Part shown: in pieces, positions 1-33,432 of the stretch
Numbering within the stretch: the stretch's first letter is position 1
Layout of the letters: the number at the start of each line of letters is the position of its first letter
Origin: a virus
Reading direction: 5' to 3' (one strand)
DNA length: 33,432 bases
IMG/VR virus record: IMGVR_UViG_3300017613_000231
Coordinates: 1 to 33,432 of that record
Notes under the pieces: generated by a model
Told to the model about the DNA's origin: nothing
Database searches by the model: none
Seen by the model: the letters and a program-made list of their open reading frames with translations, nothing else
Position numbers and translations under genes: made by a program

Positions 1-4
1 CCAC

Positions 5-199
5 ATGTTTGGAGCTATTAAGCTATGCAAACGATGTGGTTATACTATAGGGGAGTGTAACTTTCCTCACTGTATTTACTACAACAAACCTACTTGTAGG
101 GTAAAATGTGGTTTATGTATTGAATGTAAAAAATTCGCATTAATTAACTTACAAGATAAAATGCGAGAACATCAAGAAAATAAAAATGAAAATAAGTGA
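5..199 (+). CDS. Small cysteine-rich, probably zinc-binding protein (start uncertain)
   Basis: The frame encodes 64 residues with eight cysteines at 8, 11, 18, 23, 31, 35, 38 and 41, plus His22. The CxxC pairs (C8/C11, C35/C38 and C38/C41) suggest two small zinc sites. The C-terminus is charged (Lys, Glu, Asn) and may be a flexible tail. Only four bases precede the ATG, so no ribosome site can be judged and the frame stays open to the window edge. The true start may lie upstream. The gene is followed by about 50 bases without a gene and then by a dense run of small genes. I do not recognise a family. The cysteine spacing argues for a real protein rather than a chance frame, but the function is unknown. 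Confidence 0.55.
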   Translation: MFGAIKLCKRCGYTIGECNFPHCIYYNKPTCRVKCGLCIECKKFALINLQDKMREHQENKNENK

Positions 200-249
200 A
201 AAAATTAAAGAATATAGATTGATAAACTCTTAGATAAGTGGAGAATATA

Positions 250-549
250 ATGAATAGACCTCTAACCCCAGAAGAAATGGCTGCTATATCAGCAAGTGTT
301 GCTAATGGGACAACATATGCACCCAAACAACCAGTACAACCAGTTGCACAACCTGCAGCCATTTTTGGTGCTCCAGGTCAGCAACCTATACAGCCTAAGC
401 CCATGCCTAGTATGTGGGATAACATATTAGGACTTAATTTTGATGGCATAGCTCGACAAGCAAGAGATTATTGGAATACCTTACAAGGTAACCCTTTTGC
501 TAATCCTGCTGGGCATAGACAAGCACAAGAGCAACAAAAAAGAAAATAA
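250..549 (+). CDS. Hypothetical protein, proline/glutamine-rich
   Basis: About 99 residues, not recognised. I chose the ATG at 250 because a GGAG ribosome site at about 239-242 sits roughly seven bases before it. An in-frame GTG at 238 would overlap that site. The first third (PLTPEEMAAISA) looks like a short amphipathic helix. The middle is low complexity with many Pro, Gln and Ala residues and is probably disordered. The C-terminus is Gln/Lys-rich. There is no signal peptide or membrane segment. It lies just upstream of the putative lysis cassette in the same direction. Function unknown. Confidence 0.6.
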   Translation: MNRPLTPEEMAAISASVANGTTYAPKQPVQPVAQPAAIFGAPGQQPIQPKPMPSMWDNILGLNFDGIARQARDYWNTLQGNPFANPAGHRQAQEQQKRK

Positions 550-563
550 GGGGGGGACAGGTA

Positions 564-866
564 ATGCCCGGTGAGCAACAAATAGCTGATGTAATTACAT
601 ATGACCTAGCAATTCAATTTGTTTGGACAGTATTAATACCTGTCATTATTTGGATGGCAAAATATCTCAGTGACCTTAAAAAGAAACATTATGAAGACAT
701 GGAAGAACTAGCTAATGCACGTAGAGCTAGTGCTAACAACCTTTGGAAGAAAATAGACGAGATAAGAGAAGAAGTTCGTGCTAATAAGGCTGCACTTGAT
801 ACACATATAGCAGTTTCTGAAGCTATTCATGAAAATGGTAATGGTAATGGTAATGGAGAAAATTAG
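564..866 (+). CDS. Membrane-anchored coiled-coil protein, possible lysis accessory or holin-like protein
   Basis: 100 residues with a strong purine-rich ribosome site (GGGGGGACAGG) just before the ATG. Residues about 12-34 form one hydrophobic segment (QFVWTVLIPVIIWMAKYL is the core). A charged region likely to be a coiled coil follows (about 36-82, rich in Lys, Glu, Arg and Asp), ending in a Gly/Asn tail. One N-terminal membrane anchor followed by a coiled coil is seen in XhlA-type haemolysin proteins and in some inner-membrane spanins. No signature decides between them. The next genes encode two further membrane proteins, one a recognisable holin, which supports a role in lysis. A structural or injection role cannot be excluded. 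Confidence 0.6.
   Translation: MPGEQQIADVITYDLAIQFVWTVLIPVIIWMAKYLSDLKKKHYEDMEELANARRASANNLWKKIDEIREEVRANKAALDTHIAVSEAIHENGNGNGNGEN
834..857 (+). repeat. In-frame hexanucleotide tandem repeat (AATGGT x4, last unit imperfect)
   Basis: Four consecutive six-base units, the last ending in A, encode Asn-Gly pairs at the C-terminus of the preceding coiled-coil protein. Six-base units keep the frame, so copy number could change by slippage without breaking the gene. Confidence 0.7.
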
Positions 867-884
867 AAACAAGGGTGGATTAAA

Positions 885-1097
885 ATGAGTTCAGCAAGAG
901 CAGGATGGATAGCAACATTAGTAGTATGTTTGTTAAAAGTATTAGCAGGTGGTGTAACTGTAGAAGGTTACGGTGCTATCGAATCCGCTGATTATTCAGG
1001 TATGGCGTTACTTCTTGGTGCAGTTGGTGCTGTCCATTGGGGCAGGGAACAAACTAAAAGCAAGGAGAAGTTAGATGGCGGTATGCCCAAATTGTAA
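885..1097 (+). CDS. Small two-segment membrane protein, holin candidate
   Basis: 70 residues. Two hydrophobic stretches are visible: residues about 7-25 (WIATLVVCLLKVLAGGVTV) and about 38-52 (GMALLLGAVGAVHWG). They are separated by a short acidic turn and followed by a charged tail (REQTKSKEKLDGG). Size, two membrane segments and a basic or charged C-terminus fit a class II holin. The preceding bases contain a weak AAGGGTGG ribosome site. The end overlaps the next gene by 23 bases, so the two are probably translated together. The three-TM holin gene lies 250 bases downstream, so this could be a second holin, an antiholin or an unrelated membrane protein. The assignment rests on topology and position only. 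Confidence 0.6.
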   Translation: MSSARAGWIATLVVCLLKVLAGGVTVEGYGAIESADYSGMALLLGAVGAVHWGREQTKSKEKLDGGMPKL

Positions 1098-1350
1098 ACA
1101 CAGTTTTAAAGAAGAAGTGTTTATAACCTTTGATAACTATAAAGAATGGAACGCATATGTTAATAAGCATATGGCAAAAGCAGAAAGATTCCACCTTGGG
1201 GCAAAAACCTCAATACAAACTTTACCGGGAGTTAAGCATGATGGTAGAGTATTGGCTGAATGGGACGGATTTGATTATGGTTATGTTTCTGAAGCTAGAC
1301 ATAATGGATTAGAACGTTTAACGTACAATCATGGGTGGGGAGGAGTATAA
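1075..1350 (+). CDS. Small protein with an N-terminal CPNC zinc-ribbon half
   Basis: 91 residues. It starts inside the 3' end of the preceding membrane protein, behind a good ribosome site (GGAG about eight bases before the ATG). The N-terminus has CPNCKHSF, the typical first knuckle of a zinc ribbon. No second CxxC follows, so the metal site may use histidines or a partner protein, or may be lost. The rest is a mixed sequence rich in Tyr, Trp and His with no family I recognise. An overlapping frame at 1130-1312 is a shadow. The position between two membrane proteins suggests a lysis-region accessory gene. Function unknown. Confidence 0.6.
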   Translation: MAVCPNCKHSFKEEVFITFDNYKEWNAYVNKHMAKAERFHLGAKTSIQTLPGVKHDGRVLAEWDGFDYGYVSEARHNGLERLTYNHGWGGV

Positions 1351-1351
1351 G

Positions 1352-1762
1352 ATGCCAGCACCAGCGGTTATAGCAGGATTATTTAAAGTCGGAGAGAAAC
1401 TTATAGACCATTGGTTTCCTGATGAAACTGAAGCTAATGCAAAGAAAGCTGAATTTGCTTTAATGGTTCAACAAGGCAAGATGCAAGAATTAGAAACTAT
1501 GGCTTCTGTTATTAAAGAAGAAGCTAAGTCAGAACATTTTTTAGTAGCCGCATGGCGACCTATTACAATGCTTGTGTTAGTATTCATTATAGCTAACAAC
1601 TACATTATTTACCCTTATTTATCTTTATTTATAGATAATGCCCCTATGTTAGATATTCCTCCAGACCTCTGGGGTGTAATCAAACTAGGTTTGTCAGGCT
1701 ACATTGCCGGAAGGTCGGGTGAAAAAATGGTAAAACTTTATAAAACCAATGGAGAACACTAA
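1352..1762 (+). CDS. Holin of the three-TM GTA type
   Basis: About 136 residues from the ATG at 1352, preceded by a strong GGGGAGGAG ribosome site that lies inside a longer in-frame alternative start (1331). The layout is an N-terminal amphipathic region (VIAGLFKVGEKLIDHWFPD), a charged helix ending at about residue 65, then the conserved core AAWRPITMLVLVFIIANNY. A short loop with Pro and Asp, a segment PDLWGVIKLGLSGYIAGRSG and a basic tail follow. The WRP before the first membrane segment and the GYIAGRSGEK near the end are hallmarks of the GTA_holin_3TM family, which is found in gene transfer agents and many phages. It would form the membrane lesion that lets an endolysin reach the cell wall. 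The endolysin itself is not in the window. The stop overlaps the next ATG (TAATG). Confidence 0.85.
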   Translation: MPAPAVIAGLFKVGEKLIDHWFPDETEANAKKAEFALMVQQGKMQELETMASVIKEEAKSEHFLVAAWRPITMLVLVFIIANNYIIYPYLSLFIDNAPMLDIPPDLWGVIKLGLSGYIAGRSGEKMVKLYKTNGEH

Positions 1763-1905
1763 TGTTAGACGTATTAAAAGCAATAGCAAGACTTATTAAT
1801 TCAGCGGAACGTGATGAAGAAGGTTACTGGGTATTGAAAGTACGCCTTGAAGTAATTGATATGGACGGCAATCCAGTGATGAATTTCACAGACTCTGCTA
1901 CATAG
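1762..1905 (+). CDS. Hypothetical 47-residue protein
   Basis: A short frame whose ATG overlaps the holin stop in a TAATG arrangement, so it is likely translated by coupling. It reads MLDVLKAIARLINSAERDEE, then an alternating stretch (YWVLKVRLEVIDMDG) that looks like two beta strands, and ends in a TAG stop. It fills the space between the holin gene and the next gene and shares their strand. No family is recognised. Confidence 0.5.
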   Translation: MLDVLKAIARLINSAERDEEGYWVLKVRLEVIDMDGNPVMNFTDSAT

Positions 1906-1923
1906 AAGACGAAGGTAGGCAAC

Positions 1924-2247
1924 GTGAATATAAACCTTGACACCCCACTAGTTGTTGATGATATTGAATATGGTGAACTAGCTATTACTGAGTTCCATAT
2001 TGAAGGAAACCATGATGGTAATGGTGTCTGGATGTCTGCTGATTTAATGCCCGCAAGAACTGTAGGGAATGACATTGAATTGAATCCTGACGGTACAGGA
2101 GCTATGTTAGTTTCTGTTCCTGATGTTAGAGCTTATATAGCTGAACAAGCAGGACAAGGCAATTTACAACCATATACAACATGGGAAGCTGTTAAACAAC
2201 TTCTTCTGGATATACTAATAGCTGATGGAGCAGATGTACATGGCTAA
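1924..2247 (+). CDS. Hypothetical protein, beta-rich, GTG start
   Basis: 107 residues starting with GTG, with GAAGGTAGG just upstream as ribosome site. No ATG lies near enough to replace it. The N-terminal half is beta-like with alternating hydrophobic residues. The C-terminal half ends in a helix (TWEAVKQLLLDILIADG). The 3' end overlaps the next gene by eight bases. The protein has no membrane segment, so it may belong with the virion block that follows rather than with the lysis genes. No family is recognised. Confidence 0.6.
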   Translation: MNINLDTPLVVDDIEYGELAITEFHIEGNHDGNGVWMSADLMPARTVGNDIELNPDGTGAMLVSVPDVRAYIAEQAGQGNLQPYTTWEAVKQLLLDILIADGADVHG

Positions 2248-3799
2248 CATCCTACCTGAAACTACTGCAACTGGTTCTGAACCACTAATCCTGCATCTTG
2301 AAAATGCCCTTATGGATGATGGTGGTGAAAGTTTTACTTCTTTTGGTACTGTAAAAGGTGAAGGCAACAAAACAAAAGGTGGTTTGGCTTATCAGGCTGG
2401 TGAGTCTGGTGTCCAGTGGCAAGTACATGGCGGTAATTCTGGCCCAAATGGTTATATGTGGACAGCAGGGTTAAATAATACAGACTTTAGTAATTCAACT
2501 TTTCTTGGTCATTTTAGTTGGAATGCTTGGAACAGATGTATGATTAGCCCAAAGGCTGATGAAGGTTTAGAATTTCATCTTGGCTCAAGCGTAGGTAATG
2601 CTAATGTTAGACATTGGTGTTTAGGCGGCATGGATACACTAGTTGGGCAGGGTGTTGGTAGACACGTTATTGTTGTTGACCCATCTCAGGCAGGAACAAG
2701 AGCAGATACAGGAACATTCAATGTTTCCAGTATTGATGAAAAAGGAACATCTTGTGACACAGCAAATTCATGGGACACTGGTACATATAATTGGATATAC
2801 CATTCAAGGTTTTGCAAGATACTTAAAACAAAAGCAGGAGCTTGTGGCGTTTACGGCACTAATGCGAGTTTATCAAATTGTGCTTATGAAGCAATTACAA
2901 AAGCATGGGCATTGATAGAGACATCAGCCGGAAGTTTTACAATTAACACACCTTTTAAATTTGGTGATGGCTCAACTACTTTAACTAACCCTGATTCAAA
3001 CTGTGTATTAACTGCACCAACTCCAGCTAAAGATTCTGGGGATGACCGTTACCATCTAATGGATACTTCATTACCTTTCTTTTGCGACCCTTCAGGCGAA
3101 ACAGTTACATTTACTAATTATACTTTTAACTGGGGCATTCCTTCACTATTTGATTTTGATACTGATACAGCTTCAACTTGGACTTGGACAGGATTCAGTA
3201 TTAATAACGCAGGTACATTTACAATTGGTGCTGACCATGACATTACTGGTACAGCAAGTTTAGCGAGTGGCTCTAATGTAGTACTTAATGGTGGTGAATT
3301 TCATGGAACTATTAACGGTAATGTAGAGTTAACAGCAGCTACAGACCTTAATGATTTGACTATTAATGGTAATTTACTTGTAAATATTAATGCAAATACA
3401 ACACTTAATTTTAGTAATGTAGTTGTAACTGGGACTGTGCAAAATGATGCAGGTAGTAGAACGTTAGTGATTATACCCACAGGTACTTCATCGTTAACAG
3501 CTAGTGACCCCGGTACAGGTAATGGACAAACAGATGTCCAAGCGTTAGGTACAATTGAGGTTACTAACCTAGTAACAGGTTCAAGAGTAAGAGTAACAAG
3601 GGATGATACTTCAGCAGAATTGTTTAATGGTTCAGAGAGTTCTGGTACTATTAGCTTTACGACAGACTATGCAGGAGCGTTCACTGTCACAGTAAGAAAA
3701 GCAAGTTCGGCACCATATTACATCCCTTATGTAAGTGGTGGTACATCAGTAATTGGGCTAACCGTATCGGTAAAAGCCCTTCAACAATCAGACGAGTAG
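2240..3799 (+). CDS. Beta-rich virion protein, probable tail or adhesin component
   Basis: About 519 residues. Three nearby in-frame ATGs exist (2225, 2234, 2240). I prefer 2240 (MANILPETTATG) because GGAG lies nine bases before it. Residues about 1-320 look like a compact beta-rich domain with many Trp, Gly and Asn residues and several cysteines. From about 325 to 410 the sequence turns into short repeats with periodic Asn, Thr and Val (for example TINGNLLVNINANTTLNFSN), typical of a right-handed beta-helix. The last 100 residues resemble an Ig-like or jelly-roll tip (RVRVTRDDTSAELFNG). There is no signal peptide. It is the first of four beta-rich proteins in a row before the large fibre, which points to a tail structure. 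Exact role unknown. Confidence 0.65.
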   Translation: MANILPETTATGSEPLILHLENALMDDGGESFTSFGTVKGEGNKTKGGLAYQAGESGVQWQVHGGNSGPNGYMWTAGLNNTDFSNSTFLGHFSWNAWNRCMISPKADEGLEFHLGSSVGNANVRHWCLGGMDTLVGQGVGRHVIVVDPSQAGTRADTGTFNVSSIDEKGTSCDTANSWDTGTYNWIYHSRFCKILKTKAGACGVYGTNASLSNCAYEAITKAWALIETSAGSFTINTPFKFGDGSTTLTNPDSNCVLTAPTPAKDSGDDRYHLMDTSLPFFCDPSGETVTFTNYTFNWGIPSLFDFDTDTASTWTWTGFSINNAGTFTIGADHDITGTASLASGSNVVLNGGEFHGTINGNVELTAATDLNDLTINGNLLVNINANTTLNFSNVVVTGTVQNDAGSRTLVIIPTGTSSLTASDPGTGNGQTDVQALGTIEVTNLVTGSRVRVTRDDTSAELFNGSESSGTISFTTDYAGAFTVTVRKASSAPYYIPYVSGGTSVIGLTVSVKALQQSDE

Positions 3800-3808
3800 G
3801 TATAAAAC

Positions 3809-5248
3809 ATGGCTATAGGTGACGATTTTACGGTAGCGGTTAATGGTGACATTAGACACGCATCAGGGGCTACGGTATATCCTGTAGCAGACTTACATGA
3901 ATGGTTACAAGATATGGCAGATGATGGTAGTATTACTACATCAGGCGATAATGTATCCATATTAACAGCTAACCCATCAAAGTTAGATGGCCCACGTTCT
4001 GCAATTAAGCCGATGTTGCTTAACTTGTTGGGGACATACAATATTGATGCTGACGCAGCGGAATACTTTAACTTCGGTTCGATTCAGTATGATGGTTCTA
4101 ACGAGCTATATACTGGTGTTAAATCAATTGGTTCGCCACTTGTGGCAGGTTCTCCGATATATGTTGTACAGAATAGCGGCAAATTAACTTCTTTCTGGCC
4201 TGACGGACATATTCAAGTATTGATTAAAGGTATTACTGGTGGCTCTCAAATAGACAACGGTGATATCAGAGTATTCTCCAGAAAGTTCGGACAGTCTTAT
4301 GGTGACTTTGCTGCAAACCTAATTGCGGGTGGTGAGCAACCAGCAGCGATATCAACAGCAGACACTTCTAGTTGGACACCGCTTAGTTTAGCTAATGCTT
4401 TACTTCTCTCAACAGATGTAGATATAACTGTTGGAGACACTAACTTTGACACTGGTGATGGTAATGGTTCTAAAGCATATAAAGGAACAATTACTTTAAG
4501 TAATGGTTGTACCATTGCAGAAGCCGCACAGTATTGCCAAGCGATTTGTGATGAAAGTTCCTCTGAAACCATTGATGGTGTTGAAGGTTGGAGATACCGT
4601 TCTTTAGGTGATGGAGCCAATGGCTATACACCTAATGGTGCTGCCCCTTTCGGAGCTATTGCGGGTGGTAAATGGTTCGTAGCCCCTGGTTGGTTGATTC
4701 AAGGTGCATTAGCAAACGATTTACAGAACTACCAAATGGTTTCTCATGACGGAACTACCGTTGGTAATCCAGTTGTTGCAGGTATTTCTATTGGTGGATT
4801 GACAGTTGGTGCAAGAATGATTGTCGGTCGTGATGATGGTTCCGCTTTCATTGATGATGAATATGTATTAAATGGTGCATTAACTTCAGGGGAAAGCACA
4901 TTAACCTTAACGGGAGCTATTAAGACAGACACCCCGGATACAGGATTTATACGTATCAACAGTATCCCATATACTTATAATGATATTACTGGTCAGGTAG
5001 TAACCATTGATGGTACGTTTGGGCAGTCTCACAGTGACGGAGTTGATGTCTGGATTCCATTCATTGATAAGATTGTGGCTTCAACTACTGAAACCAGTGA
5101 TACTTATGTTTATGATGCTGATTTCACGGCTAGACTGAAGGTTCGTAAAGGTACAGCAGGTACAAGTTTGCAGCCTTTTGAAACTACTTTCACTGCTGGG
5201 TCAAGTGCTACAAATGGTACAAATGCAATTGCGACAGCAGATGAATAA
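3809..5248 (+). CDS. Virion structural protein, tail-associated, function unknown
   Basis: 479 residues with a TAGG ribosome site ahead of the ATG. It is glycine-, threonine- and aspartate-rich with alternating hydrophobics throughout, so probably all-beta. An N-terminal domain (about 1-60) contains helix-like LHEWLQDMADDG. A central region (about 190-300) has ANALLLSTDVDITVG and WRYRSLGDGANGYTP, which resemble segments of uncharacterised phage tail proteins. C-terminal domains have Ser/Thr-rich linkers. The stop overlaps the next ATG (TAATG), so the pair are probably made in fixed ratio. The context between beta-rich adhesin-like proteins and the giant fibre supports a tail role. I cannot assign an enzymatic activity. 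Confidence 0.6.
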   Translation: MAIGDDFTVAVNGDIRHASGATVYPVADLHEWLQDMADDGSITTSGDNVSILTANPSKLDGPRSAIKPMLLNLLGTYNIDADAAEYFNFGSIQYDGSNELYTGVKSIGSPLVAGSPIYVVQNSGKLTSFWPDGHIQVLIKGITGGSQIDNGDIRVFSRKFGQSYGDFAANLIAGGEQPAAISTADTSSWTPLSLANALLLSTDVDITVGDTNFDTGDGNGSKAYKGTITLSNGCTIAEAAQYCQAICDESSSETIDGVEGWRYRSLGDGANGYTPNGAAPFGAIAGGKWFVAPGWLIQGALANDLQNYQMVSHDGTTVGNPVVAGISIGGLTVGARMIVGRDDGSAFIDDEYVLNGALTSGESTLTLTGAIKTDTPDTGFIRINSIPYTYNDITGQVVTIDGTFGQSHSDGVDVWIPFIDKIVASTTETSDTYVYDADFTARLKVRKGTAGTSLQPFETTFTAGSSATNGTNAIATADE

Positions 5249-6045
5249 TGACCATAAGTATAGATTGGGCGAATAAGCTAGTCTTATCAGATGATAGTAT
5301 ACCTGAAATAGTTGCATTTAAAGATACACTACGTGCCTTTGAAGATGACGATGATGGTGTACTACATCCCCCAATTATTACCTATAAAAAATTAGACATT
5401 GGTGGGGGTGCTTACCTCCACGGTGTCGATTTTATTAACGGCTACCAACTTAAATTCACTGTAACTGGTGCTTATGAAATTAATGGCAACATTAATTGCA
5501 CCATTGTTCCTGACCTCGGTGTATTTGTAGATAGACTTAAAGCTGCAGCGTTTCAGACTTTTGCTTCAGGTTCTGGCGTTACTTCTCAAGATATAGCTGA
5601 TATTTCTGATGCTTCTGCTACTAAAACATGGGCAGAAACAGTTAGAACCCTTACTTCTGGTGGAAGTGGAGGAACAACGCCACAAGAGATATGGGAATAC
5701 GCTACTCGTGATTTAACTGAACCTGCTGGAGTTACTGCACAAAATATAGTAGATATTGTTGCTGGAGTATGGGCAGCAGCAACAAGAACATTAACTTCAG
5801 GTGGTGGGGGTGGTGGTGCTACTCCACAAGAAATATGGGAATATGCTACAAGAGAACTTACAGGTGCTTCTGGTGGTGGTAGTCTTACTACAGAACAAGC
5901 TACACAACTTAAAGAATTATGGCAAGTAGAAGGGTTGGATATAAATAATCCAATGACGGCTACTAAAACTACCAGAATAGTTGATGGCATTCTTCAGATA
6001 TATACTGGTGATAGGAGAAACACTACTACCGCTACAAGGCAATAG
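5248..6045 (+). CDS. Tail-associated protein with four W-x4-R-x-L-T repeats
   Basis: 265 residues, coupled to the preceding gene by TAATG. Residues 1-110 form a beta-rich domain. The C-terminal half has four short copies of the pattern W-x(4)-R-x-L-T, starting at W128, W149, W175 and W197 (WAETVRTLT, WEYATRDLT, WAAATRTLT, WEYATRELT). They are separated by Gly-rich linkers and by helices such as TPQEI and AQNIVDIVAGV. Repeats of this kind are common in phage baseplate, collar and fibre-attachment proteins, where each copy may add a strand or stalk unit. The C-terminus (LNNPMTATKTTRIVDG-like) resembles a terminal motif of other phage structural proteins. Exact role unknown. Confidence 0.6.
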   Translation: MTISIDWANKLVLSDDSIPEIVAFKDTLRAFEDDDDGVLHPPIITYKKLDIGGGAYLHGVDFINGYQLKFTVTGAYEINGNINCTIVPDLGVFVDRLKAAAFQTFASGSGVTSQDIADISDASATKTWAETVRTLTSGGSGGTTPQEIWEYATRDLTEPAGVTAQNIVDIVAGVWAAATRTLTSGGGGGGATPQEIWEYATRELTGASGGGSLTTEQATQLKELWQVEGLDINNPMTATKTTRIVDGILQIYTGDRRNTTTATRQ

Positions 6046-6083
6046 TAGTTATAATGATTTAAAATTAAACATAGGAGTTAGAA

Positions 6084-6512
6084 ATGGCGATTACAAGAAT
6101 TTCATCAGCAGCTGCAATAGTCAGTGTAGACGCAGTAACTGCATTATTAAATGTAGGTGGTGCTGGAACCATACGAATATATAATGGGTCACAACCTGCT
6201 GGACCAGATATTGCTATAACCGGGCAAACATTGCTTGCAGAACTTGCTTTAAATGCTGATGCATTTCAAGATGCCAGTGACCAAGGTGGATTTGCCAGAG
6301 CAGTAGCTAATGCAATTACTCAGGATTCTTCAGCCGATGCAGCTGGTACAGCCACATGGTTTAGAGCATCTGATGGTAATGGTTTAGCTGTTATTGATGG
6401 TGATGTTACCACAAATGGTAGCGGTGGAGCCTTGCAATTAAATAATACAGCTATAGCACTTAATGATACAGTGAATATATCTCCTTGGAACTTTGAACAA
6501 TACGAGTCTTAA
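6084..6512 (+). CDS. Small conserved phage virion protein, beta-sandwich
   Basis: 142 residues after a TAGGAG ribosome site. The pattern GTIRIYNGSQPAGPD, LLAELALNADAF, an Ala/Thr-rich turn, GTATWFRASDGNG, VIDGDV and a final beta region (LNDTVNISPWNF) matches a widespread family of small phage tail-region proteins I know from podoviruses and siphoviruses. Their function is unsettled. They look like a jelly-roll or Ig-like fold. It lies directly before the large fibre gene, separated by a terminator-like hairpin. The family recognition is from memory and the role (tail decoration or accessory) is inferred. Confidence 0.65.
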   Translation: MAITRISSAAAIVSVDAVTALLNVGGAGTIRIYNGSQPAGPDIAITGQTLLAELALNADAFQDASDQGGFARAVANAITQDSSADAAGTATWFRASDGNGLAVIDGDVTTNGSGGALQLNNTAIALNDTVNISPWNFEQYES

Positions 6513-6535
6513 TTGCTCGTTATGTTTTCAAATTA

Positions 6536-6560
6536 AGGTATGCCTAGCATACCTATTTTC
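6536..6560 (+). terminator. Hairpin with a short T-rich tail before the large fibre gene
   Basis: The arms AGGTATGC (6536-6543) and GCATACCT (6547-6554) are perfect complements around a three-base loop, followed by ATTTTC. It sits in the 64-base space between the small virion protein and the giant fibre gene. This could be a weak or attenuating intrinsic terminator, or an RNA processing or protecting hairpin. The stem is only half GC and the T run is short, so read-through is likely. Confidence 0.5.
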
Positions 6561-6576
6561 ATATTAAGGGGAAGGT

Positions 6577-9500
6577 ATGTACGCTAATTTCATAGCAGAG
6601 AGTTGCACAGGAACAACAGGCGATTTAACGCTTACTGGGGCAAAATTTAATCACATAGCTCTAAGTGAAGCATTTGCTGATACAGACTCTGTATCTTATG
6701 TTGTTGAAGATGCTAATGGAGTTGATAAGTGTGGTGGTGTTGGTACTTATAACTCTGCTGGTACTATCACCCGTAATGACTCATGGACTTGGAACGGTAC
6801 ATCCTATAATGACTCACCTGGGGGCAACCTAACTCTTTCAGCAGGTGCTCATACTGTTAGAGTAACAGCTATTGCTACTCAATTAGATGGTTTAATCGAC
6901 CACTCTAACTTAGCTGATGAACATATTGATTGGTCTGCAACTAATGCTAAAAATGTCCATGCTGATAACTACACTGATACAGTGTATAACCATCCTGCAA
7001 ATCATCCACCAAGCATAATCACACAAGATTCATCTAATAGATTTGTATCTGACGCAGAAAAAACTACTTGGAATCATTCACATCCTTACTTAGGTTCTGG
7101 TACTGTTCACGATGATTTAAGCCCTGATGCTGATGAACACATTGATTGGACTCTTACAAACGCTAAGAATATTCATGCAGATAACTATACAGACACTGTA
7201 TACAGTCATCCAGCTAACCATCCACCAAGTATAATTACACAGGATTCTTCTAATAGATTCGTTACAGATGCTGAGAAATCTACATGGAGTGGTAAATCTG
7301 ATGCACATAGCCACCCTTATTTAGCAGATTCAATCAGTCATAATGATTTAAGTCCAACTGCTAATGAGCACATAGATTGGACAGAAGACCAAGGTGCTAC
7401 CAATATAGATGCAGGTAATTATACCAATACTGTTTATAGCCATCCTGCCAATCACCCAGCAACAATAATTACACAAACTTCTAGCTATAGGTTTGTCACT
7501 GATGCAGAGAAATCAACATGGAATGGAAAACAAGCTAATCTTGGCTTCACTCCTGAAGATTCAGCTAATAAAGGTGCAAATAATGGATATGCTGAGTTAA
7601 ATAGTTCTGGATTAGTCCCTACTAGCCAATTGCCTTCCTTTGTAGATGATGTAGTGGAGGCAGCAAATTTTGCAGCCTTACCGGGAACAGGTGAAACTGG
7701 AAAGATTTATGTAACAATAGATGATAATAAAACGTTCAGATGGACAGGCTCAATATATGCTGAAATATCAGCTTCATTGGCTCTAGGAGAAACTTCTACT
7801 ACTGCTTATCGTGGTGATAGAGGCAAAACAGCCTATGACCATGCCATATCCTCACATGATTATTCTGCAAGTGGACATACTCACGCAACATTAACTCCCG
7901 GAACAGGATTAAGCGGTTCATCTTATAATGGCTCTACGGCTAGAACTTGGATACTCAATTTTGATGAATTAACAGATATGACTGCTGATATAGCAGGTAC
8001 TACTGAATTTATATTACAAAATGCTGGAACTGAGAGTAGAAAAGCAGCTTCTGAAATTAAATTATCAGCCTTTAATGATGATTTAGTCTATAACAATTAT
8101 AGTCATCCTACATATACAGCTAGAACTGGGTCTTTTGATACTGGGCCATTAACAGGTGCAACAGTCATATCTGACATTAATTTGGATATGGTTAGTGATT
8201 CCACCGGGCATTTAACTTCAGGTTATTCTGCAGTTTCTACTAGGACATTAACATTAGCAGACCTTGGCTACACTGGGTCAGCTACTGCGAATGATTACTC
8301 TTTACCTAGTTCAGTTGTACATGACACTGAGTCTGGAGCATTACACGCCACAGATGCCTTACGTCTTTCAGGACATACTGTTTCTTTATATAAAGGTGAT
8401 GGTACTTTTGAATCTGTAACTATTCCAGATAACAATACTGTGTATAGCCATCCTAGTTACAATGGAGATGATTTCTCAGTAGACACTGGAGCATTATCTG
8501 GTGCTACTGTTGTATCAGATATTGATATTAATGTTACAACGGATGGTACAGGCCATGTTACTGATGCTAATGGGTCTGTAAGTACAAGAACACTTACAGC
8601 AGCTAATATTGGGGCTGTACCTGCAACATCAAGTGCATCATCAGCCGACCCGGATACTGTTTTTGCGACATCTATTCAAAGATTTGACCCACATGCGAAT
8701 TTACCAACAAATGCCCATCATGCAGTATGGACAGGGGGCAATCAGGGCAATGTTACTGGGCAGTTAGCTGTACATTTTACAACAGGTGAATTGTCTGTAA
8801 GAGCCTATAATACGTCATGGACATCATGGGCAACAGTACGAGATACATCTAATTTTGTATCAGGAGTTGATTTTGCTCCTGCTCACTCACATCCATATAA
8901 TAATTACACACATCCCAGTTATAATGGAGATGACTTTAATGTAGATACTGGTGCTTTATCTGGAGCCACTGTTGTGTCAGACATTGACATAAATGTGACT
9001 ACAGACAGCACAGGTCATGTAACAGATGCAAATGGGACTGTTTCAACTAGGACATTAACCGCTGGAAACATTGGGGCCGCTACATCTGGGCATGGGCATG
9101 GAAATATGCTCACTGATGCTAGAGAAGACAGAAGTGGAGGTAGTTTAGATACTATTGACACCAATGCTGAGTCAGGTTTTTATTATTGGGGTGGTACACA
9201 ACCTGCTACTGGCTCACCGGGTTGGAATTATGGCGGTATGTTGGCATTACATGATACTGGTCAAACTATCCAATTAGCTTTTGGTTCTTCTGCCGCAGGT
9301 CGAATGGCTCTCCGAAGAAAAGATTCAGGTACATGGTATGGATGGACAGAATTTGCTACTAAAGATTGGGTATCTAGTAACTTTGATGATTATTCACACC
9401 CAGCTTATTCTTCTACTAATATAAATACTTCTGGTGCAACAATAGTAGATATTGTTACTACTAACAGTACAGGGCATGTAACAGCATTAGGAACCAGAAC

Positions 9501-11907
9501 CTTGACCCTTGCTAATCTTGGTTATACTGGTTCTGCAACAGCAAATGATTACTCATTCCCTTATACAGTCTCATCTTCAGCAGGAAATAATACAGTAGTA
9601 CAAAGAAGCTCCTCTGGATACATTTACTGTAATTATATTAACGGCTCAAGTAGTGCTTCTACTACAGGTGCAAGTTCTGGAATGGGTAATTTTATTGGTA
9701 ACAATGGTACTGACACCTTTATGCGGTCATATAATGCTTCTGCGGTAAGGTCATTAATTAATGTTGCAAATGGTGCAAATAATTACAGCCATCCAACACA
9801 TCCAGGAGATGACTTTAGTTTAGATACCGGGCATTTATCCGGGGCTACTGTTATAGATGACATTGATATTAACGTTAGTACTGACACATTGGGACACGTA
9901 ACTGATTGCAATGGTACGGTAGCTACTAGAACTCTGACATTAGCAGACCTCGGTTACACAGGTCACACTGCTGCAACTAATAATACTGGAACAGTAACCT
10001 CTGTAGGTACGGGTACAGGTCTTGATGGTTCGTTTACTACATCAGGAACAATTACACTCGATTTGTCTGAATTAACAGATATGACGGCTGCTGTCTCAGG
10101 CACAGTTGATGAAGTAATCTTACTGGATAATGGTGCTGAAAGAAGAAAGAGATTTTCAGAAATCGGATTATCTGTATTTAGTAATGACCTTGGGTTAAGT
10201 AATTACACCCACCCAACACATCCGGGTGATGATTTTTCTATTGATACTGGACACCTAAGCGGTGCGTACGTTATTGATGATATCGACATTAATGTTACTA
10301 CTGATGGTGAAGGGCATGTCACAGATTGTAACGGTACGGTCGCTACTAGACAGTTGACTTTAGCTAATCTTGGGTACACAGGTTCAGCTACAGCCAATGA
10401 TTATTCACATCCCAGTTCTGCAATAGCGGCAGGTACATTTGGTTCTACTGCTAATGGCACAAAAATTGACCAAATAACTGTTGATGAAGATGGGCATATA
10501 ACTGCAGTCACTACAGGAACAACTGGTGATGTTACTCAAGTAACTGGTACAGGTACAGTTAGTGGATTAACATTAACTGGAACGGTAAATACTTCAGGTT
10601 CCCTTACATTAGGTGGCACTTTATCTTTAACTTCAGGAAATGTTACTAATGCTCTTGGATATACACCATACCAAGAATCTACAGCATTAAGTGCTACCAC
10701 TGGTACATTTACCAGTAGCGTATCTGCTGATTATTTTCATGCTAATTTGAATAGTGGTGGTAGTTGGGATACTAATAACAACACAGGTTTATTAGTTACA
10801 GCTAGTTCAAGTGGTAATGCTTACAATATCTTAAGAGTTAATACAGATAATGGGTTTAAGTTACAGACTCTAGGTGGAACTGGTGGTACACAGAGATGGT
10901 ATACAAATAATACTAACTATATAACTTTCTCAGGAACAACCATCACTGCATCACTGTCAGGCAATGCCACAACAGCTACTACTGCCACTACCGCTAATAG
11001 CGTAGCTTGGTCTAATGTGACAGGGCAACCTACGATACCTACCAATAACACCCAGTTAACTAATGGTGCAGGTTATATAACCTCTTCTGGAAATACTTGG
11101 AGAAGCATATCTAGCTCAGTTAGTTCTACATCTACATCAGTCTCTGCATCAAGTTCCGCAGTAAAAACTGCATATGATTTAGCAGCAACTAAAGGCACAT
11201 CGAATTTAGCACTCGGTTCATCATCTTCTACAGCATATAGAGGTGATAGAGGAACAACTGCTTATAATCACTCTCAAGCGGCACATGCCCCAAGTAATGC
11301 AAATTATTATGTACACCCAACTGGAAGTGGTAATGGGCATGTACCTTCCGCTTCTACTTCTAGTAGTGCTGCTTCTTATTACAATGCAACTTTTATATCA
11401 TCAGGTACGATATATCATTGTCAAACAAGCACACAAGTACAAATGAAACCTAGTACCGGTAGTATATATGCAGGTGGTTCAGGTATATTTGAAGGTAATG
11501 TTTACGCTTACTATTCTTCTGATGAAAGATTAAAAGATATATCTGAAGACCTTACTAAATGTATGGACGCTGTCAACCAATGGAGGCCTATCAAATATAC
11601 TTGGAATGATAAAGCCAAAGAAACTACACATATATTCGATGAGGCTGGTACTGAAATAGGATTGTCTGCACAGAGTGTACATGCTACACATCCTGAATTA
11701 GCTCCACTTGCTAATTTTGATAGAAAGAGAGATGGGGACGGTAACCCCCAATCAACTGTATCGAAATCAGGAGAAAATTATTTAACAGTAGATTATGGTA
11801 GAACAGTCGCAGTACTTACGGGCGCTCTCCAAGAAAAAGATGAGGAAATCCAAGACTTGAAGAAACGTATGGAAAAAATTGAAGCAATTTTAGAGGAACT
11901 TCTTTAA
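6577..11907 (+). CDS. Giant tail fibre with C-terminal S74 self-cleaving chaperone domain
   Basis: 1776 residues behind a GGGGAAGG ribosome site. Domains in order: an N-terminal beta domain (about 1-105) likely for virion attachment; three about 75-residue shaft repeats (about 114-315); a fibre motif TAYRGDRGKTAYDH (about 408-421), recurring as TAYRGDRGTTAYNH (about 1552-1565); six copies of a shaft unit with GHVTD and TRTLT (about 528-1275); two knob-like regions (about 701-770 and 842-930, each with a W-x-x-W pair); and an S74 domain from about 1646. That domain shows SSDERLKD (S1647-D1654), later GLSAQSVHATHPE, and a terminal coiled coil (about 1746-1776). In S74 families a Ser-Lys dyad (here S1648 and K1653) cleaves just before the serine after trimer folding, which would release about 129 residues. 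It probably binds the host receptor. Confidence 0.88.
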   Translation: MYANFIAESCTGTTGDLTLTGAKFNHIALSEAFADTDSVSYVVEDANGVDKCGGVGTYNSAGTITRNDSWTWNGTSYNDSPGGNLTLSAGAHTVRVTAIATQLDGLIDHSNLADEHIDWSATNAKNVHADNYTDTVYNHPANHPPSIITQDSSNRFVSDAEKTTWNHSHPYLGSGTVHDDLSPDADEHIDWTLTNAKNIHADNYTDTVYSHPANHPPSIITQDSSNRFVTDAEKSTWSGKSDAHSHPYLADSISHNDLSPTANEHIDWTEDQGATNIDAGNYTNTVYSHPANHPATIITQTSSYRFVTDAEKSTWNGKQANLGFTPEDSANKGANNGYAELNSSGLVPTSQLPSFVDDVVEAANFAALPGTGETGKIYVTIDDNKTFRWTGSIYAEISASLALGETSTTAYRGDRGKTAYDHAISSHDYSASGHTHATLTPGTGLSGSSYNGSTARTWILNFDELTDMTADIAGTTEFILQNAGTESRKAASEIKLSAFNDDLVYNNYSHPTYTARTGSFDTGPLTGATVISDINLDMVSDSTGHLTSGYSAVSTRTLTLADLGYTGSATANDYSLPSSVVHDTESGALHATDALRLSGHTVSLYKGDGTFESVTIPDNNTVYSHPSYNGDDFSVDTGALSGATVVSDIDINVTTDGTGHVTDANGSVSTRTLTAANIGAVPATSSASSADPDTVFATSIQRFDPHANLPTNAHHAVWTGGNQGNVTGQLAVHFTTGELSVRAYNTSWTSWATVRDTSNFVSGVDFAPAHSHPYNNYTHPSYNGDDFNVDTGALSGATVVSDIDINVTTDSTGHVTDANGTVSTRTLTAGNIGAATSGHGHGNMLTDAREDRSGGSLDTIDTNAESGFYYWGGTQPATGSPGWNYGGMLALHDTGQTIQLAFGSSAAGRMALRRKDSGTWYGWTEFATKDWVSSNFDDYSHPAYSSTNINTSGATIVDIVTTNSTGHVTALGTRTLTLANLGYTGSATANDYSFPYTVSSSAGNNTVVQRSSSGYIYCNYINGSSSASTTGASSGMGNFIGNNGTDTFMRSYNASAVRSLINVANGANNYSHPTHPGDDFSLDTGHLSGATVIDDIDINVSTDTLGHVTDCNGTVATRTLTLADLGYTGHTAATNNTGTVTSVGTGTGLDGSFTTSGTITLDLSELTDMTAAVSGTVDEVILLDNGAERRKRFSEIGLSVFSNDLGLSNYTHPTHPGDDFSIDTGHLSGAYVIDDIDINVTTDGEGHVTDCNGTVATRQLTLANLGYTGSATANDYSHPSSAIAAGTFGSTANGTKIDQITVDEDGHITAVTTGTTGDVTQVTGTGTVSGLTLTGTVNTSGSLTLGGTLSLTSGNVTNALGYTPYQESTALSATTGTFTSSVSADYFHANLNSGGSWDTNNNTGLLVTASSSGNAYNILRVNTDNGFKLQTLGGTGGTQRWYTNNTNYITFSGTTITASLSGNATTATTATTANSVAWSNVTGQPTIPTNNTQLTNGAGYITSSGNTWRSISSSVSSTSTSVSASSSAVKTAYDLAATKGTSNLALGSSSSTAYRGDRGTTAYNHSQAAHAPSNANYYVHPTGSGNGHVPSASTSSSAASYYNATFISSGTIYHCQTSTQVQMKPSTGSIYAGGSGIFEGNVYAYYSSDERLKDISEDLTKCMDAVNQWRPIKYTWNDKAKETTHIFDEAGTEIGLSAQSVHATHPELAPLANFDRKRDGDGNPQSTVSKSGENYLTVDYGRTVAVLTGALQEKDEEIQDLKKRMEKIEAILEELL
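6916..7521 (+). repeat. Three tandem shaft repeats in the large fibre
   Basis: Protein-level repeats within the 1776-residue fibre. Each copy carries EHIDW, then a D-N-Y-T-[DN]-T-V-Y core, H-P-A-N-H-P, I-I-T-Q and R-F-V-[ST]-D-A-E-K. Copies begin near 6916, 7134 and 7363, spaced about 218-229 bases. Nucleotide identity is only partial, so the copies are old. They probably extend the trimeric shaft. Confidence 0.8.
8158..10410 (+). repeat. Six dispersed shaft units of the GHVTD / TRTLT type
   Basis: Six related protein segments in the large fibre contain a SGATV-[IV]-x-DI core, then TD-x-x-GHVTD-x-NG and TRTLT-x-x-[DN][LI]G. They lie near 8158, 8488, 8950, 9420, 9830 and 10250. The units are separated by other domains rather than strictly tandem. 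The fourth is shortened. Units two and three are almost identical in protein sequence, as are five and six, which suggests recent pairwise duplication. Confidence 0.8.
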
Positions 11908-12515
11908 TGGCTCTACCTGCATCTGGTCAAATTACCTTAAATGAAATGCATATAGAAGCAGGTGGAGCTAATGGTGCATCTTGTACTGTTAACGATTCTG
12001 ATATACGTGGTTTAATTGGTAAAGGTAGTGCCGTACAGATGACATTTAATGAGTGGTATGGTGCTAGTGCTTTGCCTAATATTATCTTTGATACTGATGG
12101 CACAGCAGGTACTGTTACGCAAAATGATACCGGTGCTGCATGGGCTGAAGCAGGTATAATGTTCAATTCCACGGGTTCATGTATATCATGGAGTGAAAAC
12201 ATACAGAATGATATAGGCGATGAACTTATTGATTGGTTAGATGAAATTGCAACAGGTAATGGTGCTGATTTTGAGATTAGATATACAGCATTCTCAGGCA
12301 CTGTCAATGGGTTAAATACAATTACTTCTTCATACCAACGCCTAGATGTGAATAGACGCATCTATGTTTCTTCAGATGGGGGTGCATTTACAGTAAATTG
12401 TACAATACAAATCAGGAAATATAACAGTTCAGACACTCCAGAAGAACGGGACATCTATTTAAGGGCATATGTTAATGAAAGTTCACCAGTAGGGTCAGCA
12501 CCGGGAGTCTTCTAA
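11907..12515 (+). CDS. Fibre-like protein with conserved MALPASGQITL N-terminus
   Basis: 202 residues. The ATG overlaps the large-fibre stop (TAATG) and has GAGGA upstream. The N-terminus MALPASGQITLNEM, followed by DSDIRGLIG and MTFNEWYG, is a module found at the start of many phage tail-fibre proteins, where it may serve as the attachment part. The remaining 140 residues form a beta-rich domain without a family I know. Its stop overlaps the start of the radical SAM gene, again as TAATG, so the fibre, this protein and the enzyme are likely translated as one unit. It could be a short accessory fibre. Its proximity makes it one possible substrate of the enzyme. Confidence 0.7.
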   Translation: MALPASGQITLNEMHIEAGGANGASCTVNDSDIRGLIGKGSAVQMTFNEWYGASALPNIIFDTDGTAGTVTQNDTGAAWAEAGIMFNSTGSCISWSENIQNDIGDELIDWLDEIATGNGADFEIRYTAFSGTVNGLNTITSSYQRLDVNRRIYVSSDGGAFTVNCTIQIRKYNSSDTPEERDIYLRAYVNESSPVGSAPGVF

Positions 12516-13174
12516 TGTATATACGTATGACTGATAGATGTAATATGAGCTGTAAGCATTGTATTTTTTCTTGTAAAAAAGGAAAAAATGGCACTGATAT
12601 GTCTTTAGCTATATTTAAAAAGGTATTACAACTATCGGATGGAACGAGTTGCTTAAATCTTGGTGGAGGTGAACCTACAATTCATCCACAATTTTGGGAA
12701 TTTCTGGATTTAGCTATAGCTTCAAACCACTCTAAAGTGTGGATGGCGACCAACGGTAAAAGAACTAAAATAACCAAAAAATTAATGGATTTGCATGTTG
12801 ATGGGGTAATAGATATGCAAGTGTCTAGAGATGCTTGGCATGACCCAATAAATCCTGAAATATTTGATTTATGTAGAGAAAAAGGTATTTCAGAAAGAAG
12901 AGTGCATTTGATTTCTGACAATGGTTCTGCAACTAAGAATAGTGTGTGGAATACACGAGACTGTCATTGTGCTTCATGTCATGTCGATATGTTTGGTGAT
13001 GTAACACCTTGTGCTTGTGATAATGCACCTAAGATATTTAATGTCAATGATAAGGATATAACAAAAGATGCCTTTTCATGTGTACTTAATATGAGTAAAA
13101 GATTAGGTTGTGTAGTAAACTGGGCTGCATCAGACTTAGCAAGACTTAAACGGAGAGTATTGAATGATAACTGA
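12515..13174 (+). CDS. Radical SAM enzyme with Cys-rich SPASM/Twitch-like C-terminus
   Basis: 219 residues, coupled to the fibre-like gene by TAATG and preceded by GGGAG. C9, C13 and C16 form the CX3CX2C motif (RCNMSCKHC) that binds the 4Fe-4S cluster of radical SAM enzymes. G50-P54 (GGGEP) is the SAM-contacting motif. QVSRDAWHD (102-110) matches the later barrel-strand motif of peptide-modifying members. The C-terminus has C150, C152, C155, C166, C168, C189 and C199, including CHVDMFGDVTPC. This is the usual shape of a SPASM or Twitch auxiliary-cluster domain (Cys, then Gly-x-Val-x-Pro-Cys). The family generates a 5'-deoxyadenosyl radical, and SPASM members mostly modify peptides or proteins. 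At 219 residues it is short for the family (often 300-450), so it is compact. The substrate is unknown. Two A6 runs near 12575-12588 could be slippage-prone. Confidence 0.88.
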   Translation: MYIRMTDRCNMSCKHCIFSCKKGKNGTDMSLAIFKKVLQLSDGTSCLNLGGGEPTIHPQFWEFLDLAIASNHSKVWMATNGKRTKITKKLMDLHVDGVIDMQVSRDAWHDPINPEIFDLCREKGISERRVHLISDNGSATKNSVWNTRDCHCASCHVDMFGDVTPCACDNAPKIFNVNDKDITKDAFSCVLNMSKRLGCVVNWAASDLARLKRRVLNDN

Positions 13175-13403
13175 TAAACAATCACTAGAGGATGAGTTAT
13201 TACTACTTGCAGCAAAAGTAGAGGCAGCTTCTTTACACTTTATATCACAGATAGACTTAGGAGTAGATGCAAAGCTATTACAGGTATCTGCAGGATATAG
13301 TGGACAACCTACAAGATACCCTACATGGATAGGTAGAGCTAGTGGGCAAATTACAATAGACGGTGAAACAACAATAATAGATTCTTTGGAGGATGTAGAA
13401 TGA
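13164..13403 (+). CDS. Small protein after the radical SAM gene, candidate partner or substrate
   Basis: 79 residues. The ATG lies inside the 3' end of the radical SAM gene, with CGGAGAG about eight bases upstream. An N-terminal helix (SLEDELLLLAAKVEAASLHF) is followed by a stretch rich in Tyr, Pro, Arg and Trp (YSGQPTRYPTWIGRASG) and an acidic C-terminus. It shares the hexapeptide ASGQIT with the 202-residue fibre-like protein, which may be chance. Helical leader plus aromatic core is loosely like a modified-peptide precursor, but no known precursor family is recognised. It could equally be a chaperone, a recognition partner or an unrelated structural protein. It overlaps the next gene by four bases (ATGA). 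Confidence 0.6.
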   Translation: MITDKQSLEDELLLLAAKVEAASLHFISQIDLGVDAKLLQVSAGYSGQPTRYPTWIGRASGQITIDGETTIIDSLEDVE

Positions 13404-13669
13404 CAGCAGTAACAGATACTATAACTATTCTTGAAACATTGGCAGGTAAATCCCTAGCCAATACTCAGATGCTAAATGTGGTAGAAAATTTCATAAACTA
13501 CCAAGATGAGCAAGGCTTTACTAATGAAGAAAAAGCGCAAGAGTTTTTAGATAAAACACTTACATTCATTAAGAATAGAGCTAAAGCTGGTGCTAGTAAT
13601 AAAGCAGTTGCCGATAATTATGCTGTAGTTACTGCAGCAGCAGAAGCTGCAGTAGTTGACTTAATATAA
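13400..13669 (+). CDS. Small helical protein, paralogue of the next gene
   Basis: 89 residues, coupled to the upstream gene by an ATGA overlap and with a GGAGG ribosome site. The N-terminus MTAVTDTITILETLAGKSLA matches that of the following gene (MTAISDAKLIMETLAGKTLA). Both then have a helix, a K-A-Q-[EA]-FLD motif and an Ala-rich end. The sequence is predicted mostly helical by eye, with no membrane segment. The duplication directly after a radical SAM gene makes the pair candidates for substrate or accessory proteins, but they could be small virion components. No family is recognised. Confidence 0.65.
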   Translation: MTAVTDTITILETLAGKSLANTQMLNVVENFINYQDEQGFTNEEKAQEFLDKTLTFIKNRAKAGASNKAVADNYAVVTAAAEAAVVDLI

Positions 13670-13681
13670 TAGGGGAGTAGC

Positions 13682-13981
13682 ATGACAGCAATATCAGATG
13701 CAAAACTAATAATGGAAACTTTAGCCGGGAAAACTTTAGCAGGTACTCGTATGGTAAGATTTGCTGAAGATTATATTAGAGGCAAGCAAGATATGAAACA
13801 TGCTGAAGCAAATCCAATTGATTTGGATACTGCTAGTAACAGCCAAAAAGCTCAAGCTTTTTTAGATGAATTAGTAGACACAATAAAAGATGTTGCTCGT
13901 CAAGGTGGTGAAATTAAAGCCAGACAAGATAATGCGACAATTGTAGCTGAAGCAGGTAATTCTGCCGCATCGGATTTATAA
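13682..13981 (+). CDS. Small helical protein, paralogue of the preceding gene
   Basis: 99 residues after GGGGAG. It shares the first 20 residues' pattern and the K-A-Q-A-FLD segment with the preceding gene. It carries about 12-14 extra residues in the middle (around KHAEANPIDLDTASN) and has a different charged C-terminal half (VARQGGEIKARQDN). The two probably arose by tandem duplication and then diverged. There are no cysteines and no membrane segment. Function unknown. The context is the same tail-fibre and radical SAM transcription unit. Confidence 0.65.
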   Translation: MTAISDAKLIMETLAGKTLAGTRMVRFAEDYIRGKQDMKHAEANPIDLDTASNSQKAQAFLDELVDTIKDVARQGGEIKARQDNATIVAEAGNSAASDL

Positions 13982-13987
13982 TAACTT

Positions 13988-15334
13988 ATGAATATGGCAG
14001 CTACAGCGATTGGTGCTGCTGCCATTGGTGCAGCAGGTACAGGTGATATACGTGGTCCGTTAACGTCATCTAAGTCTACTTTTACACAAAATGCACTAGG
14101 AGTAAAAGGTAACCTAAGTAAATTTGGGTTAGCTGACTCAATTAGTAGCTCATTCACTCAAAGCATCACAGGTACACTTACCATAGATGCTATTGATGGT
14201 GAAAGTACTAGTATTAGGCCTTTATTCCAACAATTCTTATCTGGTGATTTACTTACAGAAGCTATTGCTGGTGACTTAACCTCATCTAAGCAATTATTCA
14301 CACAGAATATACAAGGCTCTTTAGAGCAAGACGCCATTATTGGCTCAATTGAGCATATAGGTACAACATTTCAGCAAACAGCTAATGGCACTATTACAAT
14401 TGATGCTATTTCTGGTGATATAACAACTACTAGGCCGCTATTCCAACAAACAACATATGGCTTCATCACTAAAGTATTTGGGGCAGCTACTAGTAGTCCA
14501 TTATTATTTACTCAGAGTGCATCTGGTAGCTTTTCTGTTGATGCAATTATTGGTGATATAACCAACACAGCTCCTAGCTTTACCCAAAATGAGTCAGTAG
14601 GTACAGTAGGTGCTGAAGTTATTACTGGTTTTGGTACAAACACTTCAACTACCTTTAATCAAAATGGTCTTGCTGCACTTTCACAAAAAGCTGTAACAGG
14701 AGATGGTACATCCACATCCACCTTATTTACTCAAAGTGCTATAAGTAACCTGTCAATTGATTCTATTATTGGATTTAGTGTATCCACAGTACCAAGTTAT
14801 ACTCAAAACGCTCTTGGTACTATTGGTGCTGAAACTATAAATGGTATAGGTACATCCACTAATACACTATTCAATCAAAGTGCTAGTGGTTCATTCAGTA
14901 TTGATGCTATTACTGGGTATGCAACATCAGCAGCCCCAGGATTTAATAATGATGCAGATGGTATAGTTACCTTTGAAACTATTAATGGTACTGTATCCAA
15001 CCAATTACCAACATTTAATCAAAGTGCATTAGGATTAAAAGAGTTTTTCTTTGTTGGTAGCGTTGCATCTACAATGCGACCACATAACAGCTGGGCGTTT
15101 GCTACAAATATAGATGCCAGCCCCGCAATTAACCCATTTGAAATAGCTACTAGTGGGTTATTACAAGACGGTTTCCTATATGATACCTGTCTGACTGCAA
15201 ATATTACTCAGAGAGGTACTGCTAGTATTGCAGGTACATTATCTGCTAATATTCAAAGCATAAGCACAGCAAACAAAGTTAGTAAATTAACTGCAACCGT
15301 AAATAACAAATTAGAGGCTAAATTATGTCTGTAA
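13988..15334 (+). CDS. Repeat protein with about fourteen 24-residue F-x-Q units, probable beta-solenoid
   Basis: 448 residues. No good ribosome site precedes the ATG at 13988, and an ATG at 13994 is an alternative. The N-terminus is Ala/Gly-rich. Residues about 28-360 consist of repeats of about 24 residues with the pattern L-F-[TNQ]-Q-[SN]-x-x-G-x-[LFI]-x-[IV]-D-A-I-x-G-[DEY]-x-[TS]. The rest (about 361-448) is non-repetitive. The regular period and alternating hydrophobics suggest a beta-solenoid or beta-roll stalk. It stands between the small paralogues and the Ig-like and adaptor genes in the tail module. A tail-spike stalk or adhesin is plausible. The 3' end overlaps the next ATG. No family is recognised. 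Confidence 0.7.
   Translation: MNMAATAIGAAAIGAAGTGDIRGPLTSSKSTFTQNALGVKGNLSKFGLADSISSSFTQSITGTLTIDAIDGESTSIRPLFQQFLSGDLLTEAIAGDLTSSKQLFTQNIQGSLEQDAIIGSIEHIGTTFQQTANGTITIDAISGDITTTRPLFQQTTYGFITKVFGAATSSPLLFTQSASGSFSVDAIIGDITNTAPSFTQNESVGTVGAEVITGFGTNTSTTFNQNGLAALSQKAVTGDGTSTSTLFTQSAISNLSIDSIIGFSVSTVPSYTQNALGTIGAETINGIGTSTNTLFNQSASGSFSIDAITGYATSAAPGFNNDADGIVTFETINGTVSNQLPTFNQSALGLKEFFFVGSVASTMRPHNSWAFATNIDASPAINPFEIATSGLLQDGFLYDTCLTANITQRGTASIAGTLSANIQSISTANKVSKLTATVNNKLEAKLCL
14069..15068 (+). repeat. About fourteen degenerate 72-base units in a repeat protein
   Basis: The units are clear in protein sequence (each with an aromatic-x-Gln anchor and a D-A-I-x-G turn) but diverged at the DNA level. 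Most are 24 residues, with one or two at 22, 23 or 25. Copies seven and twelve (TQSASGSFSVDAI, NQSASGSFSIDAI) are the most alike. Confidence 0.8.
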
Positions 15335-15681
15335 CACCGACACTTGTTACTGGGGACGATTCATTACTTCCCACAGAACTATTTAAAGATGATATCGCTT
15401 TTCTCATAAACAGTAGTGCAGTAGTTAAAGCGTCTGTTGTATCTAAAGATAGAAAAACAATCATCCTAGACCCTGTTATAGTGTCTATATCAGAGACAGG
15501 GTCAGATTGGGTAAATAGTTTAGTTGTACCTAAATTCGCTAGTGCAGATACTGGAGCTATATTATCAAATCAATTGGGTTCAGCTTTGTTAGAAATACAG
15601 GTAGATGAAACAGTTAGTGGCGGTGGCAAACAAACTTGGTTTGCTACAATTAAAATTCTTCAAGGCACGATAGACCAATAG
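15325..15681 (+). CDS. Small Ig-like or BppU-N-type tail protein
   Basis: 118 residues, starting inside the end of the repeat protein. The pattern FLINSSAVVKASVVSKDRK, then TGSDWVNSLVVPKF, LLEIQVDET and TWFATIKILQGTI resembles a family of small phage proteins with one beta-sandwich. It is similar to the N-terminal domain of BppU-type baseplate or fibre proteins. No membrane segment is present. The next gene is a probable head-tail adaptor, so this protein may help build the neck or fibre attachment. The match is by eye only. Confidence 0.6.
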   Translation: MSVTPTLVTGDDSLLPTELFKDDIAFLINSSAVVKASVVSKDRKTIILDPVIVSISETGSDWVNSLVVPKFASADTGAILSNQLGSALLEIQVDETVSGGGKQTWFATIKILQGTIDQ

Positions 15682-15690
15682 GACAATATT

Positions 15691-16407
15691 ATGTTGTTAT
15701 CAGATATATTTGAGCACTTAAATTATGGCGAATTAGCACAGTTATCTATAGGTGGTGCTGATGAAGATGGCATACCTGTTACAGCTTATCCTGCTATTGT
15801 GTCACATCTAAATATGGGATTAATTGAATTATATAAACGTTTACCCCTAAAGATAAAAAGTATACAAATACAAGAGTATTCTTCAATTAGTACGTATTAT
15901 TTGCAACCAGATTTTGCGGCTAATAGCGGTTCAGCAGAACCTATTAAATATTTATTGGATTCAGCTACTAATCAATTTACTGGCGATATACTAAAAATAG
16001 AGCGAGTTACTAGTAGTGATGCCACAGAAATAGGCAATCTACCTTTAAATGATAATAATAGTGATAATAGTCTGTACACACCAGCATATGACGCATTAAC
16101 TGCGTATGAACCTGATGATTCCACAATACTTACTGTTTATTATAGAGCAACACCGACTAAAATAGTTGCTGCTGGGTTGGACCCAACAACAACAGATATA
16201 CCAATACCTGATAGTGTTTTGGAAGCGTTGGTTTATTTTATTGCTGCTAGAGCACATACAAATACTCCTGCCCTTGAAGGGCAACCAAACGTTAGTTCTA
16301 TGTATTTACAGAAATTTGAAGGAAGTCTTCAGCGAATAGAAAATGCTGCATTAATAGAAAATGATAATACAGCTAACGAGAAATTAGATAGTAATGGATG
16401 GGTTTAA
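15691..16407 (+). CDS. Probable head-tail adaptor (connector) protein
   Basis: 238 residues, AGGA ribosome site. An N-terminal helix (LLSDIFEHLNYGELAQL) is followed by a region with IVSHLNMGLIELYKRLPLK, a beta-rich insert, and a C-terminal helical pair (SVLEALVYFIAARAHTNTP, then YLQKFEGSLQRIE). This order (helix, helix with L-N-x-G-L-x-E-L-Y, beta, LEAL and A-A-x-A-H-x-x-T) is that of small phage adaptors that seat on the portal ring. It is separated from the portal here by the 5.6 kb fibre gene. The stop abuts the fibre ATG (TAA ATG). Confidence is moderate for the adaptor call and high that it is a real gene. Confidence 0.65.
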   Translation: MLLSDIFEHLNYGELAQLSIGGADEDGIPVTAYPAIVSHLNMGLIELYKRLPLKIKSIQIQEYSSISTYYLQPDFAANSGSAEPIKYLLDSATNQFTGDILKIERVTSSDATEIGNLPLNDNNSDNSLYTPAYDALTAYEPDDSTILTVYYRATPTKIVAAGLDPTTTDIPIPDSVLEALVYFIAARAHTNTPALEGQPNVSSMYLQKFEGSLQRIENAALIENDNTANEKLDSNGWV

Positions 16408-19400
16408 ATGGGAACTAAGGGTGATACTGGACCAGCGGGACCAAGGGGCTACCCTGGTTCTAAAGGTTTAACAGGTCTTACAGGTGATAAAGGTGATATT
16501 GGAGATACTGGTGCTGGTGTCACTATTACAGATAACGGTGACGGTACTTTTACTGTCACTGGTTCTAACGGTTCAATCGTACTCAGGGACGGGACAGCAC
16601 CCACGAAGGGACAAGATTACTTTGATGGAGTCTCTGGGGATTTTGTTTCTTTCGTATATTATAGCGTTCTTAACGGTAGTCCAGTTCCTGACATAACAGA
16701 TGGTACAGGGAGTTTTGATGGATTGTTGGAGTCGATGCCTGAACCTATTAACACATGGCAAGATACCCCAGATTATACTGATGGCTGGACTACTTACGTA
16801 TCTACTAATCGTTATAAGCATACTTGGATTGGTGGTGGTTCAGGTTCTTGGGTATTAAGGGGTCCTTGGTCTACACCTAAGATACATAATGACCCAAGTG
16901 TCACTAATACGCAATTTGTATCATATGCCTTTATAAGACACACTAATGGAGTACCTACTACTCCTGATGGTGGTTCTTATGCTAGTCCTGTACCTACAAC
17001 AGCTGGTTGGGAAGATGGTATTCCTGCTGGGGTTGGTCCTGCTTTCATGTCTAAACGCTTGTTTACAAGTGATGGTGTTGGTCAAGATGCCTCATGGACA
17101 GTTCCTAAGTTACTTGGTGCAACTGGTACAGGCACTAAACATCAATTTGGTCCAACTAATACAGGTCCTTGGGAAGATGTTCCAGCTACAGACGATGAAT
17201 GGATGGTTGTTTGTACTTTAGGTTCTGATGAAGTATGGACTTGTGACACAGCTAATCCTATTAAAATTAAAGGTGAGGTTGGTGTAACAGCACAAACTAT
17301 ATACAAAGCTTATGCTTTTAAGCGTTCAGCTGTACCAATAGCTGAAAGACCTACAGGTGGTGAGTATGCTTTTCCACAACCAGTAGATGGTGTTGTATCT
17401 GGTTGGACAGAGAATATACCATCAGGTACTGCTAATTTATACATTAGCACAAGAATGTTTGCATCAGATGGAGCAGAGCCTCCACAGGATACAGAATGGA
17501 GTGAATCAGTTTTATTCTCCGGAGATGCTGCAATTGTATTTCGTATAGATTCTGACTCACAAGTATTTGCATTTGATGAAAATGATTCTAATCCAGTACC
17601 GACACAAATTAATTGTACTGCACTCAAACAAGGCATTATTAATGATGTTGATTGGACAACAGTACCAGATTTATCATTACCTGTTGAAAGAACAGATGCC
17701 CTAGATACCTTTTTCATAACTGCAGCAGAGTTTGGTACTAACAGTAATGTACAAGTAACAGCCACTGCTGGAGCATACACTGACACAATTACTATTCTTA
17801 AAGTCAAAGATGGGTCAGCAGGTCCTTCAGGAACAGCATCAGATACTGTGGAAGTTAGATTCCAGTATGCCCCAGATAATAATGGTGGAGCTGAACCAAC
17901 AGTTGGATGGCACTCTAAACCTATAGTAGTAACAGACAAATGGTTAAGAGAGGCTACTTTCATTAACGGTACATCAACCCCCACTGGCACTGATGCTGAT
18001 TACTCAGCTGGCGTAAAATTTGTAGGTGATGATGGCTCTGATACATATACTGATTTTTGGTTTAGTGATACTGGTACAGGTAACCCTGACACAAATCCCG
18101 CTGATTGGGGACAGATACAAACATCTTCAGATTTTTATGTAATAACACAAACCACAACTAATGGTGTTACTGGTGCTTGGGGTGCAGTAACTAATATTCG
18201 TGGTGAAGATGGTGTTATTGGTAAGTATTTTGAAACTTTATTTGCTATTTCATCTAAAGATACAGCACCAGTACATGATGCCACCACTCCAGTATATCCT
18301 GATTATGATAAATTCGCAGATGACCCTGTTGGATGGACTAATGACCCTAACTTATCCCCTACAGGTGATGAAGTAATATGGGCTATCACTGCTACAAAAA
18401 TACATACTGGTGAATTGGACTCAGGAATTACTTGGCCTGATTCTGCAGTACAATGGGGGTCTTATATACCCGTAAGAGGTACTGACTATAATGATGGTAC
18501 TGGTGTCTATGTAAGTAAAGTATATAAAGAGGCTCCTCTAGGCAGTCCACCAGCTGCTCCTACAATCAATACAGGGTCGTTTGATGGTACAGACGAAGTG
18601 ATGCCTAATGGTGGTTGGATAGACGACCCTATGCAACCTGGGGTTGGTAATGCAGTTTATGTATCTCAGTATATTTATGTATCTTATCTAACTGTAGGCG
18701 TTAATACATGGCCTACACCGGGAACTTGGTCAGACCCTATACAATATCTCTATATTCCTACATTAGGAACAGATTATACTAATGGTACTCCCGGCATAGA
18801 TGGAGATGGCTCATTTCATTCTTATATTTTTAGAAACTACCCCCAAGGAACAGATGTTTCTCAAACACCTCCTTCTGGGGGTTCATATGCTGGTCCGGGA
18901 ACAGAAACTTTACCCACAAATTGGTTAGATGACCCTACAGACCCTGATGATGACGAGGTAACATGGGTTTCAGAAAGAACATATGTAATGATTGCTGGTG
19001 TATGGCAAACACCACCTGCATGGAGTGACCCAGCTAAATACTCAGCAATGACGACATTATTGTTGGCTATTGAGGACATAAATAGTATACATACTGACTT
19101 TAATGGTGCTAATTACACTTTTAGTAATGAAGGTGGGACAGTGACGCCTTGGTTTGGTGCTACTCCAGTTACAACAGCTTGTACTTATCAAATAGCTGGG
19201 GGGGCAGTTGCAGGTGAATACCATGAGCGTACATTAAATAATTTAAAAGTAAGTATAAGTAATGCCAATGGAACAGAAGGGCAATTCACTTTTTCATCAT
19301 CAGGTGGTTCTTGGAATACAGATATAGAAACATTTACTATTATATGTACTCATACTGTTTCTGGACAATCAGCCACTATAAATACTTCATTAAAAAAGAT

Positions 19401-22062
19401 AAAAGCTGGTAAAGCAGCTGTACAGAACACAGCCAATAGATTAGATGTAGCCTATGGTGTAGATGATGCAGGTACTACTAATAGTTATCCTCCCGGTGCT
19501 GACCCTACTGGTATGGAGTGGGTAGGTACTAATGTAGTTACTTGGATTCCTCCTGCAACTGAACCTGCAATATCCACTACTTATACTGATTATGAGTGGG
19601 TTAATTTCAAAGGACCTCAAGGTATACAAGGCGTACAAGGACCAACTGGTCCTTCAGGTGCTCAAGGTGTTGCTGGTGATGACGGTGCTCCAGTAGTATT
19701 TAAGGGTTCTTATCTTAATTTAGCTGCTTTTGAGGCAGCTTACACTCCTACAAATGGGTTTGCTTATTATAACCAAACAGATGCTAAGAGTTACGTGTAT
19801 CAGGACTCTACTTGGTATCAAATGTCTGTTGATGGTGTTCAAGGGTCAAAAGGTGACCAAGGTAATCCCGGTGGAGATGGTGCTGATGGATTACCAATAG
19901 TGTGGAAAGGTGAATCTTCAAGTCCTCCCGGAAGCCCCGTTGAAAATTGGGTGTACAAAGACACAGATAATAGTCAGGTATATATTTATACTGGCTCTGC
20001 ATGGGAAGTAATGGTATTAGATGGCTCTGATGGAGCTACAGGTGCTCAAGGAGCAGACGGAAATAATGTATATATTACTTACAATGATAATGCTTTAACT
20101 GCTAATCCGGGAACTCCTCCAGCAGGTAACGGTAATTCAGGTATATGGCATACAGCACCTACTGCTGCTTGTAACTGGATGTCTCAAAAAGTAGCCACTA
20201 GTGCTTCAGCTGGTGTATGGGGTGCTCCAATACAAATAGCAGGTGCAGATGGTCAAGATGGTGGTGATGGTCAAGACGGTTTATCCATTATATGGAAAGG
20301 TAATCTAGCCAGTGCTCCCTCAAGCCCAGTAGAGAATTGGGTATACAAAAATACAGGTGATGGACAAGTATATATCTATGACGGATTTGCTTGGGAATTA
20401 ATGGTTAATGACGGTACAGACGGTGTAGATGGAGCAAAAGGTGATGATGGATATCAAGTATATATTACATATAATGATAACGCCATTGGCTCACAACCAT
20501 CAGCCCCAACTGGTTCAGGTATAACAGGTGGTTGGCATACAACACCATCAGCCGCTTGTAATTGGCTTTCACAAAAGGTAGCTGCCACACAAGGTTCTGG
20601 TACATGGGGTGCAGCTATACTAATAGCTGGAAGTGATGGAGAAGATGGTACTAATGGTACTAATGGCGTCAATGGTATAAATGGTACTAATGGGAATGAT
20701 GGTGATGATGGAGCAGCAGGACTAAGTAACAGAGTAGATTTTGCTTATGCTAATACTATTAATGGTACTGGTGATGTGCAATATCCTACTGGCAGAATTG
20801 CTACTGCAAACTATAGCCCAGCCACCCCACATGAAAATAACCTCTATATGGGTACTAATGTAGAGACTTGGTATCAAGATGCTACAGAACCTAGTGTAAG
20901 AACTTCTGCCTCTTACTATGAATGGTCAAGATATACTGGTGAAGAAGGTCCAATGGGGCCATCTGGAACAGATGCTTTGACTATTCTTAATTATAAACCA
21001 GCTGTGTCTCTTGCAGCTAATAATGCTGGTGTTATTGCAGATTACTCACAAAGTGGCACAACATTAAGTGTCTATGAAGGGGAAACTAAGTTAAATTATA
21101 ATGGGGCTGGAACAACGGCTGGTACTTGGGGACTCAGTTCTATTAATGATGTGAATATTACTAATGGTTCAGTGTCAGGCAGTGGTGATGCTCTAGTAGC
21201 AGCACACTCTAATATGACACAAGATACTGCGTTTATTACTTATGCTATGGCTGGTAAAAGAATTAATGGTATTGATTTTGTTGCACAAACAACCCAAGTG
21301 TTCAGTAGAGCACAACCGGGAGAAGATGCAGTAAGTGTATTATTGACTAATAGCTCCCATACCATACCAACAGACAGTGCTGGTGCTAATGGCGATTACA
21401 CAGACTCAGGTACAACTATAAGCCTATTCCAAGGTACTACACAACTTAGTCACAATGGTAGTGGTACAAGTAATGGTACATTTAAAGTTACTGCTGCTGG
21501 CAATAACATTAGTGCATCATCTATTACCGATAGTGGTGACAATGCTATAATGAGTGCTGCTAGTAATATGACAACAGGTACAGGTGTATTAACAGGAACT
21601 ATTACATACACTATCACAGGTAAAACACTAATCGGTAACGCAATTAACCTAACAGCTATACAATCTTTCAACAAGAATTTAGCAGCTGTACAGTCTGAGC
21701 CTATTATAAATTCAGGTGGAGGACCAACACCAACAACATGTACTCATGTGTCTGTTGGTAACCCAATAGAGATTAAATGGAGCTACCAACAGACAGGAAG
21801 CCAAGGAACTGCATACCCTTGGCATGATGTTACATACACGCTATATAGAAATGGTACACCGATAGATAGTTTTTATTCGGCTCAGAATCTAAATACAGAA
21901 TATGAACCTGGGTTTGGTTGGTTATTTGCTGTCTCTGGTCAACAGACATATGTAGACCACCCCGGAGCAGGTTCATATACTTACACACTAGGTAAGTCGT
22001 ATACTTGGGGTGGCACAATTCTTAAGAATCAAGGGTCAATAGTGACTAATGAAACAGTATAA
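16408..22062 (+). CDS. Giant modular tail fibre with collagen-like segments
   Basis: 1884 residues. It opens with a Gly-X-Y collagen-like stretch (residues 2-35) and has shorter ones at about 1068-1095, 1143-1163, 1204-1220, 1333-1349 and 1408-1440. Between them are at least five versions of a 75-90 residue module with a GGSY-type turn, a GW-x-[DE] core, a YVS or YIS strand and a W-S-[DE]-P end. There are also two 130-residue tandem repeats (from residues 1162 and 1292). The final 370 residues are Ser/Thr-rich beta domains and a globular tip (from about 1770, with W and Y clusters). Collagen-like and repeat domains form trimeric shafts in phage fibres, so the C-terminus is likely the receptor-binding end. 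There is no S74 domain here. A 59-base spacer precedes the portal. Confidence 0.85.
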   Translation: MGTKGDTGPAGPRGYPGSKGLTGLTGDKGDIGDTGAGVTITDNGDGTFTVTGSNGSIVLRDGTAPTKGQDYFDGVSGDFVSFVYYSVLNGSPVPDITDGTGSFDGLLESMPEPINTWQDTPDYTDGWTTYVSTNRYKHTWIGGGSGSWVLRGPWSTPKIHNDPSVTNTQFVSYAFIRHTNGVPTTPDGGSYASPVPTTAGWEDGIPAGVGPAFMSKRLFTSDGVGQDASWTVPKLLGATGTGTKHQFGPTNTGPWEDVPATDDEWMVVCTLGSDEVWTCDTANPIKIKGEVGVTAQTIYKAYAFKRSAVPIAERPTGGEYAFPQPVDGVVSGWTENIPSGTANLYISTRMFASDGAEPPQDTEWSESVLFSGDAAIVFRIDSDSQVFAFDENDSNPVPTQINCTALKQGIINDVDWTTVPDLSLPVERTDALDTFFITAAEFGTNSNVQVTATAGAYTDTITILKVKDGSAGPSGTASDTVEVRFQYAPDNNGGAEPTVGWHSKPIVVTDKWLREATFINGTSTPTGTDADYSAGVKFVGDDGSDTYTDFWFSDTGTGNPDTNPADWGQIQTSSDFYVITQTTTNGVTGAWGAVTNIRGEDGVIGKYFETLFAISSKDTAPVHDATTPVYPDYDKFADDPVGWTNDPNLSPTGDEVIWAITATKIHTGELDSGITWPDSAVQWGSYIPVRGTDYNDGTGVYVSKVYKEAPLGSPPAAPTINTGSFDGTDEVMPNGGWIDDPMQPGVGNAVYVSQYIYVSYLTVGVNTWPTPGTWSDPIQYLYIPTLGTDYTNGTPGIDGDGSFHSYIFRNYPQGTDVSQTPPSGGSYAGPGTETLPTNWLDDPTDPDDDEVTWVSERTYVMIAGVWQTPPAWSDPAKYSAMTTLLLAIEDINSIHTDFNGANYTFSNEGGTVTPWFGATPVTTACTYQIAGGAVAGEYHERTLNNLKVSISNANGTEGQFTFSSSGGSWNTDIETFTIICTHTVSGQSATINTSLKKIKAGKAAVQNTANRLDVAYGVDDAGTTNSYPPGADPTGMEWVGTNVVTWIPPATEPAISTTYTDYEWVNFKGPQGIQGVQGPTGPSGAQGVAGDDGAPVVFKGSYLNLAAFEAAYTPTNGFAYYNQTDAKSYVYQDSTWYQMSVDGVQGSKGDQGNPGGDGADGLPIVWKGESSSPPGSPVENWVYKDTDNSQVYIYTGSAWEVMVLDGSDGATGAQGADGNNVYITYNDNALTANPGTPPAGNGNSGIWHTAPTAACNWMSQKVATSASAGVWGAPIQIAGADGQDGGDGQDGLSIIWKGNLASAPSSPVENWVYKNTGDGQVYIYDGFAWELMVNDGTDGVDGAKGDDGYQVYITYNDNAIGSQPSAPTGSGITGGWHTTPSAACNWLSQKVAATQGSGTWGAAILIAGSDGEDGTNGTNGVNGINGTNGNDGDDGAAGLSNRVDFAYANTINGTGDVQYPTGRIATANYSPATPHENNLYMGTNVETWYQDATEPSVRTSASYYEWSRYTGEEGPMGPSGTDALTILNYKPAVSLAANNAGVIADYSQSGTTLSVYEGETKLNYNGAGTTAGTWGLSSINDVNITNGSVSGSGDALVAAHSNMTQDTAFITYAMAGKRINGIDFVAQTTQVFSRAQPGEDAVSVLLTNSSHTIPTDSAGANGDYTDSGTTISLFQGTTQLSHNGSGTSNGTFKVTAAGNNISASSITDSGDNAIMSAASNMTTGTGVLTGTITYTITGKTLIGNAINLTAIQSFNKNLAAVQSEPIINSGGGPTPTTCTHVSVGNPIEIKWSYQQTGSQGTAYPWHDVTYTLYRNGTPIDSFYSAQNLNTEYEPGFGWLFAVSGQQTYVDHPGAGSYTYTLGKSYTWGGTILKNQGSIVTNETV
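19891..20640 (+). repeat. Tandem repeat of exactly 130 residues (390 bases) in the modular fibre
   Basis: Copy one starts at 19891 (residue 1162, LPIVWKG) and copy two at 20281 (residue 1292, LSIIWKG). Both contain a PVENWVYK core, VYIY, E-x-MV, a short Gly-X-Y stretch, VYITYNDNA, GWHT or GIWHT, AACNW-[ML]-SQKVA and W-GA-x-I-x-IAG. The period is exact to the base. The copies are diverged, so this is a duplication retained for shaft length or for ligand binding. Confidence 0.85.
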
Positions 22063-22104
22063 ACTCTATATTAATGCAATTATTAATGTATACTATCCAC
22101 AATT

Positions 22105-22120
22105 AACTTATAGGTAAGTT
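22105..22120 (+). promoter_or_regulatory. Small hairpin presenting the portal ribosome site
   Basis: AACTTA (22105-22110) and TAAGTT (22115-22120) are perfect complements around TAGG, the probable ribosome site of the portal gene, one base before its ATG. The stem is short and AT-rich, so the structure is weak. It might tune portal translation. Just upstream, ATTAATG occurs twice (22070 and 22082) in the 59-base spacer, which holds no gene. Confidence 0.3.
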
Positions 22121-22121
22121 T

Positions 22122-24266
22122 ATGGACTTAGATAAGCCAGAAGAAAACAGAGAAGACTTGGATACAGATGAAGCTAAATTAACTGATTGGGTTAATGAAC
22201 CAACTGTTAAGGACTTCAAACAAGACTTTACTGATGCTACTCCTGATAAAGATTCTCACGTAGAGAGAGTTAATACATGGTTAGATAATCTTAAAGGTAC
22301 TGGCTCGGCTGCTAGAAAGAAAACAGCAGGTCGTTCACAGATAGTTCCTAAACTTATCCGTAAACAAGCGGAGTGGCGTTATGCCTCACTTTCAGAACCT
22401 TTCCTTAGTACAGACGATATATTTAATACTGACCCAATTACATATGAAGATAAAAAAGCTGCAATTCAAAACGGTTTGGTTCTTAATAACCAACTCAATA
22501 CAAAGATTGATAAAATACGTTTTATTGATGAATATGTACGTACAGCAGTGGATGAAGGAACTGCTATTGTACGTGTGGGTTGGGACTTTGAGGAGGAAGA
22601 AGTAGAAGTACCTACTATACAGCCCGTACCTGCCCGTACTCCAGAGGAAGTGCAACAAATACAGCAAGCAATGCAGATGGCTCAACAATCTCCAGAACAG
22701 ATTTCACCAGAAGCACAACAAGCTATACAAGCCACCATGCAAACAGGTATACCCCATATACCTGAGCAAGTTGGTACACATATAGAGACAAAAACAATTA
22801 AAAACCAACCTACATTAGAGGTCTGTAACTATAATAACGTTACAATAGACCCTAGTTGCTTAGGTGATTTGGATAAAGCTAACTTTGTCATATATAGTTT
22901 TGAGGCTTCTATTTCTGAACTGAAAAGGGATGGTAAGTACACAAACCTAGATAAAATAAATATAGATAATAATTCAATATTAGGTGAGGCTGACCATGAA
23001 ACTGAGGAAACTACTGGAAACTTTAATTTCAACGATAAACCGAGAAAAAAGTTTGTTGTATACGAGTATTGGGGTTATTGGGATATCGCTGGTAATAATA
23101 TACTGGTCCCTATCGTTGCTGCTTATGTAGGTAATACTCTAATTAGACTAGAAGAAAATCCTTTCCCTGACCAAAAAGTTCCTTTCATTTCTGTACAGTA
23201 TTTACCAGTAAGACGCTCTATTTATGGTGAGCCTGATGGTGAATTACTAGAAGAAAACCAAAAGATTATAGGTGCTGTAACTCGTGGAATGATTGATATT
23301 ATGGGTAGAAGTGCTAATGGTCAAATGGGCAGAAGAAAAGATGCTCTAGATGTAACTAATAGACGTAAGTTTGATGCTGGTGAAGATTATGAGTTTAATG
23401 CTAATTTAGACCCTAGAATGGGCTTCCATATGCATACTTACCCTGAAATTCCTCAATCAGCACAATTTATGTTAGCTATGCAGAACTCTGATGCAGAGTC
23501 CCTTACAGGTGTAAAAGCATTTAGCCAGGGGAATAGTGGAATTACCGGGCAAGCTCTAGGACAAACAGCTACAGGTATTAAATCTGCTTTAGATGCTACA
23601 TCTAAACGTGAACTGGGTATATTAAGACGTCTAGCTGAAGGAATGAAGCAAGTAGGTCGTAAGATAATTAGCATGAATGCTGAGTTCTTAGAAGACGTAG
23701 AAGTAGTAAGAGTAACTAATGAAGAATTTGTAGAGGTACGTAAAGACGACTTAGAGGGTAAATTTGACCTCAAGTTGACCATATCTACAGCTGAAGCAGA
23801 TAATAGTAAAGCAGAAGAACTAGCATTTATGTTACAAACTACTGGACAAACAATGGGTCCAGAGTTTTCACAAATTATATTAGCTGATATTGCACGATTA
23901 CGTAAAATGCCTGAATTAGCTAAAAAGATACAAGATTACCAGCCACAACCTGACCCACTAGCAGAAGAAGCCAAGAAACTAGAAGTGGAATTACTCAGAG
24001 CACAAATAGCTAATGAATATGCTAAAGCTAATGAGAATAACGCTAATGCCAATCTTGATAATGCTAAGGTAGGTAACTTAGAAAGTGATACTGACCTCAA
24101 GAATCTAGACTTTTTGGAGCAGGAATCAGGAACTAAGCAAAGAAGGGACCTTCAATTACAAGGTGAACAAGCTAGAAGTAACATGAACTTAGAAAGCTTG
24201 AAACACGTTAATAAGGTCAGAGAAAACCAGTTAGCCCCTAAAAAACAGGCGGGGTCAACTATCTAG
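22122..24266 (+). CDS. N4-like portal protein (gp59-like)
   Basis: 714 residues; N4-type portals are of the order of 700-760. The signature PKLIRKQAEWRY (about 76-87), followed by EPFLSTDDIF, FIDEYVRTAVDEGTAIVRVGW and VYEYWGYWDI, matches what I know of N4 gp59 relatives. Portal rings of twelve subunits form the DNA entry vertex and the docking site for adaptors. A Gln-rich low-complexity insert lies at about 170-205. A C-terminal helical tail rich in Asn, Ala and Gln (from about 610) probably forms the barrel or crown, ending in a basic patch. Ribosome site TAGG, about seven bases from the ATG. It is followed by gp58-, gp57- and gp56-like genes in the order expected for an N4-type head module. 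Confidence 0.88.
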   Translation: MDLDKPEENREDLDTDEAKLTDWVNEPTVKDFKQDFTDATPDKDSHVERVNTWLDNLKGTGSAARKKTAGRSQIVPKLIRKQAEWRYASLSEPFLSTDDIFNTDPITYEDKKAAIQNGLVLNNQLNTKIDKIRFIDEYVRTAVDEGTAIVRVGWDFEEEEVEVPTIQPVPARTPEEVQQIQQAMQMAQQSPEQISPEAQQAIQATMQTGIPHIPEQVGTHIETKTIKNQPTLEVCNYNNVTIDPSCLGDLDKANFVIYSFEASISELKRDGKYTNLDKINIDNNSILGEADHETEETTGNFNFNDKPRKKFVVYEYWGYWDIAGNNILVPIVAAYVGNTLIRLEENPFPDQKVPFISVQYLPVRRSIYGEPDGELLEENQKIIGAVTRGMIDIMGRSANGQMGRRKDALDVTNRRKFDAGEDYEFNANLDPRMGFHMHTYPEIPQSAQFMLAMQNSDAESLTGVKAFSQGNSGITGQALGQTATGIKSALDATSKRELGILRRLAEGMKQVGRKIISMNAEFLEDVEVVRVTNEEFVEVRKDDLEGKFDLKLTISTAEADNSKAEELAFMLQTTGQTMGPEFSQIILADIARLRKMPELAKKIQDYQPQPDPLAEEAKKLEVELLRAQIANEYAKANENNANANLDNAKVGNLESDTDLKNLDFLEQESGTKQRRDLQLQGEQARSNMNLESLKHVNKVRENQLAPKKQAGSTI

Positions 24267-24320
24267 CCTAACGGCAAATAACTATCCGACAGGTAATGCT
24301 GCGGGACACGAGGAACTACC

Positions 24321-24659
24321 ATGAGTAATGAAAGCGATTTACACCAAATAGAAATAGACATAGAAACAGCTAAATTTGAAATAGAGTTACAAGAGTGCTA
24401 TTTAAGACTCAAAGATAATAAAGATTTTAAAAAACTAATTGAAGAAGTTTATTTCGCTACTTATGCAACAAACTTAGTTATGCTTAGAGCAGATTCAAAT
24501 TTACCCGAAGATGCAAGAGAACGTACATTAAGAAGTATTGACGGTATTGGTCAATTCAAATCCTTCTTAATTGATATAGTGCGAGCAGGTAATCAAGCTA
24601 GAGCAGCTATACAGCGTGATGAACAAGAAAGAGAAAGTATATTAGAGGAGGGTATCTAA
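24321..24659 (+). CDS. N4 gp58-like conserved head-region protein
   Basis: 112 residues after GAGGA. It is helical and acidic. The pattern of a first coiled-coil helix (IEIDIETAKFEIELQECYLRL), a short DFKKLIEEVYF segment and a later GIGQFKSFLIDIV helix is one I associate with the small gene between portal and scaffold in N4-like phages. Function unknown; it may be a head-assembly or portal accessory factor. The stop overlaps the next ATG (TAATG) and the two are likely coupled. The 54-base spacer before it contains no clear promoter or terminator. Confidence 0.7.
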   Translation: MSNESDLHQIEIDIETAKFEIELQECYLRLKDNKDFKKLIEEVYFATYATNLVMLRADSNLPEDARERTLRSIDGIGQFKSFLIDIVRAGNQARAAIQRDEQERESILEEGI

Positions 24660-25783
24660 TGAGTGACGAACAGAACCCCCTAGAAATGTCTGATGAAGAA
24701 ATAATGAATATGGCTGAACCAGAGCCTGTCCTTGAAGAAACTGAGGAAGAAACTGAAACCATAGAGGAAGAAATAGATGTCGAATCAGAAAAGCCAGCGA
24801 CTAGTGAGACTGAAAGTACAGAACCAGAACAGCAGGAAGAAACAGAAAATACAGCTACTGAGGAACATAACACAGAGTCAGCTACAGAAGATGAAGTAGA
24901 TACTGAACTTACAGCAAGTGAAGACAGTACTACTAATACAGAAGAAGAAGTTGACAACACTGTAGATTTTCAAGCAGAATACAATAAGTTATTAACACCT
25001 TTCAATGCGTCAGGTAAGCAAGTCCAAGTGTCTAACGTGGATGAAGCTATAAGACTAATGCAAATGGGTGCTGATTATAATAAGAAAATGACCGGGCTAA
25101 AGCCTAGTATGAAAATTCTTAAGATGTTAGAAAATAATAACCTGTTAGACGAAGATAAGTTAAACTACTTAATTGATTTGGATAAAAAAGACCCAGATGC
25201 AATAGTTAAACTTATGAAAGATGGTGGGATTGACCCACTAGAAGTAGATGTTAACGCAGATACTGAGTACAAACCAAATACTTACACTGTAGATGATAAA
25301 GTAGTAGAATTGGATGGAGTACTTGCAGAAATAAAGCACACAGACTCCTATGCAAGCACTATCGACATCATAAGCAATAAGTGGGATGAAGCCAGTAAAG
25401 AAGAGTTATATAAGCAACCTGCACTAATTGGAGCAATTAATAATCAAGTCGGTAGTGGTGACTATGAGCAAATTGATTCAATAGTACAAAATCAACGTAT
25501 GTTGGGTAACTTAAATGGACTCTCGGATATATTAGCGTATAAACAGGTAGGGGACTATTTACATAATAATGGGCAGTTAGTGAGTCAACAAACTCAACAA
25601 CAACCTCAACAACATGTAACAGCACCTCCTCAAGTGAATACGAATAATAATCCCAAGCTTAAGAATCGAAAGAAAGCAGCAAGTACAACTAAAACTGCTC
25701 CAAGTACGACAAGCAAGCAAAAGTACAATCCACTTGCTATGTCAGACGAGGAGTTTGAAAAGGTTAGTACACCACAATTTTAA
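24659..25783 (+). CDS. Probable capsid scaffolding protein (N4 gp57-like)
   Basis: 374 residues with a strong AGGAGG ribosome site. The first about 100 residues are very acidic (runs of Glu, Thr and Ser) and probably disordered. The conserved core about 101-290 contains VDEAIRLMQMGADYNKKM, LKPSMKILKMLENN, LDEDKLNYLIDLDKKDPDAI and LSDILAYKQVGDY. This core occurs in phage proteins located before the capsid gene and usually annotated as scaffold or gp57-like. The C-terminus is Gln-rich, then basic (PKLKNRKKA), which is the usual polarity of scaffolds that bind capsid protein. The short sequence MSDEE(I/F) occurs near both ends (residues about 10-15 and 360-366). Scaffold activity is inferred from position, charge and disorder. 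Confidence 0.75.
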   Translation: MSDEQNPLEMSDEEIMNMAEPEPVLEETEEETETIEEEIDVESEKPATSETESTEPEQQEETENTATEEHNTESATEDEVDTELTASEDSTTNTEEEVDNTVDFQAEYNKLLTPFNASGKQVQVSNVDEAIRLMQMGADYNKKMTGLKPSMKILKMLENNNLLDEDKLNYLIDLDKKDPDAIVKLMKDGGIDPLEVDVNADTEYKPNTYTVDDKVVELDGVLAEIKHTDSYASTIDIISNKWDEASKEELYKQPALIGAINNQVGSGDYEQIDSIVQNQRMLGNLNGLSDILAYKQVGDYLHNNGQLVSQQTQQQPQQHVTAPPQVNTNNNPKLKNRKKAASTTKTAPSTTSKQKYNPLAMSDEEFEKVSTPQF

Positions 25784-25808
25784 CTTTTATTATTTATAGG
25801 AGCCTATC

Positions 25809-27347
25809 ATGGCTAACGAACGTATGTACAACGACCCAGCTGGGGGCAGTCAATCCAGCGTAGGTGATACTCAATTTAACGAGTTTTACTGGCAGAAAAA
25901 AGCACTTATCGAAGCTAAAAAAGAAGCGTATTTTGGTCAATTGGCTGACGTAACTTCTATGCCTAAGCATTTCGGTAAGAAAATCAAAAAATATCATTAC
26001 CTACCATTGCTCGATGATGCAAACATCAACGACCAAGGTATTGACGCTGATGGCGTTGGTGTAGGTGTTGATAAACAAACAGTTACTATTAAAGTAGCTG
26101 GTCCACGTATTGGTGCTCAATTAGATGGCTCTTCTAATCTTTACTTTGTAGGTGAAGGTAATGATGCTGCAGCTGCACTATTAGCAGCCCAGACACTAGT
26201 TAATGCTTGGATAAACCGTTCAATTGCTTCAGGTGGTCTTGGTTCAGTTTTGACTACTCAGAACAGTGAAGCTGCTGACTATGCTGAATACACCGCTACT
26301 GGTGGTTCTTATGCATCTGGTTCATCTCCTTTTGATGACGGTTACACATTTACTGGTGATACAGTTGGAGATGCAGTACCTGCTACAGGTAATCTGTATG
26401 GTTCATCTAAAGACGTAGGAACTATCTCTGGTAAACTTCCTGCTCTTTCTGAAGTCGGTGGTCGTGTAAATCGAGTTGGTTTCAGACGAGTCGAACTTGA
26501 AGGTTCTATCGAGAAATTTGGTTTCTTCGATGAATACACTCAAGAGTCTTTAGACTTTGATACTGATGCAGAACTTTCCATGCACATTAACCGTGAAATG
26601 ATTAACGGTGCTAATGAGATGACTGAAGATGCCCTTCAGATTGACTTGTTAAATGGTGCTGGTGTTGTTCGTTACGGTGGTGTTGCTATCCAGACTAGTG
26701 AAGTAACTGGTGAAGCTAATGGAACAGCGTCTGTTCCTACATATGAAGACCTAATGCGTTTAAGTATTGATTTAGACAATAACCGTTGTCCTAAAGCTAC
26801 TAAACTTATCACTGGTACTCGTATGGTAGACACCCAAACTGTTAACGGTGCTCGTTATATGTTTATCGGTTCAGAACTTATTCCAATGGTTAAAAAGATG
26901 AAGTCTATGGACCCATCTGCTGAAGTTGGTTCAGGTTTCGTTTCAGTTGAGAAGTACGCTGCTGCTGGCAACATTGCTCGTGGTGAAATTGGACAGATTG
27001 ACCAGTTCAAGATTATCGTAGTTCCTGAAATGATGCATTGGGCTGGTGTTGGTGCAACTGTTGGTGGTGACGGTGGTAATACTGCTGGTTATCGTGAATC
27101 CGGTGGTAAATATGACGTATTCCCAATGTTAGTTGTTGGTGAACAGTCGTTTACTACTATTGGTTTCCAAACTGATGGTAAAACTGTTAAGTTCAAAATC
27201 AAGCACTCTAAGCCGGGCGATGCTATTTCTTATAGCAAAGATGACCCGTATGGCGAAATGGGCTTTATGTCTATCAAATGGTACTACGGTACTATGTTGT
27301 TAAGACCTGAACGTCTAGCAGTAGTTAAGTGTGTTGCTGAGTACTAA
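25809..27347 (+). CDS. Major capsid protein, N4 gp56-like
   Basis: 512 residues, with TAGGAG upstream. Recognised segments are FGQLADVTSMPKHFGK, YHYLPLLDDANINDQGID, GNLYGSSKDVGTISGKLP, GGRVNRVGFRRVELEG, FFDEYTQESLDFDTD, NGANEMTEDALQIDLLN, LDNNRCPKATKLITGTRMVD and KYDVFPMLVVGEQSFTTIGFQ. All are characteristic of the N4-type HK97-fold capsid protein. N4 gp56 is about 400 residues, so the extra length is mostly an insertion of about 110 residues (about 84-193) before GNLYGSS. Codon use favours CGT for Arg, unlike the AGA-rich fibres, as expected for the most highly expressed late gene. An intrinsic terminator follows at once. Confidence 0.95.
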   Translation: MANERMYNDPAGGSQSSVGDTQFNEFYWQKKALIEAKKEAYFGQLADVTSMPKHFGKKIKKYHYLPLLDDANINDQGIDADGVGVGVDKQTVTIKVAGPRIGAQLDGSSNLYFVGEGNDAAAALLAAQTLVNAWINRSIASGGLGSVLTTQNSEAADYAEYTATGGSYASGSSPFDDGYTFTGDTVGDAVPATGNLYGSSKDVGTISGKLPALSEVGGRVNRVGFRRVELEGSIEKFGFFDEYTQESLDFDTDAELSMHINREMINGANEMTEDALQIDLLNGAGVVRYGGVAIQTSEVTGEANGTASVPTYEDLMRLSIDLDNNRCPKATKLITGTRMVDTQTVNGARYMFIGSELIPMVKKMKSMDPSAEVGSGFVSVEKYAAAGNIARGEIGQIDQFKIIVVPEMMHWAGVGATVGGDGGNTAGYRESGGKYDVFPMLVVGEQSFTTIGFQTDGKTVKFKIKHSKPGDAISYSKDDPYGEMGFMSIKWYYGTMLLRPERLAVVKCVAEY

Positions 27348-27369
27348 GCAATACATTTAAAGTAAGAAT

Positions 27370-27402
27370 ATAGCCCCTTCAATTCCGGAGGGGCTATTTT
27401 AT
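27370..27402 (+). terminator. Intrinsic terminator after the major capsid gene
   Basis: Arms ATAGCCCCT (27370-27378) and AGGGGCTAT (27389-27397) form a perfect nine-pair stem with a ten-base loop, followed by TTTT and an AT-rich stretch. The stem has five or more GC pairs, so it is the strongest terminator in the window. It closes the capsid transcript 23 bases after the stop codon. It may let capsid messenger accumulate while reducing read-through to the downstream virion genes, or may set off a new transcription unit. Confidence 0.85.
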
Positions 27403-27417
27403 ATAGAGAGAAATATC

Positions 27418-28032
27418 ATGACAAACTCAGACCAAAACGCAGTAACAACTGAAGCTGCACTAGATGAACTAAAGAAAAAAGCTACAAAATTAGAAGTACC
27501 TTTCCATCCTAATATTGGGTATGAAGCACTAAAGAAACGAATTGAGACATATATTCCACCTAATCCAGCACCAAATGAAGAAGAACTATTGGAAGCAGTA
27601 AAGGTTGCAGCAACTGCTACACCTGCAGTAGCCGAAGACCCAAATGCGTGGAGAAGTATGACTCCTGCCCAAAAAAGGCAGCATCTTATTAAAGAAGCAA
27701 CTAAATTAGTTAGAGTTAGGGTTACTTGTATGAATCCTGACAAGAAAGAATGGGAAGGTGAAGTGTTTACTGCAAGTAACTCTATCATCCCTACCCAAAA
27801 GAAATTTGTCCCCTTTAATGCAGAGAATGGTTGGCACGTTCCTCAAATCATATTAAATATGATAAAAGAACGCCAATGCCAAGTATTTAAAACAGTTAAA
27901 GGACCCAGAGGCGAGAAAATACGTAAAGGCGTTTTAGTACCTGAATTTAGTGTTGAAATTTTGGATGCTTTAACGCAAAATGACTTAAACGATTTAGCCA
28001 AAACGCAAGCAGTGGCTAACAACTTAGACTAA
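27418..28032 (+). CDS. HeH/LEM-like domain protein, conserved after the N4-type capsid gene
   Basis: 204 residues. A helical N-terminal motif (ALDELKKKATKLEVPFHPN, then GYEALKKRIETY, about 15-45) looks like a HeH/LEM-type fold. A long linker and a beta-rich C-terminal part follow: RVRVTCMNPDKKEWEGEVFT, KFVPFNAENGWHVPQIIL, VLVPEFSVEIL. I remember similar downstream-of-capsid proteins in N4-like phages (gp55-like by position). The role in the virion or in packaging is unsettled. The ribosome site is weak (AGAGAG). It starts after the terminator, so it may begin a separate transcript, although I see no convincing promoter. Confidence 0.7.
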   Translation: MTNSDQNAVTTEAALDELKKKATKLEVPFHPNIGYEALKKRIETYIPPNPAPNEEELLEAVKVAATATPAVAEDPNAWRSMTPAQKRQHLIKEATKLVRVRVTCMNPDKKEWEGEVFTASNSIIPTQKKFVPFNAENGWHVPQIILNMIKERQCQVFKTVKGPRGEKIRKGVLVPEFSVEILDALTQNDLNDLAKTQAVANNLD

Positions 28033-28043
28033 TAGGAAACATT

Positions 28044-28397
28044 ATGTTAATCAAAGACACCACAGTTACATTTAATTGGACACTATCCCCTACGGATACT
28101 TCGTATGCAGAGGACTATTTTGACCTACAATTACAAGCTCCAGATGGTAGTGTAACGTATACAGATGGTGTTGTAGGGGCAGGTGGGTGGCAGAATGACG
28201 GCACTTACGTTGCTCCTGGTACTATTCTAGCAGATACTGTTGGACATATTGAAACTGATATACTCTTAGACCAATCAGGTGTTTATACACTTATATTGGG
28301 TACTGGGGGTTCTACAACGTTTACAATAATAGATACTGTTCTTGCTTTAGTAGTAGAGTCAGACTTAGCAGTAGATAATACAGTGGTTTTACCATAA
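28044..28397 (+). CDS. Small beta-sandwich virion protein
   Basis: 117 residues, AGGA ribosome site, twelve bases after the previous stop. Alternating hydrophobic strands throughout (TVTFNWTLSP, YFDLQLQAPDG, GVYTLILGTGG) suggest an Ig-like or jelly-roll domain, with no helices of note. By position it would correspond to N4 gp54-like, a virion component in N4, but sequence similarity to N4 itself cannot be judged here. It may be a capsid decoration or an internal virion protein. Confidence 0.6.
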   Translation: MLIKDTTVTFNWTLSPTDTSYAEDYFDLQLQAPDGSVTYTDGVVGAGGWQNDGTYVAPGTILADTVGHIETDILLDQSGVYTLILGTGGSTTFTIIDTVLALVVESDLAVDNTVVLP

Positions 28398-28406
28398 GGA
28401 TAAATC

Positions 28407-30614
28407 ATGGCTAATATTGAAGTAGCTGACTTAACAACTAAAGAAACAGATGGTACTGGTGTTTTTGATGAACTGATGGAAACCATAGAAGTACGCCTTG
28501 AAGACCAATATACTAAAGGGCGTATTACTGGACCAGATTACGCAAAAGTTTATTTAGGTGCTATGACATCCACATTACAACAGGCTATAGCTTTTGTATT
28601 GGGTGAACAACAAGCAGATAAACAAGCTGATTTAACTGCAGAGCAAATACTTAATACAGAGAAGGAAGGTAGTTTATTAGACCAACAAGTATTAAAACTC
28701 ATAGCTGATACTTCATTAGTTACACAACAAGAGCAGAATGCTATTGCTCAAGAATCCCAAATAACAGCACAGACAGCTAATGTTACTGCTGAGACTCTTA
28801 ATGTACCTAAACAAGGTACTATATTGGAGAATCAAGCAACTAAATTGGTTGCAGATACATCTCTTGTAGAACAACAAGAGACTAAAATTATTGTTGATGC
28901 TTCCTTGACTAAAAAGCAAGAGAAGAAGATAGCTGCTGATATATCCTTAATGGGATTACAAGAATTGAAAGTCGCTGCTGACACCTCTTTAACAGGTCAA
29001 CAAGAATCAAACCTATCCCTAGAATCAGCGAATATAAGTAAACAAGGCACATTACTGGATTCTCAGACAGCTAAAGTTGATGCAGATAAGTTATTAACTG
29101 ATGCACAAGAATTGAAAGTTGATGCAGATACTTCGCTGACAACACAGCAGGAAGCCAATTTACTATTGGAAGCACCTAATATTACTAAACAAGGTGATAT
29201 GTTAGATAAGCAGATAGAAAAAGGCACTCAAGAAATTTTGAATGCTAAACAAGAAGTATTGTTATCTATCGCTAAAGTTAAAGAGATGGGCGAACAGGCT
29301 GCATTAACGTCAGCCCAAGCAGCCAAAACTGTACAAGACATTGCTATTGGTAAGAAACAAGAAGCTAAAATGGACCAAGAGATATTGGTTCTGCAGCAAG
29401 AAGTACTTGCCTCTACCCAAGAAGTTGAGTTATCCAAAGCCAAAGTACAGCAAATGCAGGAACAGGTTCAACTCACCACAGCTCAAGTACATAAAACCAT
29501 TCAAGATGGTAAGTTAACTGAAAAGCAAGTTGCTAAACTCACTCAGGATATACTTGTAGCAAAACAGCAAGTATTACAGTCTATACAGGAAGTGGCACTA
29601 TCTAAGGCAAAAGTTGAGCAGATGCAAGAGCAAGTTAAACTAACTTCAGCTCAAGTTATTAAAATGTTCAATGAAGGTGAGTTAACTGCTAAACAAATTG
29701 ATAAACTTACTCAAGATATTCTGGTTGCCCAGCAGCAGGTTCTGAACGCCATACAAGACGTTCTACTGTCTGAAGCTAAGGTTTCACAGATGAATGAGGA
29801 AATACTCCTTACAACTGCTAAGACTAAGCACACTGAGCAAGATGTATTGAATACTACTATTCAAGGTACTTTGTTACTTGCACAAGAGGAAAAATTACAA
29901 CAAGAAGTACTTACAGAGCAACAGAATGTACTTAACATGGCTCAACAGGTACTTAAGTCTGCTAAAGAAATAGAGATAATGGATGAACAAAAAATCAAAA
30001 TCCAAGAGGAAGTTGATTTACTGGAACAGCAAGCACTTATTGGTGTACAGGAAGCTCTGAAAGTGACTGAAGAAAAGAATCTATTAACTAAGAAATCTCT
30101 TACTGAGGTTACTCAAGAATTGAAGCTTGATGCTGAAATTGACTTGATGGGCATACAAGGGACTAAGTTCACAGCAGAATCTACATTACTTGGTAGCCAG
30201 AATACTGGACAAGGTACTAAGAACTCTGTCTTGGCACAGGATTTAATTATTAGAACACATGAAGCAACCACTGACATTACACACAAATCTACATTATTGG
30301 ATAATCAGGGTAAGAAGGTTGGTGCTGAGAAAGATTTACTTGTTCAAAAGAAGTGGACTGAAGAAGCACAAATTTCTGACCAAGCTAATTCAGCTACTGT
30401 TGCAGGTGTTATAGGTAAACAAAAAGCCTTGTATGCTAAACAGACAGCAGGATTTGATAGAGATGCTGAACAGAAGCTTGCTAAAATTCTTGCAGATAGT
30501 TGGGCAGTACGTCACTCAGCTACACCTACAGCACATCCTGTAACTAATACTGGATTAACTAGTGCTAACATTGACTCTGTCATTACTACAGCTATATCTG
30601 GATTGAGTACCTAA
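28407..30614 (+). CDS. 735-residue heptad-repeat virion protein (N4 gp53-like by position)
   Basis: AAGGA ribosome site. The N-terminus (DLTTKETDGTGVFDELM, then RITGPDYAKVYLGAM) is a conserved phage domain I link with proteins downstream of the N4-type capsid gene. Residues about 65-620 are almost wholly helical: short repeats with K-Q-G-[TD]-x-L-[DE]-x-Q and D-[TA]-SL-x-x-Q-Q-E, then four longer units of 49, 56 and 56 residues starting at 277, 326, 382 and 438. The C-terminal 70 residues (WAVRHSATPTAHPV, NIDSVITTAISGL) are conserved-looking. A rod made from coiled-coil repeats could be an internal core or a length-setting rod. The function is not known to me. Confidence 0.65.
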   Translation: MANIEVADLTTKETDGTGVFDELMETIEVRLEDQYTKGRITGPDYAKVYLGAMTSTLQQAIAFVLGEQQADKQADLTAEQILNTEKEGSLLDQQVLKLIADTSLVTQQEQNAIAQESQITAQTANVTAETLNVPKQGTILENQATKLVADTSLVEQQETKIIVDASLTKKQEKKIAADISLMGLQELKVAADTSLTGQQESNLSLESANISKQGTLLDSQTAKVDADKLLTDAQELKVDADTSLTTQQEANLLLEAPNITKQGDMLDKQIEKGTQEILNAKQEVLLSIAKVKEMGEQAALTSAQAAKTVQDIAIGKKQEAKMDQEILVLQQEVLASTQEVELSKAKVQQMQEQVQLTTAQVHKTIQDGKLTEKQVAKLTQDILVAKQQVLQSIQEVALSKAKVEQMQEQVKLTSAQVIKMFNEGELTAKQIDKLTQDILVAQQQVLNAIQDVLLSEAKVSQMNEEILLTTAKTKHTEQDVLNTTIQGTLLLAQEEKLQQEVLTEQQNVLNMAQQVLKSAKEIEIMDEQKIKIQEEVDLLEQQALIGVQEALKVTEEKNLLTKKSLTEVTQELKLDAEIDLMGIQGTKFTAESTLLGSQNTGQGTKNSVLAQDLIIRTHEATTDITHKSTLLDNQGKKVGAEKDLLVQKKWTEEAQISDQANSATVAGVIGKQKALYAKQTAGFDRDAEQKLAKILADSWAVRHSATPTAHPVTNTGLTSANIDSVITTAISGLST
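29235..29861 (+). repeat. Four heptad-multiple units (49, 56, 56 residues and a partial) in the coiled-coil virion protein
   Basis: Units begin at residues 277, 326, 382 and 438 with I-L-[NV]-[AL]-x-Q-[QE]-V-L and share SKAKV, QMQEQV and L-T-x-[AS]-Q. The spacings are multiples of seven, so the coiled-coil register is kept across unit borders. Confidence 0.85.
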
Positions 30615-30626
30615 TAAGGTGATTAG

Positions 30627-32966
30627 ATGGGTGATTATGTTGTTACAGCTGCGGTACAAGCTCAAAAAATGCTTGACCCGGCAGATTTTGAGAACACCTT
30701 AGCTGAAGCAGTAACAGCTGCTATACTAAAAAACACAGAACCATCATTATCTATTAGGTACGCTCCTACAGATATTTCTGTAAATATTAAAACAGCTTAT
30801 GCAAATAACTTTGCTAGTAAGGCAGAGACTTACTTTGATTATGGTGACCATTCCCATCCTGATGGTATTCCAACAAATAAAGCTATTGGTGAAGCCACCA
30901 AAGTACCCCCAGATGTATTAAATGATGAACCAGAAGCTAATGATGTAATAGATATTATTGAATTGGCTATTGGTGTAGAAATAGAGTTACTCCATTACAC
31001 CTATAGCCCAGTTAAGGCCAACATATTAATTAATGATTGGTTAATACATAACTCTAGTTATACTGTCCATAGACGACAAAGTGGTGATGCCGCAAATACA
31101 ACCATGAATGTGTATGACTTTACTGACCCAGCTGATGGTAAGAGATACAGAGTATCTGGACCAATAGAGCATGACGGTACTACTCTAACTTGCACAGCTA
31201 CGCAGGTTAGTCAATACGCTGATTATGATAGGATATCTGAAGTAGATTATGATTGGGGTTATGGAGGCAGAGGTTTTGGTAGACGTTCTTGGCTTGATAT
31301 TCCTAATCCAGCAACAAAAGAACTGTCAATCACTACTATTGCTGCTGGCACATTATTACACCAAGTAGTATATCAAAGGCAGGACACCTTAGACGTAGAT
31401 TTTTGGTACTATGACCAAGCTGATGATACTTACCCAGAAATACACACTACCTTAGCTGTTACAGAGAAACCTGGGTGTTTTCCATTCGCCATGATTATTG
31501 ACGAAAAGCAGAAAGTAGCTGATGGTAAATTAGGTGCTGACTATGAGCACCATACAACAGAACTATTAAATAAACTAAACATAGATTTAGATGATTTAAT
31601 GGATAGTATGGAAGACCCTGATGACCCAGATGCATTAAAGGATGTTAGTGATGCTTTTGTTATGTTTGCTATTGACATAAATACAAATGAACAAGGTGGA
31701 TTAGCTTATTTATATGAACATTTTAGGCACTCACATTTTGTAGATAATGTGTATACACAAGCTAATTGGATATCAGATGGTGCAAATAAACCATTAGGTC
31801 AAAACGGTAGAGCCTATAACGGACAACGAGTTAAGTTCAATGTTAACTATAACTGGAGCACTGTAGCAGTTAAAACAGGTGTAGTTACTGGATTTCACGC
31901 TATGCCTAATGTGACTACCCCAGTTACGCCTATCGCTGAAGTAGATGCCAATAATAATGGTAGAACCTATATAGATGAAGCTACTCAAGTAGAGGTGGGT
32001 AAAGTCACTACAAATATCTATGAGGGTAACCATGATAATTATAATGGTAAAGGTGAGGGGTGGAACAACCACTTCATTGTTATACGTAAACAATTGAATC
32101 CTACAGAGTATGTAGAAATAATAGTTCATGGTATAGAGCACTTTTCTAGACCACGAGGTAAACGCAAGAACAGGTACTTTACTAAAGGTGTTGTCGGTAC
32201 TTTAGGTGATGTCAGTAGTGGTGCAGTATTTATACCCATTGGACATGAGATTATCTCACAATTTGATAAGCTGGTGAGCAGTTATGCATTACAAGATGGA
32301 TTACAGTGCATAATTCATGTAGTCAATGTGCGTAAAAAGAAATGGTATGAAACTGGTTGGTTAACAGTATTACGTGTAGTTATTGCCGTATTCACTTGGG
32401 GAACTAGTGAAATTTGGATGCAGGGGGTATGGGCAATTGTAAAAAACATCATTATTAATATGCTTATAGAGATGTTAGTTGTACAAGTATTGATGATACT
32501 TGTTGAAATGATTGGTGGTGATATAGCCATTATCCTTGCTGCAATAGCTTCATTATATGCTCTATCTAATGGTGCAGGAGATAAGATACTCTTTGACTTA
32601 CTTAAAGCAGACGAATTGCTTCAAGCAGGTACATTGATGATTAATGCTACTAACGAGGTAGCTTCAGAAAGAATGTTAGATGACCAACATAGGCTTGATG
32701 AACATAATGAGCTTATGGAAACAGAGCATGAAAAGATAGAAAAAGCAGCAGACTTACTAGATGAAGGTATAGACTTAGAGTTATATGACATTATAGATGG
32801 TATGAGTTATGCAAACTTCTATGAAAGTCCGGCTATGTTCTTTAATAGATGTTGTCATCTAACTAATCCCGGTGTATTATGTTTGGATGCTATAGATTCT
32901 TATGTACAAGGTAATTGTAGATTACCCACAGCAGACACTAACCCAATAAATAATGTAATGGCTTAA
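30627..32966 (+). CDS. Large virion-type protein with internal membrane-segment cluster
   Basis: 779 residues; AAGGTGA precedes the ATG. Residues 1-100 resemble a tail or neck structural part (LAEAVTAAIL, SHPDGIPTNKAIGEATK). The middle is beta-rich and soluble (RKFNVNY-like strands, KRKNRYFTKGVVGTL). At about 573-665 there is a strongly hydrophobic block (WLTVLRVVIAVFTWG, then IVKNIIINMLIEMLVVQVLM, then DIAIILAAIASLYAL). Charged helices follow (about 680-735), and the last 45 residues contain four Cys. Hydrophobic segments in an otherwise soluble virion protein fit one that enters the host membrane during DNA delivery, as ejected internal proteins of podoviruses do. I cannot tie it to a named N4 gene. 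Confidence 0.65.
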   Translation: MGDYVVTAAVQAQKMLDPADFENTLAEAVTAAILKNTEPSLSIRYAPTDISVNIKTAYANNFASKAETYFDYGDHSHPDGIPTNKAIGEATKVPPDVLNDEPEANDVIDIIELAIGVEIELLHYTYSPVKANILINDWLIHNSSYTVHRRQSGDAANTTMNVYDFTDPADGKRYRVSGPIEHDGTTLTCTATQVSQYADYDRISEVDYDWGYGGRGFGRRSWLDIPNPATKELSITTIAAGTLLHQVVYQRQDTLDVDFWYYDQADDTYPEIHTTLAVTEKPGCFPFAMIIDEKQKVADGKLGADYEHHTTELLNKLNIDLDDLMDSMEDPDDPDALKDVSDAFVMFAIDINTNEQGGLAYLYEHFRHSHFVDNVYTQANWISDGANKPLGQNGRAYNGQRVKFNVNYNWSTVAVKTGVVTGFHAMPNVTTPVTPIAEVDANNNGRTYIDEATQVEVGKVTTNIYEGNHDNYNGKGEGWNNHFIVIRKQLNPTEYVEIIVHGIEHFSRPRGKRKNRYFTKGVVGTLGDVSSGAVFIPIGHEIISQFDKLVSSYALQDGLQCIIHVVNVRKKKWYETGWLTVLRVVIAVFTWGTSEIWMQGVWAIVKNIIINMLIEMLVVQVLMILVEMIGGDIAIILAAIASLYALSNGAGDKILFDLLKADELLQAGTLMINATNEVASERMLDDQHRLDEHNELMETEHEKIEKAADLLDEGIDLELYDIIDGMSYANFYESPAMFFNRCCHLTNPGVLCLDAIDSYVQGNCRLPTADTNPINNVMA

Positions 32967-32978
32967 TAGGAGATACAA

Positions 32979-33432
32979 ATGTTAGATTGGTTATTAGGTG
33001 AAGATAATGGTAATAAAAATACCTACAATAATGGTAGATTTAATCCAATATCAGATACTACAGATTGGCTCTCTGGTGTTTTTGGTGGAGGTAATAATAA
33101 CTATCAAAACTATCAACAAACTTTACAAGGTAATAATGTAGACAGTTATTCAGACCAATACATGGCAAACTGGGAAGGTCCTGGCTCACAAACAAGCAAT
33201 AATGGTGGTATTTTTAATGGATTACTATCAAATGATGACGGTAGCATGAATTGGAAAGGAATAGGTTCTGCTGTAGATGCTGTTACAGGTATATTTGGTG
33301 GAATAGCTAATTGGAATGCCATGAAAGACAACCGAAAAATGATTAATAACAACATCAAGTTCGGTAAAGCCAACCTATTCAATAAAGGTACTTCAATTAA
33401 TAACCAAATGGATGCCCACCAAACAATGTTTA
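32979..33432 (+). CDS. N-terminus of a virion-like protein (runs off the window)
   Basis: Frame open to the end of the window, at least 151 residues, with AGGAG seven bases before the ATG. The first 100 residues are very rich in Asn, Gly, Gln and Tyr (DNGNKNTYNNGRFNPIS; GGGNNNYQNYQQT), with repeated W-L-L/W-L-S-G segments and no charge clusters. A region with GIFGGIANWNAMKDNRKM follows, a style seen in phage tail-tip and internal virion proteins that start with a Gly-rich hydrophobic helix. The 3' part is missing here. Function is uncertain, but the position after the large membrane-segment protein suggests a virion or ejection protein. Confidence 0.65.
   Translation, partial: MLDWLLGEDNGNKNTYNNGRFNPISDTTDWLSGVFGGGNNNYQNYQQTLQGNNVDSYSDQYMANWEGPGSQTSNNGGIFNGLLSNDDGSMNWKGIGSAVDAVTGIFGGIANWNAMKDNRKMINNNIKFGKANLFNKGTSINNQMDAHQTMF

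Follow-up and report, generated by a model that had tools for sequence, protein, structure and literature searches.

A radical SAM gene among tail-fibre genes

What does a radical SAM enzyme do among the tail-fibre genes of an N4-like phage, and is its substrate encoded beside it? The question is raised by the window (the whole stretch of DNA analysed, 33,432 nucleotides of IMG/VR record IMGVR_UViG_3300017613_000231). A sequence-only reading had described there a 219-residue radical SAM protein with a SPASM/Twitch-like, Cys-rich C-terminus, and had proposed that it modifies a tail or small protein of the phage, or a host target, late in infection. The motifs and cysteines listed in that reading, the TAATG coupling to a fibre-like gene and the overlap with the next gene are all present at 12515-13174 on the + strand. 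The features of the gene are as follows.

12515..13174, + strand: radical SAM / Twitch-like enzyme gene, 219 aa (PF04055, 45-member family, AlphaFold models)
12503..12507, + strand: GGGAG Shine-Dalgarno-like site of this gene, 7 nt before the start codon (from sequence)
12539..12562, + strand: CX3CX2C (C9/C13/C16), invariant in 45/45 family members; expected ligands of the SAM-binding [4Fe-4S] cluster
12662..12679, + strand: GGGEPT, residues 50-55, SAM-binding motif, invariant in 45/45
12824..12841, + strand: S-x-D-x-x-H, residues 104-109, after strand 4, aligned with SYDEYH of EpeE
12962..13018, + strand: compact Twitch-like motif C150-x-C152-x8-G161-x4-C166-x-C168, found in relatives; likely site of an auxiliary [4Fe-4S] cluster
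13079..13081, + strand: C189, fifth conserved cysteine of the auxiliary region, in 44/45

Profile search supports the superfamily assignment: residues 4-108 match Pfam Radical_SAM (PF04055) with E 2e-10 and 41.5 bits (gathering cut-off 29.5), and the CX3CX2C and GGE motifs both lie in this core. GGGEP occupies residues 50-54 and QVSRDAWHD residues 102-110, within which D106 is kept in 43 of the 45 family members. The ORF is a real, intact radical SAM enzyme gene and no chance match. Its ATG (12515-12517) and the TAA of the upstream gene (12513-12515) have one A in common, and its 3’ end runs 11 nt into the next gene, which starts at 13164. The GC content of the gene is 0.344 compared to 0.387 for the window and its GC3 resembles that of the neighbours, so that composition is uninformative as to a foreign origin. 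In scans for promoters and terminators, promoter-like sites were fewer than in shuffled sequence, and nothing was found that isolates the radical SAM gene.

The C-terminus agrees with the sequence-only reading in part. A full SPASM domain has C-x(9-15)-G-x4-C followed by CX2CX5CX3C and a further C, providing the cysteines for two auxiliary clusters; a Twitch domain is a truncated SPASM with C-x(9-15)-G-x4-C and the cysteines for one. The window protein has C150-x10-G161-x4-C166 together with conserved C152, C168 and C189; only the first half is present and the second half is missing. The Pfam SPASM model does not match the 219-aa protein and matches one of ten family members tested (E 0.008). 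The C-terminus thus appears to be a compact Twitch-like half-SPASM and not a full SPASM domain. Among its cysteines, C150, C152, C166, C168 and C189 are conserved, and C155 and C199 are not. Because of this conservation, four or five of the C-terminal cysteines probably hold a single auxiliary cluster.

A family of compact radical SAM/Twitch proteins

Relatives of the protein were collected by successive IMG/VR scans and a plasmid search. A tblastn search of 50,697 phage records found four Vibrio siphophages with 38–41% identity over most of the length, and the family as assembled contains 45 sequences (42 after removal of near-duplicates). The members share the layout C-x-C-x8-G-x4-C-x-C followed by a later Cys (C189), written for the family as C-x(1,2)-C-x(7-9)-G-x4-C-x-C near the C-terminus. 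C9, C13, C16, H15, GGGEPT, TNG, S104, H109, G137, C150, G161, C166 and C168 are conserved in 45/45 members, and C152 in 43/45. Scans of the same kind also picked up 33 radical SAM proteins outside the family, and none of these has the motif. Two Vibrio phage copies differ with pN 0.13 and a near-saturated pS of 0.79, and the gene is therefore under strong purifying selection.

The family occurs in diverse non-schitovirid phages and on one megaplasmid, pDF308 of Deferribacter desulfuricans, where the member (L161:8001-8816) lies near TnpB transposons; because of this member the family is not strictly viral. No close full-length relative was found in 84,980 bacterial and archaeal species genomes by a scan that relies on short patterns, and Pfam, NCBIfam, PHROGs and PADLOC contain no full-length model of the family. 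The Vibrio siphophage proteins (PG28, VH2_2019, V-YDF132, KarBoss; ~38% identity) have the same Cys layout. They come from siphoviruses and lie in a non-tail neighbourhood, and their annotations go no further than radical SAM or hypothetical protein; one homologue is already named in a genome table (PMC9413028). Radical SAM genes in phages have been known before, as in Campylobacter phages CP220 and CPt10, which have 11–12 per phage in an exchangeable module (PMC2853527). Those proteins show only ~23% identity to the window protein (E 3e-5 to 5e-4). No paper on this family or its motif was found in the literature searched. What is defined here is a radical SAM family spread among phages, with five cysteines in a compact auxiliary region and without a full-length model in these four libraries.

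The gene lies in a variable cassette of a schitovirid

The portal of the window phage matches phrog_1216 (E 6e-249), and portal, tape measure and major head protein mark it as a member of the Schitoviridae, in agreement with the earlier assignment to the N4-like phages. The portal shares ~59% identity with the portals of Klebsiella phage Pylas and Escherichia phage Pollock. The radical SAM gene follows the 1776-aa fibre and the 202-aa fibre-like gene, and precedes three small genes, a 448-aa repeat protein and phrog_2125.

6577..11907, + strand: giant tail fibre, 1776 aa, with C-terminal S74 intramolecular chaperone (PF13884, E 4e-9); start of the cassette
11907..12515, + strand: fibre-like gene, 202 aa, coupled by TAATG, upstream of the radical SAM gene (phrog_26746, E 4e-14)
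13164..13403, + strand: 79-aa protein, 11-nt overlap with the radical SAM gene; no relatives found
13400..13669, + strand: 89-aa protein, paralogue of the next gene (39% identity, E 9e-20)
13682..13981, + strand: 99-aa protein, paralogue of the preceding 89-aa protein (39% identity, E 9e-20)
13988..15334, + strand: 448-aa protein made up of repeats, closing the variable cassette; other genes take its place in the closest relative covering this region
15691..16407, + strand: conserved schitovirid structural gene, downstream edge of the cassette (phrog_2125, E 5e-52)

The N-terminus of the 202-aa product resembles a gene adjoining the tail-fibre gene of Alteromonas phage AD45-P1. The 79-aa and 99-aa proteins have no relatives in the 50,697 phage records. 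The 448-aa protein contains many degenerate repeats of the form FTQ...G...DAI.G, and beyond the cassette 16408-22062 encodes an 1884-aa protein with collagen-like repeats, a probable tail fibre.

An assembly chimera is unlikely because an IMG/VR contig from a second metagenome (3300017598) has the same genes in the same order at 99.9% DNA identity over 18 kb. In the closest relative covering the region (portal 76%), two unrelated genes (304 and 830 aa) occupy the cassette interval. The sequence-only reading had placed the gene outside the usual N4-like plan, and this holds: a profile search found it in 0 of 29 schitovirid IMG/VR records, while the same profile detects the gene in six records expected to have it, three of which were not in the profile build. 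No schitovirid was recognised among 16 phage-collection matches to the protein, and none of the 37 family-bearing IMG/VR records besides the window has a schitovirid-type portal (two gave weak partial-profile matches). Host-recognition modules of schitoviruses are known to swap between phages and to bear auxiliary genes, for example a CheY-like one (PMC10579305). The simplest reading is that the enzyme is a horizontally acquired accessory gene that rode in with, or inserted into, an exchangeable host-recognition cassette. Such cassettes can bear enzymes that need not serve the fibre.

Fold and closest solved relatives

AlphaFold models were obtained for the window protein (mean pLDDT 75) and for the L010 relative (pLDDT 85, pTM 0.83). 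Both models predict a shortened barrel followed by a Twitch-like part. A family profile searched against the PDB gave EpeE (YydG), a peptide epimerase of Bacillus subtilis (PDB 8ai1-8ai6), as the best match (E 4e-15 with 10 sequences, 2.5e-16 with 14). EpeE aligned through the Twitch part as no other solved protein did; the match after it (9.7e-9) covered the core alone. EpeE was also first in the two Foldseek searches (E 5.8e-7 for the window protein, 6.5e-9 for L010), and SkfB, a SPASM-class RiPP maturase, was the second protein for the L010 model (E 5.8e-7). By profile and fold the closest solved relatives are thus peptide-modifying enzymes, in support of the sequence-only reading on this point. 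For the window model BtrN, SpeY and viperin were also among the matches, with BtrN having the highest target-normalised TM-score (0.57).

EpeE contains two [4Fe-4S] clusters and epimerises peptide residues, and a Cys probably quenches the radical (PMC8326336). The family shares with it the radical SAM core, the SYDEYH-like motif and the C...DGEIYPC half-SPASM. The window protein differs in that ~47 core residues before the Twitch part are missing, and the family has CxC...CxC where EpeE has a single C and CC. In the mutant chains of EpeE the C223A site directly follows the conserved GEIYPC cysteine. This position aligns with the A/G beside C166 or, if gapped, with C168: the window protein has A at the H-donor position and its relatives usually A or G, with C168 one residue later, and an epimerase reaction is therefore not implied. 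The EpeE/YydG epimerase model (TIGR04078) matches only residues 3-111, with 30.6 bits compared to a cut-off of 300. To judge by these alignments, members of the family may act in the manner of a peptide-modifying Twitch enzyme, yet we do not class them as EpeE-type epimerases. SkfB is larger, a full RiPP maturase with an N-terminal extension, and the window gene has no linked precursor.

Neighbourhoods of the family genes

In the relatives’ loci, replication, nucleotide-metabolism and small early-type genes surround the radical SAM gene. Among the best 25 families per tally, the recognised large neighbours elsewhere are mostly helicases, polymerases, nucleases and nucleotide enzymes, together with two terminase matches and one head-tail adaptor. 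No neighbour family within 8 kb recurs in more than 4 of the 42 loci. When whole genomes of 11 records were compared, any other family was common to at most four; those common to at least three were only RecA-/helicase-like, ThyX-like and deaminase-/kinase-like nucleotide genes. A co-inherited partner gene was rejected, the shared families being of such general replication and nucleotide types.

A RiPP-type linked precursor was likewise rejected. Around 14 family genes, small ORFs no more than 1.5 kb away showed likeness barely above reversed controls (top 54 vs 49), with no recurring small neighbour clearly above these in a BLAST-level comparison that could overlook tiny, fast-evolving substrate peptides. 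The single top pair, the 79-aa protein of the window and an overlapping ORF of L017, we take as chance. The family loci thus differ from that of EpeE, with no linked precursor peptide operon found.

Several single loci are worth recording. In L189:5328-8001 an array of ~180-aa paralogues (four 65–71% identical and one more distant) runs directly into the family gene; these are possibly substrates, or simply a gene array. In three Vibrio siphophages (L001, L003, L004, near 6.6–8.0 kb) the radical SAM gene is at, or one gene from, speE, which encodes a polyamine aminopropyltransferase, another enzyme of SAM-derived chemistry. In L185:2131-7726 the 7-deazaguanine genes QueC, FolE and canonical QueE adjoin the family gene. 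L182, L194 and L197 have genes 2–3 kb from the family gene that are alike and resemble GP88; the GP88 model (PF17338) has matches to three large neighbours in the family loci.

Proposed function and alternatives

Taken together, the reading that we favour by a little is a functional compact radical SAM/Twitch enzyme, horizontally acquired and accessory in the host-recognition cassette, whose most likely substrate is a peptide or protein that does not come from the neighbouring fibres. The cluster on C9/C13/C16 would cleave SAM to a 5’-deoxyadenosyl radical, which would abstract a substrate hydrogen. A second [4Fe-4S] cluster, on C150/C152/C166/C168 and/or C189, may accept or relay an electron or position the substrate, most likely a side chain or alpha-carbon of a peptide or protein. 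Action in trans on such a substrate is favoured by the resemblance to EpeE and SkfB, combined with the fact that no linked partner was found. Because the family recurs in unrelated phages without such a partner, the enzyme probably acts on something most hosts supply, and the substrate could be a host or widely shared factor; a host target, as had been proposed, is possible. Expression late in infection is suggested by the position of the gene only. If the substrate is found, protein or metabolite radical chemistry would join the phage toolkit. A bolder extension, which we put forward as doubtful, is that such widespread minimal phage enzymes act during infection on a host protein or common factor, in which they would introduce an epimer, a dehydro residue or a crosslink. 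That this would be a viral host-takeover or counter-defence chemistry, undescribed in the literature searched, is equally speculative.

The substrate class is read from similarity, and radical SAM cores look alike across very different reactions. A serious rival, in our view unlikely yet better placed than any other, is that the enzyme oxidises or rearranges a small molecule (a sugar, nucleotide or cofactor, as do BtrN, SpeY and MoaA) or feeds DNA modification. BtrN and SpeY are Twitch enzymes that likewise have one auxiliary cluster in a truncated SPASM, as is predicted for the family; the substrate of BtrN is an aminocyclitol (PMC9012708). That these small-molecule dehydrogenases are fold matches counts against a peptide substrate. 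BtrN is similar in size and predicted fold to the window protein, the relatives lie near nucleotide and replication genes, and the position beside speE in several Vibrio siphophages fits as well. Against this, a sequence-profile search at E 1 does not recover BtrN, the matches listed for the better L010 model do not include it, and the Cys spacing of BtrN and SpeY differs from that of the family. A canonical QueE accompanies the family enzyme in L185, which makes QueE (CDG synthase) activity an unlikely role for the family as a whole.

Less probable still is the original suggestion that the enzyme modifies an adjacent tail or small protein (6577-11907, 11907-12515 or the 79/89/99-aa products) during virion assembly. 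The TAATG coupling and the 11-nt overlap, the pair of small paralogues downstream, the peptide substrates of the closest relatives and the tandem array directly upstream of the family gene in L189 would all suit it. However, family members occur without any such neighbours, no neighbour family recurs, and the 79- and 99-aa proteins stand without relatives in the phage collection. The sequence-only reading had held that relatives never near tail genes would count against its proposal, and the neighbourhoods compared are mostly non-tail. As far as this comparison can tell, the radical SAM gene is not tied to the tail, and the relatives argue that the tail fibre is not the substrate.

Finally, it is very improbable that the enzyme is viperin-like or serves counter-defence by acting on nucleotides, and no viperin is known to us that has a Twitch part with four cysteines. 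PADLOC pVip models match 10/10 members tested (best E 4e-14) and NCBIfam viperin matches with E 1.5e-11, but at 44 bits compared to a cut-off of 180, and these matches are to the core, stopping by about residue 132 of the window protein, in a stretch that many radical SAM families match.
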